64,000 nucleotides of DNA, from positions 1 through 64,000 of IMG/VR virus record IMGVR_UViG_3300027759_000056. The stretch is one strand, 5' to 3'. Made by a program: the position numbers and the translations under genes. Below are positions 1 to 64,000 of the stretch, piece by piece; position 1 is the stretch's first letter, and the number at the start of each line of letters is the position of its first letter. This stretch comes from a virus. The notes below the pieces were generated by a model that was not told the origin of the DNA, did no database searches, and worked only from the letters and a program-made list of their open reading frames with translations.

Positions 1-2
1 TA

Positions 3-185
3 TGGCGTAAAATTGGTGATTTAATCCAAATTAAAGAAAAAAGAAGTTTTTTGTTTTGGTATTTACCATTTTTCAAAACAGTGACATACCAAATTGATTT
101 TATCGGTTTAGATTGTTCAGCATTACTAAAAAACCCAAAAACAAAAGAATCAAGAACAATAACAGGAAATGTAAATGTTTTATAA
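3..185 (+). CDS. Hypothetical protein, 5'-truncated
   Basis: An open frame enters from the left edge and reads about 60 codons to TAA at 183-185. The visible part contains an aromatic segment (SFLFWYLPFF) followed by TVTYQIDFIGL. The true start lies outside the window. It is followed after 19 nt by the next small gene on the same strand, so it is probably the upstream member of the 1-1,665 operon. I recognise no family. Confidence 0.5.
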   Translation, partial: WRKIGDLIQIKEKRSFLFWYLPFFKTVTYQIDFIGLDCSALLKNPKTKESRTITGNVNVL

Positions 186-204
186 TAATCTACGGAAGAA
201 AAAA

Positions 205-306
205 ATGAAAACAAATTTTAAAGCAAAGTTATTATGGACGATTGAATTGGTAATTGAATTTGTGATTTATTTAATTATATGGGGTTTAATTATTGAAAAA
301 TTATGA
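205..306 (+). CDS. Small single-pass membrane protein (33 aa)
   Basis: MKTNFKAKLLW is followed by one continuous hydrophobic helix (IELVIEFVIYLIIWGLII). The TGA stop overlaps the next start as ATGA, the arrangement used repeatedly in this operon. The basic N-terminus and single helix predict a small inner-membrane peptide. No function can be assigned. Confidence 0.55.
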   Translation: MKTNFKAKLLWTIELVIEFVIYLIIWGLIIEKL

Positions 307-539
307 CAAATAATAAACAACGAACGGGAGTAGATATTCTATTTGATAGATTTTTAGAACTTTTTTTATTTCATGAGGGTATTCCTGAAGAATTACAAGA
401 AGCATATAACATAGCCAAAGAAGTAGAAAAGACAGCAATTATCAAAGCAGTTAATAAAGGTTGGAATTACCATGAAGATGGTTTTGTGAGTTGGATGGGA
501 GAACAATACTACGAACAAATATACGGAGGTAACAAATGA
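303..539 (+). CDS. Hypothetical protein (78 aa)
   Basis: Soluble, mildly acidic protein with a predicted helical core (PEELQEAYNIAKEVEKTAIIKAV) and a C-terminus ending GGNK. Both ends overlap neighbours by ATGA, so translation is probably coupled. Its last codons contain a canonical GGAGGT (525-530) that serves as ribosome-binding site for the next gene. That is unusual in this window, where such sites are otherwise rare. No family recognised. Confidence 0.7.
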   Translation: MTNNKQRTGVDILFDRFLELFLFHEGIPEELQEAYNIAKEVEKTAIIKAVNKGWNYHEDGFVSWMGEQYYEQIYGGNK

Positions 540-988
540 TAGAAAATGAATTTACACCATACGAACTTGCTTTAGAGTTAAAGCAACTTCAATTTAATGA
601 ACCTTGTATTGCACACTATACTGTTGTTCCCGAAGACAATATTAACTGGTTTACAATTTCTGAACAAGCAGTTACAGGTAATAGTAGTATTTTTGGTTCT
701 AGTAAAAATTACAACACTGAGTGGTTTGAAACAGAAGGTACAATATCAGCACCAACCTATGCACAAGCATTTAGATGGTTTAGAGAGAAGCATAATCTTA
801 GATGTCAAATCAATTATATTGGAGGACTAATCAATAAAACTACATGGTGGGATATTTCTGTTATTGGTCACTATAATACAGACCCTAAAGAATGGGAGAT
901 GAAGTATCAACCATACGAAGAAGCAGAACTTGAATGTCTTAAAAAATTAATTGAATTATTAAAAACCCACGAAGGAGGTAACAAATGA
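536..988 (+). CDS. Hypothetical protein (150 aa)
   Basis: Aromatic-rich soluble protein with a YAQAFRWFREKHNL segment, a pattern common in phage proteins of unknown role. It starts 6 nt after GGAGGT at 525-530 and overlaps both neighbours by ATGA. Its 3' end encodes EGGNK, so it carries the same 14-nt GGAGGT...ATG junction as the upstream gene, now serving the gene at 985. A frame at 597-830 is a shadow. Confidence 0.75.
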   Translation: MIENEFTPYELALELKQLQFNEPCIAHYTVVPEDNINWFTISEQAVTGNSSIFGSSKNYNTEWFETEGTISAPTYAQAFRWFREKHNLRCQINYIGGLINKTTWWDISVIGHYNTDPKEWEMKYQPYEEAELECLKKLIELLKTHEGGNK

Positions 989-1293
989 AAACACATTTAA
1001 TTACAACACTGATATTGATAGGACTTTTAACTCTTTCTGTAGCGATGGCTATGAGCGAATATGTTTTGATGGGAGTTATGGGAACTGTGATTCTTCTATT
1101 TGCTTACTGTGGTGTTTATTTAATTGTAAGTCGCAACATGATAAATAAAAATATGAACGACCAAAATATTAATGAAAAAAATGTTAAACATCTTCAGTGG
1201 CTATATGATAGAATGGCAAATGTTCATGGTGAGAACAAAGACTATGACTACATGATTAAGTTTAAGGAAATTATTGAACAATTAAAAAAATAA
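985..1293 (+). CDS. Membrane protein with two N-terminal helices (102 aa)
   Basis: Two hydrophobic segments (about residues 4-22 and 27-50) are followed by a charged, Asn-rich cytoplasmic tail (NMNDQNINEKNVKHLQWLYDRMANV). Translation starts 5 nt after GGAGGT (974-979) and overlaps the preceding stop as ATGA. It resembles small phage membrane proteins with a soluble tail. No specific role can be assigned. Confidence 0.7.
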   Translation: MKTHLITTLILIGLLTLSVAMAMSEYVLMGVMGTVILLFAYCGVYLIVSRNMINKNMNDQNINEKNVKHLQWLYDRMANVHGENKDYDYMIKFKEIIEQLKK

Positions 1294-1294
1294 T

Positions 1295-1567
1295 ATGAAA
1301 AAACTATTCTTATTCCTGTTAAGGAAATACAGCAAGACGGAATCACAACGAATGGAAATCTATACGGAGTTGTGGTACCAAACCAAATCTGAATATAACA
1401 AAGCAACTGCGTTTGAAAATGTTTACAATATGAACGTTGAGGTTCTTATGTCAAACCCCTTCTTTGTTAGAAGAATTAAGTTTGGTGAAGTAAAACATTT
1501 GGAATGGATAAAAGAACGTTTGGATAATTCGTTTAAGGATAGTATTGAGTTAACATCAAAGAAATAA
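1295..1567 (+). CDS. Hypothetical protein (90 aa)
   Basis: A basic N-terminus (MKKLFLFLLRKYSK) is followed by a soluble region. A VKHLEWIKERL segment resembles VKHLQWLYDRM in the upstream protein, so the two tails may be distant paralogs. The start lies 1 nt after the previous stop (TAATATG), consistent with coupled translation. An antisense frame at 1,423-1,653 is rejected. Confidence 0.65.
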   Translation: MKKLFLFLLRKYSKTESQRMEIYTELWYQTKSEYNKATAFENVYNMNVEVLMSNPFFVRRIKFGEVKHLEWIKERLDNSFKDSIELTSKK

Positions 1568-1569
1568 CC

Positions 1570-1665
1570 ATGATTGATGCAATTGGATATTTTATTGTGA
1601 TGGTGGCAATGATAGGTGGAACAATTTATCAGACCATTAACTACAGGGACCATAATGTGGATTAA
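1570..1665 (+). CDS. Small membrane protein (31 aa)
   Basis: MIDAIGYFIVMVAMIGGTIYQTI forms a single hydrophobic helix with a short polar tail ending in NVD. It follows the previous stop by 2 nt and is the last gene of the left operon. It is supported by contiguity and composition only. Confidence 0.5.
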   Translation: MIDAIGYFIVMVAMIGGTIYQTINYRDHNVD

Positions 1666-1675
1666 CTATCACATG

Positions 1676-1785
1676 CCGGAAACCGTCTCGGAACCCCCAC
1701 CCCCTTTTTCTGACCCCGTCCACCCGTCCTTCGGACGGTTCTCTGACCTCCCGAACCCTTCGGGTGTTATATTGTCCCCCTAATT
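1676..1785. other. C-rich non-coding segment with two UUCG hairpins
   Basis: This stretch is markedly richer in C and G than its surroundings. It holds CCGTC-cttcg-GACGG (around 1,726-1,740) and a second UUCG-capped hairpin with arms CCCGAA and TTCGGG. Neither is followed by a T-run, so a classic terminator is not indicated. I see no reading frame. It separates the left operon from the late-type promoter at 1,818. Confidence 0.45.
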
Positions 1786-1829
1786 ATATCCATCTTAAAA
1801 AAAGGTGGGTTTGATTATATTTATTAATA

Positions 1830-2795
1830 ATGAACCTACAAGAAAACATATATAGGATAAAACAAATGATGGGTCTTCTTACAGAAGAAGAAGACCAACT
1901 TGAAGTAAAAGGGGTTAATCACGGAGTTGTGATTAAACAACCCTATCAACAAGGTCAAGAAGGAGAACAATATAATAGTTTTATAATTGGTGTTACTCAT
2001 TTTAATAAAGAAAATCCAGTATATTTGGAACTTGGTGATATTAATCCTTCAATTATTGAGGAAATAAAACAGGTTGCCACTAACTGTGGATATTACTATG
2101 AAGGAATAGGTGGACCTGATTTAATAAACATTGAAAGATTCTTTAAAGAAGAATTGGGGTTAAATAATATCGTAAAGCACGGAAGTTACGAACCAAAACT
2201 TGAAGATAATAATCCGGACAAAAAGTATTTTATGTATACTTTCTTTTCTAATGGGAATGCTATTGATGAGAAAACCAAAGCTTCGTTGGATGGAATCAAC
2301 CAAGATAAAATCCTATTAGACCAACTTTCCATATTAAAAAATAGTGGTCAGAAAATAAATTCAATTTATGACTTAATTATGTTAGGTGATGGGTCAAAGT
2401 TATTTTGGGAGGGTAGTTTATCTTTTGATGATAATGATAAAAAATGGTTTATTGAACAAATAAAAAATACACCCAACACACAAAATATAATGGGATTACT
2501 ACAAAGCGAGCCAACACCTGAAAATATAAGAAAATTTATTCAAAGTGGGTTTGATATTATGTGGGGAAATTTTGATTCAAAGAAAGACAATTTTGGTTAC
2601 CAAGATGGTAAAAATTTATTGACTAACATGGCGGAAACCGCAACAAAAAGAAGAAGAGAATACATTAAAAACAATTTAGTTTGTGGAATTTATTTTATAG
2701 GTGAAGGACACATAAAATCTTGGCAAGAACAATTTGTAGATACAAAAGTAATTGAACCCATAATGAACTTACAAAAACAAATATCAAAAATATAG
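1830..2795 (+). CDS. Candidate virion protein with LLTE N-terminal tag (321 aa)
   Basis: The first 19 residues (MNLQENIYRIKQMMGLLTE) are amphipathic and end in an [LI]xE site. The same pattern (KKMKTMMGLIKE) opens the polyphosphate kinase at 29,501. The remainder is soluble with no recognised domain. TATTTAT lies 5 nt before the ATG, the phage-specific promoter class of this window. I infer an internal head protein processed by the prohead protease. Function unknown. Confidence 0.75.
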   Translation: MNLQENIYRIKQMMGLLTEEEDQLEVKGVNHGVVIKQPYQQGQEGEQYNSFIIGVTHFNKENPVYLELGDINPSIIEEIKQVATNCGYYYEGIGGPDLINIERFFKEELGLNNIVKHGSYEPKLEDNNPDKKYFMYTFFSNGNAIDEKTKASLDGINQDKILLDQLSILKNSGQKINSIYDLIMLGDGSKLFWEGSLSFDDNDKKWFIEQIKNTPNTQNIMGLLQSEPTPENIRKFIQSGFDIMWGNFDSKKDNFGYQDGKNLLTNMAETATKRRREYIKNNLVCGIYFIGEGHIKSWQEQFVDTKVIEPIMNLQKQISKI

Positions 2796-2807
2796 TATTT
2801 ATTCATT

Positions 2808-2921
2808 ATGAAAAGTTCAAAGAGTACGTATTCAAGATGTAGAAAAATGAGTAAGAAATTTGCCTTAAGAATTAAACAGAACAACGAGGTTCTGAATAAG
2901 GCCAAAGAATCTAACAAGTAA
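2808..2921 (+). CDS. Small basic protein (37 aa)
   Basis: MKSSKSTYSRCRKMSKKFAL continues through a Lys/Asn-rich helix and is strongly basic throughout. TATTTAT ends 5 nt before the ATG, and the gene is closed by the terminator at 2,927. The promoter, start and terminator together support a real gene. It could be a small nucleic-acid-binding virion peptide, but that is inference from charge alone. Confidence 0.55.
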   Translation: MKSSKSTYSRCRKMSKKFALRIKQNNEVLNKAKESNK

Positions 2922-2926
2922 TCTTA

Positions 2927-2956
2927 AACCCCCATCTTATGTTGGGGGTTTTTTAT
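2927..2956 (+). terminator. Intrinsic terminator, copy 1 of 3
   Basis: AACCCCCA (2,927-2,934) pairs with TGGGGGTT (2,943-2,950), followed by a T-run. The same stem, loop (TCTTATGT) and tail recur at 3,496 and 3,706. Confidence 0.85.
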
Positions 2957-2978
2957 TTTATTGTATATTTATATTATT

Positions 2979-3488
2979 ATGAAAAGATTTGTAATTACAG
3001 AAGATGAAAAAAACCATATATCAAAAATGTATGGTTTGATATATGAAAATATGATTAAAATTCCGAAGCAATATGGTGGAGTGAGAGTGGAACTTGGTAA
3101 TTCATCGTCCCCTGAAGATATTATGGATTCTTATAACACTACAGTTGAAGAAGGAACTACTCTTGTTAGTTATTCTGATGGGGTATTTTACAATGAAAAT
3201 GATGAGGAAATTACTTTAGATGTTGTTTTGGATGAATTAAATTATGCGATTAATGGTGATGAAGATGAGGATTATTATGACTCTCCCGTTAAAAAGACAG
3301 GTAGAGTTAGTGATAATGAATTTGTATTTAGTGATTCGGGAATTGACCAACACAAAATTACCTTTAACCCAAAATTTAATACATATGAATTTCGCCATTC
3401 GTCTCGATTAAATGGTTCTTCAGGTATGACAGTACTAACTGATGAACTGATGAAATCATTACTTGATTTTTTAACCAAACGTAACTAA
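2979..3488 (+). CDS. Candidate virion protein with ITE tag (169 aa)
   Basis: The start is set at the ATG 6 nt after TATTTAT, giving MKRFVITEDEKNHISKMYGL. An upstream in-frame ATG would include the promoter. The N-terminus fits the window-wide MKxxxITE pattern, with possible cleavage after E8. The body is acidic (DDSP, EDEDYYDS) and has no recognised domain. Flanked by terminator copies 1 and 2, it is a monocistronic unit. Confidence 0.75.
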   Translation: MKRFVITEDEKNHISKMYGLIYENMIKIPKQYGGVRVELGNSSSPEDIMDSYNTTVEEGTTLVSYSDGVFYNENDEEITLDVVLDELNYAINGDEDEDYYDSPVKKTGRVSDNEFVFSDSGIDQHKITFNPKFNTYEFRHSSRLNGSSGMTVLTDELMKSLLDFLTKRN

Positions 3489-3495
3489 ATACTTT

Positions 3496-3525
3496 AACCC
3501 CCATCTTATGTTGGGGGTTTTTTAT
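3496..3525 (+). terminator. Intrinsic terminator, copy 2 of 3
   Basis: Same hairpin and T-run as at 2,927, placed 7 nt after the stop at 3,488. The match extends through the loop and tail. Confidence 0.85.
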
Positions 3526-3540
3526 TTCATTTATTTTTAT

Positions 3541-3548
3541 TATCTTTG
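3541..3548 (+). promoter_or_regulatory. Bacteroidota -7 element TATCTTTG, leaderless gene
   Basis: TATCTTTG fits the TAnnTTTG consensus and ends exactly 4 nt before ATG 3,553. A start site about 4-8 nt downstream would coincide with the start codon. This is a type example of the host-like promoter class here. Confidence 0.7.
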
Positions 3549-3552
3549 TAAA

Positions 3553-3702
3553 ATGAAATACGAATATACCTATATTAGCAACAAAGATTTTGGACAAGGA
3601 ATGGCTCAGGTTTCCAATTTGGCAAAACAAGGATGGAGATTAATATCAACAGTTACTCGTGGGGGAACCTATAAGTTTGTTTTAGAAAAAGAAGAACAAT
3701 AA
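3553..3702 (+). CDS. Small protein (49 aa), DUF4177-like
   Basis: The start MKYEYTYISNKDFGQGMAQVSN is chosen because TATCTTTG ends 4 nt upstream. The longer frame includes terminator and promoter sequence. The pattern KQGWRLISTVTRGGTYKFVLEKE (two beta-strands after a GW turn) resembles the DUF4177 fold found in bacteria and phages. The role of that family is unknown. It is closed by terminator copy 3. Confidence 0.65.
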   Translation: MKYEYTYISNKDFGQGMAQVSNLAKQGWRLISTVTRGGTYKFVLEKEEQ

Positions 3703-3705
3703 TAT

Positions 3706-3736
3706 AACCCCCCATCTTATGTTGGGGGTTTTTTAT
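3706..3736 (+). terminator. Intrinsic terminator, copy 3 of 3
   Basis: Third copy of the ACCCCCATCTTATG hairpin with T-run. It sits directly upstream of the next late-type promoter. Confidence 0.85.
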
Positions 3737-3763
3737 TTGAAATCTTTTTTGTATATTTTTATT

Positions 3764-4030
3764 ATGATACAGGAAAATGAAACATTAAGTGTTAGGGTGG
3801 ATATGACATATGTTGGTGGTAGATTAAACTTTCAATTGTTTGCCGACAAAGGAGTTAAACCTGAAATGTTGAGAGCCATGTTGGTTGGTGGTGTTGCTTT
3901 AACTATTAAAGCCGAAGAAGGTCCTGAGAAACAAGGTGTGGCAATGAAAGAGGTTATTGATTACTTGACCAGTGAGTTCATCTCAACCGATTCATTTGAG
4001 AATGCCAAGTATGTATATCCAGAGGATTAA
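3764..4030 (+). CDS. Hypothetical protein (88 aa)
   Basis: Starts at MIQENETLSVRVDMTYVGG; the longer frame reads through terminator copy 3. The upstream TATATTTTTATT is a variant of the late-type motif. The sequence alternates beta-strand and helix (KPEMLRAMLVGGVALTIKAEEGPEKQG). No family recognised. Confidence 0.65.
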   Translation: MIQENETLSVRVDMTYVGGRLNFQLFADKGVKPEMLRAMLVGGVALTIKAEEGPEKQGVAMKEVIDYLTSEFISTDSFENAKYVYPED

Positions 4031-4057
4031 AGTATGTTTCAGTGTATTTATTAATAC

Positions 4058-4357
4058 ATGAAAATCATCATTACAGAATCTCAACACAATAAATTACAAA
4101 TGAAACAATGGCTCTTAAGAAGACAAGAGTTATTCATGAGTGAATATAATGATTCTCTTACACAAACTAACCCTTGTAATCATGATGATAGTAAAAGTTA
4201 TGTTAATAGGGTAATACATTACACTATGGATGGACTTCATCCTCATTTTTATTTAAATCATGATTTTGATTATGAGTTATTGTTTGAGGTTATCTTTGAT
4301 ATGGTTTATGTTGATTTAACTGAAAAATATAATTCTGAAATTAAAAATTGCCAATAA
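4058..4357 (+). CDS. ITES-tagged small protein (99 aa)
   Basis: Begins MKIIITESQHNKLQMKQW, one of four proteins here with the ITESQ, LTESQ or ISESQ start. TATTTAT lies 6 nt upstream. The remainder is His/Asp-rich with a short helical C-terminus and no recognised domain. It is followed after 1 nt by another tagged protein, so the pair is probably co-translated. I infer cleavage after E7 and incorporation into the virion. Confidence 0.75.
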   Translation: MKIIITESQHNKLQMKQWLLRRQELFMSEYNDSLTQTNPCNHDDSKSYVNRVIHYTMDGLHPHFYLNHDFDYELLFEVIFDMVYVDLTEKYNSEIKNCQ

Positions 4358-4358
4358 T

Positions 4359-4649
4359 ATGAGATACATAATTAGTGAATCACAACTTGACATAGTTATC
4401 CCTACACCTTTGAAAAGAAGGTTGGATGGTCTACAGGAACTCATGTATGATGTTATGATGAATAACGGTATGAGTTTGGATGCCGATGAATACAATGATG
4501 TGGAAGATTTTGTTAATTATGTAATTGACATAATGATGTATGATATTTTTCCTCACACGGATTACGAAGAGATTCCAACATACGAGAAAATATTAATCCA
4601 TCTTCTTGGTGATAAGATTCGTGAATTTTGGAATGAGAACCAAAATTAA
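4359..4649 (+). CDS. ISES-tagged small protein (96 aa)
   Basis: Starts MRYIISESQLDIVIPTPLKRRL, directly coupled to the preceding stop (TAATATG). The body is acidic and helical. A similar length and tag to the upstream gene suggest a related role, although the bodies show little similarity by eye. Confidence 0.75.
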   Translation: MRYIISESQLDIVIPTPLKRRLDGLQELMYDVMMNNGMSLDADEYNDVEDFVNYVIDIMMYDIFPHTDYEEIPTYEKILIHLLGDKIREFWNENQN

Positions 4650-4650
4650 T

Positions 4651-4665
4651 TATCTTTGTATTTAT
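4651..4665 (+). promoter_or_regulatory. Abutting host-type and phage-type promoter elements
   Basis: TATCTTTG (4,651-4,658) is immediately followed by TATTTAT (4,659-4,665), and ATG is at 4,671. Both motif classes are present without a spacer, which suggests one gene expressed in two phases. Confidence 0.55.
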
Positions 4666-4670
4666 AACTA

Positions 4671-5474
4671 ATGGCTAACGAAATAGACTTTTCAAATTTA
4701 ACAACTGAGGATTATCAAGATTATTGGAATCAGTTTTTAAGATTTTATGCCGATGAGACTGGTAAAAACTTCTCAAAGAAATTACCAATTAGTTACTTGG
4801 ATAAACTTCTTAGAGATGAAATTATTGAAAAATACGAATTAGACACTTCAAGGTATTCAGCAAATAGAATTATTCCACTTACCCAACAACTTATTCAAAA
4901 AGGTGCCATTGAATTTGAAACATTCAGACCTGAAGAAAAGTTTACCGAAAAATATGCAAATCCCCTGTCAAAAATTATATCAAGAATAAAAATCAATCCA
5001 AAATATAAGATAACTATTGGTGAAGAAAAACCAAATGAAGTTTATGTTCGCGTTAACATTGATACAGAAGATTGGTTGAAACTTTCAAATGAAGAAAAAA
5101 AACAAGCCAATGAATTTCAAGCTAATCTAAGAATTAATATTCAAAAGTTTCTTGGTGTTGAATTTGGTTCGCCAGCTCATGGTAAATTAAATATGAACGG
5201 TTATGGTACCAATGTTATGAATGGTGACGAATGGATTACAAATGTCATGAATAAAAAGATTAAAAAGGAAATTAAAGAATCTATATTTAATGAGTATATT
5301 CAACGTATGTCAATTAAAATTAATGGTGACAAATTAAAAATTTCAATTATTAGCCCAAGAAACAGAAGGATGAATAGGTATTGGGATGTAAGAACTCAGT
5401 TTGAAAAATTTATGAAAGATTTATTTGAGAAGTACGGTTATAACAAAGATTCTTTTGAACTTGATTTTGTTTAA
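4671..5474 (+). CDS. Hypothetical protein (267 aa)
   Basis: Soluble charged protein with no signal peptide or [LI]xE tag. The N-terminus (MANEIDFSNLTTEDYQDYWNQFLRFYADETG) is helical. The C-terminal part has strand-rich segments (KISIISPRNRRMNRYW). It is preceded by two abutting promoter elements. No family recognised. Confidence 0.75.
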   Translation: MANEIDFSNLTTEDYQDYWNQFLRFYADETGKNFSKKLPISYLDKLLRDEIIEKYELDTSRYSANRIIPLTQQLIQKGAIEFETFRPEEKFTEKYANPLSKIISRIKINPKYKITIGEEKPNEVYVRVNIDTEDWLKLSNEEKKQANEFQANLRINIQKFLGVEFGSPAHGKLNMNGYGTNVMNGDEWITNVMNKKIKKEIKESIFNEYIQRMSIKINGDKLKISIISPRNRRMNRYWDVRTQFEKFMKDLFEKYGYNKDSFELDFV

Positions 5475-5510
5475 CCTTCAGTTGTAAAGACTATATTTAT
5501 TAAAAAAAAC

Positions 5511-6155
5511 ATGAAAAAAATATTATTAACATTAATTACATTATTCACAATCGTAGCGATGACCTCTTGTGATAATGGAAAAAAAGAAGAGAGTAAAGAA
5601 GAATTTACGCACCAACGTGCATTACAATTATTTCACGGTAAGTTTGCCTTCTGTGGAGCATCACCTGCAACGTTAACAGGAAACAAAATTGTTGTTCAAG
5701 GTGATACATTCCTTGAAGGATGTGCTACATGTCCTGTAATGGAAGGAACTGCTCTTGTGAATACTTTATTGGTTGGTGACCCTTACATCACTCCTGATAG
5801 TACAAACAAGACTGTCTGGTCATACTTTTGGTATTATGATAGTGTTCCTCAAGCACCAACTTGGATAAATCAACCAACGGTAAACAGAACATTTACAATC
5901 ACTGAAACCCCAGGTGGTGGTATGAGCAATATGTGGTGTATGCCATGTAAGATATTACCAAATAAAGTTAATGGTGTAACATTGGCTAAATGTTATGGAC
6001 CAATCAATGAATTGGCTTTACCATTACGTCAATCAGTTAAAGCGTTACCTGGTGAAACATCTGTAACACAAGCACCTGTGGGAGCAACTTATCCTGTCGG
6101 AACAATTATACCCGATGCGGACTCAACAAAACATTATAAAAAAGTAACAAAATAA
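5511..6155 (+). CDS. Lipoprotein of unknown function (214 aa)
   Basis: The signal sequence ends in a lipobox (VAMTSC, Cys20), so the protein should be exported and lipidated. Paired cysteines (FCGAS, GCATCPV, MWCMPCK) suggest disulfides or metal binding. TATTTAT lies 10 nt upstream and a terminator follows. It could alter the host surface after infection, but nothing in the sequence proves this. Confidence 0.75.
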   Translation: MKKILLTLITLFTIVAMTSCDNGKKEESKEEFTHQRALQLFHGKFAFCGASPATLTGNKIVVQGDTFLEGCATCPVMEGTALVNTLLVGDPYITPDSTNKTVWSYFWYYDSVPQAPTWINQPTVNRTFTITETPGGGMSNMWCMPCKILPNKVNGVTLAKCYGPINELALPLRQSVKALPGETSVTQAPVGATYPVGTIIPDADSTKHYKKVTK

Positions 6156-6163
6156 AAATTAAA

Positions 6164-6192
6164 AACCCCACTCAAAAGGTGGGGTTTTTTGT
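6164..6192 (+). terminator. Intrinsic terminator
   Basis: ACCCCAC pairs with GTGGGGT around a TCAAAAG loop, followed by a T-run. It lies between the lipoprotein gene and the convergent small gene ending at 6,193. Confidence 0.8.
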
Positions 6193-6351
6193 TTATTGTT
6201 CTTTTGACATCTTGTACAAAGCGTAAACCGCAATCAACGGTGATACGGACTCTGTAAACCAACCAATTTGGTCTAAGTCAAAGTACAACCTTACAAATGT
6301 TAAAAGTCCTAATACAATCAAAATAATTGGGTAAATAAGTTTTTGTTTCAT
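6193..6351 (-). CDS. Small membrane protein (52 aa)
   Basis: MKQKLIYPIILIVLGLLTFV begins a protein with two hydrophobic segments split by a short DLDQIGW linker. On its own strand TATCTTTG ends 4 nt before the ATG, matching the leaderless class. The exact promoter spacing is strong support for this short gene. Confidence 0.6.
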   Translation of the reverse strand: MKQKLIYPIILIVLGLLTFVRLYFDLDQIGWFTESVSPLIAVYALYKMSKEQ

Positions 6352-6435
6352 ATGTCAAAGATAACATATTAACATTTAAGTTAAAACAATTGTGTTTAAT
6401 ATGTGTATAAGTGTATTTATTAACAGTAGAGAATT

Positions 6436-6567
6436 ATGGATTACATTGTTTACGTAAATAATAAACTTGATTCATTTATTATTTTTCCAAATTCTAATTA
6501 TTCTGTGGACAAAACAGGAAGGGAAACTATTCACAAGTCCTCACCTGTTAAAAACCCATTTTCTTAA
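6436..6567 (+). CDS. Small hypothetical protein (43 aa)
   Basis: MDYIVYVNNKLDSFIIFPNS opens a short soluble frame ending at TAA 6,565-6,567. A TATTTAT motif lies upstream, with a longer leader (16 nt) than usual. The 3' end overlaps the convergent gene by 4 nt. Modest support only. Confidence 0.4.
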   Translation: MDYIVYVNNKLDSFIIFPNSNYSVDKTGRETIHKSSPVKNPFS

Positions 6568-6818
6568 TAATCAATGCCTTTTGTTGCAAAAGTAATATTT
6601 TCAATATCTCTTCTTTTTAATCCCATACTTTTACAAACATTTTCAATATCTTTAACAATCTCATTCTGATAATTAAGTGCTTCGTACTTATTTGATATAA
6701 TGTAAATCAAGTAAGTAGTGTAATCAAAATCATTGTCTTCACGTACCACTATCTCATCCACTGATGGATATTTTGGTTTAACAACCAAGTTCAGTACATT
6801 TTCAATAGCGTTTACCAT
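6564..6818 (-). CDS. Hypothetical protein (84 aa)
   Basis: Alternating strands and helices (YPSVDEIVVREDNDFDYTTYLIYIIS, then a helix KDIENVCKSMGL). A similar layout occurs in the small proteins at 8,843, 9,494, 14,128 and 14,506, suggesting a loosely related family. No known function. Confidence 0.6.
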   Translation of the reverse strand: MVNAIENVLNLVVKPKYPSVDEIVVREDNDFDYTTYLIYIISNKYEALNYQNEIVKDIENVCKSMGLKRRDIENITFATKGIDY

Positions 6819-6857
6819 ATAATTGTAAATATAAGTAAATTACATTATCTTTGTTGT

Positions 6858-7193
6858 ATGGAACCGAATATTATTGATAAAATGGTAAAAGTAGTGAGAG
6901 TTCACTATATGAACCATACGGTTTCAGGAACCTATCAGTTTTGTATTAAAATTGAAGTTGAATTTTTACATCCCATAATGTACGTAAATGGATGGGATAC
7001 ATATCACATTCCAATATATGATAATCTAGGTATGTTAAATGAAACGGTCTATAATGCATTATTTGCGTTACACAAATACTGTGGAGTATCAAAAGAGGAG
7101 TTATTGTTGTGGATGCTATCTAAAATTGATTTTGATAAGGCTTGGGATAAAGATATGTATTTTTGGTTACGTAAAAGTTTTATTAAATACTAG
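6858..7193 (+). CDS. Hypothetical protein (111 aa)
   Basis: Soluble protein, MEPNIIDKMVKVVRVHYMNH at the start and a Trp-rich C-terminus. TATCTTTG ends exactly 4 nt before ATG. The 3' end overlaps the convergent repeat-protein gene by 11 bases. No family recognised. Confidence 0.65.
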   Translation: MEPNIIDKMVKVVRVHYMNHTVSGTYQFCIKIEVEFLHPIMYVNGWDTYHIPIYDNLGMLNETVYNALFALHKYCGVSKEELLLWMLSKIDFDKAWDKDMYFWLRKSFIKY

Positions 7194-8787
7194 TTCCCTC
7201 ACTTATAACTTTACCAACAATATTTGTGGTATTAACCCATTCATCCATTGGTTTTGTTTCTTTAATACCACTCTCAATAACATCATCCACATATTTGGTA
7301 TGTGGTTTGGTTCTATCTTCTTGTCTGTGATAGTAGTTACCCCAATCCATATTACCTTCTTGAGAGGGTAATGGTTGTACTTCTTTAATACCTTTTTCCA
7401 AAACACTTGCGACATCATCTAATCTATGGTTTTCACGATATACAACAGAAAAATCCATTGGGTTGTATAGTGGAGTATGTGAGGGTATACATTGTTTAAC
7501 ACCATTTTTAATTACACCACCAACTCTACCTTTATGGTGATAAACATCATCATGGGTTTCTTTGATTCCATTTTGAATAACATCTTCTACAACACAAGAA
7601 CCATCAATTTGTAATGAGCTGTTTGTCAGTTTTACACCCTGTTTAATTACTTCCTCAACCTCATTATTTTGTTTTGGAGATTCAAGTTGATGAACCATTT
7701 TACCTTTCATTTCTATTGAACCCAAATATCCACCACCTTTAGTTTCTTTAACACCTTCAGAAATAATCCTATCAACTTTAGTTTCATCAAATAAAACACC
7801 ACCTTCAGTGCGTTTTATTCCACGTTCAATCACATCATCAATTAATTGTGGAATGTTAACGGTATTATTATCCGACAGAAAATCAAGGACTCCCAAAATA
7901 TCACCATCTTCACCAGGTGTTTTGGTTTCCTTCACCCCATTTTGAATGATGTCATCAACAGTCTTTGGGTGTCGCTCTGCATCTCGGTGAGTTTCTTTCA
8001 CCCCATTTTGAATGATGTCATCAAATCTTTCATCACCATCTAACCAATCACCATATTCGGTATGCTTAACCCCATTTTGAATGGCATCTTCAACCGAAGA
8101 TGGTCTAACCCCTTTGTGTAATTCAATTTCTTTTACCCCATTTATAATGGCGTCTTCAGCATCGGTATTCATAGAATCCCCGTTTCTTCGGGTCTTTTTC
8201 ACCCCATTTATAATGGTATCTTCAACATATTTGTTTTTATGATGTGTGGTGTCTATGGTGTGTTTCACCCCATTTTGAATTGTGTTTTCAACACTGATAC
8301 ATTGTTGATTTTCGTTACCTCGTGTGTGTTTCACCCCATTTTCAATGGTGTCTTCAGCCCTTTCCTGAGAGAGCAGGTCTTTTGAATCCTCGGTGTGTTT
8401 CACCCCATTTTGAATTATTGTGTCAACTACATCATTAGTATAGTATGGAGCATCTTTGGTTTCTTTAACCCCATTTTGAATGGTGTCTTCAACTTGGTGG
8501 GACTCATCTCGGGTATTTGACCCGGTGTAGTTCACCCCATTTATAATGGTATCTTCAACCCATTTGGTAATGTAGTTTTGATTTTCAACAACATCCAAAG
8601 AAAGAACCTTAAGTAAATTTTTGAAAAAATTGTAATTGTACCATAAAGTACCATCCTTAGTTAATTCAATAACCCATTTTTTTTCATCAGTAAAAATTAA
8701 CCAAGTACTATGATTGTTAACGTATTTATCACAACCCACAATAGCCTTGTCAATCATCTTATTAATTAGTTTACCTAAATCTTTCAT
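7183..8787 (-). CDS. Tandem-repeat protein, about 18 copies of [VA]EDxIxNGVKxT
   Basis: After an 80-residue N-terminal domain (MKDLGKLINKMIDKAIVG...), the protein repeats a 12-14 residue motif such as VEDTIQNGVKET. Copies are separated by 10-30 unrelated polar residues. Central copies are near-identical, C-terminal copies drift (VDDVIESGIKET, VGKVISEGTSI). There is no signal peptide or membrane segment. A TACCTTTG element precedes the ATG at 8,787 by 6 nt; the longer frame uses TTG. The layout suggests a multivalent scaffold, sponge or decoy. I recognise no described family. Confidence 0.75.
   Translation of the reverse strand: MKDLGKLINKMIDKAIVGCDKYVNNHSTWLIFTDEKKWVIELTKDGTLWYNYNFFKNLLKVLSLDVVENQNYITKWVEDTIINGVNYTGSNTRDESHQVEDTIQNGVKETKDAPYYTNDVVDTIIQNGVKHTEDSKDLLSQERAEDTIENGVKHTRGNENQQCISVENTIQNGVKHTIDTTHHKNKYVEDTIINGVKKTRRNGDSMNTDAEDAIINGVKEIELHKGVRPSSVEDAIQNGVKHTEYGDWLDGDERFDDIIQNGVKETHRDAERHPKTVDDIIQNGVKETKTPGEDGDILGVLDFLSDNNTVNIPQLIDDVIERGIKRTEGGVLFDETKVDRIISEGVKETKGGGYLGSIEMKGKMVHQLESPKQNNEVEEVIKQGVKLTNSSLQIDGSCVVEDVIQNGIKETHDDVYHHKGRVGGVIKNGVKQCIPSHTPLYNPMDFSVVYRENHRLDDVASVLEKGIKEVQPLPSQEGNMDWGNYYHRQEDRTKPHTKYVDDVIESGIKETKPMDEWVNTTNIVGKVISEGTSI
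7190..8560. repeat. DNA repeats encoding the NGVK motif
   Basis: On the plus strand a block near TTTCACCCCATTTTGAATGG recurs with about 40-60 nt of unique sequence between copies. Best-conserved copies lie at 7,930-8,550. The periodicity resembles a CRISPR array, but it is in frame within a long gene and spacer lengths vary. Confidence 0.75.
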
Positions 8788-8842
8788 TTGGAACAAAGGT
8801 AATAAAAAATTATGATACTAACAAACTATTTATAGAAACTAC

Positions 8843-9187
8843 ATGGAAATGACTTACACTGATAAAGCCATTTTGGAGTTATTGAATAACCCAAAGATTA
8901 TACCACCAAATGATATTATACACGAATACACCGTGGCATCACACAATGATGTAGAATTGTTGGTTATTAAAGTTATTCTTAATATTGATGTTAATAATAA
9001 AGGACAACGTGGTGATGGTGAAAGAATGTTGTATGAAAATAATTTTGACGCTTATAAACTTAGTGAAACCATTATTAAAAAAATACTTAGACCATTAGGT
9101 TTATTAAAAACAATATCTTGGGGAGTGTTAATTGTTATTGATGCTAGTGGTAATAGACTTGTTGAACACTCCATGATTAAAAATTAA
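8843..9187 (+). CDS. Hypothetical protein (114 aa), paralog of 9,494
   Basis: Central strand LLVIKVILNIDV, then YENNFDAYKLSETIIKKILRPLG. Corresponding segments in the protein at 9,494 are ILVIKMFLN and WENYNLDTAWWHAHIIPNRILKPLVG, indicating an old duplication. TATTTAT lies upstream. No function known. Confidence 0.65.
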   Translation: MEMTYTDKAILELLNNPKIIPPNDIIHEYTVASHNDVELLVIKVILNIDVNNKGQRGDGERMLYENNFDAYKLSETIIKKILRPLGLLKTISWGVLIVIDASGNRLVEHSMIKN

Positions 9188-9211
9188 ATTTTTTTCTTAT
9201 ATTTATACCTA

Positions 9212-9493
9212 ATGAAATACCTAATTACAGAAAGCCAAAAAGAAAACATTATTAAAAAGTATATCTTATCAAATTTTGATAGGGTTGATGATGTGTGGTT
9301 TACAAACAGAAGAAACGAAATTGTTATTAATGTTTTGGTAGATAATTTGGATGATGAGTTGACTAAAACAAACCTTTATGAGTTAAGACAAAGTATCATA
9401 AATAAGGCAGATAAAACTTTCAATTTGGGATATAACAGACCCAATGGAGGTTGGGCTTTTTCATTCTCACAAAAAACCATTCAAAAGTTTTAA
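9212..9493 (+). CDS. ITES-tagged small protein (93 aa)
   Basis: Starts MKYLITESQKENIIKKYIL, with TATTTAT 5 nt upstream. A short strand (IVINVLVDNL) and helix follow, similar in layout to its neighbours. The stop is directly followed by the next ATG. Predicted tag cleavage is after E7. Confidence 0.75.
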   Translation: MKYLITESQKENIIKKYILSNFDRVDDVWFTNRRNEIVINVLVDNLDDELTKTNLYELRQSIINKADKTFNLGYNRPNGGWAFSFSQKTIQKF

Positions 9494-9877
9494 ATGGAAC
9501 TTACAAATGTAATAGAAAAATTATTGAATAGAGATTCGTTTTTGAATCTTTTAGAAAATGATATTATTGAAAAATTTGAAGTTAGTGTTAGTCCTTTTGA
9601 ATCCAAAATTTTAGTTATAAAAATGTTTCTGAATACAACTACAGATGAATTTACAACTACAGATGAATTTACAGGTACCGGTGAATCCACACCTCGTTTA
9701 TCTGAGTGGGAAGTAAGGGGGAAATTATGGGAAAATTATAACTTGGACACAGCTTGGTGGCACGCACATATTATTCCAAATAGAATACTAAAACCATTGG
9801 TGGGTAAGGATTATTTTATAAAAATACTTCTTTTTGTTGTGGACAAGAATGGTATTCATTTATTTACTGAAAATTAA
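9494..9877 (+). CDS. Hypothetical protein (127 aa) with TTDEF repeat
   Basis: Paralog of the 8,843 protein. It differs by an insertion TTTDEFTTTDEFTGTGEST coded by an 18-bp tandem repeat. The start abuts the previous stop without a spacer, so translation is coupled. The repeat looks like recent slippage. Confidence 0.65.
   Translation: MELTNVIEKLLNRDSFLNLLENDIIEKFEVSVSPFESKILVIKMFLNTTTDEFTTTDEFTGTGESTPRLSEWEVRGKLWENYNLDTAWWHAHIIPNRILKPLVGKDYFIKILLFVVDKNGIHLFTEN
9635..9670 (+). repeat. 18-bp tandem repeat, two copies
   Basis: Unit ACAACTACAGATGAATTT repeats exactly twice and is in frame in the gene at 9,494. Confidence 0.85.
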
Positions 9878-9879
9878 TT

Positions 9880-10182
9880 ATGAATAAAGAAAATTTAGAA
9901 CAGGGTTTAACAAAACTATTAAAAACTTTTTTCACAAAAAAGTATGATAGAGATTTTTCTGATTTAACCGTTGTGTTAGATGAATATGAAGAAGATGCTG
10001 ATGATACTGATGATGAGGGTAATTGGGTTTCAGCTGAGAGTTATTATTTTACCGTATATTCAGATAATTTTGATGGTTCACAACCACTAATTGAACTTTA
10101 TCAATTATCTAGAGAATTGTTTGGAAATATAATAGGAAGTAAAAATTGGATTGAAATTGAATTCAAAAAATATCCCTTGTAA
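9880..10182 (+). CDS. Hypothetical acidic protein (100 aa)
   Basis: Helical N-terminus (MNKENLEQGLTKLLKTFF), an acidic loop (EEDADDTDDEGNW), then a strand YYFTVYSDNFDG. It follows the previous gene by 2 nt in the same operon. The layout resembles the paralogous pair upstream. No family recognised. Confidence 0.6.
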   Translation: MNKENLEQGLTKLLKTFFTKKYDRDFSDLTVVLDEYEEDADDTDDEGNWVSAESYYFTVYSDNFDGSQPLIELYQLSRELFGNIIGSKNWIEIEFKKYPL

Positions 10183-10213
10183 TTTATCAAACTTATACTA
10201 TATTAGAAATATC

Positions 10214-10399
10214 ATGGAAAAAAACGAAGCGAAAGCACAAGCCTATAATAATCTTTTATTTCAACATTCAAGATTGGAGGAACAAATCAGACAAATCAAA
10301 GCAGAAAACTTTGACTTAACAAAACAAGATGTTGAAAAAATTGACAGAATTAGATTCCAACAACAAATGTTGATGGCTGAAGTTCAGAAATTATTCTAA
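10214..10399 (+). CDS. Small coiled-coil protein (61 aa)
   Basis: Start MEKNEAKAQAYNNLLFQHSR; a longer frame would add 21 residues overlapping the previous gene. The whole protein is a predicted amphipathic helix with heptad-like spacing (LEEQIRQIKAENFDL). It overlaps the next gene by one base (TAATG). Confidence 0.6.
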   Translation: MEKNEAKAQAYNNLLFQHSRLEEQIRQIKAENFDLTKQDVEKIDRIRFQQQMLMAEVQKLF

Positions 10400-10536
10400 T
10401 GAGAATAATCCTTTTATTATTAATCACAGTTTTTTTATTTGGTTGTAGTAGAAAACACTTCAATAGAAAACATCCATACCAACCAAAAAGGGTAAAATAT
10501 CTTGACTCAAGATATGAAAGATGTTATCAACCATAA
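10399..10536 (+). CDS. Small lipoprotein (45 aa)
   Basis: MRIILLLLITVFLFGC is a signal peptide with lipobox LFGC (Cys16). A short basic, Tyr-rich mature part follows. The start overlaps the preceding stop as TAATG. Its size and export signal would fit an outer-membrane spanin partner, but no inner partner is adjacent. Confidence 0.55.
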   Translation: MRIILLLLITVFLFGCSRKHFNRKHPYQPKRVKYLDSRYERCYQP

Positions 10537-10556
10537 TTTTGTGATATTTATTAAAC

Positions 10557-10772
10557 ATGTCAAGAAAAAAATTAATTACCGAACAATATGGTGACGAGGT
10601 TGACTTATTCAAACTTGCAGCATCTTATTACAAAAAACATGGTATGGAAAGAACCAAAAAGGTTTTGACTAAAATTATGGATACTTTGGAAAAAAGAGAA
10701 ACCCCTGATAGAGCACCTAAAGATGTTTTTCCGGGTAAACACTATATCGAAGAGGTAAAAAAAAAGACGTGA
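10557..10772 (+). CDS. LITE-tagged protein (71 aa), possible frameshift donor
   Basis: MSRKKLITEQYGDEVDLFKLAAS carries the tag; TATTTAT is 5 nt upstream. The frame ends at TGA just after a run of nine A (10,757-10,765). A -1 slip there would enter the next frame and append a zinc ribbon. The body ends PGKHYIEEVKKKT. Confidence 0.7.
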   Translation: MSRKKLITEQYGDEVDLFKLAASYYKKHGMERTKKVLTKIMDTLEKRETPDRAPKDVFPGKHYIEEVKKKT

Positions 10773-10957
10773 CGTGTGATAATTGTGGTTGGTCATGGGA
10801 CATTGAACCTAATGACAAACACCCTTATCTTTGCCACCAATGTGGGCACGTAAATAAAAAGACTGAATCTAAAGAAGGTGCTGGAGCGTACGACGCACCA
10901 GCCTTTTCTATGAAACCTGACCATGTTCATTTCAGAAATGTTAAAAATAGGTTTTAA
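10769..10957 (+). CDS. Zinc-ribbon domain protein (62 aa)
   Basis: Two CxxC pairs (CDNCGW and CHQCGH, 17 residues apart) form a zinc ribbon of the CDNCGWSWDI type, which I associate with large phages. If free-standing it starts at GTG overlapping the previous TGA. The A9 run upstream makes a -1 frameshift fusion to the tagged protein plausible. An assembly homopolymer error is the simplest alternative. Confidence 0.6.
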   Translation: MTCDNCGWSWDIEPNDKHPYLCHQCGHVNKKTESKEGAGAYDAPAFSMKPDHVHFRNVKNRF

Positions 10958-10961
10958 CAAG

Positions 10962-10968
10962 TATTTAT
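10962..10968 (+). promoter_or_regulatory. Phage-type promoter motif TATTTAT
   Basis: Type example of the second promoter class: TATTTAT ends 5 nt before ATG 10,974. There is no TAnnTTTG and no ribosome-binding site. Confidence 0.6.
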
Positions 10969-10973
10969 AAGTT

Positions 10974-12350
10974 ATGAAAGTAATTCTTACCGAATCTCAA
11001 ATTAATAGAATTTTAGAACAAAACAATGATTTGATTACAACAATCAAACAAATGGGTTTTGTTCCATCAGGAAATGCAATATTCAAACACAGTCAAAAAC
11101 CTGAATTAACTTTAACCTTAACTGGTGATTATATTATTGTAAAAGATAATGGTAAAGAAATTACAAAAATTAAAACAAGTGAAATTGAAGACTTGGAAGG
11201 TACCATTAAATCAACATCATTAAAAGAACAAGTTGCTCAAGGTGCTCAAGGTGACCCTTATGAATATAAAAAAGAAGGTGGGTATTACTATGCAAGGAAA
11301 AAAGGTTCCAAAAATTGGATACTAACACGAGGTAATATGGCTGATTCAATAGAAAAAAAAATATTTGCAAACAAACAACCAAAAAATCCAACTCAAGTAA
11401 ATCCAACTCAAGTAAATCCAACTCAAGTAAAAACTGAAAAAAAATATTGTCCAGCACATCCTCAAAGTGCCGATGTTAATCCAAACTTAGAAAAAAATTA
11501 TCAAACAGAAGCTGCAAAATTAATTGGTAAGGGCATCCCAACAAGAACTAGTTGTGAGATTTCATTTATTAAATTAAGACCAAAATTTTCTAATAAATCT
11601 TTTTTTGTATTTGATGGTTCTCAAAACTTAATTTATTTATTTGATAAGACAGGAAATTTTGTTGCTAAAAGTTATGTATTGGATGGTGCTGATGCACAAT
11701 CACAAGACACCAAAAAAATTGCACAAGCTCTTTGGACATGGCAACAACAAGTTGAAAGTTTGGGTTTCAAATGGGACCCAAAAATGCAAAAATATTTAGA
11801 TAAGACTAATAAAAATAGAACTTATAGTAATGATTTAATTTACAATAGTATTGATAAAAATGACACTAGATTTTTTCCTAAAGGTGTGTATTCAATTGTT
11901 GGGTTATCAACAGATAAAGAATATGCTGGTGGACAAGATAATTTATTCAGAGTTGAAACATTAGATGGTAAAAAAATTGCCCAAGCAATTCACGGTTTTT
12001 ATAACGAAGCACCAAGAGTTGCTGCGTTAGAAGAATTAAAAACCAAAATGGGTACAAGTGCATCTCCAAAATCAGCATCAGTTCCACAAGAATTTTTGAG
12101 TATGGTTGAGAAATATAAATCCACTCAAAAATTTAATAAATCTTATGGTTGTGTTAATCTACCAACAGATTTCTTAAAAATTGCTAAACCATACGCTGTG
12201 GGAGCAATGTTATTTGTTATTGGTGAAACTCAAAATAATTATTTGGTTCAAAACGCCAACACATTCTTCCAAAAAATGGGTAACGCTGAAAATTGTTCAG
12301 ACCCAACATCTTTAGGTACGGAACTTCCAAATTTGGAAATGACCGCTTAA
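10974..12350 (+). CDS. LTES-tagged L,D-transpeptidase-like protein (458 aa)
   Basis: Opens MKVILTESQINRILEQNND. A linker with three NPTQV repeats lies near residues 138-153. The C-terminal half resembles a YkuD-type catalytic domain: a histidine in IHGFYNE (about residue 339) and SYGCVNLP with Cys393. L,D-transpeptidases use Cys and His to attack peptidoglycan cross-links. With the tag and TATTTAT 5 nt upstream, I infer a virion enzyme that modifies the wall at entry. An endogenous cross-linking role in lysis control is possible. Confidence 0.7.
   Translation: MKVILTESQINRILEQNNDLITTIKQMGFVPSGNAIFKHSQKPELTLTLTGDYIIVKDNGKEITKIKTSEIEDLEGTIKSTSLKEQVAQGAQGDPYEYKKEGGYYYARKKGSKNWILTRGNMADSIEKKIFANKQPKNPTQVNPTQVNPTQVKTEKKYCPAHPQSADVNPNLEKNYQTEAAKLIGKGIPTRTSCEISFIKLRPKFSNKSFFVFDGSQNLIYLFDKTGNFVAKSYVLDGADAQSQDTKKIAQALWTWQQQVESLGFKWDPKMQKYLDKTNKNRTYSNDLIYNSIDKNDTRFFPKGVYSIVGLSTDKEYAGGQDNLFRVETLDGKKIAQAIHGFYNEAPRVAALEELKTKMGTSASPKSASVPQEFLSMVEKYKSTQKFNKSYGCVNLPTDFLKIAKPYAVGAMLFVIGETQNNYLVQNANTFFQKMGNAENCSDPTSLGTELPNLEMTA
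11385..11429 (+). repeat. 15-bp tandem repeat, three copies
   Basis: AATCCAACTCAAGTA is repeated exactly three times in frame and encodes NPTQV units in the interdomain linker. Confidence 0.9.
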
Positions 12351-12390
12351 TTTATTTTTATATTTAACATTTTTTCATTACCTTTGAGGT

Positions 12391-13020
12391 ATGAGAAATC
12401 TTTTATTTGTTTTAATGGTTTTATTCATTTCTTCTTGTGAAAAACAAGAGACTTCAGTAGTTGTAAAACCAAAGGTTGTTAAATCTGTTAAAACCCAAAA
12501 AACTATATTTGTTGTTCCTATGGGTAAAACCAGTAATTTTGATGTTAACTACATTGTTAATGAACTAAAACAATTTTACAAATGTGATGTTAAAGTATTA
12601 CCTAAAGTTGAAACACCTGCAATTGCCAAAGTAAATGGTTTGAAAAGATATAGAGCTATCGATATTTTGAATTTCTTATCTACTAAGTACAAAAAGAATA
12701 ACGGAAAAGTATTGGCACTTACTGATGGTGATATTTGTACTGATAGAGAACTTAACGGTATTGTATATAAAAATTGGGGTGTATTTGGATTGGGTAGATT
12801 AAACGATAAACCTTGTGTTATCTCAACTAACAGATTCAAAACAAACTATTACGACAGGTTGTCAAAAGTAACCATCCATGAAATTGGTCATACCTTGGGT
12901 TTAAGTCACTGTGATAACGATAAGAATTGTCTTATGAGTGATGCTAAAGGTAAAGGTGGACAAGTAGATTCTGAGAAAAAATGGATGTGTGATAAATGTA
13001 GAAAAAAAATAAAATTATAG
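12391..13020 (+). CDS. Archaemetzincin-like metalloprotease lipoprotein (209 aa)
   Basis: Signal peptide with lipobox ISSC (Cys16). The C-terminus has HEIGHTLGLSHC, a Cys six residues later, CLM, 17 residues, then CDKC. This follows the archaemetzincin signature HExxHxxGx3C...CxM-x17-CxxC, with one extra residue between the first two cysteines. It should be a zinc protease anchored in the envelope. TACCTTTG ends 4 nt before ATG, so it belongs to the host-type class. Its substrate is unknown. Confidence 0.75.
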   Translation: MRNLLFVLMVLFISSCEKQETSVVVKPKVVKSVKTQKTIFVVPMGKTSNFDVNYIVNELKQFYKCDVKVLPKVETPAIAKVNGLKRYRAIDILNFLSTKYKKNNGKVLALTDGDICTDRELNGIVYKNWGVFGLGRLNDKPCVISTNRFKTNYYDRLSKVTIHEIGHTLGLSHCDNDKNCLMSDAKGKGGQVDSEKKWMCDKCRKKIKL

Positions 13021-13033
13021 TATTTATAATCAT

Positions 13034-13348
13034 ATGGGACGTTTCATTCTAACTGAAGAAGATAAAAAAGAAGTCATGAACAATTACTTTGGTGAATTTA
13101 ACCAAAAGTTTTACGATTTTCTAAAGTCCAACATTGAAGTCGAGTCTCACAATACCGAACATTACCCAAGACCTTTTGTTCTATTGTATATTGATGGTAA
13201 ATCAAAAATACTTAATGATTCAAAAAAATACTTGGTAAGTAAAATAGTTAGTGTATTCTCAGATGATTTTCCAAATGTTCCTGAGTCATCGTTAAGACTT
13301 ACCGCAAAAAAGTTTATTGACGAACTCAAAAAAGAATATTACGGTTAA
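13034..13348 (+). CDS. LTEE-tagged small protein (104 aa)
   Basis: MGRFILTEEDKKEVMNNYF starts 6 nt after TATTTAT. The body alternates strand (FVLLYIDGKSKIL) and helix like other small tagged proteins here. Tag cleavage is predicted after E8. Function unknown. Confidence 0.7.
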   Translation: MGRFILTEEDKKEVMNNYFGEFNQKFYDFLKSNIEVESHNTEHYPRPFVLLYIDGKSKILNDSKKYLVSKIVSVFSDDFPNVPESSLRLTAKKFIDELKKEYYG

Positions 13349-13398
13349 TTGCAATTTTCTTCACATACAAATATTTATTTACAAGTCCCCTATTACAC

Positions 13399-13414
13399 TT
13401 AGTGAATAAACCTT
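13399..13414 (+). promoter_or_regulatory. Third upstream motif TTAGTRAATAAAC, copy 1
   Basis: TTAGTGAATAAACCTT precedes the gene at 13,437. Related copies lie at 42,039 (TTAGTAAATAAACTT) and 62,433 (TTAGTAAATAACACTT), each shortly upstream of a gene. It may be a further promoter class. Confidence 0.35.
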
Positions 13415-13436
13415 AAATTTTAATGTATGGAAGACA

Positions 13437-13811
13437 GTGAACCGATTAGAAACTACAGCAACAGCATTTATCAAGCCATCATACAGGTTTATAGACAAAC
13501 TTGGGGTAACCATGTTCAAAGAGGGTGATGATACCTCTTATCTATTAACATTATTTGTTGACCCTTATTCTTTAAGAAAATATTTGGAAATAAGTCCCAA
13601 TTTTATTAGTGGTACTGGTAAAATCAAAAAAGATTTAACGGACAGACCATTTAACTCATTTACACAAATTGTCGATGAGACAAATTCAACAAGTGTTAAC
13701 AACGCTAAAAAATTAACACAGAATATTAAAAAAGATTTCTATTTGGCAAGAAAAATGTCAGGAGTTGAATTTCCATCGGGTTTAGTTTCATTGCGTATTG
13801 TTTTTCAGTAA
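13437..13811 (+). CDS. Hypothetical protein (124 aa)
   Basis: The frame begins at GTG; the nearby ATGs at 13,423 and 13,427 lie in other frames and give at most a 33-residue peptide. A strand segment LLTLFVDPYSL resembles DVTLYVDPNIL in the protein at 36,581. Start choice is uncertain and a sequencing frameshift near the N-terminus cannot be excluded. Confidence 0.55.
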   Translation: MNRLETTATAFIKPSYRFIDKLGVTMFKEGDDTSYLLTLFVDPYSLRKYLEISPNFISGTGKIKKDLTDRPFNSFTQIVDETNSTSVNNAKKLTQNIKKDFYLARKMSGVEFPSGLVSLRIVFQ

Positions 13812-13832
13812 AACTTTATTTATCTTTGTTTC

Positions 13833-14135
13833 ATGATGTCAAAACAAAAAAAATCTGCTTACAATTTCGCTTATAAAGTTGGTATTACTGTGTTTGTAAT
13901 TTTAGTGGGAATAGTTTCACTTATTGTCATTACTCTAACAAAATCTTGTAATACTTTTACAAAAACAAACATCCAACATCATGATTCTCTTATAACTATG
14001 ATGGATACGGTATATCTACCAAATCCAAACGCTGTTAAAGTTGTTATTCACGATACTGTTTATAAAACAGCGACGTGTAACAAAAAACATTGTGATGTTG
14101 TAAAAACTACTAAGGATACGTCAAAGTCTAAATAA
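13833..14135 (+). CDS. Single-pass membrane protein with extracytoplasmic tail (100 aa)
   Basis: A short basic N-terminus, one transmembrane helix (VGITVFVILVGIVSLIVITL), then about 60 polar residues with CNKKHCD. TATCTTTG ends 4 nt before ATG. The layout matches an inner-membrane spanin or similar anchor; no partner is certain. It overlaps the convergent gene by 8 nt. Confidence 0.6.
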   Translation: MMSKQKKSAYNFAYKVGITVFVILVGIVSLIVITLTKSCNTFTKTNIQHHDSLITMMDTVYLPNPNAVKVVIHDTVYKTATCNKKHCDVVKTTKDTSKSK

Positions 14136-14409
14136 TGTCGTAACTTGCTTGGACAACAATTTTTAGTCCACCATTTTTTCCGTTAACAAACTCATACGCT
14201 TCTTCTATTAACCAACTAATATTTTCTGGCCAATAATTCATTGATGTTTCAGGGTCAGTTAAATAAACTTTTGCCGTAATTTGTTGTGATTTTGTTTGTG
14301 AAAGTGGAAACGCTTTAATTAATTCTATTCTTGAACCCTCACCGAAGAACAACTCCATTTTATTTTTTATACCACGATTGCAGTATGATTCCATCATTGC
14401 GAGTTTCAT
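14128..14409 (-). CDS. Hypothetical protein (93 aa)
   Basis: Helical N-terminus, a strand QITAKVYLTDPE, a helix ENISWLIEEAYEFV and a terminal strand LKIVVQASYDII. The strand-helix-strand layout matches the loose family of small proteins at 6,564, 8,843 and 9,494. Confidence 0.55.
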   Translation of the reverse strand: MKLAMMESYCNRGIKNKMELFFGEGSRIELIKAFPLSQTKSQQITAKVYLTDPETSMNYWPENISWLIEEAYEFVNGKNGGLKIVVQASYDII

Positions 14410-14505
14410 AGTAAAAATATAATTTTAATTTAAGAATAAAAAAGTAAAAATCGGCATATTTATACTAGCTTAGCATTTAGTCTAGCAGCTTTAATAGCTT
14501 TTTAA

Positions 14506-14763
14506 TTATTTAGCATTTGTTATTATTTTCCAGCCATTTCTTAAATGCGGCATTTTATTAGTTTCTTCTTTAATTAAAGAATAAGCTTCGCATTTCATAT
14601 TAAAAAAATTTTCTGGTAATGGAGTAGTTTCTACTACTATGGTTGGGTCCATGTAAATTGATTGATTATCTTTTTCCCTACAATCAAACGTTATTGATTT
14701 TAGAAATGAATATTTCTCGACTAATTTATCACTAACTTCTTTGCTTATTGGACAGGTAATCAT
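14506..14763 (-). CDS. Hypothetical protein (85 aa)
   Basis: MITCPISKEVSDKLVEKYSF with a strand DPTIVVETTPL and a helix. On its strand TATTTAT ends 5 nt before the start. It is transcribed toward the 14,128 gene across a 96-nt AT-rich gap in which I see nothing. Confidence 0.55.
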   Translation of the reverse strand: MITCPISKEVSDKLVEKYSFLKSITFDCREKDNQSIYMDPTIVVETTPLPENFFNMKCEAYSLIKEETNKMPHLRNGWKIITNAK

Positions 14764-14810
14764 GATAAATAAATATCTCTTTATATTTATAATTAATAAA
14801 TTACCTTACT

Positions 14811-15053
14811 ATGAACTTTTTTATGAAACTAATGGGTGATGGTTCTGATGTATCTTCTAAAAGATTCTCAGGTATCATTACATTGATTAACTTAATCGGA
14901 TTGGCTTATGTTGCGACAATTAAATCAGGTACAACACCTGAATATATGTTTGACACATTAGCTCTTTTATGTGGTGGTTTCTTAGGTTTAACAACTGTTG
15001 AAGCTATTTTTGCGAAGAAAAAAAATCCTGAACCTAAAAAGGATGGTGAATAA
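14811..15053 (+). CDS. Holin-like membrane protein (80 aa)
   Basis: Two hydrophobic helices (FSGIITLINLIGLAYVATI and MFDTLALLCGGFLGLTTVEAIF) are separated by a short loop, with a charged Lys/Glu tail. Size and topology match small class II holins. It ends at a strong terminator. Lysis enzymes encoded nearby on the other strand support the idea, but topology is the only direct evidence. Confidence 0.55.
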   Translation: MNFFMKLMGDGSDVSSKRFSGIITLINLIGLAYVATIKSGTTPEYMFDTLALLCGGFLGLTTVEAIFAKKKNPEPKKDGE

Positions 15054-15073
15054 CCATCAGTGAAATTAAATTT

Positions 15074-15107
15074 AACCCCTTAAATTTGACGTTTAAGGGG
15101 TTTTTTA
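15074..15107 (+). terminator. Intrinsic terminator
   Basis: AACCCCTTAAA pairs with TTTAAGGGGTT (11 bp) and is followed by a T-run. Confidence 0.85.
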
Positions 15108-15120
15108 TTATCTTTGTAGT

Positions 15121-15330
15121 ATGTCTACGTCTGGAACCACAAAAGCGTCTGAGAGCTTAAAATTTGAACGTGTATATGAAACTGAATATACCAAGTCAGT
15201 TTGGAGATTTGATTATTCCATCACAAAAAGTGGACCCGTGTCCGTGAGTGTGACCCATAAAAAAGAATTTTTTGAGAAAAAACAAACTCTTGGTGATTTG
15301 GTACCAAAGAAAAAAAGTCGTAAAAAATAA
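15121..15330 (+). CDS. Small basic protein (69 aa)
   Basis: MSTSGTTKASESLKFERVYE, two strand-like segments, and a strongly basic tail (PKKKSRKK). TATCTTTG ends 4 nt before ATG. The stop abuts the convergent gene. No family recognised. Confidence 0.6.
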   Translation: MSTSGTTKASESLKFERVYETEYTKSVWRFDYSITKSGPVSVSVTHKKEFFEKKQTLGDLVPKKKSRKK

Positions 15331-15957
15331 TTAAAGGAGTTTCTTTTGTAGTTTTTCTATTAAAAACTTTGTCTCAGATTCATTGAGACTATCAATGAAC
15401 GAATCCAAATTGGATTCTTTCATAATTTTTCTTTTTTTGTTTGATTCTGGTATTACGTCAGAAACCATAGTAATCTGTCTTAACTCTATACCATTACCTT
15501 CACCATCACCATAATCTCTGTCAGTTTCACTAAAATCATAGAAATCAAAAACTTCACCCTGTCCTAATTCGTAGAAACTTCTATATAGTTGGTCTTCCTT
15601 AAAATAACCTTCTACTTGACCCTCATAAGTAACATGTACCTGTTCAACCCTATCTTCATAAGTTTCAACATCAAACGTATAATATTTTGGAATAATTACA
15701 TTATCAACAGTTAATGTGTCGTTGTCTAAGTTATCTTCATTTTCCTCCAAAGCGTTCATCCAATAATAGTAATCATCGGCTTCACGACCAAGACCTAATT
15801 GTTTTTCGTATTTGTAATAAAATTTATAAGGGTCACCAGCTTCCCACTCAATATAATGTTTTGATGGCCAATCACTATTACTATCATGTTCTCTTTTCCA
15901 CAATTTGTAGAGAATTTTAAGTGCTTGGACTAATTTTTCTTTTGGTATATTTTTCAT
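15331..15957 (-). CDS. Hypothetical acidic protein (208 aa)
   Basis: Contains a Tyr/Asp-rich middle (EADDYYYWMNALEENEDN) and a C-terminus KESNLDSFIDSLNESETKFLIEKL. It follows the muramidase gene by one nucleotide and so is probably co-transcribed with it. C-terminal short helices of this kind recur in other proteins here. Function unknown. Confidence 0.65.
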   Translation of the reverse strand: MKNIPKEKLVQALKILYKLWKREHDSNSDWPSKHYIEWEAGDPYKFYYKYEKQLGLGREADDYYYWMNALEENEDNLDNDTLTVDNVIIPKYYTFDVETYEDRVEQVHVTYEGQVEGYFKEDQLYRSFYELGQGEVFDFYDFSETDRDYGDGEGNGIELRQITMVSDVIPESNKKRKIMKESNLDSFIDSLNESETKFLIEKLQKKLL

Positions 15958-15958
15958 A

Positions 15959-16735
15959 TTAAGAATAATTTGAACCCATTATATCACTTACTTTTTTAGC
16001 CCCTTGAGCAATTAAACTATTACCACTATTTTTTCTAGCGTCAATAGAAATTTTACTTAATTCTTTTGGGTTAGTAATACCGCTTTTAACGGAATCATTA
16101 ATTTTCTTGGCAAATTTTTGAAACCAACCTGGACCATTCCAAGTGGCATAAACAAAATTAGATAATAAACCACTATTTTTATTAACTATTTCACGAGATT
16201 CAGGAGATAAATATTTTTGAGCAAATTCATCATAAAATGGTTTCATCATTTTACTAACCAATGATTTTAATCTTGGTTCCAATGAACCTCCTTTGTAATT
16301 CCATTTCCAATTTGATTTGGCATTCTCCTTATCAATTATATCCCAAAATTCTTTACCTGCGGAACTTGTATTGATTTTTCCACCATTCTTCCTGTCAATA
16401 CCAAACATTGTTTCACCTGAATTACCATAACGAGAATCTTTAACTCTACCGTCTTTTAACATATTAGGATGGAAATAACCACCTTCAAGTTTATCTATAA
16501 TATTTTTGACAATATTATCAAAGTTTGTATCACCACCTGAAACACTTGATGATGAATCTGTATTTGTTGTCTCACCATTATCATCATCATTATTAAGAGT
16601 TGCATCCATAAATGATTTGAGTATTGCTTGACCCATAGCGTCTTTTATTCCACCAAAAACATTCTGAGCCAACTGCTCATTAACCATCATTAATTCTTTT
16701 TGGCGATGAATTTCCGCTAACAATCTTTTATTCAT
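15959..16735 (-). CDS. GH108-like N-acetylmuramidase with tag-like N-terminus (258 aa)
   Basis: MNKRLLAEIHRQKELMMVNEQLAQ holds two xxE sites (LLAE, MVNE). After a Ser/Asp-rich linker the segment IDKLEGGYFHPNMLKDGR...GETMFGIDRKNGG matches GH108 muramidases, whose catalytic Glu lies in EGG. TATTTAT precedes the start by 5 nt. I infer a virion-associated lysozyme. The C-terminus has no recognisable wall-binding domain. Confidence 0.7.
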   Translation of the reverse strand: MNKRLLAEIHRQKELMMVNEQLAQNVFGGIKDAMGQAILKSFMDATLNNDDDNGETTNTDSSSSVSGGDTNFDNIVKNIIDKLEGGYFHPNMLKDGRVKDSRYGNSGETMFGIDRKNGGKINTSSAGKEFWDIIDKENAKSNWKWNYKGGSLEPRLKSLVSKMMKPFYDEFAQKYLSPESREIVNKNSGLLSNFVYATWNGPGWFQKFAKKINDSVKSGITNPKELSKISIDARKNSGNSLIAQGAKKVSDIMGSNYS

Positions 16736-16749
16736 AAATTATAAATATC

Positions 16750-17088
16750 TTAAATTGCGAAACTTTCCCCACAACCACAGGTACGAGACGCATTTGGATT
16801 TATAAATTGAAAACCTTTTCCATTTAACCCATCCGAAAAATCTAATTCGGTTCCAAATAAATAAAGAAAAGATTTTTTATCTATTGCAATTTTTATTGAA
16901 TTATCTTCAACAATATTATCACCTTCTTGTGGTATGTTGTCAAAACCTAATTCATATGATAAACCTGAACAACCACCACCTTTAACACCCACTCTCAAAA
17001 AATAAGTTTCCCTATCCAACTTTTGTTCTTCCAAAAGTTCTTGTAATCTTATTCTTGCTTTTTCTGATACCGTAATAATTTCCATCAT
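16750..17088 (-). CDS. A-type iron-sulfur carrier (IscA/ErpA family, 112 aa)
   Basis: Complete HesB/IscA domain: [14 protein letters not shown], then [11 protein letters not shown] and a C-terminal CGCGESF, giving the three cluster-binding cysteines. Such proteins pass Fe-S clusters or iron to apoenzymes. The start overlaps the paaA stop as ATGA, so the pair is a translationally coupled operon, consistent with iron delivery to the diiron oxygenase. Phage IscA/HesB proteins are known from marine phages. Confidence 0.9.
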
Positions 17089-18056
17089 GCCAATGGTGAT
17101 ACATAAACAGAATCTTTATTTTGTAAAGCTTCTCTAACCCATCTTCCACGTTCTTCAGCCATACGTCTAACAGCAATTCTTTCTTTATTACATGGACCAT
17201 TACCTTTTACCACAGCCCAAAACTCATCCCAATCAGGGTCAGAGTAAGTCCAAGTACCATCTTCATTTTTTTTCAAATCAGGGTCAGGTAATGTTAAACC
17301 AAGTTCTTCTATCTTTGGAACATACATACTGAAAAATTGATTTCTCATTTCATCATTGGTCATCATTTTGATTTTCCATTTAATAAGTTTTTCAGAATGA
17401 ACCGATTGTGAATCTGGTGGACCAAAAAAATGAATCACAGGTCTCCACCATCTATTCAAAGCATCTTGTACCATTTCCCTTTGTTCAGGTGTTCCTGTTG
17501 CAAGATAAACTGTATTGTCATGTCCTTGCTTCAAATGGAAACTTTCTTCAAAACAGATACGTTCTAATGCTCTACAATAAGGTCCATAAGAACCTTTGGC
17601 ATTAGCAAGTTGATTTACAATTGCCGCAGCATCAATCAACCATCCAATAACTGCAGTATCAGCCCAAGTCTTGGCGGGATAATTAAACACGTTGGAATAT
17701 TTTGATTTACCTGAAATTAAATCATTAACCATTTCTTCACGTGGTTTTCCAAGTGTCTCAGCTGCGGAATATAAAAGTTGAGCATGACCAACTTCATCCT
17801 GAACTTTGGCCATCAATGCTAATTTCCTTCTAAATCCTGGTGCTCTTGTAATCCATGTTCCTTCAGGTAAAGCTCCCACAATTTCTGAGTGAGCGTGTTG
17901 TTCAATCATACGGACAAGTTGCTTTCTATATTCTTTGGGCATCCAATCCTTTGGTTCAATCTTATCACCCGAGGCAATCCTTGCTTCAAACTCGGCAAGT
18001 TTTATTGGGTCGTCATCAACATCAAAATCTTTTGTCAAATTTGTATTTCCGTACAT
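17085..18056 (-). CDS. paaA: Phenylacetyl-CoA epoxidase catalytic subunit PaaA (323 aa)
   Basis: Full-length PaaA-like sequence. Ferritin-like diiron ligands are visible as E58 (HAHSEIVG), E88 and H91 (QDEVGH), and the EESFH motif (E171, H174). PaaA forms 1,2-epoxyphenylacetyl-CoA with PaaB, PaaC and PaaE, none of which is in this window. It is driven by TATTTAT 4 nt before ATG, directly after the terminator of the upstream gene, so it looks late-expressed. It may act with host partners or have a new substrate. Confidence 0.85.
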
Positions 18057-18066
18057 ACCAATAAAT

Positions 18067-18096
18067 ATAAAAAACCCCCAACTTAGTTAGGGGTTG
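18067..18096 (-). terminator. Terminator overlapping a gene end and abutting the paaA promoter
   Basis: On the minus strand AACCCC pairs with GGGGTT and is followed by TTTTTT. The phosphoesterase stop (18,083) lies inside the hairpin, and TATTTAT of paaA follows directly. Confidence 0.75.
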
Positions 18097-18841
18097 TAAT
18101 GTTGTTAAGAACTTTTACTTCTTTGAAGTGAACATTCAGTTCGATTTCCCACGGGTCATTCTTCATTTCGTAGTTACCATCTAAGACACTACCGTTAAAG
18201 AATTCGGTGTTACCATTGTATGCCCAACTATGACCTTCGTGGATATGTCCTGATAAATGAAGAATAGGTTTAACCTCTTGTACTTTGCGTTCCAAGTCTT
18301 CACAACCAGCAAAGAACTGTTGATGTGGAATGTAATCACACTTATACATCACAGGACCGTGAGTAATAACCACATGAGTTCCCAAAGGGATTTGGTCCCA
18401 TACTTGTTTGATGTCGTGACCTCTTTGTTTGTTGAATACCCAAAAATCACCACCGAACCAAGGAGTTGCAGGAGAACCCCAAAACTTAACGTCCCCAATT
18501 CCACAACCATTGTTTTCCAAGTAGAACACATTGTTTGGCAAATTGTCCAAAAGGTTATTTAACCAAGCGGGTTTTGAAGGAGAATAATGTTCACCCATAA
18601 GGTGTTTTTCCAACTTATTTTCATTCAAAGGGTGGTGCTCATCAAAACAAATATCGTGATTACCAGCGATGAAGATTTTATATTTGTGGGGTTGATTAAC
18701 CAACCAATCAATAAAATCTTCCACTTGATATCTTTCACCGCGATTGCTGATGTCACCGCTGTGAATTAACACATCACCAAAAGGAACTTTAACTTTCCTG
18801 TGGAATCCGTGAGTGTCTGATATGTGTACAATGTTCATCAT
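18083..18841 (-). CDS. Calcineurin-like metallophosphoesterase (252 aa)
   Basis: All metal-binding blocks are present: DTHG, GDISNRG, GNHD, THGP and GHIHEG. These proteins hydrolyse phosphomono- or diesters with a two-metal centre. TATCTTTG ends 4 nt before ATG on its strand. The substrate cannot be told from sequence; it resembles generic Ser/Thr-phosphatase-type phage enzymes. Confidence 0.85.
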
Positions 18842-18969
18842 GAGGCAAAGATAGTTAATTTATTTGATATTGTTTATTATTTTTTTTCCTTTTTTTGAAA
18901 CAATACTGTGAGCATCATGGTTAAAAAAAGCCCCAAAGTATGACAAAGGTAAACAATCATACAATATTT

Positions 18970-19218
18970 TTAGTAGTCTCCCCATGTAGTATCATCAATT
19001 TGCTCTGACAATGTTTCAATTTTGTTTTCAACGTATGAACGTATTTTTTTCATACTTTCCAATAATTCAATTCTTAATTTATGGAACTCCTCATCTTCAA
19101 TTTCTTCAAATGAACTGTAGTGTTCAAAACAATAATCCATACCTTCATCACCCATTCTATATTGAACGGCTTTGAAATTCTCAAGGTTATCTTCTATTTC
19201 TTTAATATTCGGTTTCAT
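18970..19218 (-). CDS. Hypothetical protein (82 aa)
   Basis: Acidic helical protein (MKPNIKEIEDNLENFKAVQY...), starting one nucleotide after the HNH gene stop. The following 128-nt gap to the phosphoesterase holds a TACCTTTG element on the same strand and no convincing gene. Confidence 0.6.
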   Translation of the reverse strand: MKPNIKEIEDNLENFKAVQYRMGDEGMDYCFEHYSSFEEIEDEEFHKLRIELLESMKKIRSYVENKIETLSEQIDDTTWGDY

Positions 19219-19219
19219 A

Positions 19220-19585
19220 TCAGTTAATTATCTCAAAGTAAAATTTAATTTGTTTTGGTGTTTCAGTCAATAATCCATAATCACGTGCCAATCTAAAATT
19301 TGGTGTATCACGATTTAATCTCATTAGTGATGTCTCAATTACGTTTCTAAATTGTTCCAAGTTATAAGTTGTTTTCCATTTATTACAACGAGAACAGGAC
19401 GGGTTAAGATTTTCTAAATTATGGGAACCTTTTTTTATCTTAGCCCGTTCCGCCTCATTCTCCGTTAATGTATGCCAATGAGGTTCAATGTGGTCAACCT
19501 GCATTTGTTTTATTGTAATTTCAACACCACAATAAGCACAATGACCATCACATTTGTCATACACCAACTGTCTATCAATTTTCAT
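19220..19585 (-). CDS. HNH endonuclease (121 aa)
   Basis: Start at MKIDRQLVYDKCDGHCAYCG, overlapping the upstream stop. It has CxxC pairs CAYC and CSRC, and the core QVDHIEPHWH...NLENLNPSCSRCNKWK typical of HNH nucleases. It may be a homing-type nuclease or an accessory packaging HNH. A longer frame from 19,639 would overlap the upstream gene extensively and is rejected. Confidence 0.8.
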   Translation of the reverse strand: MKIDRQLVYDKCDGHCAYCGVEITIKQMQVDHIEPHWHTLTENEAERAKIKKGSHNLENLNPSCSRCNKWKTTYNLEQFRNVIETSLMRLNRDTPNFRLARDYGLLTETPKQIKFYFEIIN

Positions 19586-20066
19586 CTTTAATGAAGTGAG
19601 GTATGTTAACCCTAACACAAGTTTGTGGTTGTGCCTCATTCATAAAAAAGTTATTGACGTAACCCATGATGTTTGCAGAACCAATTGGATTTGCAGAATG
19701 AACCAACACGGTTGGAAAATTGAATGATATACTTTTCTTTTGAAGTCTTCCCAAAATTAACCAATCAGGATTTTTTTCATAAAAATGATTCACTAACCAC
19801 TTGGCACAATCGTATCCTGTCTTTTCATGGATGTTATCATAATCCAATTTATAGTTGGGGGATACATTAGTAAAATATTCTTTCATTGCTGTGTCACCTA
19901 AATCATGGTCCAAAGAAATCAATTTGATTGTCTCCAAACCAAGTTCCATAACTTTAGATACAAACTCATCGTAAGAACGAACAACAATCCATTCAGGAAC
20001 CTCGTGAGTAGATGGGTTTGGTGATGGAGTCCTAACATCATCCAAATAAATGTAATTCATTTTCAT
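19575..20066 (-). CDS. Receiver-like domain protein (cyclic-phosphate processing type, 163 aa)
   Basis: YIYLDDVRTPSP...WIVVRSYDEF...KLISLDHDLGDT is the pattern of the phage and bacterial receiver domain predicted to process cyclic phosphates in RNA repair. Conserved acidic residues are DD (9-10) and DHDLG. TAACTTTG ends 4 nt before ATG. Together with the HAD protein at 50,152 it hints at an RNA-repair function. Confidence 0.65.
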   Translation of the reverse strand: MKMNYIYLDDVRTPSPNPSTHEVPEWIVVRSYDEFVSKVMELGLETIKLISLDHDLGDTAMKEYFTNVSPNYKLDYDNIHEKTGYDCAKWLVNHFYEKNPDWLILGRLQKKSISFNFPTVLVHSANPIGSANIMGYVNNFFMNEAQPQTCVRVNIPHFIKDEN

Positions 20067-20075
20067 AATACAAAG

Positions 20076-20510
20076 TTAATTATTTTTTTCTACATTAGTA
20101 TAGTAGTAATTCAAAAATTCATAAACTAATGACTCAAGAATTTCTAATTTATTATCATTCAATTCTTTTTGTTCCAAGAAACTTTCACCATCAACTTCAA
20201 TACTGAAATACCTACTTGTCATTACAAACGAAGGAAAACCATCATTACAAGGTGTTAATTCAATCTTGTCAATGACTTCCATGGCATCGTTCCAACAATA
20301 AAAAGGGTTACAAATATCGTTCTCAAAATGTGTAACAATATCACCATCATCTTCCATGTGAACCAATTCACTGATAGAATAAAAGTCTCGAGGTAATTCC
20401 CATTTTGATTGTACAACCACTTTTTCGGTTAATGTTTCATTGTGAGTACACGTTACTGTTTGGGTAAATTTGAATCCCATAAAATGAAAAAGTTGATTTG
20501 ATTTGTCCAT
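20076..20510 (-). CDS. Hypothetical protein (144 aa)
   Basis: Start MDKSNQLFHFMGFKFTQTVT, 7 nt after TATCTTTG. The longer frame reads through a terminator and is rejected. Strand-rich, with a C-terminal helix (NDNKLEILESLVYEFLNYYY). No family recognised. Confidence 0.65.
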   Translation of the reverse strand: MDKSNQLFHFMGFKFTQTVTCTHNETLTEKVVVQSKWELPRDFYSISELVHMEDDGDIVTHFENDICNPFYCWNDAMEVIDKIELTPCNDGFPSFVMTSRYFSIEVDGESFLEQKELNDNKLEILESLVYEFLNYYYTNVEKNN

Positions 20511-20544
20511 AGTCCAACAAAGATAATAAATAAATTTGATAAAA

Positions 20545-20570
20545 AAAAGACCCGATTTCTCGGGTCTTTT
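20545..20570. terminator. Bidirectional intrinsic terminator
   Basis: AAAAGACCCGA pairs with TCGGGTCTTTT over a 4-nt loop. A and T runs on both sides allow use in either direction; here both flanking genes are on the minus strand. Confidence 0.75.
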
Positions 20571-20630
20571 ATAAAAGAGATATATATATAAAAACACCCA
20601 AAGGGCGATGAATATATAAATATTGTTAAT

Positions 20631-20852
20631 TTACAATTTTTCTACACTGCCAACCTTTTCTTTCATAGATTTTTTGAAAGTATCTTTGAAAGTTTGTTTT
20701 GTTTGGTCTTTTTTACCCAACGATTTAAAATGTTCTTTGTGTAGATTCTTAAAATTATCAAATAGTTTTTCAGTTCTTCTGACTTGAGTTAGTGTTTCAC
20801 AAGAATCTAAAACTTTCAAAACCCAATTAAAATCTTCATTTATATTTTCCAT
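20631..20852 (-). CDS. Hypothetical helical protein (73 aa)
   Basis: MENINEDFNWVLKVLDSCET, Lys-rich and helical throughout (FKNLHKEHFKSLGKKDQTK). It is flanked by terminators on both sides and is therefore a single-gene unit. No family recognised. Confidence 0.55.
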   Translation of the reverse strand: MENINEDFNWVLKVLDSCETLTQVRRTEKLFDNFKNLHKEHFKSLGKKDQTKQTFKDTFKKSMKEKVGSVEKL

Positions 20853-20863
20853 ATTACAAATAT

Positions 20864-20897
20864 AATAAAAGGTGTTGAAATAAACAACACCTTTTTA
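20864..20897 (-). terminator. Intrinsic terminator of the endolysin block
   Basis: AAAAGGTGTTG pairs with CAACACCTTTT (11 bp), downstream of the endolysin on the minus strand, with T-rich sequence following. Confidence 0.8.
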
Positions 20898-20901
20898 CAA
20901 A

Positions 20902-21723
20902 TTACGCCAACAAATGGTAATATTCTTTGAAGTGTTTAATTCTGTCAGGTAAACCTATGGTTCCACCATTAACTCTTTTTGTTACTGCCGTTACAGTAGC
21001 ATCGTCAGCTCCTTTATCAGAAATTGCATTTAATCCGTTCTTACTGAAGAACCAACCTGCAGATGCCAATGCGTATTTTGTGGCAACCAAATCAGGATTT
21101 GCTACAGTATCTTCACCGATTGATTTAGCGAAAGATGTGTAGTTTTCTTTCCCTGTTAATTGGATATAACCTCTACCTCTGAATTTATAACCTTCTTTAG
21201 TTTCTTCACCACCATTACCCATTCTACCACCATAAACTTTTGATGCGATTTTTTCAGGGTTTCTTGCGTAAGATTCCGCAATGTTACCAGGGAAATATTT
21301 TGGGAAAATCTTTTTAAGACCGTCAGCCGAATAGTTTAAGTTTTCTTGAGTTGCTTTGAATCCACCTGATTCGTGTCCACATTGTGCCAAGAAATGAGCC
21401 AATCTTAAAGGAGTGTTAATTTGGAATTTTTCCATTACTGTTGGAATCTGTGTGATTACTGCATCAGGTACATGTCCTTTTAATTTTTCCAAATTGATTG
21501 GACCACCTTTAGGAATTACAACATCTTCTTTGATTAACGTACCTAATCCAAGTTTCTCTAATGATGCTGGTCCGATGATTCCATCAGCCACCAATCCATT
21601 TTTTGTTTGCCATTCTTTAATTGATTTTTCAGTTCCAGGACCAAAGTTACCATCGGCAACTAATCCTAATTTTGCTTGAAGAGCTTTTACCTCTTCGCCT
21701 TTTGAGCCATTTTTTAATATCAT
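20902..21723 (-). CDS. GH19 endolysin with peptidoglycan-binding domain (273 aa)
   Basis: Residues 1-55 form a PG_binding_1 domain (GSKGEEVKALQAKLGL...DGIIGPASLEKL). Residues from about 80 form a GH19 chitinase/lysozyme domain, with ESGGF carrying a likely catalytic Glu, then RGRGYIQLTG and FFSKNGL. It should cleave peptidoglycan glycan strands at lysis. TATTTAT lies 17 nt upstream. There is no signal peptide, so release would need a holin, possibly 14,811. Confidence 0.9.
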   Translation of the reverse strand: MILKNGSKGEEVKALQAKLGLVADGNFGPGTEKSIKEWQTKNGLVADGIIGPASLEKLGLGTLIKEDVVIPKGGPINLEKLKGHVPDAVITQIPTVMEKFQINTPLRLAHFLAQCGHESGGFKATQENLNYSADGLKKIFPKYFPGNIAESYARNPEKIASKVYGGRMGNGGEETKEGYKFRGRGYIQLTGKENYTSFAKSIGEDTVANPDLVATKYALASAGWFFSKNGLNAISDKGADDATVTAVTKRVNGGTIGLPDRIKHFKEYYHLLA

Positions 21724-21752
21724 AGTATCTTAGTTTTACTATAAATACCACT

Positions 21753-22466
21753 TTAAATGGATAGGTTAAAACCCATAGTAAAATTTTTAATATCGTTTTG
21801 TGCTCCTGTAATTATGAATGATTCAAATGATGTTGAGTAGTTTACCTTAATACTAAATTTTTTATTTAGGTCAAATAAAAATGTTGTTTTTGTATTGGTA
21901 ATATAATCTTTCTTATCCAAAAGGTTTGGTTGATAAAAACCCTCAAATGAGTATGATATTTTGTACTTTTCATTTTTTCCAAACAGTTGGATTCTTGGTG
22001 AAACTCTTAAACCTTTTCTATTTGTTAAATCACTATAATCATTATTAAAGTATAATGTTCCTAATGAAAAAGTACTTTCTAATAACTTTCTTTTGAAAAT
22101 TGTTTTACCATATCCAATACCTGCTTCAACACGCTGATTTACTTTCTTAGAGTATAGAGATGAAATTTGACCAAAAGAAAATATTGAATAATTTTCATCA
22201 ATAACTCTTGGTTGAACTCTCAATACAAAATCATTAATTAATTGGGTATTGTTATTTGTCATCATTTGATATGATGTAGATAATCCCGTTTCAAATTTTT
22301 TCCAACCTACGGAACTAAAAGAATTCAAAAGTATGTTGTCTTGTTTATTAGTATTGGCTTGACTAATACTTCCTGTTAAATCAAATGTAAATTTTGTTTT
22401 AATAGTGTCTTGACTAAAAAGTTGTAATGAGGATAATAAAAGTAAAAATAAAAATAATTGTTTCAT
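21753..22466 (-). CDS. Outer-membrane beta-barrel, DUF481-like (237 aa)
   Basis: Signal peptide (MKQLFLFLLLLSSLQLFSQ), then alternating amphipathic strands ending in a barrel-type strand (NFTMGFNLSI). It fits the DUF481 (YdiY-type) family of outer-membrane proteins. It lies downstream of the exported-protein genes in the same direction. A host-type surface protein in a phage is unusual; it may mask or remodel the outer membrane. Confidence 0.65.
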   Translation of the reverse strand: MKQLFLFLLLLSSLQLFSQDTIKTKFTFDLTGSISQANTNKQDNILLNSFSSVGWKKFETGLSTSYQMMTNNNTQLINDFVLRVQPRVIDENYSIFSFGQISSLYSKKVNQRVEAGIGYGKTIFKRKLLESTFSLGTLYFNNDYSDLTNRKGLRVSPRIQLFGKNEKYKISYSFEGFYQPNLLDKKDYITNTKTTFLFDLNKKFSIKVNYSTSFESFIITGAQNDIKNFTMGFNLSI

Positions 22467-22485
22467 ATTTGTAATTAGTGTAAAG

Positions 22486-23562
22486 TTAATTTCTGTAACC
22501 AGTCCTAACTAAATAATAATTAGAATTTCCTTTATTGGAAAGACCACTAAGTGTGATTGTTTGTACTCCAGGATACGTGGATTTAAGATTTGATGTTGAC
22601 GTATTTATGGTACTCCATTCTGATGAAGTAAATATTCTATAATCAACCATACCTGATTTCCAAGAACGACCAATTATTTTCATATAAATTGAATAAACAT
22701 CTGATATAGAAAGATTGTTATCATCATTAACATCCATTCTATAATAGTCACGAGAATTAAATGATTGTTGTAATACTTTTTGATTAAATGATTTTGCGTC
22801 ACTTACAATAGGTGATAAAATTGTTAATGTGTTAATTCGTAATTGGAAATCATATGAAGTGGCATCTCTTGTTGAACTTATACTATATTTCCCGTTGGCG
22901 TCTGTTGTTGTAGTACTCAATGAAGTGTATGTGGAACTTGTTTTTAATTTACTGTATAATTCTATTGGTACATTTTGAATTCCGACACCTTCTGAATTAT
23001 AAATGTAACCTGTATAACTAAATGGGTCGGTTGCTCCCACAATTCTTGTTTTAAAATCAAAAGTATTACCATAAGAATATGTTCCACATATTACAGGAGA
23101 ACCTGAATATTGCATTACAAATCTCATATACACTTCACCATTATATACTGAAGTTGGGACTGTAAATGTTGCACTTACCGTCTTAGTTCCATTCCATTGA
23201 TAATTTGAACTATGAACCAATTCACCAGCATCGGTTAAAACACCATTACCATTAAAATCAATCCATAGTTTGAAATATTCCATATAGTTACCATTAGTCA
23301 CCGCAGTGTATGATATTGTAATACTTTGTCCTGCTTTAATTCTTGGTACAGTATCTTTTGTATATGCATAATCATAATATCCGGCAGGACTTCCACCAGA
23401 TGTGTTACTAAAACCTTTACTACCGGCAAAAGTCCTTCCGTTTATCGTTACACTAGAAACATATTCACAACAAAAACTTGTAGGTCTACTAGCACACAAA
23501 GGTGACTGAGAATATGACTTCAAGGATATAAATAATGTCAATATGTATACAATCCACTTCAT
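22486..23562 (-). CDS. Exported GEVED and dockerin-like protein (358 aa)
   Basis: Signal peptide, then a GEVED-type domain (LWIDFNGNGVLTDAGELVHSS). A carboxypeptidase-regulatory-like segment follows, then a dockerin-like EF-hand unit (MDVNDDNNLSISDVYSIYMK). These domains occur on secreted Bacteroidota proteins. The same dockerin-like motif is present in the 27,114 protein. No C-terminal T9SS domain is evident. The stop overlaps the next gene start. Confidence 0.7.
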   Translation of the reverse strand: MKWIVYILTLFISLKSYSQSPLCASRPTSFCCEYVSSVTINGRTFAGSKGFSNTSGGSPAGYYDYAYTKDTVPRIKAGQSITISYTAVTNGNYMEYFKLWIDFNGNGVLTDAGELVHSSNYQWNGTKTVSATFTVPTSVYNGEVYMRFVMQYSGSPVICGTYSYGNTFDFKTRIVGATDPFSYTGYIYNSEGVGIQNVPIELYSKLKTSSTYTSLSTTTTDANGKYSISSTRDATSYDFQLRINTLTILSPIVSDAKSFNQKVLQQSFNSRDYYRMDVNDDNNLSISDVYSIYMKIIGRSWKSGMVDYRIFTSSEWSTINTSTSNLKSTYPGVQTITLSGLSNKGNSNYYLVRTGYRN

Positions 23563-24017
23563 TAAATTTTAGAAATACCGTCTTGTAAAGATTTTTTAAC
23601 TGCAGATGCAAAAACACTTTTTTCAAATGGTAAGTTCTCATCTTTCAATTCGGCAAAAGATGCTTTAACTGAAAGTTTTGCTGAACCCTCACCAACATAA
23701 ATTTTATCATTAAATAAAATTTCAGTTTTAACAATTGTGTTCTTTTTTCTAATCATAAATGGACCAAAATTGATACCAACAGTAGGAGCCTCAATTGAAG
23801 TGATATTAACCACAACAGGTTTTCCATCAATACAAATTGTAAACTTTTCACCTAACAATTCTTCAGTCATTTGTTTTATACCGAAAGTGAACCTTTTAGA
23901 TGAAAGGTCAGGGTTTTCAGTTTTGTTGTTAATTTCTTTGACTGTGTAACAGTCCTGTGCGTTTAGGTTGATTATACCCATGAGTATAATACCTAATAGT
24001 ATTATTGTGTTTTTCAT
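23562..24017 (-). CDS. Exported protein of the CsgG-like cluster (151 aa)
   Basis: Signal peptide (MKNTIILLGIILMGIINLNAQ) and a strand-rich mature part (VNITSIEAPTVGINFGPFMI). It overlaps both neighbours by a few bases. Position beside a CsgG-like gene suggests an accessory role like CsgE or CsgF, but I cannot show homology. Confidence 0.6.
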   Translation of the reverse strand: MKNTIILLGIILMGIINLNAQDCYTVKEINNKTENPDLSSKRFTFGIKQMTEELLGEKFTICIDGKPVVVNITSIEAPTVGINFGPFMIRKKNTIVKTEILFNDKIYVGEGSAKLSVKASFAELKDENLPFEKSVFASAVKKSLQDGISKI

Positions 24018-25609
24018 AACATTATTTTACCACCAGTTAATATCTGATAGTTTAAGAATTTATCCGAGTATTGATATGTTCCTGAGAAACTCACATTGAA
24101 TTTAAAGTTTTTGGAAATTGAATAATCCCAAGAACTAAATGGAACCAATAAGACTCCTGAACTCCACCATCTACCTTCGTAGAACTTTGTAAACGGTGAA
24201 TACACGGCTAACATTAATATATTTGCATTAACTTTCTTACCAACCTTAAACATATAAAAACCACCACCAACAGCTGATAAATTTGTGAACACTTCATCAC
24301 TCAAACTACCCACAGTAAAGTTAGCACCACCCATAAGTGACAATCTACCATATCTGTGAGATTCAAGTGCGGTTGTGGTATTAAATAAATTTTTTTCAAA
24401 ATCAACCATAGATGAGTTGGCAAATATTGCCGTATTTGTCTTCTTTTTATTTGTTAATGCGGTGTAAAATGTAAGATTTGAATTATTAATTGTTGTTGTA
24501 AAATTTAATAGAGCTCCTTTTGCTCTTGAATTGTCCGTATTTGACTTTGTCATGGACATAGTAGCCCTAAATTGGTTAGAATTGTCCTCAGCACTCCTAA
24601 TAACAACAATATCACCAGTTCCTATAATAGAACCTGTTTTTGCGGTAGTCTTTGAACTTGGTTTTCCACCACCTGAACTACTTGATTCCGCAGCATTTGC
24701 TACAGAATTGGTTGTTCCACCATTTCCACCCGATTTATTGTCTGTTGGAGTGGTTGTAGGGTCATTTTTGGGTTCTGCAGTACCATTTCCGCCAGAACCA
24801 CCTGAATTCCCCGTATTTGACCCTGAATTCCCCGTATTTCCACCATTTTGACCCGTATTTGACCCTGTGTTACCACCTGAATTCCCCGTATTTGACCCCG
24901 AATTCCCCGTATTTCCGTTATTTTGGGGTGTTTGAGGGTTAGTTGGTGGGTTTGTACCCGTATTTTCACCAGTTTGTGGTGTTTGGGGGTTATTTCCCGT
25001 TTGTGGCTCATTTTTGGGTGTTTGTGGCTCATTTTGGGGTGAATTTGAGCCAGAATTTGGGTTATTTTGACCGATATTTCCTGTACTTGTACCCGATTGG
25101 GTGTTATTACCCCCATTTTCGGTGGTATTTGTACCCGATTGGGTGTTATTTTTGTCATTTTTACCGTTTTTTCCCGAACCTTTCCCCGAACTTTCACCTG
25201 ATGATGAATTATCTACACTATTACTTAATCCACCTGAAGTTATATTTCCAACACTACTAGCAACCGTCATTGTAGATACTGCGGTTACAGAACTTAATGT
25301 TGAGATGATATTTTGTGTTATTATTGTATTTTGTGATACTTGTGTCTTTGTTTTGATTTCATCACAAGGTGCTGAGGCGTATTTGGTTGACAAATCACCT
25401 ACCCATCCTGCAAAATTACCATTATCAAAGTCATCTTTTGTGAATGTATTAACATAACCCAAATAATTTACGGTTACTGATGAATTGGCGTTAGGTATAT
25501 TAATTACCTTAAGTTTTTTTGAACAAGGGTCCACATACGAATATGTGAACCCCTGACCAAAACTGATAGAGGATACCAACAATAATAATATTGAGAATAT
25601 CCACTTCAT
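24014..25609 (-). CDS. Exported protein with long Gly/Asn/Ser/Thr/Pro linker and C-terminal barrel (531 aa)
   Basis: Signal peptide, a small Cys-containing N-terminal domain, and a low-complexity linker of about 140 residues (TGNSGSNTGNSGG-type repeats). The C-terminal ~190 residues have amphipathic strands ending in an aromatic barrel strand. The layout suggests a surface-exposed disordered stalk anchored by an outer-membrane barrel. It sits downstream of the CsgG-like gene in an overlapping operon. No named family recognised. Confidence 0.7.
   Translation of the reverse strand: MKWIFSILLLLVSSISFGQGFTYSYVDPCSKKLKVINIPNANSSVTVNYLGYVNTFTKDDFDNGNFAGWVGDLSTKYASAPCDEIKTKTQVSQNTIITQNIISTLSSVTAVSTMTVASSVGNITSGGLSNSVDNSSSGESSGKGSGKNGKNDKNNTQSGTNTTENGGNNTQSGTSTGNIGQNNPNSGSNSPQNEPQTPKNEPQTGNNPQTPQTGENTGTNPPTNPQTPQNNGNTGNSGSNTGNSGGNTGSNTGQNGGNTGNSGSNTGNSGGSGGNGTAEPKNDPTTTPTDNKSGGNGGTTNSVANAAESSSSGGGKPSSKTTAKTGSIIGTGDIVVIRSAEDNSNQFRATMSMTKSNTDNSRAKGALLNFTTTINNSNLTFYTALTNKKKTNTAIFANSSMVDFEKNLFNTTTALESHRYGRLSLMGGANFTVGSLSDEVFTNLSAVGGGFYMFKVGKKVNANILMLAVYSPFTKFYEGRWWSSGVLLVPFSSWDYSISKNFKFNVSFSGTYQYSDKFLNYQILTGGKIML
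24776..25180. repeat. Imperfect tandem repeats coding the low-complexity linker
   Basis: Short repeats around GAATTCCCCGTATTTGACCC on the plus strand are reused many times and produce long overlapping false frames on both strands. Confidence 0.8.
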
Positions 25610-25974
25610 TAATCTACTGATGTTACGTTAGATAAAGATTGACCATCTTCTTCGTCAACCTTTTGGATTAACATTTTGTCTCTGTCTTCAGAGTTGAACC
25701 AATAGTCAACAACTTTGTTCAAGTTACCAACAAACGCACCCAACAAGATTAATAATAATTCTTTCCAATCTTCACCAATTGTTATATTGAAGAATACCGC
25801 TGAGTTAATTCCAGCGATGATGAAAAAGAATAAGAATAAAATTGCTAAGGTAATATTCCATCTGTTATTTTGCATTTGTTGCAACATGAAATAGAATCTG
25901 TTCTTGTCTTCTACTTTTACATAATCAGGTTTACCTAAACCCAATGTGTTTTTAATTTTTTCTTTAATTGCCAT
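25609..25974 (-). CDS. Membrane protein with two helices (121 aa)
   Basis: A cytoplasmic N-terminus, two hydrophobic helices (WNITLAILFLFFFIIAGINSAVF and LLLILLGAFVGNLNKVV), then an acidic tail. It is co-oriented with the exported-protein genes and overlaps 24,014. It could be the inner-membrane part of the putative export set; this is inference. Confidence 0.65.
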   Translation of the reverse strand: MAIKEKIKNTLGLGKPDYVKVEDKNRFYFMLQQMQNNRWNITLAILFLFFFIIAGINSAVFFNITIGEDWKELLLILLGAFVGNLNKVVDYWFNSEDRDKMLIQKVDEEDGQSLSNVTSVD

Positions 25975-25975
25975 T

Positions 25976-26704
25976 TTAATTTTTGAATACTTCTTTTTTT
26001 ATCAACTTTTCTACCACTCTTACGGTAGATGTTTCCAATGCTTTTTTGGTTGATACACCCACAGTAGACTTGTTAAACTTTGGTCCTTCAATATCACCAA
26101 GAGTTGATGATGTTTTTGTCGTAACCGCCTTACCTTGTCCACTACCTGTGATAACCTCACCAGATTCTGCATCAACAAATCTAACTTGTAAACCAAGTTG
26201 TGTAATTTGTTTGATTGTAACACCTGATGTTTCAACCACCTCATCTTCACCTACAGAAAAGTCATAAACTTCAATGTAGACGAAATACTTAGCTAACTTA
26301 ATCTTACCTTTACCATCAACTTTGTTTTCAGTAAAACCTTTGTTAGACGCTTTGAATTGGTTCACCATTCTCTCTTTTATTTCCAACTTGTCTTCAGTGA
26401 AAACAAATCTTCCAGTCTGTTCCAAATATTCTAATACAATATTTGTAACACCCAAACCAACTCTTGCATCTTTTAATTCAGGATACATCTCATACACCTC
26501 ATCGTTAATACCAATCTTTAAGATTTGAATTGGAATCTGAATTGTGTCTGTGTATGGAGGTAATGAATCCAAAGATTTTTTCTTTTCAAAGCCTGCGGTA
26601 TATTCCTCAGTTTTAACTGAACCTATTTGTGCGTTACACTCTTTAGGTGTTCCACAACTAAATAAAAATAAAGTTAAACCTATTAGTATATTACCAAGGC
26701 GCAT
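25976..26704 (-). CDS. CsgG/HfaB-like outer-membrane lipoprotein (242 aa)
   Basis: Lipobox LFSC (Cys17). The core follows the CsgG layout: VGLGVTNIVLEYLEQTGRFVF (the GlG...L...L..SgrF block), a transmembrane-type pair (AKYFVYIEVYDFSVGEDEVV...), then LGLQVRFVDAESGEVI. CsgG forms the curli secretion channel in the outer membrane. No CsgA-like amyloid repeats are visible nearby. The start overlaps the upstream gene. I am confident of the family, not of the substrate. Confidence 0.75.
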   Translation of the reverse strand: MRLGNILIGLTLFLFSCGTPKECNAQIGSVKTEEYTAGFEKKKSLDSLPPYTDTIQIPIQILKIGINDEVYEMYPELKDARVGLGVTNIVLEYLEQTGRFVFTEDKLEIKERMVNQFKASNKGFTENKVDGKGKIKLAKYFVYIEVYDFSVGEDEVVETSGVTIKQITQLGLQVRFVDAESGEVITGSGQGKAVTTKTSSTLGDIEGPKFNKSTVGVSTKKALETSTVRVVEKLIKKEVFKN

Positions 26705-27023
26705 CTTCAGTTTCGCTTTTCTTTGCCGGTTTAGATTCTGCAGGTGCCGCTTGTTTTTCTACAACAGTTCTTTCTTTGATAACTGTGTTAGTTCCACCAC
26801 CGCCAGCAGTGTTCTTTGACGAATTGTCAACACTTAAATTGATTACAGGTGCCGCCGCTGGGGCTTGTTCTGTTTTAGGTTTTTCTTCGTCATCACCACC
26901 ACCGAATAATGTTGATGTGAACCATGCTCCACCAGCCGTAACCGCGGTAGCAATTGCTCCGATAATGGTTTTTTTCAAACTAGACCAAGTACCGTCATTT
27001 GTTTCTTCTGTTTCTTCACTCAT
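26691..27023 (-). CDS. Tail-anchored type membrane protein (110 aa)
   Basis: One helix (TIIGAIATAVTAGGAWFTSTLF) after a short acidic N-terminus, then a Pro/Ala/Gly-rich tail (QAPAAAPVINLSVDN...GGGG). It is upstream of and overlaps the CsgG-like gene. It may span the periplasm to link the membranes, an inference from layout. Confidence 0.6.
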   Translation of the reverse strand: MSEETEETNDGTWSSLKKTIIGAIATAVTAGGAWFTSTLFGGGDDEEKPKTEQAPAAAPVINLSVDNSSKNTAGGGGTNTVIKERTVVEKQAAPAESKPAKKSETEDAPW

Positions 27024-27065
27024 TTTGTTTTGTATTTTATTTTGGTTTATTTTATTTTTCGGCTA

Positions 27066-27131
27066 TTGGGGGTCAGTGACCCCCGTGTATTAATTAGTTT
27101 TAACTGTTGTGTATTAGTTAGTTTTAACTGC
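27066..27131. repeat. Hairpin and 22-bp direct duplication after the T9SS gene
   Basis: GGGGGTC and GACCCCC form a short hairpin near 27,069-27,085. Two near-identical 22-bp copies (27,086-27,107 and 27,110-27,131, one mismatch) cover the end of the 27,114 gene, so the last codons are duplicated just past the stop. Confidence 0.65.
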
Positions 27132-29006
27132 TCTTTTTACTTCTATCTCTTCTTCTTTTTTCAAAACTGCCAAGTACATTCCATCAGATAAGTCTGACAT
27201 ATCAACTGTGTAAGTGTATTTTCCTGAAGGAGTCATATCACCCATTACACTTTTAACTTCTCTTCCTGTTGCATCAATAATACTTAAAGTTGTATTACCT
27301 TGTTGTTTTATGTTGAAAGAAATTGTTAAATTTGATGTAAATGGATTTGGATAAAGTTCCATATCATTACCAACGTAAACGTGTCCACCCATTCTGAATA
27401 CCTGAACAATACCATCAGTAGGTGTAATGTTTAAATCAATTGCGTCTTTGTTACCAGCAAATTTTCTTGTAACATATAATGGACTTACTCCCCATTGACT
27501 TTGAGGTTTCTTTGCAGAAAATTGAAGTGTGTAAATTAACTCACCATCATTGAATAAGTTGACGTTATTAGTTGGGTCATACCCACCCCATTCAACTTTG
27601 TTCTCTGATGTGTTTATGTATGATAACCATAAAGAAGATTTCAATTCGTTTTTAACGCTTTTGAATTCCAACAATGAAGTATCGTATTTAATCATCAATT
27701 GTAATGCTCCAACGTTGATACCACCAGTCTTTAATCTAACTGGAATGTTTACCAAGTTTCCATCATCAACTTTTAACAGAGGTAAATTAACTTCTATTGT
27801 TTCAAGAATGTTGTCATATTGTGTTGTAACATCAATGATGTGTTTTTTAGCATTTGCAGGATTAACAATTTCAATTGGAGTCATACGAGCTCTGTTGTAA
27901 CCAGTTCCGTTAACGTCACCCATACCTAATACATAATAAGTTACAGAGTCAGGTTGACCTGCGATGATTTGGAATGTGAAGTTTGTTACACCAGGAACTG
28001 TAGATTGTTTACTTGAACTTGAACCGTTAACTGAACTATATTGACTTTCAGTGAAGAACAAGATGTCTTTTCTACTGTTAGCCCAAGAAGTGAATCTTCC
28101 TGAAACTCTTGCGTAAATTCCATAAACGTCTGATACAGTGATTTTATCATCGTTGTTTACGTCAGTAGAATAGAAATCAAATCCAGATGGTGTTAAAGTT
28201 CCTAACACAAATTTGTTAGCTCTTTGTGCATCTGCAGTTGAAACAATTGCTCCCACACCCATCGTATCACCTTTAACCGCGATTCTAACATCCCAAGCAG
28301 TTGTATCAATTTCCACATTAGTAAAATTGAATCTACCTTGAGTATTAGTAACCGATGTTTGAACATAAGACCAAGTTGAAGATGTTTTTAATTTCTTCTC
28401 TAAAGATACACTTAGGTTTTTAGATGCAGTTCCTGTTACGTTAACAAACTTTCCTTTAAACGACATAACTTGTGGTTTAAATTTACCACCAAAGTTTTTA
28501 AGTGTTAAAGTGTAGTCAAGACCTGATTGAGTTGTTGCTGTTTCAGGAAAAGACGCTGTACCAGTAAACTTCATGTCGGTCACACTCAAATATGTTGTTG
28601 AAAGTGCTGTTGTGTGTTTTAATGTAACTTGAAATAATCTACCATCGGGAATAGTAAAAGAACTATTAGTTCCTGTGTAAACCATTGTGATTGTTACATA
28701 ACCACCAGCCGCATTGTCAACATATTGTAAGTCTTGTGAAAATGACGTGTTCATAGATGTTACGGTGTCAACTTTAGCAAAAGCCGCATTGTCGTAAAAC
28801 ACTCTATATTGAACTGCGGTAATGTTTGTTGATGTGTTGTTGTAAAAACACAATCCTATATTTGTTTTCCCAGACCTATAGGTACCTGTTTGATAGGTTG
28901 AGTCCAACATAATGTGAGCACCCGTGGTACTTGGAGTTGGACATGTTTGCGCAAAACCTATCACTGAAGCGCAAATTGTGATTAATGACGTAAGAAGTCT
29001 TTTCAT
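27114..29006 (-). CDS. Secreted cohesin/dockerin-like protein with T9SS sorting domain (630 aa)
   Basis: Signal peptide (MKRLLTSLITICASVIGFAQ). A dockerin-like repeat DVNNDDKITVSDVYGIYARV lies mid-protein, and cohesin-like beta segments lie on both sides. The C-terminal ~80 residues (LYPNPFTSNLTISFN...GMYLAVLKKEEEIEVKRAVK) form a type A T9SS sorting signal. It should be secreted and attached to the cell surface by the host type IX system. It is the first gene of the 29,006-20,902 block. TATTTAT lies upstream on its strand. Confidence 0.8.
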   Translation of the reverse strand: MKRLLTSLITICASVIGFAQTCPTPSTTGAHIMLDSTYQTGTYRSGKTNIGLCFYNNTSTNITAVQYRVFYDNAAFAKVDTVTSMNTSFSQDLQYVDNAAGGYVTITMVYTGTNSSFTIPDGRLFQVTLKHTTALSTTYLSVTDMKFTGTASFPETATTQSGLDYTLTLKNFGGKFKPQVMSFKGKFVNVTGTASKNLSVSLEKKLKTSSTWSYVQTSVTNTQGRFNFTNVEIDTTAWDVRIAVKGDTMGVGAIVSTADAQRANKFVLGTLTPSGFDFYSTDVNNDDKITVSDVYGIYARVSGRFTSWANSRKDILFFTESQYSSVNGSSSSKQSTVPGVTNFTFQIIAGQPDSVTYYVLGMGDVNGTGYNRARMTPIEIVNPANAKKHIIDVTTQYDNILETIEVNLPLLKVDDGNLVNIPVRLKTGGINVGALQLMIKYDTSLLEFKSVKNELKSSLWLSYINTSENKVEWGGYDPTNNVNLFNDGELIYTLQFSAKKPQSQWGVSPLYVTRKFAGNKDAIDLNITPTDGIVQVFRMGGHVYVGNDMELYPNPFTSNLTISFNIKQQGNTTLSIIDATGREVKSVMGDMTPSGKYTYTVDMSDLSDGMYLAVLKKEEEIEVKRAVKTN

Positions 29007-29032
29007 ATTGTAATATCTTGGTATATATAAAT
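29007..29032. promoter_or_regulatory. 26-bp divergent promoter region
   Basis: Only 26 bp separate the divergent starts at 29,006 (minus) and 29,033 (plus). The interval holds TATATATAAATAT, which reads as late-type AT motif in both directions. At least one transcript must be leaderless or nearly so. Confidence 0.5.
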
Positions 29033-29488
29033 ATGGTTAAGCGTCTTCTAGTATTACTTTTTATTCTATCATCAACAAATTTGTTTGGACAAATAAAGAT
29101 TGCCCCCGTTGAGTTTTTATGGGTAAAACGAGTGGACTCTGCTTTAACTATTATTAAAACCTATGATAAAAGTGCTTATGATACACTTACAAAGTATTGT
29201 ACCAACATTGGTTTTTGGAATGGGAAATATTCTTCTATTGATGGAATTAATGAAATCTTAATAACAAAAAATGATGTGTTATCAGGTTCGTTAAATAATA
29301 TAGCCGCGGTGATTGTCCATGAATCAAAACATTTACAATACGTTAACAATAATATTTTGATACCATTAAGTGTTGAAGAGATTGAATGTTTTACATATGA
29401 AAAAAACTTTTTATTAAAAATACCAAATGTTGAATTATGGTTGATTAACAATACTGAAAAAGAAATAAAAAGGTTTCAGGGTAACTAA
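29033..29488 (+). CDS. Exported putative metallopeptidase (151 aa)
   Basis: Signal peptide (MVKRLLVLLFILSSTNLFGQ) and IVHESKHLQYVNN, an HExxH zinc-binding motif with a following EEIEC that could supply the third ligand. A frame starting 15 nt earlier would include the promoter. It should act in the periplasm. Family not identified. Confidence 0.65.
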   Translation: MVKRLLVLLFILSSTNLFGQIKIAPVEFLWVKRVDSALTIIKTYDKSAYDTLTKYCTNIGFWNGKYSSIDGINEILITKNDVLSGSLNNIAAVIVHESKHLQYVNNNILIPLSVEEIECFTYEKNFLLKIPNVELWLINNTEKEIKRFQGN

Positions 29489-29500
29489 GTATTTATATAT

Positions 29501-30601
29501 ATGTTTGATTTATTAACAGAAGTAAAAAAAATGAAAACAATGATGGGTCTTATTAAAGAAGACCAAGATTTGGAATCCATTAACAAACACGCACAAAATA
29601 TTCTGAATATTCTAAAATTCAGTAATTTATACTCATCAACAATTAAAAAACTTATTGATAAAATTATTAAATTTGGTGAAACCAACATTATTGATTTTGA
29701 TTTGATTGAAAAAAATCTTAAAAATATAATGTTAAAAAAAGGTAACCGTAAGAAAAATGTTGAGGATTATTTTTTAAGAATATTTACATCATTAGAGTTT
29801 AGAGAAAAAGGTATTTACGGTATTGAACCCGAAAGTGAAGATTTTGGTTCTAGTATTGAAGACGTTTCAATAGTACCTAAAAAAATCTTTAATAAAGAAT
29901 TATACGGATTACAAGTTGAATTAATTAAATTACAAGATTGGTTAGCTGAAACAGGTAAAACCGTTCTTATTGTTTTTGAAGGTAGAGACAGTGCTGGTAA
30001 AGGTTCATCAATTAAAAAATTTACAGAAAACATGAATCCAAAAGGATTCAAAGTAATTCAACTTGGAATTCCAACACCTGAGGATAGAGCTGATTGGTGG
30101 GGTAGATATAGAAAACAAATTGAACCGGGTAAAATTAATTTATTTGATAGAAGTTGGTACAATAGAGGTTTAGTTGAACCAGTTGCTGGTTATGGTACTC
30201 CTGAAGAATACGAAGACTTTATGGAAAACGTTGAAAACTTTGAAAACTCATTGGTTGAAAATGGTGATTTCCTTTTCAAACTTTGGTTTTCAATCGATAA
30301 AGAAACCATGGCAAAAAGATTTAAACAAAGATTAAGTTCACCATTAAAGAAATGGAAATATTCACCTAACGATGAAAAGATGTTAGATTTATGGGATAGA
30401 TTCACTGAATTCAAAGAAAAATTATTTGACAAAACATCAACAGTAAACCACCCTTGGGTTATATTGGATTCATCAGATAAAAGAGTATCAGGATTAAACT
30501 CCATAAGATATGTTTTACAGAACATACCATACAAAGGGAAAAATAAAGAATTCTTAAGTAAAGAATATCCCGAAGCATTAACAATATTAAAACCAGAATA
30601 A
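29501..30601 (+). CDS. ppk2: Polyphosphate kinase 2 with LLTE N-terminal tag (366 aa)
   Basis: Residues 1-20 (MFDLLTEVKKMKTMMGLIKE) carry two [LI]xE sites. A ~110-residue spacer precedes a full PPK2 domain: Walker A GRDSAGKGS (G161 region), DRADWWGRY, Walker B-like DRSWYNRG (D216), KLWFSIDKETMAKRF. PPK2 transfers phosphate from polyphosphate to nucleoside mono- or diphosphates. TATTTAT lies 4 nt before ATG. The tag suggests packaging in the virion, so the enzyme could raise NTP levels at once after injection. Confidence 0.85.
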   Translation: MFDLLTEVKKMKTMMGLIKEDQDLESINKHAQNILNILKFSNLYSSTIKKLIDKIIKFGETNIIDFDLIEKNLKNIMLKKGNRKKNVEDYFLRIFTSLEFREKGIYGIEPESEDFGSSIEDVSIVPKKIFNKELYGLQVELIKLQDWLAETGKTVLIVFEGRDSAGKGSSIKKFTENMNPKGFKVIQLGIPTPEDRADWWGRYRKQIEPGKINLFDRSWYNRGLVEPVAGYGTPEEYEDFMENVENFENSLVENGDFLFKLWFSIDKETMAKRFKQRLSSPLKKWKYSPNDEKMLDLWDRFTEFKEKLFDKTSTVNHPWVILDSSDKRVSGLNSIRYVLQNIPYKGKNKEFLSKEYPEALTILKPE

Positions 30602-31392
30602 TGAAAGATTTTATCCGTTATATATTAAAAGAAAACTTACCAAAAAAAGGTATTGTAATAAAAGAAGGTGTTGAAATCTCAGAAGGGTTAAAATACCATA
30701 GAGAATATGATTTACCATTAGTTGAAAATGTATATAGACCATTTTCTGATGAATATTTTTCATTGATAAATGAAGCTCGTGGTCTTTGGAAAAATGGTTT
30801 AGTAGAGCTTTGTGAAGATGATGAATGGTTATTAAAAACCGATATTGGAAAAACAGGAATATTTGAAGGTGAGGAGGTTTGGTTAGATATTCCATTTTTA
30901 GATGAGTCAGAACTTGATGAAATAGGATTACATTCATCAGGAGTAGAATCGTTTTTAGAAAAATTAAAAGAAAATCCTGAGTATATTGATAAGTTAGGTT
31001 TTGATTCATTATCAGATATTAAACATTATATTCATAAAAATGGTATCTCCGATTGGGAAGAATTAAGAAGTGAATTAAATGATTTAATGGGTGAATCAAT
31101 TAATGAAGCTGAATATAAAGGTAGAAAAGTTAATTTAAATTCACCATTTAGAACTTCAGGTGGACCAAAGAAATTTGCTGTATATGTAAAAGCACCAAGT
31201 GGTAATGTTAAAATTGTTAGATTTGGTGACCCAAATTTAAGAGTTAGAAATAATAACCCTGGAGCAAGAAAAAGTTTTAGAGCACGTCACAAATGTGATA
31301 CAAAACATGACAAAACCAAAGCAGGTTATTGGGCTTGTAACGTTGCTAGATATAGAAAGAAATTAGGGATTAAATCTTCATCTCCTTGGTAA
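30601..31392 (+). CDS. DUF5872-like candidate virion protein (263 aa)
   Basis: The start overlaps the PPK2 stop (TAATG). Two processing-type sites are seen: VEISE-G near residue 29 and SINE-A near residue 165. The C-terminal ~95 residues (KIVRFGDPN...NPGARKSFRARHKCD...GYWACN) match a domain common in T4-related phage proteins (DUF5872). I infer a head protein cut into parts, with the basic Cys-containing C-domain released. Confidence 0.7.
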   Translation: MKDFIRYILKENLPKKGIVIKEGVEISEGLKYHREYDLPLVENVYRPFSDEYFSLINEARGLWKNGLVELCEDDEWLLKTDIGKTGIFEGEEVWLDIPFLDESELDEIGLHSSGVESFLEKLKENPEYIDKLGFDSLSDIKHYIHKNGISDWEELRSELNDLMGESINEAEYKGRKVNLNSPFRTSGGPKKFAVYVKAPSGNVKIVRFGDPNLRVRNNNPGARKSFRARHKCDTKHDKTKAGYWACNVARYRKKLGIKSSSPW

Positions 31393-31443
31393 TTTAATAT
31401 TAATATAATATTCTCAAACATTCCATTTCCTATTTATAGTTGT

Positions 31444-32151
31444 ATGGAATTACAAAATTTATTAACGGTAGTTATACCGTGTAAAAATGAGAGAGAGAAT
31501 ATACAGAACGTTTTAAATTCTCTTAACAAACAAAAAAATTCTAAAGGTTTATTGGTAATTGTTGCAGATGTTAGTGATGACATGACAACAATACATTACA
31601 TTAATGCCGAAAGAAATAAAAACATTCAAATTTTAACAATTGATGGCGGGTATCCAGCTTATGGTAGACATCAAGGTGCTTTAATGTCTGAAACTCCATA
31701 TACGTTGTTTTTGGATTCGGATATGGAAATTAAAGATAAAGATTTTTTAGAAAAAATATTAAATGAAATCATTACTAAAAAAGGTTCATTACTTACTTGT
31801 AAAGTTAGAACCACTGATAACGAATATAACTACGTTTATAAGTTTTTTGATTTAATACAAAAGTTTCATAGAATAACAGGACCATTTGCATTAGGTGGAA
31901 TTATGTTGTTTGATACTAAAAGTTATTTTAAACTTGGGGGATTTAATCCAAATGATAAATTTGCGGAAGATTATAATTTAAGTAAAAAAGTTAACTCAAA
32001 AGATTTTATTTTATCAAAAAATATAATACATACATCATCAAGAAGATTAAAATCTAAAGGTGTTTGGTACATGGCCAAATTAATGTTCCTTTCTTTTCTT
32101 AATAGAAATAACCAAAGTTTTTTTGAAAAAACACATTCGTATTGGTCATGA
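31444..32151 (+). CDS. Family 2 glycosyltransferase (235 aa)
   Basis: GT2 fold: LTVVIPCKNERENIQNVL, a DVSDD segment, and LFLDSDMEIKDKDF with the metal-binding DxD-type motif, then GGIMLFDTKSYFKLGGF and EDYNLS. It would add sugars to lipid carriers, surface polymers or virion proteins. TATTTAT is 6 nt upstream. It overlaps the next gene by ATGA. Confidence 0.8.
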   Translation: MELQNLLTVVIPCKNERENIQNVLNSLNKQKNSKGLLVIVADVSDDMTTIHYINAERNKNIQILTIDGGYPAYGRHQGALMSETPYTLFLDSDMEIKDKDFLEKILNEIITKKGSLLTCKVRTTDNEYNYVYKFFDLIQKFHRITGPFALGGIMLFDTKSYFKLGGFNPNDKFAEDYNLSKKVNSKDFILSKNIIHTSSRRLKSKGVWYMAKLMFLSFLNRNNQSFFEKTHSYWS

Positions 32152-32864
32152 GTTATAAAACGGTAATAATTTCAGATTTACATTTGGGTTCAAAAGCTTC
32201 AAGGTCAAAAGATATTATTAATTTTTTGGAAACAATTGAGTGTAATAATTTATTTCTTAATGGTGATATTATTGATGGGTGGGCGATGAAACGTGGTTCA
32301 AAATGGAAGGATTCACATACCAAAGTTATTAGAAAACTACTTAAAATGGCTGAGAAAGGAACAAATGTAGTTTGGATTAGAGGTAACCACGATGATTTTT
32401 TAGATAACTACATGGGATTAACATTAGGTAATATTACAATAAAAAAAGATTTAATATACAAAGGTGTTGATAAAAGATTGTATTATATTTTTCATGGTGA
32501 TGTTTTAGATGTATTCTCATCAAAATTTAAACTAATAGCAAAAATAGGTTCTATTGGGTATGATTTGGCTTTGTGGTTAAATAGAGTTTACAACAAATAC
32601 AGAGAACTCAGAAAACTACCATACTATTCAATATCTAATGATATTAAACAAGGTGTTAAAGCTGCGGTTAATTTTGTTGGTGACTTTGAAAAAAATGCGG
32701 TACTTTTGTCTAAACAAAAAAATTGTGACGTTGCGGTTTGTGGACATATCCATAAAGTTGAATTGAGTGAAAAATATATGAACTCTGGTGATTGGTGTGA
32801 AAGTTGTACAGCATTGGTTGAAGATTATGATGGAAAGTGGACTATTATTAATTTCCATTTATAA
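32148..32864 (+). CDS. Metallophosphoesterase, LpxH-like (238 aa)
   Basis: IISDLHLGS, NGDIIDGW, RGNHDD, and CGHIHKVE supply the two-metal site in the order used by UDP-2,3-diacylglucosamine hydrolases (LpxH) and their relatives. The start is the ATG overlapping the glycosyltransferase stop. With its neighbour it could alter lipid A or glycolipids, though LpxH-like folds also act on other substrates. Confidence 0.75.
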   Translation: MSYKTVIISDLHLGSKASRSKDIINFLETIECNNLFLNGDIIDGWAMKRGSKWKDSHTKVIRKLLKMAEKGTNVVWIRGNHDDFLDNYMGLTLGNITIKKDLIYKGVDKRLYYIFHGDVLDVFSSKFKLIAKIGSIGYDLALWLNRVYNKYRELRKLPYYSISNDIKQGVKAAVNFVGDFEKNAVLLSKQKNCDVAVCGHIHKVELSEKYMNSGDWCESCTALVEDYDGKWTIINFHL

Positions 32865-32872
32865 TTATAAAT

Positions 32873-33142
32873 GTGAACTTTCCTTTTACACAAAAAAATG
32901 AAGACGGATATATTGTCCGTACATTTGCACATGATGTTGAATCAGAAGAATTAACTTGGCATTACGATTTACACGAAAGATTTGTTGTTTGTGAACACGA
33001 TACTGATTGGCAAATCCAATTTGATAATGGATTACCAAAACAAATAAAAAAAGGTGAAACAGTTCATGTTCCACCTTTAGTATATCACCGAGTTATAAAA
33101 GGTACTGGTGATTTAACAGTTAAAATTAAAGAAATTATTTAA
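32873..33142 (+). CDS. Cupin-like protein (89 aa)
   Basis: GTG start 8 nt after the previous stop. The strand order and turn GLPKQIKKGETVHVPPLVYHRVIKG are cupin-like, with His residues that could bind metal (HYDLHERF, VYHRV). Small cupins bind metals or small ligands. No partner is evident. It overlaps the convergent nuclease gene by 8 nt. Confidence 0.6.
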   Translation: MNFPFTQKNEDGYIVRTFAHDVESEELTWHYDLHERFVVCEHDTDWQIQFDNGLPKQIKKGETVHVPPLVYHRVIKGTGDLTVKIKEII

Positions 33143-33719
33143 CAATATACAGTTTGAAATCACTACTTAATGGTTTTTCATTCTTAAAAAAGTATTTTGT
33201 TGTTTTACCATTAACTGTGATGTATTTGTAAAATCCTGAAGGTACTGTAGCACCTGTAGGTAACTTAATTGATTTTTTATCAAACACTAAAACAATTTTA
33301 ACTTTTACAGTTGATGTCTTTGACAATTCTCTTTCGTGTACTTCTAACAATCTCCAAGTACCACGATTTAAGTATTGGTCTTGTAAACAACAATTTAGAA
33401 ATGTGAACGTAGAAAATAACATCTCTTTAGTACAATTAAAGTCAGCTGCTGGTGCTAAATGACCTTTATCGTAAATGTTATTTTCATAGTCTTTACCGTC
33501 AGATGTTTTAATTGAATCTACGGTAAAGAAATCCATACCAGTTCTTGGTGTACTTCCATTTGGACATTTAACAACATACTCAACCCATAAAGGTTCCTCT
33601 AATACTTCAGAATACATTCCCTTAAAGATTGGGTTTTGAAAAAAAACCGAATCTCTTAATTTAGTTTGTGAAAACAAAAAAGTTGGTAGTAAACATAGTA
33701 CGAATAATAATTTTTTCAT
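33135..33719 (-). CDS. Secreted DNA/RNA non-specific endonuclease (NUC1 family, 194 aa)
   Basis: Signal peptide (MKKLLFVLCLLPTFLFSQ). The catalytic block YDKGHLAPAADF matches the DRGH motif of NUC1 nucleases, followed by FTFLNCCLQDQYLNRGTWRLLE. A periplasmic nuclease could degrade incoming DNA or released nucleic acid. TATTTAT ends 4 nt before the chosen ATG; the longer frame includes the promoter. Confidence 0.85.
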   Translation of the reverse strand: MKKLLFVLCLLPTFLFSQTKLRDSVFFQNPIFKGMYSEVLEEPLWVEYVVKCPNGSTPRTGMDFFTVDSIKTSDGKDYENNIYDKGHLAPAADFNCTKEMLFSTFTFLNCCLQDQYLNRGTWRLLEVHERELSKTSTVKVKIVLVFDKKSIKLPTGATVPSGFYKYITVNGKTTKYFFKNEKPLSSDFKLYIVK

Positions 33720-33748
33720 ACTAATAAATACTACCAACCAAATACTAT

Positions 33749-34729
33749 TTATCCACCACCATATTCTACATATTCACTCCAATCAGGTTGGTCATTAGTG
33801 GGTTCATCAATTGTTACTAAAACTTCATTTCTAACACGTCTGTTAACAGTTCTCATTGGTCCATCATCCGCAAGAGGTATTGGTTCTGATTCATCTTCTT
33901 TCATATGTAAATCATGAGATTTTGTCCAATACTCACCACCAAGTTCTTTATTGGTTTTTGTTTCTGAAGATGAGTACATTTTTTTAATCAAATTATAAAC
34001 ATCAAAATCAATTTCAGCCGACAAAGAATCTATTCTATCATCAATGGAGTTCCAAAATGAAATATCGTAAAATTTTTTATTTTCTTTCCACATATGAAAC
34101 GCTAATTTATATCCTGTTTCTTTATTTATACAATAGACTAAAACACCATTTTCAGTATATCTAAAATATTGACTGGGGTTATGTTTTGCTGAGGTACACC
34201 ATTTTGTACTTGAGCCGTATTTTAGAGATGATTCATAGGTTAATGGTCTAATAATCAACCATTTTTCAGTTTCTAAATCAACGTATGTTTGTTTTTCAAA
34301 TTCTTTACCAATGTTTTTTATACTAATTAAATTTACAATACCTTCAATTTCATCAATAGTTTTTAATTGATTAATATCAACATTATGAATTTGATTTTTT
34401 TCATACATCTCCATAAAATTTACAAAGACATCTATTTCATTATTGGGAATTCTTTCTAATAATGACCAAAAACTATAAATTAATGTAGGGTCTGAAATAC
34501 TAAATTTACCTTTTAAATGTGGTATTGTGTTTTCTATTCTTGTAAGAAATTCAGTAACTTCATATTCACCCCAAGTATCTACTCGTTCTTTAAATGATGA
34601 ATCAGCAATTTTTACCAATAATGGTAAAAATTTATTTGTATTTGATGGGTCCACCATTTCTAACACATCAATAAGTGATAGGTTCATCCAAGGTGGTACG
34701 GTTTCTTTAAACTTTTTTAATTTTGTCAT
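33749..34729 (-). CDS. YGSxTKWCT-motif protein (326 aa)
   Basis: Start MTKLKKFKETVPPWMNL; the longer frame runs into a tRNA gene and is rejected. Residues ~150-250 hold SSLKYGSSTKWCTSAKHNPS...FHMWKENKKFYDISFWNSIDDR. The same order of motifs occurs in the 56,569 protein, so they share a core domain, seen by me in other large phages but of unknown function. The tail is acidic. TATCTTTG lies 18 nt upstream. Confidence 0.7.
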   Translation of the reverse strand: MTKLKKFKETVPPWMNLSLIDVLEMVDPSNTNKFLPLLVKIADSSFKERVDTWGEYEVTEFLTRIENTIPHLKGKFSISDPTLIYSFWSLLERIPNNEIDVFVNFMEMYEKNQIHNVDINQLKTIDEIEGIVNLISIKNIGKEFEKQTYVDLETEKWLIIRPLTYESSLKYGSSTKWCTSAKHNPSQYFRYTENGVLVYCINKETGYKLAFHMWKENKKFYDISFWNSIDDRIDSLSAEIDFDVYNLIKKMYSSSETKTNKELGGEYWTKSHDLHMKEDESEPIPLADDGPMRTVNRRVRNEVLVTIDEPTNDQPDWSEYVEYGGG

Positions 34730-34760
34730 GATTAAATTATTTGATACAAAGATAGTAAAT

Positions 34761-34795
34761 AAAAAAAACCGAGTCAAATAACTCGGTTCTTTTTC
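34761..34795 (-). terminator. Terminator after tRNA-Ser
   Basis: ACCGAGT pairs with ACTCGGT, followed on the minus strand by a long T-run. It directly follows the tRNA-Ser(GCU) gene. Confidence 0.8.
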
Positions 34796-34797
34796 TG

Positions 34798-34882
34798 CGG
34801 AAGATGAGGGACTTGAACCCACGCATCCTTTTACGGATGTACGGTTTAGCAAACCGCTGCATTACCACTCTGCCAATCTTCC
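34798..34882 (-). tRNA. tRNA-Ser(GCU)
   Basis: GGAAGAT pairs with ATCTTCC, anticodon loop TTGCTAA (GCT), long variable arm ACATCC/GGATG and G73. Length 85 nt. The upstream HNH gene overlaps its 5' half by 37 nt. Confidence 0.95.
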
Positions 34883-35412
34883 GTATTATTTTTTATAATT
34901 TGATATCCATTATATTCTAATATTTTAACACAATTTTCAAATAACTCATTTATAGTTAAATCTCCTTTCATCATATTAATTTCAGACTTTAATATACCCA
35001 TATTTTCTAATGTATTTTTTCCACCTTTATTTACTGGTATTATATGGTCTAAATGATAATCTTTTGGATTTGTAATGTCAATTGGTTGACCTGTTAAATA
35101 ACAAATTGGATTATCACTTATTTTTTCTTTACCTTCTTTTATTGTGAAATTTTTTTCTTGAATATTCATTAATTTAGTTGAACCATCTCTTCTTTGAAAA
35201 TCCCTAAATTTCAAATTAGTATTTCTATTTCTATACCTATCAATTTTTTCAACTAACTTATCTTGTCTTTTTTGTTTTACTCTATCATAAGCCTTTTCTT
35301 TTTGACCTTCACCACAATAGTATGATATTGTTGACATTGAACAATTAAGTTCTTTTTTAATTTCTGAATATGTTTTACCTTCTTCCCTTAATTTCAATAT
35401 ATTTTCTTTCAT
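34846..35412 (-). CDS. HNH endonuclease with N-terminal HTH, overlapping tRNA-Ser (188 aa)
   Basis: MKENILKLREEGKTYSEIKKEL is a helix-turn-helix. Residues ~100-150 form an HNH domain (CYLTGQPIDI...YHLDHIIPVNKGGKNTLENM). No stop occurs before the tRNA, so the last ~12 codons are read through the 5' half of tRNA-Ser. This is typical of a homing-type gene inserted beside a tRNA. An alternative start at 35,430 is possible. Confidence 0.8.
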   Translation of the reverse strand: MKENILKLREEGKTYSEIKKELNCSMSTISYYCGEGQKEKAYDRVKQKRQDKLVEKIDRYRNRNTNLKFRDFQRRDGSTKLMNIQEKNFTIKEGKEKISDNPICYLTGQPIDITNPKDYHLDHIIPVNKGGKNTLENMGILKSEINMMKGDLTINELFENCVKILEYNGYQIIKNNTEDWQSGNAAVC

Positions 35413-35465
35413 ACTTATGTTTCTAATCATAAATATATGATACGAACACTAAATACTTATTAAAT

Positions 35466-35499
35466 AAAAAAATTCTTGGGTTAGTGTCCCAAGAATTTT
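35466..35499 (-). terminator. Terminator after tRNA-Ser(UGA)
   Basis: AAATTCTTGGG pairs with CCCAAGAATTTT; a T-run follows on the minus strand. The HNH gene begins downstream. Confidence 0.8.
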
Positions 35500-35500
35500 G

Positions 35501-35588
35501 TGGAAGTTGAGGGATTCGAACCCCCGAACGACTTTCACCGTTGCTAGTTTTCAAGACTAGTGCGTTCAACCAACTCTGCCAAACTTCC
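35501..35588 (-). tRNA. tRNA-Ser(UGA)
   Basis: GGAAGTT/AACTTCC acceptor, loop CTTGAAA (TGA), long variable arm GCAACGG..., T-arm GGGGGTTCGAATCCC. 88 nt. A second Ser(UGA) gene lies at 53,144. Confidence 0.95.
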
Positions 35589-35609
35589 AAAGTAATTATA
35601 AATACAAAG

Positions 35610-36035
35610 TTATATAGTTTTATCTAAAATATCAAGATTACCTTCAATAATTTGATTGATTCTATTTTTTGCTCTGTCACTAATAGGAATTGGATTACCC
35701 TCATCATCAATCCTAACAAACGTAATTTGTGTGTGTAAAATCACTGTTTGTTTTCCAGTATACACACTATGTGACCTTGCTTCTAAATAAAGAGTGATGG
35801 ATGTATTTCCAACTTTAACAGGTTTACCATATATTTTGAGTAGTTGACCTTCTTTACCTGGTTTGATAAATCTACATTCATCCAAAGCGATTGTTACCAA
35901 TCTTGGTGAATCACAAAGTTGCATTGATAGACCTGATGCTGCTGAGTCCACCCAAGCCAAAATCTTACCTCCAAATAAATTTCCGTGAAAACCCAAGTCT
36001 GATTTTTTGATTGGGTGTGTGTTTAACAATTCCAT
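35610..36035 (-). CDS. Hotdog-fold acyl-CoA thioesterase (141 aa)
   Basis: MELLNTHPIKKSDLGFHGNLFGGKILAWVDSAA matches YciA-type thioesterases, with the conserved N-x-FGG-xxx-W-xD active-site block. These hydrolyse acyl-CoAs. TATTTTTG lies 2 nt before ATG. It is a metabolic gene and, like paaA, acts on CoA esters, which may be coincidence. Confidence 0.85.
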   Translation of the reverse strand: MELLNTHPIKKSDLGFHGNLFGGKILAWVDSAASGLSMQLCDSPRLVTIALDECRFIKPGKEGQLLKIYGKPVKVGNTSITLYLEARSHSVYTGKQTVILHTQITFVRIDDEGNPIPISDRAKNRINQIIEGNLDILDKTI

Positions 36036-36091
36036 GACAAAAATATACAAGTTTATTTGTTGAAATCAATTTGTTTATGTATCTTTGTTTT

Positions 36092-36568
36092 ATGAAACGT
36101 TTAATAATTTTCATTTTTGTTTTGTTTACAATATCTATTAAGGCACAGACAAACTACAACAATGGTAGGACGTGTGATTTTATTTTGGTTCAAGGTGACA
36201 CATCTTTAATTACTGGATTCAATGGGTTAGATAAAAAAGATTTTGGGATATACTTGGGTGTAAAGTATGGTGGTTTATTCAGTGGGAGTATTTTTTATAC
36301 ACCATTTAATTCAATTAATAGGTTAGGTATTTCTAAAGGTTATATGCACGATGGTATAAGAGGAACTGCTGGTATTAAGATTACACCAACAGGAACAAAT
36401 AGTTATTCTTTGGTACCTGAGTTCGGTATTGCGTTACACCCAATTCGTTTAATCAGTAAAGACCCATATTCTTTTGATATTGTATTATCATATTATCAAT
36501 CAAGCACAGCTCGTTTTGGTTTTGGTATCTCATTCCCTATTCAATATAGAAATAACTTTAGGTTATGA
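36092..36568 (+). CDS. Exported beta-rich protein (158 aa)
   Basis: Signal peptide (MKRLIIFIFVLFTISIKAQ), then glycine/aromatic-rich strands ending FGFGISFPIQYRNNF, suggestive of a small outer-membrane barrel. TATCTTTG ends 4 nt before the chosen ATG. No family recognised. Confidence 0.65.
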   Translation: MKRLIIFIFVLFTISIKAQTNYNNGRTCDFILVQGDTSLITGFNGLDKKDFGIYLGVKYGGLFSGSIFYTPFNSINRLGISKGYMHDGIRGTAGIKITPTGTNSYSLVPEFGIALHPIRLISKDPYSFDIVLSYYQSSTARFGFGISFPIQYRNNFRL

Positions 36569-36580
36569 TATTTATATTTG

Positions 36581-37543
36581 ATGGACAATTCAACCATAGA
36601 GCAGATTAACAAGATTTTTGGAACTAAAAAATTAACTTGGTGCGGTAATTTTTTAAGGTATGATAAGAATGCCAGACAAGATTGTTACAATTTTACTTTT
36701 CAAATCAAAGAAATCAAACCGATGATTTCTGTTGGTGAGTGGAAAGACCATGCCCTTGTTGATGTTACTTTATATGTTGACCCAAATATCTTACTTGGTA
36801 AACTTGTGTCTGGTGAATACAAAGACATTTGGGGGGATAGTGAACAGTTACTACGTTTTTACCCAATTAAAAATGGTACTGCGGAAAAAATAACAAATGC
36901 CTTAAAATTAGTTTCTAATTTAGATGTTATTGTAAAATCAATCAAACCGGTTCTTATTGGTGGTGAAGAAGAAACTATTACAGAACAAAAAGTGAGTAAT
37001 AGTTTAATTCGTAATATTGTTAGAGAAATTGCCTTCGAAATAAAAAAAGATTTGCACGGTAAACGTAAAAAGAATATTGGGAGTTACGATATTGGAATGG
37101 AAGAGCCTGTGGATATTGTTTTATTTGTTAACCCAACACCAAACAAAGATGAAAATATAAAACCATTGGACATTCAAGGGTATTGGGATGAAGATGAAAA
37201 TCAGATTGAAATTGATATTGACATTGATGATGATGCCGATATGGATGTCATGTATGAATTGATTGGTGAATTAAATGATGTGGTAACACATGAATTTGAA
37301 CACGCAAAACAAACAAAAAGAGGATACGTTTTTCCTGATGTTGAGTATACTCAACCAAAACGTTATTACTTACAACAACACGAAATTGAAGCTCAGGTTG
37401 CTGGTTTCAAAAGAAAGGCAAAATTACAGAAAAGACCTATTGAAGAAATTATTCGAGAGTACTTCCAAAAAAGAGGTATTAGAAAAAGTTTGATTAATCT
37501 TTTGGTGGAACGATTAATGGACTACTACGTAAATAAAAATTAA
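36581..37543 (+). CDS. Putative zinc metallopeptidase with internal ITE site (320 aa)
   Basis: N-terminal ~130 residues are a strand/helix domain; ETITEQKVSNSLIRNIV contains an internal [LI]xE site that may separate two parts. The C-terminal part has DVVTHEFEHAKQT, an HExxH motif, and QQHEIEAQV as a possible third-ligand helix. TATTTAT is 5 nt before ATG. This domain order occurs in large phages, perhaps as a structural protease. Overlaps the next gene by 4 nt. Confidence 0.7.
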   Translation: MDNSTIEQINKIFGTKKLTWCGNFLRYDKNARQDCYNFTFQIKEIKPMISVGEWKDHALVDVTLYVDPNILLGKLVSGEYKDIWGDSEQLLRFYPIKNGTAEKITNALKLVSNLDVIVKSIKPVLIGGEEETITEQKVSNSLIRNIVREIAFEIKKDLHGKRKKNIGSYDIGMEEPVDIVLFVNPTPNKDENIKPLDIQGYWDEDENQIEIDIDIDDDADMDVMYELIGELNDVVTHEFEHAKQTKRGYVFPDVEYTQPKRYYLQQHEIEAQVAGFKRKAKLQKRPIEEIIREYFQKRGIRKSLINLLVERLMDYYVNKN

Positions 37544-38154
37544 GATTTTAATATTCTTTTAACAATCTCCTCAAGAGCTGCTGTTGAAACGTGCATTATT
37601 CCTGTTGCTGCCAATGTTTTAACAAGTGTTTCTATTTGGTCAGGAGATAAACTATTACCTTGTAATGCGATTGTTAAATACCCCAATAACGGTATCAAAT
37701 AAATGTATGACATAATATCAGTCAAAAACGCTGCGGAGTTCCCTAAGGTACCTAAAAATCCCTTAAACACGGTTACCAATCTCTTTGTTTTTAATACAGA
37801 ATATCTAAATTCATTTTCAATATTGTCTTCTTTTATTTTTGGTAGAATTTCTTTTAATACATCTTTACCTTCATTGAATACAATACAAATGGTTCCAACA
37901 ATAATCATTAATTTTTGGTCTTCGGTCAAATGTGGGAATTTGTTATTTATTAAATCCATTAATGGTTGCATTAAACCACCAACACCAGCACCAAAAGTTA
38001 ATAATATTCTAAGATTAAATTTTAATCTTTTACTAATTCTTTTATATAGATTGGCTGAAAAGTCCGTACTTTTTTCATAAATTGTTGACAGGATATCTGG
38101 CATCCCCTCAACAAGAATTACTTTTGTTTGTTCTTCCGTAATTAATACGTTCAT
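37540..38154 (-). CDS. LITE-tagged multi-pass membrane protein (204 aa)
   Basis: MNVLITEEQTKVILVEGMPDIL carries the tag, with possible sites after E7 and after VEG. At least three hydrophobic segments follow (LRILLTFGAGVGGLM, LMIIVGTICIVF, IYLIPLLGYLTIALQ). TATTTAT is 4 nt before ATG. A membrane protein with a head-type tag could be ejected to form a pore or block superinfection; this is inference. Confidence 0.7.
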   Translation of the reverse strand: MNVLITEEQTKVILVEGMPDILSTIYEKSTDFSANLYKRISKRLKFNLRILLTFGAGVGGLMQPLMDLINNKFPHLTEDQKLMIIVGTICIVFNEGKDVLKEILPKIKEDNIENEFRYSVLKTKRLVTVFKGFLGTLGNSAAFLTDIMSYIYLIPLLGYLTIALQGNSLSPDQIETLVKTLAATGIMHVSTAALEEIVKRILKS

Positions 38155-38190
38155 ACTAATAAATACTTCGATATATTTATTCTTTATAGT

Positions 38191-38817
38191 ATGTCACAAT
38201 TAAATCCAAAATTAGAACCTGGCGATAGAATAGTTTTACTACATATGGATGACCCGTATAGTGCGGTCCGTATGGGTACAAAAGGTACAGTACTTAAAAT
38301 TGTTAAAGTTCCATTTGATATGGGATACCAATATAATGTTAAATGGGATGATGGTTCTGTGTTAGATTTATTACCTGAAGCCGACAGTTGGGTATTAGCC
38401 ACGGATGTTAAACCAAAGAAAAATTTAACAACTGAAGAATTTAATCAAGAATTAAAAACGTTATCAAAACATAAAGACATTATTAAAAATATGGATTATA
38501 GACCAGTTCTTGATTATCTAAAACTTATTCAAAAATCAGGATTGGTTAATATGCTTCAGGCAAGAGCATTTTTAATGACTGACTCAAAAAATTTACACAA
38601 GTTAATTTATAAGTTTGATGGCGAACCTGAAGATTATCCTGAGTTATTTGAGAATATTGATGAAGTAAGAGACATTCTAATTAACGAAACAATTAGAATC
38701 ATGCAAGAACAAAATATGGAATTTGACGATTCAACAGTCAATCGTGTTTTTCAAAAAGTTTGTGGTGCGGTTATGGAGATGTACGTAAGTCTATACTCAA
38801 CTTACTTTAAGAAGTAA
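38191..38817 (+). CDS. DUF4314-domain protein (208 aa)
   Basis: Residues 1-75 (EPGDRIVLLHMDDPYSAVRMGTKGTVLKI...YNVKWDDGSVLDLLPEAD) match DUF4314, a small beta-barrel found in phages and plasmids. The rest is helical. TATTTAT lies 10 nt upstream, divergent from the neighbouring gene. Confidence 0.75.
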   Translation: MSQLNPKLEPGDRIVLLHMDDPYSAVRMGTKGTVLKIVKVPFDMGYQYNVKWDDGSVLDLLPEADSWVLATDVKPKKNLTTEEFNQELKTLSKHKDIIKNMDYRPVLDYLKLIQKSGLVNMLQARAFLMTDSKNLHKLIYKFDGEPEDYPELFENIDEVRDILINETIRIMQEQNMEFDDSTVNRVFQKVCGAVMEMYVSLYSTYFKK

Positions 38818-39106
38818 TTTCGTATCTATACTCATCGTGAGTTTTAATTGGTATTACCGTAGTTTCCAAAAAAACTGGTGACAACTCACCATAATACCCA
38901 CCTTTAATATTATAGTCAAAATATTCTTCTGCTTCCAACCAAGTCATTCCATCTTTACACAGGGTTTCAATTATTTGGTTTTTTGAATATAATATTCTAC
39001 GACCTTCAAATGATTCTACAATACCAATAATTGCTGCGTTATAACCATCTAAGAGTATGGAACCTTCACAATATTCGTCAAGTTCTAATATATGTCTAGT
39101 TTCCAT
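38807..39106 (-). CDS. Conserved phage hypothetical protein (99 aa)
   Basis: The pattern LDGYNAAIIGI...RILYSKNQIIETLCKDGMTWLEAEEYFDYNIKGGY is one I associate with many phage genomes, where it has no assigned function. The start overlaps the stop of the upstream gene by one base. The 3' end overlaps the convergent gene. Confidence 0.75.
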   Translation of the reverse strand: METRHILELDEYCEGSILLDGYNAAIIGIVESFEGRRILYSKNQIIETLCKDGMTWLEAEEYFDYNIKGGYYGELSPVFLETTVIPIKTHDEYRYEITS

Positions 39107-39501
39107 TACGGGAAAAAATAATATGAAACCCTTTGTTCTTTATCAAAAACAACAACACCCAAACCATTTTCCAATACTTTGATAACAATTTCCATGTTTC
39201 TTTTAAGAAATGTGTTATAAACTTTCAAATACGCAGCGTCATCAACTTTTGAGTAGGATAAAATATCATAATTAATATCACCATTAGAAATCATACCAGT
39301 GTTTTCGTCAGTAACATTAAAAACCCAAAGAGTTTTATATGTTGTCATATCTTGATTTGGAACAAAATCCCATTTCTGAGTCTGATAATTGTATATCATC
39401 TTAGATGTGGATAACGTATTAGTCATAACTTTTGTAGTTGTGTACTGACCAAATAATGATGTTGAAAACAACAATAACAGAGACAAGAATATATTTTTCA
39501 T
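39106..39501 (-). CDS. Exported protein (131 aa)
   Basis: Signal peptide (MKNIFLSLLLLFSTSLFGQ) and a strand-rich mature part (KTLWVFNVTDENTGMI). It overlaps the downstream gene by one base. No family recognised. Secreted or periplasmic by the signal only. Confidence 0.65.
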   Translation of the reverse strand: MKNIFLSLLLLFSTSLFGQYTTTKVMTNTLSTSKMIYNYQTQKWDFVPNQDMTTYKTLWVFNVTDENTGMISNGDINYDILSYSKVDDAAYLKVYNTFLKRNMEIVIKVLENGLGVVVFDKEQRVSYYFFP

Positions 39502-39522
39502 TTAGTTTTAATTCAAAAAAAA

Positions 39523-39593
39523 GGTTCTCCGTTGTTGACAGGGCTTAAATAAATTACCAAGATACTACTACTCTAAACAACAACGTGAGAACC
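39523..39593. ncRNA. Long inverted repeat, possible small RNA or regulatory hairpin
   Basis: GGTTCTCCGTTGTTG (39,523-39,537) pairs with CAACAACGTGAGAACC (39,578-39,593) over 15 bp with a single bulge; the loop is 40 nt. There is no T-run, so it is not a simple terminator. It lies between two minus-strand genes. Confidence 0.45.
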
Positions 39594-39624
39594 GTATATA
39601 ATAAACTTAGATATTATATTTCAT

Positions 39625-39861
39625 TTAGTCAAGTTCATCATCATCTTCAACAAGATAATTACCATTTTTAATGTCATCTATGGATAATTCATCACCCCCA
39701 TCAAAAGAATCATATTCTTCTTTTGTTGAACGAGTAATCACATAACCTGTATCGAACAGGGAATCCATAACCTCAATGTTATCCCCCAGTACATCCTCAT
39801 CGGGGAAAGTTACATACCCGATGAGGTCACCATTTTTTTCAATCTTTATATAAACTTCCAT
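39625..39861 (-). CDS. Hypothetical acidic protein (78 aa)
   Basis: MEVYIKIEKNGDLIGYVTFPDED, strand-rich with an acidic tail ending DDELD. It overlaps the upstream gene by one base, so the two are co-expressed. Confidence 0.65.
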   Translation of the reverse strand: MEVYIKIEKNGDLIGYVTFPDEDVLGDNIEVMDSLFDTGYVITRSTKEEYDSFDGGDELSIDDIKNGNYLVEDDDELD

Positions 39862-40604
39862 TAGTTATAGAACCTTTCTGCCAAGAATTTGAAACGACCA
39901 CCTTGAACAAACTCTCTGATTTGGGATTTCGGTAACCAAAACTCGAACTCACCAATTTCTTCAACACGAAGAGCCAATTCCTCGTGGAAACGAGCCACCT
40001 CAACCTTGTCTTTGATGTATTTCAATCTCAAGTTCTTAGCACATACTGGACCCATACCAGTCAAAATTGAGAACTCGTCAGTCAATTCAGCTCCACAACA
40101 ACGACACACATCACCATTTTCTTTAGTCAATTTGGCACGAACTCTTACCGCTTTGGCACTGATGTGAGTTGTTCCAACCAAGTCAACCAAGATTGGCATG
40201 AACTCCAAACCATATTCTTCTTTGATTTTCAAAGCGATACCACGTTTGATACGGATAGATTCGTTCTTCAAATCAACACGAATTTCCATAGTGGGGGTCT
40301 TTTCTTTTTTGATGCTTTTAACCGCCGCAGAGATTTGACGTTCAGACAAGTTTCTCCATTTGGTGTAGTCTTCTTTCATCTTCAAGATGAACTCATTTGA
40401 ACCTGTGTAGTTCATAATCAATTGTAAATCTTCAGAAAGATTCTCAATTACAAGTTCACCACTACGTTCAATTGTACGTAGAGCTCGTTCAGCAATATCA
40501 CGCTGACGGTTAGTTAAAGATGAGTAGCGAGTCAAAGACTGTTTTAGGCTGTTCAAGAAGTTATTTGAACCTTGGTAGTTGCGGACTTTTTGTTCTGTTG
40601 TCAT
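39861..40604 (-). CDS. Cys-rich zinc-site protein, DUF6011-like (247 aa)
   Basis: A duplicated N-terminal helical unit (SNNFLNSLKQSL...LTNRQRDIAERA and SNEFILKMKEDY...LSERQISAAVKS) is followed by CRCCGAELTDEFSILTGMGPVCAKNL. This Cys-rich block matches the DUF6011 type found in phage and bacterial nucleic-acid proteins. TATCTTTG lies 24 nt upstream, so this gene does have a leader. Confidence 0.7.
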   Translation of the reverse strand: MTTEQKVRNYQGSNNFLNSLKQSLTRYSSLTNRQRDIAERALRTIERSGELVIENLSEDLQLIMNYTGSNEFILKMKEDYTKWRNLSERQISAAVKSIKKEKTPTMEIRVDLKNESIRIKRGIALKIKEEYGLEFMPILVDLVGTTHISAKAVRVRAKLTKENGDVCRCCGAELTDEFSILTGMGPVCAKNLRLKYIKDKVEVARFHEELALRVEEIGEFEFWLPKSQIREFVQGGRFKFLAERFYN

Positions 40605-40675
40605 GGTGGTGGTTATTTGTTATACAAAGATAATACTTTTTTCTTACTGCACAACTATTTATAGAGAAAAAGATT

Positions 40676-41968
40676 ATGAACGCATATTTTTTCCCAGTAT
40701 CAAACGAAGAACGTGAAAACATCTTGAATAAACACAAACATGTTTATAATGGATACAAGACGTTGAATCCTAATCCCGTTGAAAATGAACAACCATTATT
40801 TGTTCAAGACTTTGCAAATGACAAAGGTGGGTTAGTAGTAAATAATAAAGGTGAAGTGAAAGCATACACCAACATGGGTATTAACGAAGCTAGAAAAAGA
40901 AAACCATATTTAGATGATGATGATGCTACTGATGTCCACCCTCATGGTGAATCAGATTGGAACAAACCTAAAGAAATGGATGAAAGTGAACACATGTGTG
41001 AACAATGTGGTTTGAAAGAATCATTATGTGAGTGTGGTGGTTATATGGAAGAGGCTGAATGTAATGAGTGTTGGAATGAAGGTGAAGTAGACGAAGCTGA
41101 AGATGGTGGATTATCAACAATTGAAGAATTGGGTGATGCCATTATGGGTTCAGGAAGATTGGAAGAGATATTAGAAGAAAACAAACCTGAAGATTACTCA
41201 GATGAATTTGAATTTGTTGATAACATTATATTTCAATTAGTAGACCCATATATGGACGATGAGTACTATGATGAGTTGTATGAGTATATAAAAGACATGT
41301 ACGGTGAAACATTATTTGACGAATATAGGTCTGAAATGGGTGATGAGTTTGATGATGATATGTTTGATGATGAAGAAGATGACGAGTCCGATGATGAAGA
41401 AGATGAATATGTTACAGAACAATCAAACAACATATTATCAAATGAATTAGATTCACCAATAGGTAGAAGTTCTTACAGTTATATCAGTGGTGGTCCTGAA
41501 CAATTCAGTGATGATGAAGATGAAGAACACGATGGTTATGAAGATGATATTGAAAACATCCAAAATATGTTTGATTATGCATCACAACACGATGCTGACC
41601 CAGATTCCAAAGATATGATTAGAAATCTTAATAAAGATATGAATCAAGAATTTGATGGTGATGAACCATCTGATGATGAAAAAGAAGCATACACATTTAT
41701 TTCAGGAGGACCTCCAGGTGTGACATTCAGAGAGGAAGAAGAAGAACTTGATGAAGAAGAAGTTGAAGAAAAATGGTCTGAAAAATACAAAAATAGTATT
41801 GACTGTAATAACCCAAAAGGATTCAGTCAAAAAGCTCATTGTCAAGGAAAGAAAAAAGAATCAAAAGAGGAAGTAGAAAAAGAAGTGGACGAAGATTTAA
41901 GAGAGTCTTTTGTAACACAAAGGAACAAAATAACAGAAATGTTCCAAAGATTTAACAAATATAATTAA
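40676..41968 (+). CDS. Very acidic candidate head protein (430 aa)
   Basis: MNAYFFPVSNEERENILNKH is followed by long Asp/Glu-rich stretches and a Cys cluster (CEQCGLKESLCECGG). A C-terminal basic motif (KYKNSIDCNNPKGFSQKAHC) is familiar from T4-like phage head-associated proteins. Possible [LI]xE sites include MGINE-A and YVTE-Q. TATTTAT lies 15 nt upstream. I infer a scaffold or internal head protein. Confidence 0.7.
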   Translation: MNAYFFPVSNEERENILNKHKHVYNGYKTLNPNPVENEQPLFVQDFANDKGGLVVNNKGEVKAYTNMGINEARKRKPYLDDDDATDVHPHGESDWNKPKEMDESEHMCEQCGLKESLCECGGYMEEAECNECWNEGEVDEAEDGGLSTIEELGDAIMGSGRLEEILEENKPEDYSDEFEFVDNIIFQLVDPYMDDEYYDELYEYIKDMYGETLFDEYRSEMGDEFDDDMFDDEEDDESDDEEDEYVTEQSNNILSNELDSPIGRSSYSYISGGPEQFSDDEDEEHDGYEDDIENIQNMFDYASQHDADPDSKDMIRNLNKDMNQEFDGDEPSDDEKEAYTFISGGPPGVTFREEEEELDEEEVEEKWSEKYKNSIDCNNPKGFSQKAHCQGKKKESKEEVEKEVDEDLRESFVTQRNKITEMFQRFNKYN

Positions 41969-41975
41969 CACTCAA

Positions 41976-42004
41976 AACCCTCACATAAAGTGGGGGTTTT
42001 TTAT
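41976..42004 (+). terminator. Intrinsic terminator
   Basis: ACCCTCAC pairs with GTGGGGGT (one G-U pair) and is followed by a T-run, directly after the acidic protein gene. Confidence 0.8.
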
Positions 42005-42038
42005 TTGCTATGTCTTTTACTTTTTTATTTGATATTTC

Positions 42039-42053
42039 TTAGTAAATAAACTT
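42039..42053 (+). promoter_or_regulatory. Third upstream motif, copy 2
   Basis: TTAGTAAATAAACTT 16 nt before ATG 42,070; compare copies at 13,399 and 62,433. Confidence 0.35.
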
Positions 42054-42069
42054 TTTTTTTAACAAAAAG

Positions 42070-42378
42070 ATGGAAGTTAGGGAAATAATAGAAACCACAA
42101 TCAAAGAACCGATTATTGAGGTTAAGTTTAGATTAGCAACAGATAGTGATGAAGTGATGAGAACCGTTGAATTTCAATTGGACGAGATTGAAGAATATGG
42201 TTATAATGTTCTTACAGAAGATTTTGATTTATTTGACATTGATGATGATTGGGAGGATGAAGATTTTGATTATATGGAAGATGAAGACGAGTTAAATGTT
42301 GATGAGGATGAATTAATATCATTTATGAATGAATATTTTCTAATTAATGACCATGTCCCACCCGCAGAACTATTTTAA
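42070..42378 (+). CDS. Acidic protein (102 aa)
   Basis: Strand-rich N-terminus (PIIEVKFRLATDSDEVMRTVEF) and a strongly acidic C-terminal half (DDDWEDEDFDYMEDEDEL). It lies between candidate head proteins, and a virion or scaffold role is possible. Preceded by the TTAGTAAATAAAC motif rather than by TATTTAT. Confidence 0.65.
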   Translation: MEVREIIETTIKEPIIEVKFRLATDSDEVMRTVEFQLDEIEEYGYNVLTEDFDLFDIDDDWEDEDFDYMEDEDELNVDEDELISFMNEYFLINDHVPPAELF

Positions 42379-42393
42379 GTAGTATTTATAGAT

Positions 42394-42642
42394 ATGAACA
42401 TTAAAACAATTGATATGGATACATTGATTGATATATTCAATCAATTGGCAAAACAAAAAAATGAGTTTACTGAACAAGATGCTGCTGGAGGTGAATCCGC
42501 TGGTTCATCATCAGGCGGTAAAGTTCCACCAAAATGGGCCGATACTTACACAATTGCAAGAGGACCTGCAAATATGTTAGGAAAACAAGGTGAAAAATGG
42601 GATACTGGTCTAAAAAGAGGTGCTGGTAATCAAATTTGGTAA
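42394..42642 (+). CDS. FTE-tagged small candidate virion protein (82 aa)
   Basis: A helical N-terminus ends KNEFTEQDAAGGESAGSSSGG, a likely processing site followed by a flexible Gly/Ser linker. The C-terminus (ARGPANMLGKQGEKWDTGLKRGAGNQIW) is basic and aromatic. TATTTAT lies 4 nt before ATG. It resembles small linker-type virion proteins of T4-like phages. Confidence 0.65.
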   Translation: MNIKTIDMDTLIDIFNQLAKQKNEFTEQDAAGGESAGSSSGGKVPPKWADTYTIARGPANMLGKQGEKWDTGLKRGAGNQIW

Positions 42643-42662
42643 TTAAAAGATATTTATAACTT

Positions 42663-43916
42663 ATGGAAAACATTTATGATATGAAATTATCCCAAAATGG
42701 TAAATATATTTTAGCCAATGGAATGGTGTATGACATATCATTAGACGAATCAGTTTCAATAAACGACTTATCGTTTGGTTTTTGGTTTGATTTTATTAAA
42801 GAAAATTCAATATCATCTTTATTCAATAAAACAAAAACAACATTAGAAATTCAAAAAATTTTAAGAGAAACGGTTTATAATATTTCTGAAATATTTGATA
42901 CTGATAGTAAATTGAATGTTTTGATTGAATATGAAACAAAATTTGGAAATAATTTATTGATTGAGAGTGAGGAAAATTTATCATCAAAAATCAATGAAAC
43001 TTTTGATTTTGTAAAATCAAAATTATTATCGTATGGAATTTTAAGTGAACAAAGTTGGTGGGATAAGACTAAAAATTTTGTATCATCAACCGCAAAAAAA
43101 GTTAGTGATAAAATTTCAGGGGCTTGGAATTGGGTAAAAGAAAAAGGTGCTGGATGGTTCTTTGAGAACTTAAGAAGTGCATTGTTTAGTTGGGGTGGAG
43201 CTGCGGTTCAGGCGTTTTTATCTTCAGGGGCAACTGCTGGAATTGGAAATGTTGTTTTGGTTATAGTTTGGGGAGCAATGTTGGCTTATGACCTTTATTT
43301 GGCTGTAGGTGGAAATGTTAATTGGGTAAATTTAATTATTGATATAGTTGGTATTGCTACCACAGGACCTGGAGCCAAGATAGTTGGTGAGGCATTCAAA
43401 AAATTAGGTATTTTTGGAAAAAAACTTCCTTTAAATTCTATATTAGAAACCCTTTCAAAATCATCAATTGGTAAATGGTTTGTTGGTATTATTGAAATGG
43501 CGGTAAAAGGACTTTCAGGAATTGCTAATACATTAACTAAAGGAATTACGTGGTTAGCTGAAAAATTTGGAATTAATTTTACAAATAGTTCAGGTCAATT
43601 ACAAACATTTTTGAATAAAGCGGTTACTGATATATCATCAAGTCCTACTCTTAAAACAGTCGCGGGTAAAGTTGGACAAAAAGCCGGTAAGACATTAGTA
43701 AAAAATGTTGCATCTAAAGTTGGTAAAGCAGCATCAACAAAAGTTGGTCAAACTGCGGTGGCTGGAGGAGCCACATATGGAATAAACAAAAAAACGGGAG
43801 CAAACACTGAGGTACTTGGTGGAGCATTCAAAGATAAACCAAATCAAGAACAAGAACTATACGCATCTCTTGGTAATGTAAAATCAAGTGATTTTGTAGA
43901 TGGAGTTGATTTTTAA
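42663..43916 (+). CDS. Large candidate ejection or structural protein (417 aa)
   Basis: An N-terminal region ends with ILSEQSWWDKTKNFV, a processing-type site near residue 126. After it come long hydrophobic and glycine-rich segments (GNVVLVIVWGAMLAYDLYLAVGG, IIDIVGIATTGPGAKIV) and a basic Ala/Lys-rich C-terminus. This layout resembles internal virion proteins that enter membranes. TATTTAT is 5 nt upstream. The next gene has a similar plan. Confidence 0.65.
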   Translation: MENIYDMKLSQNGKYILANGMVYDISLDESVSINDLSFGFWFDFIKENSISSLFNKTKTTLEIQKILRETVYNISEIFDTDSKLNVLIEYETKFGNNLLIESEENLSSKINETFDFVKSKLLSYGILSEQSWWDKTKNFVSSTAKKVSDKISGAWNWVKEKGAGWFFENLRSALFSWGGAAVQAFLSSGATAGIGNVVLVIVWGAMLAYDLYLAVGGNVNWVNLIIDIVGIATTGPGAKIVGEAFKKLGIFGKKLPLNSILETLSKSSIGKWFVGIIEMAVKGLSGIANTLTKGITWLAEKFGINFTNSSGQLQTFLNKAVTDISSSPTLKTVAGKVGQKAGKTLVKNVASKVGKAASTKVGQTAVAGGATYGINKKTGANTEVLGGAFKDKPNQEQELYASLGNVKSSDFVDGVDF

Positions 43917-43921
43917 TATAT

Positions 43922-46042
43922 ATGAAAAACGAAATACTAAATGAAGGACAATTAGCTTTGGAAAAAGCACTTTTGATGATGAAATATGATTCAAAAGATA
44001 CTCTAAGTGAAAATTTAGAAAAAATAAATTTAAGTGAACAAGTTCAATCATTACTTGGAGCGGCTGAACGTGGATTAAGTAATGCTGCTGCAACTGAGAT
44101 TAAAACTGTTTTACAAAATCTTAGAAAACCACTACAAACTATTGATGGAGTTGTTTTATCAAATGGTGACGATGTGGTAAAGGCATTAAAGGCTGGTAAA
44201 CTTGCCGATGATGGTATCAGAAGTATTAGAACTGCACTTTTGAAAAGTACGACTAACCCAAAAATAAGAACAAAATTAATTGATTCATTATTGGAGAACC
44301 CACAAGTTCTTTCAAAATATGCAGGAAAAACTGAAAATCAAATTAAAGCGGCTTTTAAGAAATTGGGTTATAGTGATGAAGCAGCACTTGAAACCGCAAC
44401 AAAAATAGTAAACAAAAGTGCTGGTGGAGTTGGAGCTGGGGCTGGAGCCGCAGCAAATACCACGGTTAACGCATCAAAATTAGCATCACTTTATTCAAGT
44501 GTAAAAGGGTTAAAATGGAAAGGTCTTCCAAGAATTGTAAGATGGGGTTTAACAGGTGCTGGGTTATATGCGGCATATAGATATTTTATCCATGAAGAAG
44601 AATTGTTTCCACAATGTTTAGAAAAGAAAATACCTGATAATTTATTATCAGATGCCTTAAAAAACAAAAGTGTGATTATTAAGTCTACAGGTAATAGACA
44701 AATTGATACTTTAGGTGGTTTGAAATTTTATTTAGATTCAAACAAAGTATCATCTGTTAATGGTTCTTATACTGGTACGTATAGTTGTGATGGTGATAAT
44801 TTAATGAGTGATATTGGTGGAAGTGAATTTATTGTTACCGGTTCAGTAGTTGGTTCAGGTTTAGCTTCCGCAGCAGCACCCGCAACAGCTTCCGCAGCAG
44901 CACCCGCAACAGCTTCCGCAGCAGCACCCGCAACAAAAGTGGCCCCAATTACTGATACAAAATTATTAAATACGTTAAAATTCGATTATGAGTTTCCGGG
45001 TGATAAAGGATACACATACGCATTTGTTCCAACAGTAACTGAAGATACCTCAACTCAAAGTGGAACATGGTATGCTAAAAGTAACAAAACGGGTAAAGTA
45101 TTCGATATTACTAAAAACTATCCACAAACAGCTGAAAAATTAAATACACAATTTCCAAATGCGGCTACAACTGGAAGTCAAACAACTCAAACATCAAATG
45201 AGTCAAATAAAACAACAACCGCAGCTGATGACGTATCTTCAATACAAGGTAAAAAACTTGAGGTTCAGTCTGTGAGTCCTGATTTACAAACACCAAAAAA
45301 TATTAATTTAGCAACAACTATGAATCCAAATACAAATAATTCAGATAAAATTGGTCCTAAAACCGAAAGTCTAAAAAAATCATTAAAGAAAAATTTAATT
45401 GAAGCGAAAGAAAATAAAGAAAACTTAATGGTTGAAACAAATATAGTTGAAAAACGTTTTAACTTTATTGTTGAAGGTAAAACTTTTAATAATTTAGAAG
45501 ACCAAAATAATTTAGTTGAATCTGTAATTTCTGAAATAGGGTACTTAAAGAATCAAGGATATACCTCAAAAGCAATCAATGAAGGTTTATTCTCAATGTT
45601 AAGTAGTTTATTAGGTGGTGGAGCTCAAGCGGTACCAGCGGTATTTGGTGAATACATAGCAAATTGGATAACAGGTAAATTACAAATACCAAAAAATAGT
45701 TATATGAACGGTGTTATTGTCGCGTTGATTGGTAACTTGAATATTGCGGATTATGATAGATTCTTCAGTGATTGCAGATTCGCATCAAATAAAATTGCTG
45801 ACTCGTTAATTGAGGGTTATTTAGTTCAGTTACAAAATCAAAAGGATGTTAATTCAGGAGCTTCAGGATTTATTGTGTCGGCATTAAGAAACTCAGTTGT
45901 TGATTATTTTGCTGAAGATAAAAATTCATTAATACAAATATTAGAGGACAAAATTGGTGAATTCCTTTGTCCAAAACTATCAAAACTTTCAGGAATAATT
46001 GGTGATAAGGCCAATGAAATGAAAGCTAAAGTGGTAGCATAA
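43922..46042 (+). CDS. Large tagged candidate ejection or structural protein (706 aa)
   Basis: Starts MKNEILNEGQLALEKALLMM, with further [LI]xE sites (INLSEQ, LIEAK, FIVEGK, AINEGLF) that could give several mature pieces. It has an Ala-rich linker (ASAAAPAT x3) and a C-terminal domain of ~150 residues (SMLSSLLGGGAQAVPAVF...). It begins 5 nt after the preceding stop. I infer a polyprotein-like internal head component. Confidence 0.65.
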   Translation: MKNEILNEGQLALEKALLMMKYDSKDTLSENLEKINLSEQVQSLLGAAERGLSNAAATEIKTVLQNLRKPLQTIDGVVLSNGDDVVKALKAGKLADDGIRSIRTALLKSTTNPKIRTKLIDSLLENPQVLSKYAGKTENQIKAAFKKLGYSDEAALETATKIVNKSAGGVGAGAGAAANTTVNASKLASLYSSVKGLKWKGLPRIVRWGLTGAGLYAAYRYFIHEEELFPQCLEKKIPDNLLSDALKNKSVIIKSTGNRQIDTLGGLKFYLDSNKVSSVNGSYTGTYSCDGDNLMSDIGGSEFIVTGSVVGSGLASAAAPATASAAAPATASAAAPATKVAPITDTKLLNTLKFDYEFPGDKGYTYAFVPTVTEDTSTQSGTWYAKSNKTGKVFDITKNYPQTAEKLNTQFPNAATTGSQTTQTSNESNKTTTAADDVSSIQGKKLEVQSVSPDLQTPKNINLATTMNPNTNNSDKIGPKTESLKKSLKKNLIEAKENKENLMVETNIVEKRFNFIVEGKTFNNLEDQNNLVESVISEIGYLKNQGYTSKAINEGLFSMLSSLLGGGAQAVPAVFGEYIANWITGKLQIPKNSYMNGVIVALIGNLNIADYDRFFSDCRFASNKIADSLIEGYLVQLQNQKDVNSGASGFIVSALRNSVVDYFAEDKNSLIQILEDKIGEFLCPKLSKLSGIIGDKANEMKAKVVA
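44864..44935 (+). repeat. 24-bp tandem repeat, three exact copies
   Basis: Unit GCTTCCGCAGCAGCACCCGC plus AACA repeats three times in frame and encodes ASAAAPAT linkers. GC content is far above the surroundings. Confidence 0.9.
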
Positions 46043-46105
46043 GAGATTTCCAAGGTAAGACTTGTAAATATAAATCACTTAATCAAAAGGGGGTGTTTTC
46101 AAAAC

Positions 46106-46135
46106 CAAAGGGTTCCGTAAGGAACCCTTTTTTGT
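46106..46135. terminator. Bidirectional terminator between convergent genes
   Basis: AAAGGGTTCC-gtaa-GGAACCCTTT, a 10-bp stem with A/T runs on both sides. It serves the 43,922 gene and the convergent clpP. Confidence 0.85.
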
Positions 46136-46138
46136 TGG

Positions 46139-46816
46139 TTATTTTTTCTCTTTTCTAACTACAATCTCATCAATAATTCCGTATTCTAATGCATCATTTG
46201 CACTTAACCACAAATCACGACTTGAGTCTTTCATAACTTGTTTTGCTGTTTTACCACAATACCCACCTAACAAATCAAAAAGAATTTGGTTAATTTTTTT
46301 CCACTCAACCATATCAATTTCTGCGTCTTGAATGTTTCCACGGAACCCACCTGAAGATTGGTGTAACATTGTTCTTGAAAACCTCAAAGATGAACGTTTA
46401 CCTTTGGTACCAGCACCTAATAATACTGAACCCATTGACGCTGCCATACCAGTGTTAACTGTACGAATATCACAACGTATATAATCCATAACATCAACCA
46501 TAGACAAACCTGACTTTACTGAACCACCAGGACTGTCAATATGCATTGTAATGTCTGAACCTTCAACAGAATCCAAATACATTAACTGTGCTTGAACTAC
46601 CGTTGACATATTATCATCAACAGGTCCCGCAACCCATAATAATCTTTCCCTCATTAAACGAGAAAAGATATCCATTTGGGTAACCCTCATTTCTCTTTCT
46701 TCAAGAATGTAGGGTGTCATCGAATTCTCAATTCGTTGATTGTAATAATGTAAATCTAATGAACCTTTACCAAGATGCTTGGTGTAGTAACTTTGAAACT
46801 CTTTTGTAGTATCCAT
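46139..46816 (-). CDS. clpP: ClpP-type serine protease (225 aa)
   Basis: ClpP fold with GMAASMGS (catalytic Ser127), MLHQSSGG (His152) and a downstream acidic residue. An N-terminal extension of ~45 residues precedes the core. ClpP rings degrade proteins with AAA+ partners. Here it may turn over host proteins or substitute for a prohead protease. No ClpX-like gene is in the window. Confidence 0.9.
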   Translation of the reverse strand: MDTTKEFQSYYTKHLGKGSLDLHYYNQRIENSMTPYILEEREMRVTQMDIFSRLMRERLLWVAGPVDDNMSTVVQAQLMYLDSVEGSDITMHIDSPGGSVKSGLSMVDVMDYIRCDIRTVNTGMAASMGSVLLGAGTKGKRSSLRFSRTMLHQSSGGFRGNIQDAEIDMVEWKKINQILFDLLGGYCGKTAKQVMKDSSRDLWLSANDALEYGIIDEIVVRKEKK

Positions 46817-46837
46817 ATTTTATTTTGTATAATTTAG

Positions 46838-46922
46838 TACCGATGGCCGGAGTCGAACCGGCACGGACCTTACAGTCCACAGGATTTTAAGTCCTGCGTG
46901 GCTACCTTTTCACCACATCGGC
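46838..46922 (-). tRNA. tRNA-Leu(UAA)
   Basis: GCCGATG/CATCGGT acceptor (one G-U), loop CTTAAAA (TAA), long variable arm GTGGACTGTAAGGTCCGTG, A73. Confidence 0.95.
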
Positions 46923-46954
46923 ATTGTTATACAAATATAAGAACTATTTTTTAA

Positions 46955-47446
46955 TTAAACAAATGATTGTTTGTAATCAGACCACAATACTTCAACTTCT
47001 GAACTTATAATAGATGAAAAAACAGTTGGTTCATAAACTCTGTATCTCATTTTCATATTTGCTTCTTCAGGTGTCTTGTTGGCCTTTTTCAAATTACAAG
47101 AAGAACAACATGTTACCAAGTTAGTCCAACTGTTTTTTCCATCACGTGAACGAGGTATGATATGGTCAATTGTTAAATTTTTTTCACTTCCACAATAAAC
47201 ACATTGGTTGTTATCTCTTTTATAGATACGTTTTCTATTTAACCTAACACCTCGTGTTTTAAATCTAACATATGACAATAAACGAATTATTAATGGTTTA
47301 ACATAATTTTTAACTGATGATGATATTTTTTGAGAGTCTTGTTTTAAAACCTCAGCCTTTCCTTTTATGACCAATACAAATCCCTTACGAACCGAAGTTA
47401 CGTTCAAAGGTGTGTAGTCTGAGTTTAATACTAATACTTTATCCAT
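46955..47446 (-). CDS. HNH endonuclease (163 aa)
   Basis: MDKVLVLNSDYTPLNVTSVR, then an HNH domain with CVYCG, TIDHIIPRSRDGKNSWTNLV and CCSSCN. It is of the McrA-like type common in bacteria and phages. TAAATTTG lies 16 nt upstream. The longer frame includes a terminator and is rejected. Confidence 0.85.
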   Translation of the reverse strand: MDKVLVLNSDYTPLNVTSVRKGFVLVIKGKAEVLKQDSQKISSSVKNYVKPLIIRLLSYVRFKTRGVRLNRKRIYKRDNNQCVYCGSEKNLTIDHIIPRSRDGKNSWTNLVTCCSSCNLKKANKTPEEANMKMRYRVYEPTVFSSIISSEVEVLWSDYKQSFV

Positions 47447-47480
47447 TTCAATATGTTTTACAAATTTACAAAATTTATGT

Positions 47481-47512
47481 GTAAAAAAAAAGTCCTGATT
47501 TCTCAGGACCCT
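47481..47512 (-). terminator. Intrinsic terminator of the small gene at 47,527
   Basis: GTCCTGA pairs with TCAGGAC, followed on the minus strand by a run of nine T. Confidence 0.8.
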
Positions 47513-47526
47513 TCTAAACACGTTTA

Positions 47527-47637
47527 TTATCTTTTTCGGCGTTTCAAAAGGGTCATAGGTTTATCAAACAATAACGATGGCGTACCGTTAAGATACACAA
47601 TCTCTGTTTGCCCAATATTCATTGCCGTACAATTCAT
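47527..47637 (-). CDS. Small basic protein (36 aa)
   Basis: MNCTAMNIGQTEIVYLNGTP with a basic tail (LLKRRKR). On its strand TATTTAT lies 6 nt before ATG and a terminator follows, so promoter, frame and terminator agree. No family recognised. Confidence 0.5.
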   Translation of the reverse strand: MNCTAMNIGQTEIVYLNGTPSLLFDKPMTLLKRRKR

Positions 47638-47697
47638 CTACACATAAATAGGTGTAAATGTTGAAAAAGTCAAATATTTTGTTTATCTTTCTATCAT

Positions 47698-48051
47698 ATG
47701 AATATTAACTTAAAGTATTTTCTACTAACTTGTTTGTTTTTTTTATTAGGTCAAACTGGTGTGTGGTTCCAACTAAATGCACAATTTATGTGGGATTGGG
47801 CAAAAAAGAATCCATTGGCTATGTCGTTTGTTGGTGTGCCGTTCACATATCTTTTTATATTAGCCACAGGTTATGGTGAAAAAGCATTTATGGGATTAAT
47901 GTGGCCACAAAGATTTTTAGGATTCTCAATTGGTATTGTAATCTACGCAATTTTAACATATTTTTTCTTAAACCAAGGTATGACACCTAAAACATGGGTT
48001 AGTTTGACTTTGGCAATTATGATTATTATAATTCAAGTAATATTTAATTAA
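47698..48051 (+). CDS. Four-helix integral membrane protein (117 aa)
   Basis: Four hydrophobic segments with short loops (KYFLLTCLFFLLGQTGVW, FVGVPFTYLFILATGYG, FSIGIVIYAILTYFFL, LTLAIMIIIIQVIF) resemble small multidrug-resistance-type or DMT-fold proteins in size. I cannot name a substrate. The upstream element TATCTTTC departs from consensus at the last base. Confidence 0.65.
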   Translation: MNINLKYFLLTCLFFLLGQTGVWFQLNAQFMWDWAKKNPLAMSFVGVPFTYLFILATGYGEKAFMGLMWPQRFLGFSIGIVIYAILTYFFLNQGMTPKTWVSLTLAIMIIIIQVIFN

Positions 48052-48055
48052 AGTT

Positions 48056-48235
48056 ATGGCATATTGTATTGTAAAATTGATGAAAACTAATAATGGTGTT
48101 GAAATACCTGTTATATTATTGGATAACCACGATGAGGTTTGGGAATTTGATGATGTGGATATTGCCATTAAAATGTCTGAAATTTTAACAAAGAATTCTG
48201 ATTCGGGATATAGATATTTCGTAAAGAAAGTTTAA
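48056..48235 (+). CDS. Hypothetical protein (59 aa)
   Basis: MAYCIVKLMKTNNGVEIPVI, with strand and helix and no membrane segment; 4 nt after the previous stop. Its TAA lies inside the TAACTTTG promoter of the following tRNA gene. Confidence 0.6.
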   Translation: MAYCIVKLMKTNNGVEIPVILLDNHDEVWEFDDVDIAIKMSEILTKNSDSGYRYFVKKV

Positions 48236-48240
48236 CTTTG
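48233..48240 (+). promoter_or_regulatory. TAACTTTG promoter of tRNA-Arg
   Basis: Fits TAnnTTTG and lies 13 nt before the tRNA-Arg gene. Confidence 0.55.
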
Positions 48241-48253
48241 TGAAATAATAAAT

Positions 48254-48327
48254 GCCTTCGTAGCTCAGCTGGATAGAGCAACTGCCTTCTAAGCAGTAGG
48301 TCACAGGTTCGAATCCTGTCGGGGGTA
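48254..48327 (+). tRNA. tRNA-Arg(UCU)
   Basis: GCCTTCG/CGGGGGT acceptor with wobble pairs, loop CTTCTAA (TCT), T-arm CAGGTTCGAATCCTG, A73. An antisense frame here is a known false gene pattern. Confidence 0.95.
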
Positions 48328-48331
48328 CAAA

Positions 48332-48478
48332 ATGAAATTTTGGAATAAAGACGAATGGCAAGGTAGGTCCAAAGAACAAGTGGAAAGCTATTATAGAAAT
48401 ATTGGTACCGTAACAACAATTGCGGTTTTATCATTTTGTTTGGTAAGTTTTATCATTTCAATATGGCACATCCTTTAA
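48332..48478 (+). CDS. Small single-pass membrane protein (48 aa)
   Basis: MKFWNKDEWQGRSKEQVESY, then one helix (TVTTIAVLSFCLVSFIISIW). It starts 5 nt after tRNA-Arg, so it is probably transcribed with it. Overlaps the next start by 16 nt. Confidence 0.5.
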   Translation: MKFWNKDEWQGRSKEQVESYYRNIGTVTTIAVLSFCLVSFIISIWHIL

Positions 48479-48816
48479 TTCACGCAAAATCTTCTGCTAA
48501 AAAGTTTGGTGGAAAATTTGAAGATTACATTCATTTACACGATTGGTTAGATGAAACAAAGGCATGGGTGGGACATTCAAATCATAGAATGTTTCGTCAT
48601 CACTCAGAAGGTATTTTTGAGATGGAAAAAATATTTGGTAAATCATTTATTAATAGCGATGGTAAAACAGTTTACACCAGATATGTTGGTGAACAACACA
48701 TAAAAGAAGATTGTTTTAATTACATCCCAACAGCAAAAGATTGGATTGATGCTTTACAGGCTGAAAAGAAACCAATGTGGATGATAAGAACATTGGACCT
48801 CAAAGTTGATGATTGA
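48463..48816 (+). CDS. DUF6915-like conserved protein (117 aa)
   Basis: MAHPLIHAKSSAKKFGGKFEDYIHLHDWLDETKAW...HRMFRHHSEGIFEMEKIFG...YVGEQHIKEDC is highly patterned, with conserved His residues. It matches a family seen in bacteria and phages (DUF6915 type). The many His residues suggest metal binding. The start at MAHP is preferred to the longer frame. Confidence 0.75.
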   Translation: MAHPLIHAKSSAKKFGGKFEDYIHLHDWLDETKAWVGHSNHRMFRHHSEGIFEMEKIFGKSFINSDGKTVYTRYVGEQHIKEDCFNYIPTAKDWIDALQAEKKPMWMIRTLDLKVDD

Positions 48817-48827
48817 TATTTATTATT

Positions 48828-49502
48828 ATGACTCCCAAACAAAAATCAATTTTTGAATTAGTTAGTAAATACGCATCTTCTCGTGGTTGTGAGTATCTTG
48901 AGATGGATGTTGACCCTTGGAATTTCACACCATATAACGGTAGAAATTTTGGTTGTGGAACTGAAAGACATGAAAATCCGCAAAAATTACCATTTGACAT
49001 AAGTGATATGATTACAGAATATGTTGGTGAAAATGCTTCAGATATTGATGAAGATAATTTGAGTGGGTTAAGTTTTAGATTATATCCCCAAACAAGGACA
49101 ATTACTATTAGTGGAACTTATCAAGAAGTTGTTGACGGACCTTTAGATGAAACTGAAAAAAGTGAAGAAGATGATGAAATTCTAAAAGAGATTATGGATT
49201 ATCTTAAAAACGAAGACATATATCCATTTGCGGAAGTTGAGTTTAGTGGTGCTGGTGATGATGGATATATTGAAGATAACTTATATGTTGATGCAGGTTC
49301 AAAACCACAAAGAAAAGTAGGTGATGTTCCAGGGTTAGAGGATTATTTATATGACATGTTAAATGTGTATGGTGGTTGGATGAATGATGAAGGTTCTTTT
49401 GGAAATTTCATGATTGACTCAAGAGCGGGTACAATTACATTAAAATTTACTTGGAATGAATATGCGTATGAAGATGTTGTATTCCATCAAGAAGAATTTT
49501 AA
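48828..49502 (+). CDS. Acidic hypothetical protein (224 aa)
   Basis: MTPKQKSIFELVSKYASSRG, a winged or helical N-terminus, then acidic strand-rich repeats (LYPQTRTITISGTYQEVV). TATTTAT lies 4 nt before the chosen start. No family recognised. Confidence 0.65.
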   Translation: MTPKQKSIFELVSKYASSRGCEYLEMDVDPWNFTPYNGRNFGCGTERHENPQKLPFDISDMITEYVGENASDIDEDNLSGLSFRLYPQTRTITISGTYQEVVDGPLDETEKSEEDDEILKEIMDYLKNEDIYPFAEVEFSGAGDDGYIEDNLYVDAGSKPQRKVGDVPGLEDYLYDMLNVYGGWMNDEGSFGNFMIDSRAGTITLKFTWNEYAYEDVVFHQEEF

Positions 49503-49505
49503 CCT

Positions 49506-50132
49506 ATGTCAGTTCTAAACCACAACATACCAAGTTTTAAGGCTTTAGTCCGCAAATCACATTTTACAAAAAACGAATCTGATTTTGAAACATTCTTAAA
49601 TGTTTATTGTTTTGGAATTCAATCTGTTAATGGAAAGATTTTAACTTTTCATGTTATGACAGATGATGGTATGGTAAGAAGTCGTGTACCAATGTCAGAA
49701 ATATTCACAAAACCCCCCACCAATGATATTCCTTTTCATTTCAAACAATTATGGGATTGTTTTTCAGAAAATGTTAGTGTTATAGAATATGATTTTCTTA
49801 AGGGTCATAAAGTTCAAGTTGCCTTAAGAGACGGTAATAAAGTTTGGGGGACCTATATGTTTACTGTGGATTGGTATAACAATCCGTTTAGTGATGAGCC
49901 GTCAGATTATAAGTGTGGACACATCTTCAGTGCTGATGATGGTTACTTGATGTGTCAACCAAATAACAGAATATTTTGGAAAGATTCAAATTGGGTTACC
50001 AAGGGGTTACCTGAAAACCTAAAACAATTCAAAGTAGATACCGAATTACCATCTGTAGAAAATGTTAGTGATAGATGGGTGTCTGAAGATTCCGATAGTT
50101 TTTATTACGATATTTCTTTGATTAAAGAATAA
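49506..50132 (+). CDS. Hypothetical protein (208 aa)
   Basis: Compact beta-rich sequence (KILTFHVMTDDGMVRSRVPM...VQVALRDGNKVWGTYMFTVDW) with CGHIFSADDGYLMCQPNNR. It follows the previous gene by 3 nt. I have the impression of a widespread phage family but cannot name it. Confidence 0.7.
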   Translation: MSVLNHNIPSFKALVRKSHFTKNESDFETFLNVYCFGIQSVNGKILTFHVMTDDGMVRSRVPMSEIFTKPPTNDIPFHFKQLWDCFSENVSVIEYDFLKGHKVQVALRDGNKVWGTYMFTVDWYNNPFSDEPSDYKCGHIFSADDGYLMCQPNNRIFWKDSNWVTKGLPENLKQFKVDTELPSVENVSDRWVSEDSDSFYYDISLIKE

Positions 50133-50151
50133 TCTTCATTACCTTTGCTTT

Positions 50152-50715
50152 ATGAAAGTTATATTTTTGGACCACGATGGTGTTATATGTCTATCTGACA
50201 ATTGGGGTAATCGTTTCAAAAAACAAAAAGAGTGGGGCGGTCGTAAATTATCTATGGGTTTGAATGAAATCCCGTTGGAGTATCGTTTTGACAATTTTGA
50301 TAAAAAAGCGATTAAAGTACTTAATGAAATCTTAGAGGAAACAGATGCCGAAATTGTTGTGTCTTCAGATTGGAAGAAATGGGCAACAGTTGAAGAGATG
50401 GGAGAATATTACGAATCACAGGGTATTATCAAAAAACCAATTGCGTTTACTGACTCTATTTTATATGATGACTATGAGAATTTTCCATGGCATAACAAAT
50501 GGGAGTCAGAACAAACTCGTAGTTTGGAGATTGCACAATATCTTGGTCAGAATCCTGTAATTACACATTGGGTGGCAATAGATGATTTGAATATGTCATT
50601 GAGAGAGATAGATGATACATCTTGGGGATTGAAGAACTTTGTATTAACTCCTGTAAATAATGAAGGGATTAAACAAACGGGTATAAAAGAAAAAGTATTG
50701 GAATATTTATTATAA
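50152..50715 (+). CDS. HAD-superfamily phosphatase, RNA-repair type (187 aa)
   Basis: MKVIFLDHDGVIC (motif I DxDG), a VVSSDWKK motif II, and WVAIDDLNM motif IV define a HAD hydrolase of the type associated with RNA-repair proteins. TACCTTTG ends 4 nt before ATG. The 19,575 receiver-like protein may belong to the same pathway. Confidence 0.8.
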   Translation: MKVIFLDHDGVICLSDNWGNRFKKQKEWGGRKLSMGLNEIPLEYRFDNFDKKAIKVLNEILEETDAEIVVSSDWKKWATVEEMGEYYESQGIIKKPIAFTDSILYDDYENFPWHNKWESEQTRSLEIAQYLGQNPVITHWVAIDDLNMSLREIDDTSWGLKNFVLTPVNNEGIKQTGIKEKVLEYLL

Positions 50716-51972
50716 ATGAGAAAAGTTTCTAAACAAAACATTAAAGAAGCTGTTGGTGTTCCAGCAAACATTGAAGTTGCATCACAGAATTTATATAATG
50801 ACATTGCAAAAAAATTAAAGAATAAAGAAATTGGTCCTGAGGATGTTGTTAAATTCAAATTTATTAACAAAGATGGTAGATATTCATTTGGAGATTTTAA
50901 TCCAAATTTTATAACCGCTGAGTTCGGTTTAGGTACTTATTCTGGTGATGCCATAGATAATAGTACCGGAAATAAAATAACGGGTGGGTTGGTTCACAGT
51001 ATGGGATTTTCAAAACAATCAAAATTAAATGATGTATTTGATTTGGTTAGTGTGGATGATGATGGTGGTATTGAATTAAATATTGATTATGCTCAACCTA
51101 ATGATGATGAAGAGTGGTCAGGGAATAAAATTTTGGACACAATGGAAAAAAACAAGTCCAATAGTATATCATCATTGGGGCATGAATTAAAACATGCTTA
51201 CGACAACTACAAAAAGCCGGTAGAAAAATTGGTTGATAGAAGCAATTATGCTGGATTTCAAAGGTCAAGGTCAGGAGTACGACCAATGGACCAATTTATG
51301 TTCAATATGTATTTTATAAATCAAATTGAAAATTTGGTTAGACCAACTGAATCATATGTTGAAATGGTTTCTGATGGTGTTGTAACAAAAGAACAATTCT
51401 TAAAGTTTTTGTTAAATTCAAAAACATATAAAACTTTGGTGCAAATACGTGACAGTTCATTTGATAATTTGGTTGAAGACTTAAAAGGTTACGAAACTGA
51501 AATTGATGATTACTTAAATAACACAGTTGATGATTATGATTCATCTTCATTAGACATTGATGATAAGGTAAAATACTTTCTAAAAGTATTTGCATTCGTA
51601 ACAGCACAAAAGGTTCACGAAGTAAGAAAACAAATGGTTTCTCCAAATATTTTTCAAATGTTATTTAGTAGTAGTTTATTTGGTGGTAATGATGAGGCTG
51701 ATAAATTTTTAGAAAGTACTTTAGGTGATTTAACCAAAATGATGGACAATCCAAATAAGTTTTACTACACTTCAATTGAAAACATGAAAAAAATTGCAAT
51801 TAAAATGATGAAAAAATTGTCAAAACTATACTCTTTAATTAACAAAGACAAAACAATCACTGTTGAAACAAGAGACCCTATGAGTTTTGAGATGGACCAA
51901 TTGATGAGAAAAACTCAAAAACCAAGAAAGATTGATACCAAGTTGGATGAAAGATTTACCAAAAAAAAATAA
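50716..51972 (+). CDS. Putative zinc metallopeptidase (418 aa)
   Basis: MRKVSKQNIKEAVGVPANIEV is amphipathic. LGHELKHAYDNYKKP is an HExxH motif near residue 156, with RPTESYVEMV downstream as a possible third ligand. The C-terminal half is helical and basic. It abuts the HAD gene stop. Such HELxH proteins occur in several large phages. Target unknown. Confidence 0.7.
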   Translation: MRKVSKQNIKEAVGVPANIEVASQNLYNDIAKKLKNKEIGPEDVVKFKFINKDGRYSFGDFNPNFITAEFGLGTYSGDAIDNSTGNKITGGLVHSMGFSKQSKLNDVFDLVSVDDDGGIELNIDYAQPNDDEEWSGNKILDTMEKNKSNSISSLGHELKHAYDNYKKPVEKLVDRSNYAGFQRSRSGVRPMDQFMFNMYFINQIENLVRPTESYVEMVSDGVVTKEQFLKFLLNSKTYKTLVQIRDSSFDNLVEDLKGYETEIDDYLNNTVDDYDSSSLDIDDKVKYFLKVFAFVTAQKVHEVRKQMVSPNIFQMLFSSSLFGGNDEADKFLESTLGDLTKMMDNPNKFYYTSIENMKKIAIKMMKKLSKLYSLINKDKTITVETRDPMSFEMDQLMRKTQKPRKIDTKLDERFTKKK

Positions 51973-51973
51973 T

Positions 51974-52210
51974 ATGATTACAATGGAAGACTTAAAAGAT
52001 TTTGACTTCACAAATGATAGTAAGGTTGAATTTATGACCAAACCAGGTTTTGTAGAAAAACGTATTCAACAAATGATTCAAATTGGTGCGAATGAAGAGT
52101 ATGAAAAATACAGTGAAGGAATGAGTGATGATGACATTGCAAAATGGAAAGAAGGGTTTGTAGTCGGAGCAAACTGGTTATTAAAAAATAAAAACGAAAA
52201 AAATATTTGA
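51974..52210 (+). CDS. Hypothetical protein (78 aa)
   Basis: Start MITMEDLKDFDFTNDSKVEF, just after the previous stop. A helical acidic protein with a C-terminal MSDDDIAKWKEGFVVGANWLLKN. Its stop overlaps the -33 part of the tRNA-array promoter. Confidence 0.65.
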   Translation: MITMEDLKDFDFTNDSKVEFMTKPGFVEKRIQQMIQIGANEEYEKYSEGMSDDDIAKWKEGFVVGANWLLKNKNEKNI

Positions 52211-52236
52211 CATATCAATAAACTTTTGTATCTTTG
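52207..52236 (+). promoter_or_regulatory. Promoter of tRNA array 1
   Basis: TTGACA (52,207-52,212) and TATCTTTG (52,229-52,236), 22 nt apart start to start. The same spacing occurs at 59,420/59,442. Unlike the leaderless genes, the next ATG is 24 nt after the -7 element. Confidence 0.7.
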
Positions 52237-52259
52237 TACCATATTTAATACTAAACACA

Positions 52260-52355
52260 ATGAAACTCGTAAATAAACAAATCGTGAAACATGTCATTCA
52301 ATTCTGTTCGAATTGGTATCTTCGCGTATTCGTAAGTTCGGGTGTTTTAAGTTAA
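52260..52355 (+). CDS. Leader peptide of tRNA array 1 (31 aa)
   Basis: Begins MKLVNKQIVKHVIQFC and contains adjacent N, W, Y, L, R codons before its last third. The final codons (AGT TCG GGT) form the 5' arm of a predicted antiterminator. Completing translation would cover this arm and let the terminator form. Stalling further upstream would expose it. Confidence 0.6.
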   Translation: MKLVNKQIVKHVIQFCSNWYLRVFVSSGVLS

Positions 52356-52407
52356 CACATAGTAGCCTTAAAAAGGAAACCCGAACTCACAAGGTTCGGG
52401 TTTTTTT
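52335..52407 (+). promoter_or_regulatory. Transcription attenuator of tRNA array 1
   Basis: AGTTCGGGT (52,335-52,343) can pair with ACCCGAACT (52,379-52,387), 9 bp. The second arm can instead pair with GTTCGGGT (52,394-52,401), giving an 8-bp terminator followed by seven T. The folds are mutually exclusive. Small hairpins lie between arms 1 and 2. Confidence 0.7.
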
Positions 52408-52415
52408 GTTTTTAA

Positions 52416-52426
52416 GTTCTTTGACA
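52416..52426 (+). promoter_or_regulatory. boxA-like antitermination motif, array 1
   Basis: GTTCTTTGACA resembles boxA (GCTCTTTAACA) of rRNA leaders. It lies between the attenuator and the first tRNA. The motif and following TTGGTAA recur before array 2. Confidence 0.55.
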
Positions 52427-52443
52427 TGTTGGTAATCAAAAAT

Positions 52444-52516
52444 GGGACGGTAGCAAAGATGGTCAATGCGCTGGACTGAAAATCCAGTCATGGTGGTTCG
52501 AGTCCACCCCGTCCCA
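52444..52516 (+). tRNA. tRNA-Phe(GAA)
   Basis: GGGACGG/CCGTCCC, loop CTGAAAA, regular T-arm, A73. First gene of array 1. Confidence 0.95.
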
Positions 52517-52524
52517 CAATACAT

Positions 52525-52598
52525 TGGTGATTAGCTCAGTTGGTTAGAGCACTACGCTGATACCGTAGGGGTCACAGGTTCAAATCCTGTATCACCAA
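52525..52598 (+). tRNA. tRNA-Ile(GAU)
   Basis: TGGTGAT/ATCACCA, loop CTGATAC, A73 followed by encoded CCA (52,599-52,601). Confidence 0.95.
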
Positions 52599-52606
52599 CC
52601 ATAAAT

Positions 52607-52677
52607 TACCCTTTCGTCTAACGGCAGGACGAGTGGTTTTGGTCCACTTAGTGGAGGTTCGAATCCTTCAGGGGTAA
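52607..52677 (+). tRNA. tRNA-Gln(UUG)
   Basis: TACCCTT/AGGGGTA, loop TTTTGGT, A73. CCA not encoded. Confidence 0.93.
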
Positions 52678-52683
52678 CAATAT

Positions 52684-52757
52684 GACTTCGTAGCTCAATT
52701 GGCTAGAGCACCGTGCTTTTAACACGGGGGTTTCGGGTTCAAGTCCCGATGGGGTCA
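52684..52757 (+). tRNA. tRNA-Lys(UUU)
   Basis: GACTTCG/TGGGGTC with wobble pairs, loop CTTTTAA, A73. Confidence 0.95.
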
Positions 52758-52763
52758 CAATAT

Positions 52764-52836
52764 CTTTCCTTAGCTCAGTTGGAAGAGCACTTGGCTTACA
52801 TCCAAGATGTCGTTGGTTCAAATCCAACAGGAAAGA
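52764..52836 (+). tRNA. tRNA-Val(UAC)
   Basis: CTTTCCT/AGGAAAG, loop CTTACAT, A73. Confidence 0.95.
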
Positions 52837-52843
52837 CAAAAAT

Positions 52844-52925
52844 GCCAGTATCGCATAGCGGCAATTGCGGCGGATTGTAAACCCGCTCTCATTTGAGTTC
52901 GTAGGTTCGAGTCCTACTGCTGGCA
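52844..52925 (+). tRNA. tRNA-Tyr(GUA)
   Basis: GCCAGTA/TGCTGGC, loop TTGTAAA, long variable arm TCTCATTTGAG as expected for bacterial Tyr, A73. Confidence 0.93.
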
Positions 52926-52930
52926 CAAAA

Positions 52931-52980
52931 CTTATAATCCTCCAAAACTCACTTTTTTTACTAGTTTTGGAGAGTTATAG
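52931..52980. other. Stable hairpin between tRNA-Tyr and tRNA-Cys
   Basis: CTCCAAAACT pairs with AGTTTTGGAG (10 bp), extended by TATAA/TTATA after a 2x2 internal loop; the loop is T-rich. It could be a processing signal. It lacks a T-run after the stem. Confidence 0.5.
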
Positions 52981-52987
52981 AATATAA

Positions 52988-53061
52988 GTCCATATGCCTG
53001 AGAGGTTCAAAGGGACAGTCTGCAAAACTGTTATTCGTTGGTTCGATTCCAACTATGGACT
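52988..53061 (+). tRNA. tRNA-Cys(GCA)
   Basis: GTCCATA/TATGGAC, loop CTGCAAA, U73 as expected for Cys. Confidence 0.93.
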
Positions 53062-53063
53062 CT

Positions 53064-53135
53064 GTGACTGTAGTTCAGTGGTAGAGCATCGGCTTGTGGT
53101 GCCGAGTGTCGTGGGTTCGAATCCCATCAGTCACC
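53064..53135 (+). tRNA. tRNA-His(GUG)
   Basis: GTGACTG/CAGTCAC, loop TTGTGGT, C73. The -1 base is T, not the usual G. Confidence 0.93.
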
Positions 53136-53143
53136 CCAAATAC

Positions 53144-53226
53144 GGAAGTGGTCCGAATGGACGAGGACACCGCCTTGAAAGCGGCTGGCTGTAAAAGGCT
53201 TGGGGGTTCGATTCCCTTCTCTTCCG
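53144..53226 (+). tRNA. tRNA-Ser(UGA), second copy
   Basis: GGAAGTG/CTCTTCC with one mismatch, loop CTTGAAA, long variable arm, G73. Confidence 0.9.
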
Positions 53227-53234
53227 CAAAAAAT

Positions 53235-53309
53235 GGTTCCTTAGTTTAATTGGATAAAACATCTCGCTACGGACGAGAAGATGTGGGGGTTCGAATCCCT
53301 CAGGAATCA
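53235..53309 (+). tRNA. tRNA-Arg(ACG)
   Basis: GGTTCCT/AGGAATC, loop CTACGGA; A34 is normally converted to inosine. A73. Confidence 0.93.
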
Positions 53310-53316
53310 CAACTAC

Positions 53317-53387
53317 GTAAGTGTGGTGTAATGGTAGCATAAAGGTCTCCAAAACTTTTGGCGAGGGTTCGAGTCCTTCCACTTGCG
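53317..53387 (+). tRNA. tRNA-Trp(CCA)
   Basis: GTAAGTG/CACTTGC, loop CTCCAAA, G73. Confidence 0.93.
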
Positions 53388-53393
53388 CAAAAT

Positions 53394-53475
53394 ACCAAAG
53401 TGGCGTAACGGTAGCCGCATTAGTCTTAGAAACTAATGTCCTAAGGGCGTGTGGGTTCGACTCCCACCTTTGGTA
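53394..53475 (+). tRNA. tRNA-Leu(UAG)
   Basis: ACCAAAG/CTTTGGT, loop CTTAGAA, long variable arm, A73. Confidence 0.93.
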
Positions 53476-53486
53476 CAAAAATAAAT

Positions 53487-53568
53487 TGGCAGGTAGCCTA
53501 GAGGTCAGGCAGCAGACTGTTAATCTGCGACGGAAACGTCTACGTGGGTTCGATTCCCACCCTGTCAG
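53487..53568 (+). tRNA. tRNA-Asn(GUU) with long variable arm
   Basis: TGGCAGG/CCTGTCA, loop CTGTTAA, G73. The variable region is 15 nt and forms GACG-GAAA-CGTC. A long arm is expected for Leu, Ser and Tyr but not for Asn. The D-arm is class I type (GCCT/AGGC). Confidence 0.88.
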
Positions 53569-53613
53569 CAAAATATTTTTTGTAAAGTCAAATATCTGTT
53601 GTATATTTGTTGT

Positions 53614-54090
53614 ATGGAAAAGGGGTTTATATCATCTTCAAAAGCAATCAAAGGATATACTGAATCAAAAATTGCCAAATCTGAAAACAACGATTGTGTT
53701 GTTAGAGCAATTGCATCAGCTGCGGATATGGATTATGATTCCGCCCACCAATTCGTTAAAGAAACATTCAATAGAAAAAATGGTAAAGGTACTTTTGGAC
53801 TTGGTACTGGTATGAATTTGTTGTCAAAGAATGGTAAACAAATTAACGGTAAAAACATTCAAATTATTTCTGAAGAACACAACACCATGTTGTATTATGT
53901 GGTAGTTAAAGGTGTAAAAAAATTAAGAGCAACAACAACCGCATCATTCATCAAAAAACACCCTGTTGGTTCTTATGTGGTTGTTGTTAAAGGTCATGCG
54001 TTTACCATCAAAGATGGTGTTGTTATTGGTAACCCTGATGATGGTAAAAAAATGAAAAAACACATTACAGGGGCTTGGAAAATTGGATAA
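53614..54090 (+). CDS. Papain-like cysteine peptidase-type protein (158 aa)
   Basis: NDCVVRAIASAADMDYDSAHQFVKETF places a likely catalytic Cys at the start of a helix. A C-terminal GSYVVVVKGHAFTIKDGVVIGN supplies His and a later Asn/Asp. This order matches a phage family of predicted cysteine peptidases. TATATTTG ends 4 nt before the chosen ATG. It sits inside the tRNA cluster with its own promoter. Confidence 0.7.
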   Translation: MEKGFISSSKAIKGYTESKIAKSENNDCVVRAIASAADMDYDSAHQFVKETFNRKNGKGTFGLGTGMNLLSKNGKQINGKNIQIISEEHNTMLYYVVVKGVKKLRATTTASFIKKHPVGSYVVVVKGHAFTIKDGVVIGNPDDGKKMKKHITGAWKIG

Positions 54091-54097
54091 TATGTTT

Positions 54098-54105
54098 TAA
54101 CTTTG
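54098..54105 (+). promoter_or_regulatory. TAACTTTG promoter inside the tRNA cluster
   Basis: Fits TAnnTTTG, 13 nt before the next tRNA, the same distance as at 48,233. Confidence 0.55.
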
Positions 54106-54117
54106 TATAACAATAAT

Positions 54118-54191
54118 GGTGTGGTAGCTCAGCAGGTAGAGCAGTAGATTGAAACCCTACGTGCCACGTGGTTCGATTCCCGTTCACACCA
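54118..54191 (+). tRNA. tRNA-Phe(GAA)-like, degenerate
   Basis: GGTGTGG/TCACACC acceptor; anticodon loop TTGAAAC (GAA). Position 31-39 is mismatched (A-C), and the T-stem needs a bulged base (ACG-T-GG with CCCGT). It may be a second tRNA-Phe or a decaying copy. Confidence 0.7.
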
Positions 54192-54197
54192 CAAAAT

Positions 54198-54329
54198 AAT
54201 TAGATGGGCGTAATGAGGGATGGTACCCGAGTCCCCAAGATTGGAGGTCACCAGTAATAGGTGGCCGTTGCGTCGTAAGGTTGTCTAATCCGTCCTGAAC
54301 GGTATTCGGTTCGAGTCCGACTCTAATTA
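54198..54329 (+). ncRNA. Expanded tRNA-like RNA 1 (132 nt)
   Basis: AATTAGA pairs perfectly with TCTAATT, the T-arm CGGTTCGAGTCCG is normal, and CCGT/ACGG forms a long variable arm. Instead of an anticodon loop, GATTGG/CTAATC encloses about 40 nt with a 7-bp hairpin (GGTCACC/GGTGGCC). No U33 or anticodon is evident. Either an intron-bearing tRNA or a tRNA mimic. Confidence 0.55.
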
Positions 54330-54330
54330 T

Positions 54331-54407
54331 GAAAAACTAACCCAGTTTCACAATGAGGGCTGATACCTTCGGAGTGGGGGTGACGGTCAGGAAAGACTGA
54401 CAACCAT
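54331..54407 (+). ncRNA. Structured spacer between tRNA-like RNAs
   Basis: Contains hairpins around CCTTCGG and GTCAG-GAAAGA-CTGAC (54,386-54,401). G-rich segments contrast with the AT-rich genome. It has no frame and no T-arm. Confidence 0.35.
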
Positions 54408-54565
54408 AGTCAGGTGGCGGAATTGGTAGACGATAATGGAGTTATACTATCAAACACAGAGGGTGCGGCGTAGATGGGAACTACTACATTATCTCTTGGA
54501 CGCAAGAGAGCAATATAACCCTAACCATTTGGTATAACGTGTAGGTTCGAATCCTACCCTGACTA
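54408..54565 (+). ncRNA. Expanded tRNA-Leu-like RNA 2 (158 nt)
   Basis: The 5' part (AGTCAGGTGGCGGAATTGG) is a textbook tRNA-Leu start. The 3' part has T-arm GTAGGTTCGAATCCTAC and acceptor CCTGACT, A73. The anticodon stem AATGG/CCATT encloses about 85 nt with GTTATA/TATAAC and TCTCTTG/CAAGAGA hairpins. The insertion is too short for a normal group I intron. No U33 at the stem border. Confidence 0.6.
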
Positions 54566-54660
54566 CAAAAACATAAACTCAAGTACCCACACAGTGGTGA
54601 GACGGGCTAAGTAAGATACAATTCCTCGGAACTGGGAGTAGAGAGCTTGAGAGTGTTTTT
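54566..54660 (+). ncRNA. Structured 3' end of tRNA array 1
   Basis: CTCAAG (54,578-54,583) pairs with CTTGAG (54,646-54,651) around inner hairpins (CCAC/GTGG, TTCC/GGAA), followed by six T. It may combine an RNA element with the array terminator. Confidence 0.4.
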
Positions 54661-54671
54661 TAATTAAAAAT

Positions 54672-55355
54672 ATGAAAAATTTAGTAAAAGCAATTATTTT
54701 GGTCATTGTTATAGGAATTTTAGGTTTCATAACAAGTTGGAAAGTTTGGGGTAACAATAAACCAATTGAAGATACCGTTAAAATTGATACGGTAAAAATT
54801 AAACCACAAGACACAATTGTGGATGTTAAAGGAAAATACGTTCTTTTTATTGGTGATTCACATACATCAAATCCTAATGGATGGCAAACAATCTTATCCA
54901 ACAAAACAAAGATGAGAATGAATAACATTTCTGTTGGTGGAAAAACTACAGGTTGGATGTTAGAAAGGGCAAAAGAATCAATTCACGAGAATTTAGATTA
55001 TTGTTTTATCTATGGTGGTGCCAATGATATGTTTAACAGTAAAATTACTATTGAAAGTGCCATAAAGAACATTCAAAGAATTGTTAATATTTGTAATTCC
55101 AAAGGTGTTAAACCAGTTGTGATTACGGGATTTGACCCCCTTACTTGTATTAACACACCAGAAAATCCAAACTATAAATTTAAGTATTCCAAATTTCAGA
55201 ATGAATTGATTAAAAAAATTGTTGGTGGAAAGGTGATTAATACTCGTGTGATTACAAAATCGGATTGTTGGGATGGACTTTGTCATATGGCACCATCAGG
55301 ACATAAAAAAATTGGAAATTGTGTTATCAAAGAAATGAAGTTTAAGACATATTAA
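54672..55355 (+). CDS. Membrane-anchored SGNH/GDSL hydrolase (227 aa)
   Basis: N-terminal membrane helix (ILVIVIGILGFITSWKVW), then SGNH blocks: FIGDSHTS (nucleophile Ser), ISVGG, YGGAND, and C-terminal GLCHMAPSGH. Such enzymes deacylate or deacetylate lipids and sugars, including surface polysaccharides. It should face the periplasm. No close upstream promoter motif is evident. Confidence 0.8.
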   Translation: MKNLVKAIILVIVIGILGFITSWKVWGNNKPIEDTVKIDTVKIKPQDTIVDVKGKYVLFIGDSHTSNPNGWQTILSNKTKMRMNNISVGGKTTGWMLERAKESIHENLDYCFIYGGANDMFNSKITIESAIKNIQRIVNICNSKGVKPVVITGFDPLTCINTPENPNYKFKYSKFQNELIKKIVGGKVINTRVITKSDCWDGLCHMAPSGHKKIGNCVIKEMKFKTY

Positions 55356-55376
55356 CACATCAGTATATTTATTGAT

Positions 55377-55814
55377 ATGGAAATTACAAAAAGAGACCTT
55401 TTAAATGGTTTATCATCAAAATCAAATCCAGCAACTGAAACTGCAGATGTGGTTGATATGATTGCAACATTACTTCATTCAAGAAATCAGGCTCATGTTT
55501 TTCATTGGCAAACAAAATCACAATCATCATTTGCTGAACATATGGCCTTAGGTACGTATTACGATGAGATTGTTGAATTAATTGATAATATTGTTGAAAG
55601 TTATCAAGGAAAATACGAAATAATTACTGGTTATAAAACAATTAAAACAGTTGATTATAAATCAACAGAACAAGTAATATCTTATTTTAAAGAATTAGAT
55701 GAAAATATTGAAAAAAATAGAACATCGGTTAAAGAATCCTATATTCAAAATCAAATTGATGGAGTTCAAGAATTGATTTACTCAACATTATACAAATTAA
55801 GATTCTTAAAATAA
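55377..55814 (+). CDS. Ferritin/Dps-like protein, DUF5856 type (145 aa)
   Basis: Four-helix pattern with HVFHWQTKSQSSFAEHMALGTYYDEIVELIDNIVESYQG, which resembles Dps-like phage proteins grouped as DUF5856. Dps proteins bind iron or DNA. TATTTAT is 4 nt before ATG, so a virion or late role is possible. MEITKRDLLNGLSSK has no clear [LI]xE tag. Confidence 0.7.
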   Translation: MEITKRDLLNGLSSKSNPATETADVVDMIATLLHSRNQAHVFHWQTKSQSSFAEHMALGTYYDEIVELIDNIVESYQGKYEIITGYKTIKTVDYKSTEQVISYFKELDENIEKNRTSVKESYIQNQIDGVQELIYSTLYKLRFLK

Positions 55815-55849
55815 TTGACGAATCACGGTTTTAAACATATATTTGCCTC

Positions 55850-56461
55850 ATGGCTAAATACACACTTAATACCTATGGATGGTCTTTTGAGGCTATCTGC
55901 AAATCTCTAACTGACGAACAAGTCCAAATTATTAAAGACAAAATGGAAGAAGAAGGTTTTTCGGAACTCCATGAAATCCGTTTTGATTTGGATGAACTAT
56001 TGGACCTTGATTTTTGGGACGGTGAAATATTTCACAAAACCGAAGCGTTTGACAATGGTACAATGCACTTTGAACTTCTTGATGAAGAAGAAAATAAAGT
56101 ATTAGAGTTTGGTATTGGTGAAACCGCCGACTTATACGAAACAATTGAAGATTTTGAAGAAAAGTATGAGTATAGAGGTTATAGTCCGATTCCTGAAGAA
56201 AAAGGACCAACCAATTTGTATTTAAGCATAGATGAAAACAAAGGTGGGATTTTTACATTCAAACTTGAATCTGATACCATACCGACACCATCGGATTTTA
56301 CTTACTCAACAGGTTCAATAGACACAACTGATGGTGATTATGATTTTATTGACAAAATTTTCTTTAAAGGACAACCATTAGAAATTGAAGATTGTTTGGA
56401 TAATTCAGGGAAATCATCCTCATGTATGATTTATACATTGGATGGTGAAACCATAGAATAA
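55850..56461 (+). CDS. Hypothetical acidic protein (203 aa)
   Basis: MAKYTLNTYGWSFEAICKSL...FDLDELLDLDFWDGEIFHKTEAF, strand-rich acidic. TATATTTG ends 4 nt before ATG. I associate the TYGWSFEA...L.D start with phage proteins of unknown role. Confidence 0.65.
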   Translation: MAKYTLNTYGWSFEAICKSLTDEQVQIIKDKMEEEGFSELHEIRFDLDELLDLDFWDGEIFHKTEAFDNGTMHFELLDEEENKVLEFGIGETADLYETIEDFEEKYEYRGYSPIPEEKGPTNLYLSIDENKGGIFTFKLESDTIPTPSDFTYSTGSIDTTDGDYDFIDKIFFKGQPLEIEDCLDNSGKSSSCMIYTLDGETIE

Positions 56462-56465
56462 TTAT

Positions 56466-56539
56466 GGCGAGGTAGCTCAGTCGGTTAGAGCGCAGGATTC
56501 ATAACCCTGAGGTGGGGGGTTCAATTCCCTCCCTCGCTA
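56466..56539 (+). tRNA. tRNA-Met(CAU) or tRNA-Ile2
   Basis: GGCGAGG/CCTCGCT, loop TTCATAA, A73. The anticodon stem CAGGA/CCCTG has one mismatch. It is one of four CAU tRNAs here; elongator Met or lysidine-modified Ile cannot be separated by eye. Confidence 0.9.
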
Positions 56540-56568
56540 CAAATACATAATTGTGAGTATTTATATAT

Positions 56569-58122
56569 ATGATTTTATTTGAAGGTCGTAAGGAAGACTC
56601 ATTTAAGAAATTCCAAAAAAGTATTGATGGTGAAAGAAAGATGATATCCACTTACATGGATGATGCGTCTGCGTATGATTTTTTAATTGGTGAACCTTTT
56701 ATAAAAGAGACTAATTACAAATATCTTAATGATATTTTGGATTATTATTATACCGTAAATTATTATTCAGGTGAAGCTGAGCCTTTAGACAAAGACAAAG
56801 CAAGAAATCTAATATTTGGAATGAGGAGTGAAATTGACAAGATTGTTGCTTCTTTAGAAACATTTGAAAAACACAAATCCAAATTCAAATATCCTGAGTT
56901 TAGAAAATACAATACAAATATAGAAGATTTTTTTAAGGAAGCTCAAAAGATTAAAACTGACGTTGAGACCAAACAGATTGAAAAATCCGCCAAGAAAGAA
57001 ATAGATAAAATTTTTGAAAACGATACGTTGTTGGTTATAAAACCAAAATCATTTACAGCATCTTGTTATTATGGTTCAGGTACAAAATGGTGTACAACAA
57101 TGAAAGGTAATCCATCGTACTTTAATCAATATAGCTCAAGTGGAAACTTGTATTATTTAATATTAAAAAATGTTGATAGAAGTAACAAGTTTTACAAAAT
57201 GGCTATTCACGCACCAAAGAATAAAAGATTTGATGAAGCTTCAATTTGGTACGATTCAACTGACGAAAGATTAACATCAAGAGAAAAAGAATCTGTATTA
57301 GCTCATATGCCAAAAGACGCTTATAATGCAATGGTTAATGACTATAAAACTTCATTCCCTGAAGAGAATCCAATAGATATTATTTACAAGATAATGCCAA
57401 ATGTGAACCAAAATGTGGATGATTATGTATATAAATTCAAAGGTGGTGAAATAGAATTGGCAATTGATTCACCTGAGATTGAAGATACTGACACAAATAG
57501 TCTTAGAATTAGTTCTACTTGGGGTATATCGGAACAAAGAAATGGTAAAGAGGTTTATCATGAAGATGGTGCCATTGATTGTTATTTGGAATCTTATCCA
57601 AATCAAGTGTTATTACCAAACTATTACATAGTTAAAATAAGTTATGAGATAATACCATATTCAGATACTAAAATTGTTGAAAGATATGATGGTACTACAA
57701 CATTACAACTTGACAACGAAAGAAAAAACGACCCAGAATATGTTAGAATACAACTTAACGGTGCATTAAAACAAATATTTGACGGTTTCCAAAATAAAAT
57801 GGAGTATAGACTTAGAAATGATGAGGATTTATTAGAGAAATATCCACCAACAAAGTCTAAAGCTTATACCATGTCAAAATACACCTTCACAGGTAAAGGA
57901 GCGTTAACCAAAGCATTTATGGAATATCTTAAAAACATTCCTGAAGGTAAGGTCGGTAATAAGAACGAATTTTTAACTCAAATAGGTAGAAGAAGTGGTC
58001 CTGGTCAATATAGTAGTTTCTTTTCAGCGTCAAATATGGCAGGTATTAGTGCCAGACAAGGAAAAAGTGGTTTGGTTAAAGGACCAAACTTTGACAAATT
58101 TTACAAGAAAATATTTGAATAA
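56569..58122 (+). CDS. LFE-tagged YGSGTKWCT-motif protein (517 aa)
   Basis: MILFEGRKEDSFKKFQ gives a short processing-type N-terminus (LFE-G). Residues ~155-230 hold SCYYGSGTKWCTTMKGNPSYF...MAIHAPKNKRFDEASIWYDSTDER, paralogous to the 33,749 protein. The C-terminus adds ~280 residues absent there, including YTFTGKGALTKAFMEYL. TATTTAT is 4 nt before ATG. Function unknown. Confidence 0.75.
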   Translation: MILFEGRKEDSFKKFQKSIDGERKMISTYMDDASAYDFLIGEPFIKETNYKYLNDILDYYYTVNYYSGEAEPLDKDKARNLIFGMRSEIDKIVASLETFEKHKSKFKYPEFRKYNTNIEDFFKEAQKIKTDVETKQIEKSAKKEIDKIFENDTLLVIKPKSFTASCYYGSGTKWCTTMKGNPSYFNQYSSSGNLYYLILKNVDRSNKFYKMAIHAPKNKRFDEASIWYDSTDERLTSREKESVLAHMPKDAYNAMVNDYKTSFPEENPIDIIYKIMPNVNQNVDDYVYKFKGGEIELAIDSPEIEDTDTNSLRISSTWGISEQRNGKEVYHEDGAIDCYLESYPNQVLLPNYYIVKISYEIIPYSDTKIVERYDGTTTLQLDNERKNDPEYVRIQLNGALKQIFDGFQNKMEYRLRNDEDLLEKYPPTKSKAYTMSKYTFTGKGALTKAFMEYLKNIPEGKVGNKNEFLTQIGRRSGPGQYSSFFSASNMAGISARQGKSGLVKGPNFDKFYKKIFE

Positions 58123-58150
58123 TTCTTATTAGTGTCTTATACTTTTGATA

Positions 58151-59419
58151 ATGGAAAAATTATCAAATGTAGGGAACAATATTGTGGGCTCTGAAATTAT
58201 TAAAATCTCACAACAAATCAAAGAAATTGCTAAAACAAAATCAGTATCTAACCTAACCATAGGTGACTTTAATTCCAAACTATGGCCAATACCCTCAAAA
58301 TTAAGAGAACACATTCAAGATGCGTATGAGTGGGATTTAACCAACTATCCAAACTCACAAGGAGAACTTGAATTAAGAGAATCCGTATCCAAACACATTA
58401 AACATCAGTTCAATGTTGATTATTCACCTGAAGAAATATTAATTGGTGGTGGAGTTCGTCCATTAATTTATACGGTTTATAAAGCCACGGTAAATCCAAA
58501 TGAAGAGGTGATTTATCCTGTACCATCTTGGAATAATAACCACTATTGTTTTTTACATAACGCAAAAAAAGAAGAAATTGAATGTACACCTGAAAATTCA
58601 TTTTTCCCAACCGTTGAAGATGTTGACGGCAGAATAAGTGATAAAACATCATTGGTTTGTATTTGTTCACCGCAAAATCCAACAGGTCGTGTAATTGACC
58701 CCGAAGTTCTGAAAGGTATTTGTGAGTTGATTGTGAGAGAAAATAAAATCAGGTCAACACAAGTAGGTTCAAGACCATTGTATTTGTTCTTTGACCAGAT
58801 TTATTCTGACATCACCAAAGAAGGTTTGTTTATCCACCCATTAACTTTATGTCCTGAAATCAGAGATTATTTGATTTGTGCTGATGGTATTTCAAAGTCA
58901 TTAAACGCAACTGGTGTTCGTGTTGGTTGGTTGTTTGGTCCAAAAGATATTATTGGAAAGATGACCGAAGTTTTGTCTCACATTGGAGCATGGGCTCCAA
59001 AACCTGAACAACGAGCATTGGATGCGTACATCAGAGAAGATTATGAAGATTACATTTCTCACATTAACTATGTAACAAAATCGTACGAATTTATATCAGA
59101 TAAAATATGTGGTAAGTTGGAAGAATTGAAAAACAAAGGTCATAATGTTGATTACCAAAAACCTGATGGTGGAATTTATATTTCGGTTTATTTGGGTTAT
59201 GTTCATTCATTTCCAACAACTGAAGAGTATATTTCGTTCTTAATTAATACCTGTGGGTTGGGAATTGTTCCGTTTGAATATTTTGGTTCAAAGAGTAACA
59301 AAGGATGGTTTAGAATATCAATTGGTAATGTTGCCGAGTTAAATTTGGACTCAATTATTAAAACAATTGAAAATTCTGTACAAAAATCAGTAAGTTATGT
59401 AAATTCTTTAGCATTTTAA
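58151..59419 (+). CDS. PLP-dependent aminotransferase, class I/II (422 aa)
   Basis: Full aspartate-aminotransferase fold type I: YPNSQGELELRESV, CSPQNPTGRVI, FFDQIYSDI and the PLP lysine in SKSLNATGVRVGW (K249), then a C-terminal SIGN segment. It should transaminate an amino acid using 2-oxo acids. TACTTTTG lies 3 nt before ATG. It directly precedes the control region of tRNA array 2, which suggests a link to amino-acid supply. Confidence 0.85.
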   Translation: MEKLSNVGNNIVGSEIIKISQQIKEIAKTKSVSNLTIGDFNSKLWPIPSKLREHIQDAYEWDLTNYPNSQGELELRESVSKHIKHQFNVDYSPEEILIGGGVRPLIYTVYKATVNPNEEVIYPVPSWNNNHYCFLHNAKKEEIECTPENSFFPTVEDVDGRISDKTSLVCICSPQNPTGRVIDPEVLKGICELIVRENKIRSTQVGSRPLYLFFDQIYSDITKEGLFIHPLTLCPEIRDYLICADGISKSLNATGVRVGWLFGPKDIIGKMTEVLSHIGAWAPKPEQRALDAYIREDYEDYISHINYVTKSYEFISDKICGKLEELKNKGHNVDYQKPDGGIYISVYLGYVHSFPTTEEYISFLINTCGLGIVPFEYFGSKSNKGWFRISIGNVAELNLDSIIKTIENSVQKSVSYVNSLAF

Positions 59420-59449
59420 TTGACACTTTTCAAAAGTTTGATATATTTA
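59420..59449 (+). promoter_or_regulatory. Promoter P1 of tRNA array 2
   Basis: TTGACA (59,420) and TATATTTA (59,442), the same 22-nt spacing as array 1, with A replacing the final G of the -7 consensus. Confidence 0.5.
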
Positions 59450-59476
59450 ATAAGAAATTAAATAATAATACATTCA

Positions 59477-59545
59477 ATGATTACCATCAACATATTCGGC
59501 ACACCAGCAACAGAGGCTGATACTTCCAAAGTGGAGATGGGATAA
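59477..59545 (+). CDS. Leader peptide of tRNA array 2 (22 aa)
   Basis: MITINIFGTPATEADTSKVE and two more residues, then TAA. The last codons (GAG ATG GGA) form arm 1 of the attenuator. The peptide is unrelated in sequence to leader 1, but its position relative to the hairpins is the same. Confidence 0.5.
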   Translation: MITINIFGTPATEADTSKVEMG

Positions 59546-59598
59546 TATTGTAAAAAAATATCTTACAAAAACCCATCTCAAAAGGATGGGTTTTTTTT
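59534..59598 (+). promoter_or_regulatory. Transcription attenuator of tRNA array 2
   Basis: GAGATGGG (59,534-59,541) can pair with CCCATCTC (59,572-59,579), 8 bp, with an inner TTGTAA/TTACAA hairpin. The alternative ACCCATC/GATGGGT (59,571-59,577 / 59,585-59,591) is a terminator followed by eight T. Confidence 0.65.
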
Positions 59599-59606
59599 GT
59601 GTTTGT

Positions 59607-59637
59607 TTGGCAGTATCAAAAAAATGTATTAACTTTG
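59607..59637 (+). promoter_or_regulatory. Promoter P2 of tRNA array 2, beyond the attenuator
   Basis: TTGGCA (59,607) and TAACTTTG (59,630), spacing 23 nt. It lies after the terminator, so it bypasses attenuation. Confidence 0.6.
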
Positions 59638-59667
59638 TAGTGTTGAAAAACACAACAGAACAAAAAA

Positions 59668-59678
59668 GTTCTTTGACG
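59668..59678 (+). promoter_or_regulatory. boxA-like antitermination motif, array 2
   Basis: GTTCTTTGACG followed by TATTGGTAAG matches the array 1 motif in sequence and position, 18 nt before the first tRNA. Confidence 0.55.
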
Positions 59679-59696
59679 TATTGGTAAGAAAAAATT

Positions 59697-59768
59697 GCTC
59701 GGTTCATCTATCGGTTAGGATGCTAGGTTTTCATCCTAGAAAGAGGGGTTCGACTCCCCTACCGAGTA
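59697..59768 (+). tRNA. tRNA-Glu(UUC)
   Basis: GCTCGGT/ACCGAGT, loop TTTTCAT, A73. Confidence 0.95.
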
Positions 59769-59777
59769 CAAATAAAT

Positions 59778-59849
59778 AGCGGGGTGGAGCAGAGGTAGCT
59801 TGCGAGGCTCATAACCTTGAGGTCACAGGTTCGAATCCTGTCCCCGCTA
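59778..59849 (+). tRNA. tRNA-Met(CAU), initiator-like D-arm
   Basis: AGCGGGG/CCCCGCT, loop CTCATAA, D-arm TGGAGCAGAGGTAGCT as in initiator tRNA, encoded CCA. The anticodon stem CGAGG/CCTTG lacks the full GGG/CCC run. Confidence 0.9.
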
Positions 59850-59860
59850 CCAAAATAAAT

Positions 59861-59931
59861 CGCGAGTTGGTGTAATGGTAACATAATGGGCTCATAACCC
59901 ATAGTTCCGAGTTCGAGTCTCGGGTTCGCAA
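59861..59931 (+). tRNA. tRNA-Met(CAU) with C1-A72 mismatch and GGG/CCC stem
   Basis: CGCGAGT with GTTCGCA leaves C1-A72 unpaired, and the anticodon stem ATGGG/CCCAT has three G-C pairs. These are two hallmarks of initiator tRNA. CCA is encoded (59,932-59,934). Confidence 0.88.
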
Positions 59932-59935
59932 CCAA

Positions 59936-60150
59936 TGGATGTAACTTGGGTCGTGCCACATTGGCCACTTTTACATCAAGAGTCAGAAGGATTAGAGGTG
60001 GCCGTGACTACTCTGACTCGAATACAAAGTACCACGATGCTTACCGTAAGAACAGCACAGTGGTAGATAGAGTTAACGTGAATAACCCAAGGCATAAGCG
60101 TTAACAACCCCCAATAAGACTATTTGGCCAATAGAAACTGTTGGGGTTAT
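59936..60150 (+). ncRNA. Structured RNA A, at least six hairpins
   Basis: Successive stems: GATGTAA/TTACATC, GTGCCA/TGGCCAC, GAGTCAGA/TCTGACTC, ACCAC/GTGGT, GTTAACG/CGTTAAC, CCCCAA/TTGGGG enclosing CTATT/AATAG. There is no reading frame and no T-arm. It lies between two tRNA genes and must be co-transcribed with them. I cannot assign it to a known RNA family. Confidence 0.5.
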
Positions 60151-60155
60151 TAAAA

Positions 60156-60227
60156 GCGAGTGTAGTATAAAGGCTATTACTCCAGCCTTCCAAGCTGGAT
60201 ATGCGAGTTCGATTCTCGCCACTCGCT
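60156..60227 (+). tRNA. tRNA-Gly(UCC)
   Basis: GCGAGTG/CACTCGC, loop CTTCCAA, U73 as expected for Gly. Confidence 0.95.
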
Positions 60228-60228
60228 C

Positions 60229-60434
60229 AAAAAGAACCTTTTCTTACGGAAGTCCGATTAGCGCGGATGAAAGGAACCTTGACTTCACGGGAGTAGCTAC
60301 CCAATTGAAGCTTGAATGACTCAAGGTACTCTGTAATGGACCCTGCTCTATGGTGCACACATAACAGGTGATGGGGAACAAACCATCGGTAAAATCTAAA
60401 CCCACGGTGAGCGTGGAAGGAAAGTTTCTTTTTT
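60229..60434 (+). ncRNA. Structured RNA B with closing stem
   Basis: AAGAACCTTTTC (60,232-60,243) pairs with GGAAAGTTTCTT (60,419-60,430), 11 of 12. Inside are ACCTTGA/TCAAGGT enclosing CTTCA/TGAAG, GATGG/CCATC and CCACG/CGTGG. It ends in eight T just before the next tRNA. A ten-base segment GGGAGTAGCT is shared with the following tRNA-Gly. Family unknown. Confidence 0.5.
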
Positions 60435-60436
60435 TT

Positions 60437-60508
60437 GCGGGAGTAGCTCAGGGGTAGAGCTTCAGTTTACCAAACTGAAAGTCGAAGGTTCGAATCCTTT
60501 TTCCCGCT
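60437..60508 (+). tRNA. tRNA-Gly(ACC), unusual anticodon
   Basis: GCGGGAG/TTCCCGC, stem TCAGT/ACTGA, loop TTACCAA giving ACC, U73 and encoded CCA. Gly anticodons with A34 are rare in bacteria. Confidence 0.85.
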
Positions 60509-60528
60509 CCAAATGTAAATCTTAAAAA

Positions 60529-60563
60529 GGGCCCTTCCGTGTTTATCACGGCTTGTTGGGCCC
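60529..60563. other. Two-tier hairpin with GGGCCC arms
   Basis: GGGCCC (60,529) pairs with GGGCCC (60,558), enclosing CCGTG/CACGG. It lies between tRNA-Gly and tRNA-Asp. No T-run; possibly a processing site. Confidence 0.5.
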
Positions 60564-60579
60564 GGGTTTACTAACTTAC

Positions 60580-60651
60580 GGTCCTGTAGTTAATCGGCTA
60601 TAATATTGCCCTGTCACGGCAAAGTGCCGGGTTCGATTCCCGGTGGGACCG
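60580..60651 (+). tRNA. tRNA-Asp(GUC)
   Basis: GGTCCTG/TGGGACC, loop CTGTCAC, G73. Confidence 0.95.
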
Positions 60652-60662
60652 CAAAAATAAAA

Positions 60663-60732
60663 GGGCCTGATGTCAACGGCAGACCGTTTGATTTGCAATC
60701 AGAACGTATGGGTTCGATTCCCACAGTGTCCA
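60663..60732 (+). tRNA. tRNA-Ala(UGC)
   Basis: GGGCCTG/AGTGTCC with the alanine identity pair G3-U70; two acceptor mismatches. Loop TTTGCAA (TGC), A73. Somewhat degenerate. Confidence 0.8.
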
Positions 60733-60741
60733 CAAACAAAT

Positions 60742-60817
60742 AGCGTAGTAGAGGAGTCAGGTTTATCTCATCTGCTTTGGGAGCAGAGGCACGCTGGTTC
60801 GAATCCAGTCTACGCTA
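60742..60817 (+). tRNA. tRNA-Pro(UGG)
   Basis: AGCGTAG/CTACGCT, loop TTTGGGA, A73. Last gene of array 2. Confidence 0.93.
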
Positions 60818-60850
60818 CTAATTATAAAAAAAATTTACTATCTTTGTAAC

Positions 60851-61138
60851 ATGAAAAACATATTAAAAGACCCCCGATTTTATTTTTTCCTATGGATTGT
60901 TCTATCTATTATTCTTGCCATTACGTTAGGAGCTTGTAAACAGAAACCTTTGATTGAAAAAGGTGATGTAGTTGAAAAGTTCGTTATTGATTCAATGGTT
61001 CAATTGCCACCTCACAGCACAATTGAACTTGACAGGAAGTACAAGTATTTCATGTCAGACAGCAGTGAGTTTACTTCTTTGAAGAAATATAACATTGGTG
61101 ATACAATCACTTATGTTTACAAAAAACAAGGAAAGTAA
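60851..61138 (+). CDS. Lipoprotein (95 aa)
   Basis: A basic N-terminus, a hydrophobic helix and lipobox LGAC (Cys29). The mature part is soluble with strands (GDVVEKFVIDSMVQLPP). TATCTTTG ends 4 nt before ATG. It resembles small lipoproteins that phages use for lysis or exclusion; nothing specific is visible. Confidence 0.7.
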   Translation: MKNILKDPRFYFFLWIVLSIILAITLGACKQKPLIEKGDVVEKFVIDSMVQLPPHSTIELDRKYKYFMSDSSEFTSLKKYNIGDTITYVYKKQGK

Positions 61139-61157
61139 TATATATTAAAACATAAAT

Positions 61158-61231
61158 GCCTGAATAGCTTTAATTGGTAGAGCACCTGACTTGTAATCAG
61201 GGGGTTGGCGGTTCGAGTCCGTCTTCAGGCT
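61158..61231 (+). tRNA. tRNA-Thr(UGU)
   Basis: GCCTGAA/TTCAGGC, loop CTTGTAA, encoded CCA after U73. Confidence 0.95.
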
Positions 61232-61246
61232 CCAAACACAATAATC

Positions 61247-61432
61247 ATGGACCCCAAGACTCAAATGACGCAGGAAGATTTTTTAACTGAATTGACTGAA
61301 TTAAGTCAGTCATTTGGATTGTATGGTGAAAATGACAACTTTGGTGTTGATGGAGTTTACATACATACCCAACCAGAAATGTACATATGTCCGTGGGATA
61401 ATACTCAAGGGGATTGTACTCATTTCAACTAA
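61247..61432 (+). CDS. Small acidic protein (61 aa)
   Basis: Start MDPKTQMTQEDFLTELTEL, 13 nt after the encoded CCA of tRNA-Thr. The longer frame reads through the tRNA and is rejected. The C-terminus (YICPWDNTQGDCTHFN) has two cysteines. Confidence 0.6.
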   Translation: MDPKTQMTQEDFLTELTELSQSFGLYGENDNFGVDGVYIHTQPEMYICPWDNTQGDCTHFN

Positions 61433-61437
61433 TATTT

Positions 61438-61511
61438 GGACGGGTAGCTCAACAGGTTAGAGCAGGATGCTTATATCATCAAGGTTGGGGGTTCAAGTCC
61501 CTTCTCGTCTA
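61438..61511 (+). tRNA. tRNA-Ile(UAU)
   Basis: GGACGGG/CTCGTCT with wobble pairs, loop CTTATAT (TAT), A73. It reads AUA directly, whereas most bacteria use lysidine-modified CAU. Confidence 0.9.
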
Positions 61512-61525
61512 CTAAAAATTTAATT

Positions 61526-62098
61526 ATGAGCAACGAATATAATCAATGGTATTGGAAACTTTATAGATGGTTCAGATGGGACGCTAAACATCTTCATCGT
61601 GATATTGCACAGGGTTTTAGAAACCTATGGAAATGGTTACCAATAATTTGGAAAGACCGTGATTGGGATGACCATTTTATTTTTGAAGTTTTGAAATTCA
61701 AAATCAAGAATACCGCCAAGTATACAGAAAAAAAACAAAGGTTTGTTGGTTGGGAAAAAGAAGTTAGATATATGAGAATATGTGAAACTTTAATTGATAG
61801 AATTCAAAATGAGTATTATCAGATGGAGTATCAAGATTATCATGATTTTGATATTAGTACGGTACCAACAGAAGATGGTTTGTATGAAGTTGTCTTTGAT
61901 GTTAAACGTGATGATACTGATGAATTTGTTAAAAAATACCCACACGCTCTAAGAAAAGCAAAAAAAGACCCAAGATTTAAGAGTTATTTTAAGAATGAAA
62001 GAAATGGTTATCTTGCTGTGGGTATGATTAGACACGAAAAAGCAAGAAAACTGTTATTCAAAATTTTGGAACAAAGAATTGAGCGTTGGTGGGATTGA
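61526..62098 (+). CDS. Hypothetical basic protein (190 aa)
   Basis: MSNEYNQWYWKLYRWFRWDA with many Trp and basic residues, and a region KIKNTAKYTEKKQRFVGWEKEVRYMRIC that may be helical. It has a phage-like pattern but I cannot name a family. It lies between tRNA-Ile and tRNA-Met. Confidence 0.65.
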   Translation: MSNEYNQWYWKLYRWFRWDAKHLHRDIAQGFRNLWKWLPIIWKDRDWDDHFIFEVLKFKIKNTAKYTEKKQRFVGWEKEVRYMRICETLIDRIQNEYYQMEYQDYHDFDISTVPTEDGLYEVVFDVKRDDTDEFVKKYPHALRKAKKDPRFKSYFKNERNGYLAVGMIRHEKARKLLFKILEQRIERWWD

Positions 62099-62108
62099 TT
62101 TTTTTCAC

Positions 62109-62116
62109 TATATTTG
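62109..62116 (+). promoter_or_regulatory. TATATTTG promoter of tRNA-Met
   Basis: Fits TAnnTTTG, 10 nt before the tRNA. Confidence 0.5.
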
Positions 62117-62126
62117 TATAACAAAT

Positions 62127-62200
62127 GGACCTTTAGCTCAGTTGGTCAGAGCGGCTGACTCATAATCAGTAGGTCGTAGGTTCAAGCCCTACAGGGTCCA
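62127..62200 (+). tRNA. tRNA-Met(CAU), elongator type
   Basis: GGACCTT/AGGGTCC, stem GCTGA/TCAGT, loop CTCATAA, A73. The class I D-arm lacks initiator features. Confidence 0.93.
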
Positions 62201-62203
62201 CAA

Positions 62204-62389
62204 ATGAAACAAAAAATGTATAGACCAAAAATTGACCGAGTTATTGGTGGAGTATGTTCTGGTATTGCATACCACGTAGACATTGACCCAATTTTTGTTC
62301 GAGTATTATTCTCAATATTAATTTTTAGTCCACTCCCAATTATCTTTGCTTATTTATTATTTTGGTTTTTTACACCAGGTGGTGAATAA
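62204..62389 (+). CDS. PspC-domain membrane protein (61 aa)
   Basis: MKQKMYRPKIDRVIGGVCSGIAYHVDIDPIFVRVLF is a complete PspC domain, followed by one membrane helix. PspC senses envelope stress in the phage-shock system. The gene starts 3 nt after tRNA-Met. A phage copy could interfere with the host response. Confidence 0.85.
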   Translation: MKQKMYRPKIDRVIGGVCSGIAYHVDIDPIFVRVLFSILIFSPLPIIFAYLLFWFFTPGGE

Positions 62390-62432
62390 AAAGTTTTAAT
62401 ACCTGATTTATATCAGTTTTTTTTGTATTTAT

Positions 62433-62448
62433 TTAGTAAATAACACTT
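62433..62448 (+). promoter_or_regulatory. Third upstream motif, copy 3
   Basis: TTAGTAAATAACACTT, 8 nt before ATG 62,457; compare 13,399 and 42,039. A TATTTAT overlaps its 5' side. Confidence 0.35.
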
Positions 62449-62456
62449 TTTTACTA

Positions 62457-63083
62457 ATGGAATGGGCTGATATTCTTAAAACATTAATAACCGCTGTATC
62501 ATCAATTGTTGTTGCATTGGTTGCTGCAGGGTATTTTAGAAAAAATTCTGAAAAAAACAAAGAAGAAAAAAGCCGTGGTAAATTAATGGAACAAATTCAA
62601 CGTGATGAATTGGTTCATTTTACATTAAGAGAAATTAGAAGAAAATTTAATTCAGATAGAGTTTATATTATTCAATTTCATAATGGTGGAAGTTTTTATA
62701 CTCAAACACCAATGCAAAAAGCATCCATTACATATGAAAGATGTTCAGATGGATTAGAAAAATTTTCAGAAAGATTTCAAAATATTTTAATTTCAAATCA
62801 TAATTGGTATTTTACCGAAATTATTAACAATCGTTGTTTTTTTTCAGACATTGAAACACAGGTCAAAGATTTACCTGAAAAAAGTTTATTAAAAAATTAT
62901 GGTAATTACGCACATGCTGGAGTACCAATTTATGATGTTGAAAAAAGATTAATTGGTGTTATGTGTTTATCTTGGGTATTTTCTGATTTACAAATAAATG
63001 ATATACATGATGGTAAATTCAATGATGAGTTCAAAAAACAACTTTATGATGATGCCAATTCTTTAAGACCATATCTTGTATGA
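62457..63083 (+). CDS. Membrane-anchored GAF-like protein (208 aa)
   Basis: One helix (LITAVSSIVVALVAAGYF), a charged linker, then FNSDRVYIIQFHNGGSFYTQTPMQKASITYE and a C-terminal GVPIYDVEKRLIGVMCLSW, consistent with a GAF-type sensor fold. The same arrangement occurs in phages without known function. It overlaps the next gene by ATGA. Confidence 0.65.
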   Translation: MEWADILKTLITAVSSIVVALVAAGYFRKNSEKNKEEKSRGKLMEQIQRDELVHFTLREIRRKFNSDRVYIIQFHNGGSFYTQTPMQKASITYERCSDGLEKFSERFQNILISNHNWYFTEIINNRCFFSDIETQVKDLPEKSLLKNYGNYAHAGVPIYDVEKRLIGVMCLSWVFSDLQINDIHDGKFNDEFKKQLYDDANSLRPYLV

Positions 63084-63361
63084 TTGAATTTTGGGACATA
63101 GATTTTGATGACGAATTAGATTTAGAGGTTGAAGATTTTGTTGAAGGTTTATTAAAATTAGGATTCAAAAGAAAAAACAAAGACATTTTTGTTAAATCAG
63201 TAATTAATCATAATGGTGATAAAGTTGATGACGGATTATTTTACCATCTAAACGAACAACTTTTGGTTTATTATCCTGAACCTAATAGTGGAATAACAAT
63301 CAAAGGTGTAGGTGATGACATCAATAAAATTGATGAATTTATCCGAAAGAATATAATGTAA
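63080..63361 (+). CDS. Hypothetical acidic protein (93 aa)
   Basis: MIEFWDIDFDDELDLEVEDF with a short strand region (GITIKGVGDDINKID). It overlaps the GAF-like gene by 4 nt. No family recognised. Confidence 0.6.
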   Translation: MIEFWDIDFDDELDLEVEDFVEGLLKLGFKRKNKDIFVKSVINHNGDKVDDGLFYHLNEQLLVYYPEPNSGITIKGVGDDINKIDEFIRKNIM

Positions 63362-63372
63362 TATTTATTGTT

Positions 63373-64000
63373 ATGGAAATGACTTATCCCGTAGCCGGAG
63401 AAACCTTTAATAGTAACTCATCATTTGGTATGAGAGGAACTGGTACACACAAAGGAATTGACCTTAAAGCCGATTCTGGTGACCGTGTAGTTGCCGCTTT
63501 ACCAGGTACTGTAATAAAATCAGACGATAATACTGACCCACAAGGTTATGGTGGACAAATATTAATTAAACACAATATTGACGGTGATATTTTTTATACT
63601 CGTTATGCTCACTTAAGAAAAAGATATGTTCAAGTAAATGAGAACGTTTCTCAGGGTGAAAAAATTGGAGAATCAGGTGGTGGTGAAGGTGATGCAAATA
63701 GAGGTAGAGCAACTGGTCCACATTTACATTTTGAATTATTAGATTACGGTCAAAAAGCAATTGACCCTGAACCATACTTAAAAGGTGCTTTAGCGGTTGG
63801 AGCTGCGGGTCTTGTTGCTGGAGGAACAAATAGTGGAAGTACAAGTTCATCAGGCTCAACTCTTAATACCGACGCTGCTGGAAAAGCGGTTGATAAAATT
63901 ATGGCTGGGTTTATGAAAGGATATTCACCTATAGGTTATTTATCATCACTAAAAGGATTGTCTGAACCAAAAAAAGAATCGGAAATTTCAAAACCAATAC
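63373..64000 (+). CDS. M23 family peptidase, 3'-truncated (>209 aa)
   Basis: The frame runs from ATG 63,373 to the window end without a stop. It holds HKGIDLKADSGDRVVAALPG, YTRYAHL and GPHLHFEL, the zinc ligands of LytM/M23 endopeptidases, giving a cut of peptidoglycan peptide bridges. A Gly/Ser linker and a helical region follow. TATTTAT lies 4 nt before ATG, so it is probably a virion enzyme such as a tail-tip peptidase. Confidence 0.85.
   Translation, partial: MEMTYPVAGETFNSNSSFGMRGTGTHKGIDLKADSGDRVVAALPGTVIKSDDNTDPQGYGGQILIKHNIDGDIFYTRYAHLRKRYVQVNENVSQGEKIGESGGGEGDANRGRATGPHLHFELLDYGQKAIDPEPYLKGALAVGAAGLVAGGTNSGSTSSSGSTLNTDAAGKAVDKIMAGFMKGYSPIGYLSSLKGLSEPKKESEISKPI

Follow-up and report, generated by a model that had tools for sequence, protein, structure and literature searches.

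Two phage families of anticodon-less tRNA-like RNAs that may act as natural scaffolds for interchangeable RNA inserts

Introduction

Frames that resemble tRNA are substrates for RNase P and for CCA addition. Some viral noncoding RNAs take advantage of tRNA-like features or serve as decoys, as do the gammaherpesvirus tRNA-miRNA RNAs and adenovirus VA RNA, and phages encode GOLLD and ROOL, multimeric RNAs of hundreds of nucleotides that lie near tRNA genes. The structures of GOLLD and ROOL have been described (PMC12286853). Leucylation by the E. coli leucyl-tRNA synthetase (LeuRS) depends on A73, A15-U48, G18G19, A20a and contacts between the D- and T-loops; anticodon and variable arm are not needed, and a truncated tRNA-Leu without both is still leucylated (PMC9976931). 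This was seen with the minimal, laboratory-made tRNA-Leu variants of Larkin et al. 2002, which the E. coli enzyme charges (reviewed in PMC9976931).

Here we describe two neighboring RNAs, elements 1 and 2, encoded in a 64,000-nucleotide stretch of viral DNA (hereafter the window; positions 1 to 64,000 of IMG/VR record IMGVR_UViG_3300027759_000056, which has 111,976 bases). Each resembles a tRNA that has no anticodon, and each belongs to a large family of phage RNAs. The two families are apparently previously undescribed: a literature search within PubMed Central found no description of such RNAs.

Results

An original prediction, made from the letters of the window, had placed two tRNA-like RNAs with expanded anticodon arms at 54198-54565. 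Both lie at those coordinates (Table 1), and the frame recurs in at least 230 phage RNAs. Acceptors and T-arms, which had been called intact, are nearly so: the acceptors pair 7/7 in both elements, and the T-stem is paired 5/5 in element 2 (GTAGG/CCTAC) and 4/5 in element 1 (TTCGG/CCGAC, one mismatch). The size given for the inserts, 40-85 nt, was wrong for element 2. Its "intact Leu D-arm" is indeed of the Leu type, with A14, A15, G18, G19 and A20a all readable in the sequence, and with A73 and A15-U48 the set of LeuRS determinants is complete; position 25, however, is A (relatives L109 and L182 keep C25), so that the G10-C25 pair is lost and the arm is only nearly intact. Element 1 has no tRNA-Leu D-arm and carries the core of a separate family instead.

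ARAGORN called 29 ordinary tRNA genes in the window and missed both elements. In a covariance-model search of the kind proposed with the prediction, run locally, the Rfam tRNA model scored element 2 at 30.5 bits, above the gathering score of 29, and did not call element 1. No other Rfam family matched the insert or element 1 above its gathering score, and the inserts therefore belong to no known Rfam family.

Table 1. Features of the two-element locus (window coordinates)
Feature	Position	Strand	Remarks
Element 1, tRNA-like RNA without anticodon, expanded member of the "GCGUAAUGAGG" family (family 2)	54198-54329	+	132 nt
Element 1 acceptor, 5' strand, AATTAGA	54198-54204	+	pairs 7/7 with TCTAATT at 54322-54328
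Element 1 core GCGTAATGAGG, hairpin GGGATGGTACCC and GAGTCC	54208-54234	+	conserved
Element 1 insert region	54235-54304	+	hairpin GGTCACC/GGTGGCC at 54246-54266; differs between members
Element 1 T-arm, acceptor 3' strand and A73	54305-54329	+	from sequence and aligned relatives
Leader-like structured RNA that lies between the elements and may be a separate gene	54338-54407	+	z = -2.07; conserved with L002
Element 2, anticodon-less tRNA-Leu-like RNA of family 1 ("AGUCAGG frame")	54408-54565	+	158 nt
Element 2 acceptor, 5' strand, AGTCAGG	54408-54414	+	pairs 7/7 with CCTGACT at 54558-54564
Element 2 U8, G9 and Leu-type D-arm GCGGAATTGGTAGACGA	54415-54433	+	from sequence
Possible pseudoknotted helix, ATAATG	54433-54438	+	with CATTAT at 54487-54492; inferred from sequence
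Element 2 insert (payload), replacing anticodon arm and variable arm	54434-54539	+	~106 nt
9-bp helix GTTATACTA/TGGTATAAC in element 2 insert	54441-54449 with 54530-54538	+	3'-terminal helix
Hairpin CTCTT-GGACGC-AAGAG in element 2 insert	54493-54508	+	predicted fold
Element 2 U48, Leu-type Levitt partner of A15	54540	+	
Element 2 T-arm, acceptor 3' strand and discriminator A73	54541-54565	+	5/5 and 7/7 pairs
Conserved noncoding stretch 3' of element 2	54576-54651	+	closed by CTCAAG/CTTGAG

The stretch between the elements folds better than its shuffles (Table 1). The stretch that follows element 2 folds no better than shuffles and is covered by a 138 bp match to L002 with 98% identity. Further along the window, a noncoding stretch of some 200 nt that seems to be structured and contains several inverted repeats (59934-60155) lies between tRNA-Met and tRNA-Gly. 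A freshwater-1 RNA motif (Rfam RF02979, 73.8 bits, 60332-60394) sits inside a bigger noncoding stretch between two tRNA-Gly genes (60216-60437), which a long terminal helix seems to close. At 60663-60732 a weak tRNA match (29.5 bits, poorly paired acceptor, no ARAGORN call) is perhaps a degenerate tRNA-Cys.

The frame of element 2 recurs far beyond chance. IMG/VR was scanned with a DNA pattern built on the frame's 5' half and with a second pattern in which the D-arm and T-arm were fixed and the acceptor was free, and each scan returned at least 120 stretches. The resulting family 1 comprises at least 230 distinct abnormal RNAs in phage contigs that overlap in origin and include near-duplicates, versus 25 normal-looking Leu RNAs. 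Conservation of the D-arm and D-loop is biased by the search patterns, as is that of the acceptor in the first scan; statements on U48, A73, the T-stem and the acceptor rest on positions that one scan or both left unfixed. Among the matches listed, family 1 RNAs are 70-212 nt long, with U48 in 221/230, A73 in 202/230 and G73 in 22/230. In E. coli tRNA-Ser, G73 acts as an antideterminant against LeuRS. Acceptors in the acceptor-free scan were fully paired (7/7 counting G-U) in 91 of 106 cases among the matches listed, or in 81 of these 106 when Watson-Crick pairs alone were counted, and compensatory versions included AGTCCTG/CAGGACT, GATTGAG/CTCAATC and TCCATAG/CTATGGA. As judged from the aligned sequences, the family 1 frame is thus conserved and covarying in its acceptor and T-arm, with a mostly Leu-type D-arm, U48 and A73.

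The dominant family 1 acceptor, AGUCAGG, is common to both families. It was found on 35 of the 505 ARAGORN tRNA calls in family 1 loci, most of which proved on inspection to be family members with chance anticodons. It also occurs on a seemingly canonical tRNA-Lys(TTT) (L042, 13030-13101, - strand), and is therefore not strictly confined to anticodon-less RNAs. Two departures from the usual architecture were noted. One member (L056, 4212-4392, + strand) has an insertion of about 50 nt in the D-loop besides its anticodon-arm insert, and in three loci a second T-arm-like hairpin (GGTCGGTTCGAGTCCGATGG) takes the place of the D-arm (L080, 2774-2866, - strand; L135, 1126, - strand; L172, 479-573, + strand).

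The prediction that structured sequence replaces the anticodon loop was borne out across the family, as none of 138 members has a 7-nt loop with U33 and a Leu anticodon. Its suggestion that the expansions are small introns was refuted by two observations. In four contigs (L002-L005) the flanking hydrolase protein shares 95% identity with that of the window, and these contigs lack element 1 and carry element 2 as a 78-nt RNA with the anticodon arm ACCAC-GTAA-GTGGT, a stem with a GNRA tetraloop (the GTGA loop of L141 is likewise GNRA), so that there is no normal anticodon even without the insert. In addition, brute-force splicing, in which one loop segment was removed, gave a canonical Leu anticodon arm in 0/138 members, with 0.4 expected from shuffled inserts. 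The intron families of Rfam had no match in element 2 or in 17 loci scanned.

Inserts are far more diverse than the frame that holds them. When 235 aligned inserts among the matches listed were clustered by BLAST (an earlier clustering by global identity merged nearly all of them and was dropped), 187 types were obtained, of which 149 are singletons and 38 are families found on different contigs. To assess structure, stems were counted that are antiparallel and paired in every member of an insert family: 31 had at least one compensatory change and 6 had at least two, versus 10 and 0 in a parallel-strand control. This covers a minority of inserts, since most types are single in the sample; the clearest covariation is in L107/L195, L122/L183/L191, L143/L179/L185 and L097/L225. 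The 3'-terminal insert helix averaged 12.1 versus 9.2 in shuffles, and a crossing helix pair exceeded 95% of shuffles in 29% of members. In element 2 the 9-bp helix was matched by 0/40 shuffles, and it may form a pseudoknot with ATAATG/CATTAT, as suggested by the sequence, which is near-identical in its three copies. A universal pseudoknot is not claimed as the defining fold, because nested folds fit many inserts equally well. The shortest family 1 members, of 71-72 nt, have nothing more than a hairpin whose loop is 3-4 nt, and a large payload is therefore not essential.

The distribution of inserts points to exchange. The cassette that includes element 2 is 93-95% identical to L109 and L182 over 161-172 bp, and the rest of the 4 kb compared has only weaker tRNA-like similarity to them. 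These two loci carry the same insert as element 2, while L002 carries another one, and in L002-L005 the flanks of the window are kept around the different insert. Cassettes therefore move as units, and inserts are replaceable within a conserved neighborhood.

Element 1 belongs to family 2, defined by an acceptor, GCGTAATGAGG, a GG(N)..(N)CC hairpin, AGTCC..GGTTGYT and a T-arm, all of which it has. With element 1, the family has 57 members of 74-134 nt, and most of the 56 others come from 86 pattern-scan stretches; counts from these collection scans are lower bounds, and a few of the 57, such as L071, L136 and L089, fit the core only loosely. Compact members have 74-81 nt, and bigger ones, element 1 included, bear inserts. 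Compensated variation was found in the acceptor, T-stem and outer hairpin of compact members, among which the third pair of the core hairpin is C-G, T-A, G-C or A-T, and L020 carries AATCAGA/TCTGATT as a variant of the element 1 acceptor AATTAGA/TCTAATT. AGUCAGG is again the commonest acceptor (22/57). One insert type (CACCACGGTCCATAA...) is found in different bodies, and the L020 insert has another body around it in L089 and L106; inserts are thus exchanged in family 2 too.

Family 1 is virus-restricted: among 84,980 bacterial and archaeal species genomes its pattern occurred in 3 contigs, all metagenome-assembled. Searched against 50,697 phage records, the joined frame gave no match covering 80% of the query, and the matches listed were partial, many of them in ordinary tRNAs. 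The richest records had 11, 8, 8 and 7 matches to the 3' end of the frame, on one strand in each, and a reversed-pattern control gave 0 hits. Overall, comparison of these sequences indicates that cassettes and inserts pass between phages and that several lie in co-oriented clusters. Among the matches listed, ordinary tRNAs are absent from 52 of the 84 loci that span 10 kb or more, and ORF clustering detected no recurrent partner protein, the top gene cluster being present in 18/174 loci. A hairpin motif spotted by eye upstream (AGGARAGACT) was rejected as a general feature, occurring in only 2/235. The terminase from one locus has a human faecal phage fragment and Flavobacterium phages as its nearest relatives, from which we infer Bacteroidota hosts. 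A permuted tmRNA (RF04321, 51.1 bits) lies close to a family 1 RNA on one phage contig (L083, 1518-1779), and ARAGORN identified tmRNAs in nine other loci.

Discussion

Compensatory changes in the acceptor, T-stem and insert stems show selection at the level of RNA. We propose, with belief and doubt in equal measure, that the two families are phage-specific, anticodon-less tRNA-like RNAs that combine a frame with an interchangeable insert and thereby form a natural scaffold, in which a tRNA-shaped body probably carries other RNA functions. In the frame, the acceptor stem is stacked on the T-arm, with structured inserts in place of the anticodon and variable arms. By analogy with tRNA biology, host RNase P and 3'-end/CCA enzymes would mature and protect the RNA through this frame, family 1 would keep the determinants for charging by LeuRS, to which the anticodon arm is dispensable, and the product would be unable to decode because it has no anticodon. 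Since truncated tRNA-Leu is charged by the E. coli enzyme, family 1 RNAs are plausible leucine acceptors and are possibly leucylated like tRNA-Leu. The scaffold would display a payload of structured RNA. In the arms race between phage and host this payload would most likely serve as an effector, or as a decoy, directed at a host factor, and recombination over the constant frame would keep renewing it. That the payload is the business end is the least certain step.

A fuller version of this proposal, which we hold more tentatively, is natural tRNA-scaffold display in phages of uncultured, probably Bacteroidota-type hosts, with a universal anticodon-less, LeuRS-recognised frame and interchangeable structured payloads, several per phage and diversified by recombination across the frame, whose targets as RNA effectors would be the defences or the translation of the host. 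Some features count against a scaffold. AGUCAGG is conserved beyond the needs of pairing, which a scaffold serving stability alone does not explain, and the sequences revealed no recurrent partner protein and have G73 in 22/230 family 1 RNAs among the matches listed.

The main rival, which we consider unlikely, is that these RNAs are decoys through the frame alone, mimics of tRNA-Leu that are themselves inert and sequester a host factor acting on the acceptor arm or elbow. LeuRS, EF-Tu, a leucyl-transferase or a toxin modifying the 3' ends of tRNAs are examples of such a factor, and the insert would merely abolish decoding. Conservation of the frame and its Leu determinants, the strict acceptor sequence, inserts that vary and can be as small as a hairpin whose loop has 3-4 nt, and the charging of truncated tRNA-Leu in vitro (PMC9976931) all agree with this. 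If the frame alone mattered, however, there would be no need for inserts that covary and are common to unrelated phages.

Two further alternatives are improbable to a similar degree. Anticodon nucleases require an anticodon loop. The RNAs could be decoys for such enzymes, as the original prediction had suggested, or resistant substrates. In conflicts of this kind the tRNA arrays of phages are established targets, and one phage can carry many copies of the RNAs; but they offer no 7-nt loop to bind or cut, most of the long loci listed have no ordinary tRNA, and a decoy for tRNA-cutting toxins would therefore have to act through the acceptor arm or elbow. Decoy action alone also leaves the conserved, covarying and exchanged inserts unexplained. 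Alternatively, these could be mobile cassettes at the DNA level, with an incidental RNA fold and with constant ends that serve as sites of recombination or transposition, or decayed tRNA pseudogenes. Transfer of an entire cassette between otherwise unrelated phages, and constant ends around variable middles, are as a mobile cassette would have them, whereas the compensatory changes speak against both possibilities and the cassettes have no recurrent adjoining gene.

Miniature tmRNA-like RNAs for ribosome rescue are more improbable still. They would share tRNA-like ends, the lack of an anticodon and candidate pseudoknots, and some of the phages have a true or permuted tmRNA as well, but the 3-70 pair is U-A in 97/106 among the matches listed, not the G-U of alanine, and an ARAGORN tmRNA search of the window found none. 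Intron-containing genes spliced to a normal tRNA-Leu, as a Leu-like body interrupted at length at the anticodon position might suggest, can be dismissed almost completely on the evidence of the mini-hairpin ortholog, the splicing exercise and the intron families.

If carriage of a payload on a tRNA-like frame is correct, these RNAs are a large viral noncoding class that standard tRNA finders miss, leave undetermined or misassign, and "phage tRNA" counts, which include non-decoding RNAs, call for caution. They would be natural cases of tRNA bodies that carry other RNA structures, with many natural payloads to study, and likely a new layer of phage-host conflict.

Among known systems, GOLLD and ROOL are likewise phage noncoding RNAs found by tRNA genes; they are much larger and multimeric, and neither has an Rfam match in elements 1 and 2 or the scanned loci. 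The gammaherpesvirus tRNA-miRNA RNAs and adenovirus VA RNA, compared here by description, are eukaryotic and have another architecture. tmRNA (ssrA) shares a tRNA-like acceptor and T-arm, the lack of an anticodon, a replaced interior and pseudoknots (here only candidates), but has the alanine identity pair G3-U70, a reading frame and more than 300 nt, whereas family 1 has U3-A70 and is much shorter. Bacterial class II tRNA-Leu is like family 1 in the type of D-arm, A14, A15-U48, G18G19, A20a, A73, the T-arm and a 7-pair acceptor stem. It differs in that family 1, at 70-212 nt among the matches listed, has no anticodon arm, a replaced variable arm and presumably no decoding role, and in that the family 1 acceptor is mostly AGUCAGG, whereas ordinary Leu tRNAs in the same loci mostly begin with GCC or GCT. 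The minimal tRNA-Leu variants of Larkin et al. 2002 (reviewed in PMC9976931) also dispense with the anticodon and variable arms and keep A73 and the D/T-loop contacts, but are artificial and carry no payload. In the engineered tRNA scaffold for recombinant RNA (PMC3753655), a foreign structured RNA is likewise placed on a tRNA body; the phage RNAs, in contrast, are natural, Leu-based, phage-borne and exchanged, and carry very many payloads.

Follow-up and report, generated by a model that had tools for sequence, protein, structure and literature searches.

A putative ribosome-mediated attenuator of phage tRNA arrays with a leader that samples the codons of the array's own tRNAs

Introduction

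What decides whether a phage tRNA array is transcribed, and which signal would such a switch read? The question is raised by a 64,000-nt stretch of viral DNA (hereafter the window), part of a 111,976-base virus record, in which two tRNA arrays are each preceded by a short open reading frame and an intrinsic terminator. The first-pass annotation of the window proposed a translation-dependent attenuator upstream of array 2. The geometry, its repetition in unrelated sequence, its conservation in relatives and the codon content of the leader all fit that proposal, to which we add two features absent from the annotation: a codon match between leader and array, and a boxA-like element at 59668-59687. 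We consider it very probable that the element is a ribosome-mediated transcription attenuator of a phage tRNA array, whose leader samples the codons of the array's own tRNAs.

The promoters of the window (TTG-N19/20-TAnnTTTG) and a protein with a Por secretion tail point to a Bacteroidota host. A PHROGs search with ten proteins of the window gave almost no matches. Among the phage genes are those of a cohesin-like protein with a type IX sorting tail (27114-29006, minus strand), a PPK2 kinase (29501-30601, plus strand) and a class I/II aminotransferase (58145-59419, plus strand).

Results

Overall architecture of the two attenuators

The attenuator of array 2, on the plus strand, begins with the putative leader promoter P1 (59420-59449), composed of TTG (59420-59422), a 19-nt spacer and TATATTTA (59442-59449). 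It has an 11/12 sigma-70 match and is one base away from the Bacteroidota TAnnTTTG box. Leader ORF 2 (59477-59545) encodes MITINIFGTPATEADTSKVEMG, starting from ATG at 59477 and running through 22 sense codons to TAA at 59543-59545. The annotation gave the length of this leader correctly but had it end inside GAGATGGG, whereas the stop codon comes one base after that segment. Codons 2-16 (59480-59524) form the sensing zone, where a stalled ribosome is predicted by constrained folding to leave the antiterminator strand free; every array-2 amino acid but Met is present in it. The 5' strand of the antiterminator, GAGATGGG (strand 2, 59534-59541), lies over the last leader codons and would be masked by a ribosome at the stop codon. 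Strand 3, CCCATCTC (59572-59579), can pair with either strand 2 or strand 4, and strands 3 and 4 make up an intrinsic terminator (59567-59598) with a hairpin at 59567-59595 and eight T at 59591-59598; strand 4 and the T run together span 59584-59598. These pairing strands and the hairpin (59534-59598) bear out the proposed competition between antiterminator and terminator.

Downstream of the terminator lies, as anticipated, the second promoter P2 (59607-59637; TTG 59607-59609, N20, TAACTTTG 59630-59637), which is an exact Bacteroidota-type motif; its TAnnTTTG box is conserved in all three aligned relatives (L012, L038 and L238). The boxA-like element GTTCTTTGACGTATTGGTAA (59668-59687) follows, and then tRNA array 2 (59697-61512) with Glu-TTC, two Met, Gly-TCC, Gly-ACC, Asp-GTC, a weak Ala-TGC, Pro-TGG, Thr-TGT and Ile-TAT, and a further Met-CAT at 62127-62201. 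The Ala gene (60663-60732) is a weak tRNA match (29.5 bits) with anticodon TGC and an unusual acceptor stem that was not called by ARAGORN, and is probably a tRNA-Ala. Between the two tRNA-Gly genes sits a freshwater-1 RNA (Rfam RF02979, 73.8 bits; 60332-60394), a location that may offer a clue to how this uncharacterised RNA family fits into phage tRNA arrays. The long spacers at 59935-60155 and 60229-60436 are more stably folded than their shuffled versions (z -3.0 and -1.9) and are candidates for additional structured RNAs.

Array 1 has an upstream region of identical element order and different sequence, without P2, in agreement with the earlier view that geometry is what the two regions share. 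It comprises the leader promoter (52207-52236; TTG-N19-TATCTTTG), leader ORF 1 (52260-52355) encoding MKLVNKQIVKHVIQFCSNWYLRVFVSSGVLS with its sensing zone at codons 2-22 (52263-52325), the antiterminator strand (52335-52343), the strand pair AGTTCGGGT/ACCCGAACT, the terminator (52373-52407) and a boxA-like motif match (52416-52435), all on the plus strand. Array 1 itself (52444-53569, plus strand) consists of 13 tRNAs for 13 amino acids (F I Q K V Y C H S R W L N). The boxA-like stretch is the only DNA similarity found between the upstream regions of the two arrays. At 54408-54565 lies a tRNA-Leu-like gene that carries about 75 nt of inserted sequence (cmscan, 30.5 bits); over-long tRNA matches occur also at 5493-5596 of locus L295 and 3624-3724 of L294.

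The array-2 parts could also be read more simply, the terminator merely ending the upstream gene, the leader ORF being a short coding remnant and P2 alone driving the array. The upstream gene does end at 59419, immediately 5' of P1, and P2 is an exact promoter motif placed after the terminator. However, P1, which is retained in the aligned relatives, is conserved there jointly with the leader, strand 2 and the terminator; P2 is absent from array 1 and from many other arrays, and that model, which we regard as extremely improbable, leaves no role for the codon match described below. Within an attenuator, basal expression of array 2 from P2 is plausible, because P2 is a good promoter whose TAnnTTTG box is kept in relatives.

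Predicted folding of the leader RNAs

That the layout is unlikely to arise by chance, as had been argued, is upheld by the 161-nt leader RNA, which outfolds all but 1 of 200 shuffles (z -3.4), and by the repetition of the geometry across leader families. In both attenuators, mutually exclusive antiterminator and intrinsic terminator share one strand; for array 2, the energies are -15.1 kcal/mol for duplex 2:3 and -9.4 kcal/mol for the core of hairpin 3:4. We folded the RNAs under constraint, at the stage before synthesis of strand 4 and with the ribosome footprint blocked (about 11 nt downstream from the first base of the A-site codon). A stall at any sensing codon gave an antiterminator probability of 0.96-1.00 in both leaders, with 0.99-1.00 for every stall up to 59522 in leader 2 and 0.00 from 59531. 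The probability falls to zero within three codons, at A-site positions 59522-59531 in leader 2 and 52323-52332 in leader 1, and the off-array residues S, K and V of leader 2 sit in this transition. Geometry and constrained folding both predict that strand 2 is masked with the ribosome at the stop codon and free on an upstream stall.

With no ribosome on the leader, the antiterminator is still predicted (p(2:3) = 1.00 and 0.97), and uninterrupted translation should therefore favour termination. A start-codon mutation of the leader is accordingly predicted by the same folding to raise read-through. The minimum-energy fold suggested a protective 1:2 hairpin, which fails in constrained folding before strand 4 is made. 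At equilibrium, the terminator is usually favoured even with strand 2 free (p about 0.8-0.98 in most states); the switch must therefore be kinetic, as we infer by analogy with classical attenuators.

Leader codons match the downstream array

The leaders were picked by position, length and pairing, and their amino-acid content was never used. Leader 1 covers its own array completely (13/13 amino acids) but array 2 by 2/8, whereas leader 2 has 8/8 for array 2 (E, M, G, D, P, T, I and the probable A) and 6/13 for array 1. The amino acids in the sensing zone of leader 1 are the 13 of array 1, all of them and nothing else; among 1,097,611 windows of 21 residues from long ORFs of the fetched loci, none uses exactly this set and 73 contain it.

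The match extends to 50 leader families, drawn from cultured phages as well as viral contigs and assembled in a scan without boxA. Their sensing zones cover 419 of the 479 array amino acids, compared to 299.8±10.0 for swapped leaders (highest value 339 in 20,000 swaps), and 712 of their 1003 residues belong to the own array, compared to 482.8±18.5 in the null; these family counts, like the codon-class counts below, assume independence and could be inflated by remote kinship among leaders. The masked part of the same leaders has no excess, in coverage (166 versus 162.9±7.0) or in residues (214 versus 204.5±9.6). At loci with two leader-array operons, 166/187 amino acids of the own array are covered, compared to 35/169 of those found only in the other array. 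This within-phage test and the within-leader control are less open to the kinship objection. A first test on whole leaders was weaker (244/258 versus 207) because it mixed sensing and masked codons. Chance coverage is ruled out by the swap, proteome and pooled-composition nulls.

Individual leaders illustrate the match. The near-repeat leaders IHIQPQPQQHPQ, NTLTATLAPTNGGDRD and FDFAFEAFAEAD precede Pro-His-Gln (L169), Pro-Asn-Gly-Gly-Asp-Thr-Ala (L181) and Phe-Glu-Glu-Asp-Ala (L369), respectively. Poor fits exist as well (L129, 4/14; L104, 5/10), in part from wrong ORF or array calls, and two further scans added only five new families, which are not significant alone (p 0.06). For four arrays we noted predictions from the leader before the full arrays were fetched, and these mostly held. 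L031, with TCG in its sensing zone, has the predicted tRNA-Ser(TGA) along with each of the other twelve amino acids foreseen; L008 has 7/7 predicted amino acids plus a Pro; 14 of 16 are present at L017; and at L035, L, G, A and M follow the leader immediately and E and D are more distant, the predicted I and T not being seen. In the window's own family, the window and L031 combine a TCG codon, at different leader positions, with a tRNA-Ser(TGA), whereas L038 and L041 carry CAG at the window's TCG position and an array without tRNA-Ser(TGA).

These comparisons bear on a general translation-speed sensor, in which any slowing of the ribosome gives read-through and the apparent match reflects rare codons common to all leaders. 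Such a sensor would suit an antiterminator predicted with the ribosome absent or stalled anywhere upstream, and the leaders are overall rich in Trp, Cys and His. Shared rare codons, however, would not account for a match that is lost on leader swaps between phages (300 versus 419), that distinguishes the own from the other array within one phage and whose excess is limited to the sensing zone; we therefore judge this alternative quite improbable.

Leu, Ser, Arg and Ile each have two codon classes read by different tRNAs. In the 50 families, leader codons for these amino acids agree in class with the array tRNA in 99 cases and disagree in 23. Because leader codons follow the array tRNA's class, the sequences point to the tRNA species, not the amino acid, as the signal. 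A classical amino-acid-starvation attenuator would instead sense free amino acids through tRNA charging, with codon choice meaningless. It is a quite improbable reading of these loci, although the architecture is that of the trp, thr and ilv attenuators and both attenuators of the window weakly resemble Rfam Thr_leader (27.8 and 26.1 bits against a cut-off of 55): the controlled genes are tRNAs rather than biosynthetic genes, and amino-acid sensing has no need of the isoacceptor-class match. Counted against a leader that samples its own array's tRNAs are the position of Met outside the sensing zone of leader 2 and some off-array residues in the leaders.

Distribution in viral contigs and cultured phages

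A search of viral contigs for the boxA-like motif found a tRNA within 60 nt downstream at 116 of 173 non-duplicate sites; leader, terminator and array occur together at 96 loci, which represent 37 leader families. In 30 of these families, strand 2 begins 8-25 nt 5' of the stop codon, compared to 6.3±2.3 for codon-shuffled leaders. An exact TAnnTTTG lies within 70 nt of the leader ATG in 35 of 69 leader families (4.1 expected). BLAST of both window leaders against named phages found no relatives, because the sequences are too diverged; just layout and codon content persist.

In Cellulophaga phage phi17:2, three operons were identified independently of the boxA search, and each includes a promoter, a leader and a terminator. 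Its leader MKIQRLHLQELEQPIISGGTGV precedes P E Q H L L R, MQLTKTGITVIDKTKGARAYLGDTVIG (GTG start) precedes A K I G M D T V R M, and MKTNYCTYNNSNWSFSYDTGSVCTLGSDGLIG precedes Y S S N W F C. Phage phi38:1, of another family than phi17:2, has three operons with the same split; in both phages the three leaders fit their three arrays. A leader of the Y S W F C type occurs in Maribacter phage Panino and in Tenacibaculum phage Gundel_1. In these cultured-phage segments, some tRNAs missing from the ARAGORN output or from the record were identified by visual inspection. Among the unrelated tRNA-rich phages T5, crAss001, Enterococcus EF1 and Erwinia SNUABM_01, 43 array starts gave no leader match.

The tRNAs of phi17:2 (L240) and phi38:1 (L242) fall into the same three sets, which almost follow the first letter of the codon (C plus Glu; T plus Asn; A and G). 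At 3791-3910 of L240 the leader is overlain by the annotated hypothetical protein gp077 of phi17:2 on the leader strand, and at 36714-36845 of L242 by gp067 of phi38:1 on the opposite strand.

The boxA-like element

The boxA-like motif lies 24-34 nt 5' of most phage tRNA arrays examined, downstream of the attenuator. In Candidatus Azobacteroides, the one bacterium in which the motif was shown directly in an rRNA operon (16S search and cmscan in one genome), the same motif as in the window occurs in the 16S-23S spacer, after the 16S rRNA and two tRNAs and about 160 nt before the 23S rRNA, which is the place of a spacer boxA. A pattern search for 16S downstream of the motif in bacterial contigs gave no matches, because the motif lies 3' of 16S. 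The phage motif thus shares its sequence with the spacer motif of Candidatus Azobacteroides and recalls boxA antitermination of rRNA operons by Nus factors (PMC4807359), but differs in preceding tRNA arrays, after an attenuator. By analogy with rRNA operons of other bacteria, it may sustain the polymerase on the untranslated arrays.

Discussion

The layout, the codon match, the conserved geometry and the repetition in unrelated phages can be read directly in the DNA, and they suggest the following mechanism. RNA polymerase would start at P1 with a ribosome trailing on the leader. If all codons are read promptly, the ribosome would reach the stop codon and sit on strand 2 during the synthesis of strands 3 and 4; the terminator would then form and the array would stay off. 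If the ribosome waits at any sensing codon, its tRNA being scarce, cleaved or uncharged, strand 2 would pair with strand 3, the terminator would be blocked and the entire array transcribed, after which the boxA-like element would probably keep the polymerase moving through untranslated RNA. The logic would be an OR gate over about 8-14 tRNAs, in which a shortage of any one leads to transcription of all, with P2 adding a basal supply for array 2. Termination and ribosome stalling in vivo are what we infer from this arrangement.

The attenuators of amino-acid operons (trp, his, thr, ilvGMEDA, leu and pheA; PMC1183508) likewise have a short translated leader with regulatory codons, and an antiterminator and a terminator that share one strand and are chosen between by the position of the ribosome. 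The phage system differs in that it is found in phages of Bacteroidota, that it would control tRNA genes, with a codon set that follows the controlled genes, and that its leaders would sense 8-14 different codons at once, compared to one to three amino acids. Moreover, the phage leaders have no predicted protective 1:2 hairpin, a feature of trp-type attenuators that is not required for the general class, and lack of translation should therefore switch the array on. Similar to the phage leaders, antibiotic-responsive leaders (bmrB-bmrCD, PMC4191407; msrD, PMC10314930) convert a stall on a short ORF into downstream read-through, but there the ribosomes are stalled by drugs, whereas each phage leader corresponds to a tRNA array at the level of single codons.

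T-box riboswitches also respond to the state of tRNA and act by a choice between terminator and antiterminator. A T-box, however, binds one tRNA directly, without a translated leader, whereas in the phage system the ribosome would read codons; cmscan of the window against Rfam found no T-box match up to E 0.5.

In the literature searched, which covered few preprints and no subscription journals, we found no earlier report of tRNA genes under leader-attenuator control, nor did word searches within phage-tRNA papers find leader control of tRNA arrays. As far as that literature goes, attenuation is known as a kind, and the tRNA-gene target, the breadth of 8-14 codons and the codon-by-codon match are undescribed.

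It is likely that many Bacteroidota phages carry a modular tRNA-supply sensor, in which the leader of each operon lists its own codons and the loss of any of these tRNAs induces the whole set. A leader that spells the codons of its own array would indicate what the phage monitors, namely the supply of those tRNAs during infection. If so, the inducing loss could be caused by, for example, a host tRNA-cutting defence or host shut-off, and the codon capacity of a leader would limit how tRNAs are split among operons. The match between leader and array fits the view that phage tRNAs answer tRNA-cutting defences (PMC10264068, PMC11555353); the supply failure that acts in nature may be host shut-off, codon mismatch or such a defence. 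Attenuation would gain tRNA genes as targets beside amino-acid pathways, and its breadth would grow from the one to three amino acids sensed there to about a dozen. The leaders would also serve as natural reporters of single tRNA shortages, and the cultured Cellulophaga phages phi38:1 and phi17:2 make the idea testable. Altogether, the leaders may be a sequence-readable record of the tRNAs that a phage expects to run short.
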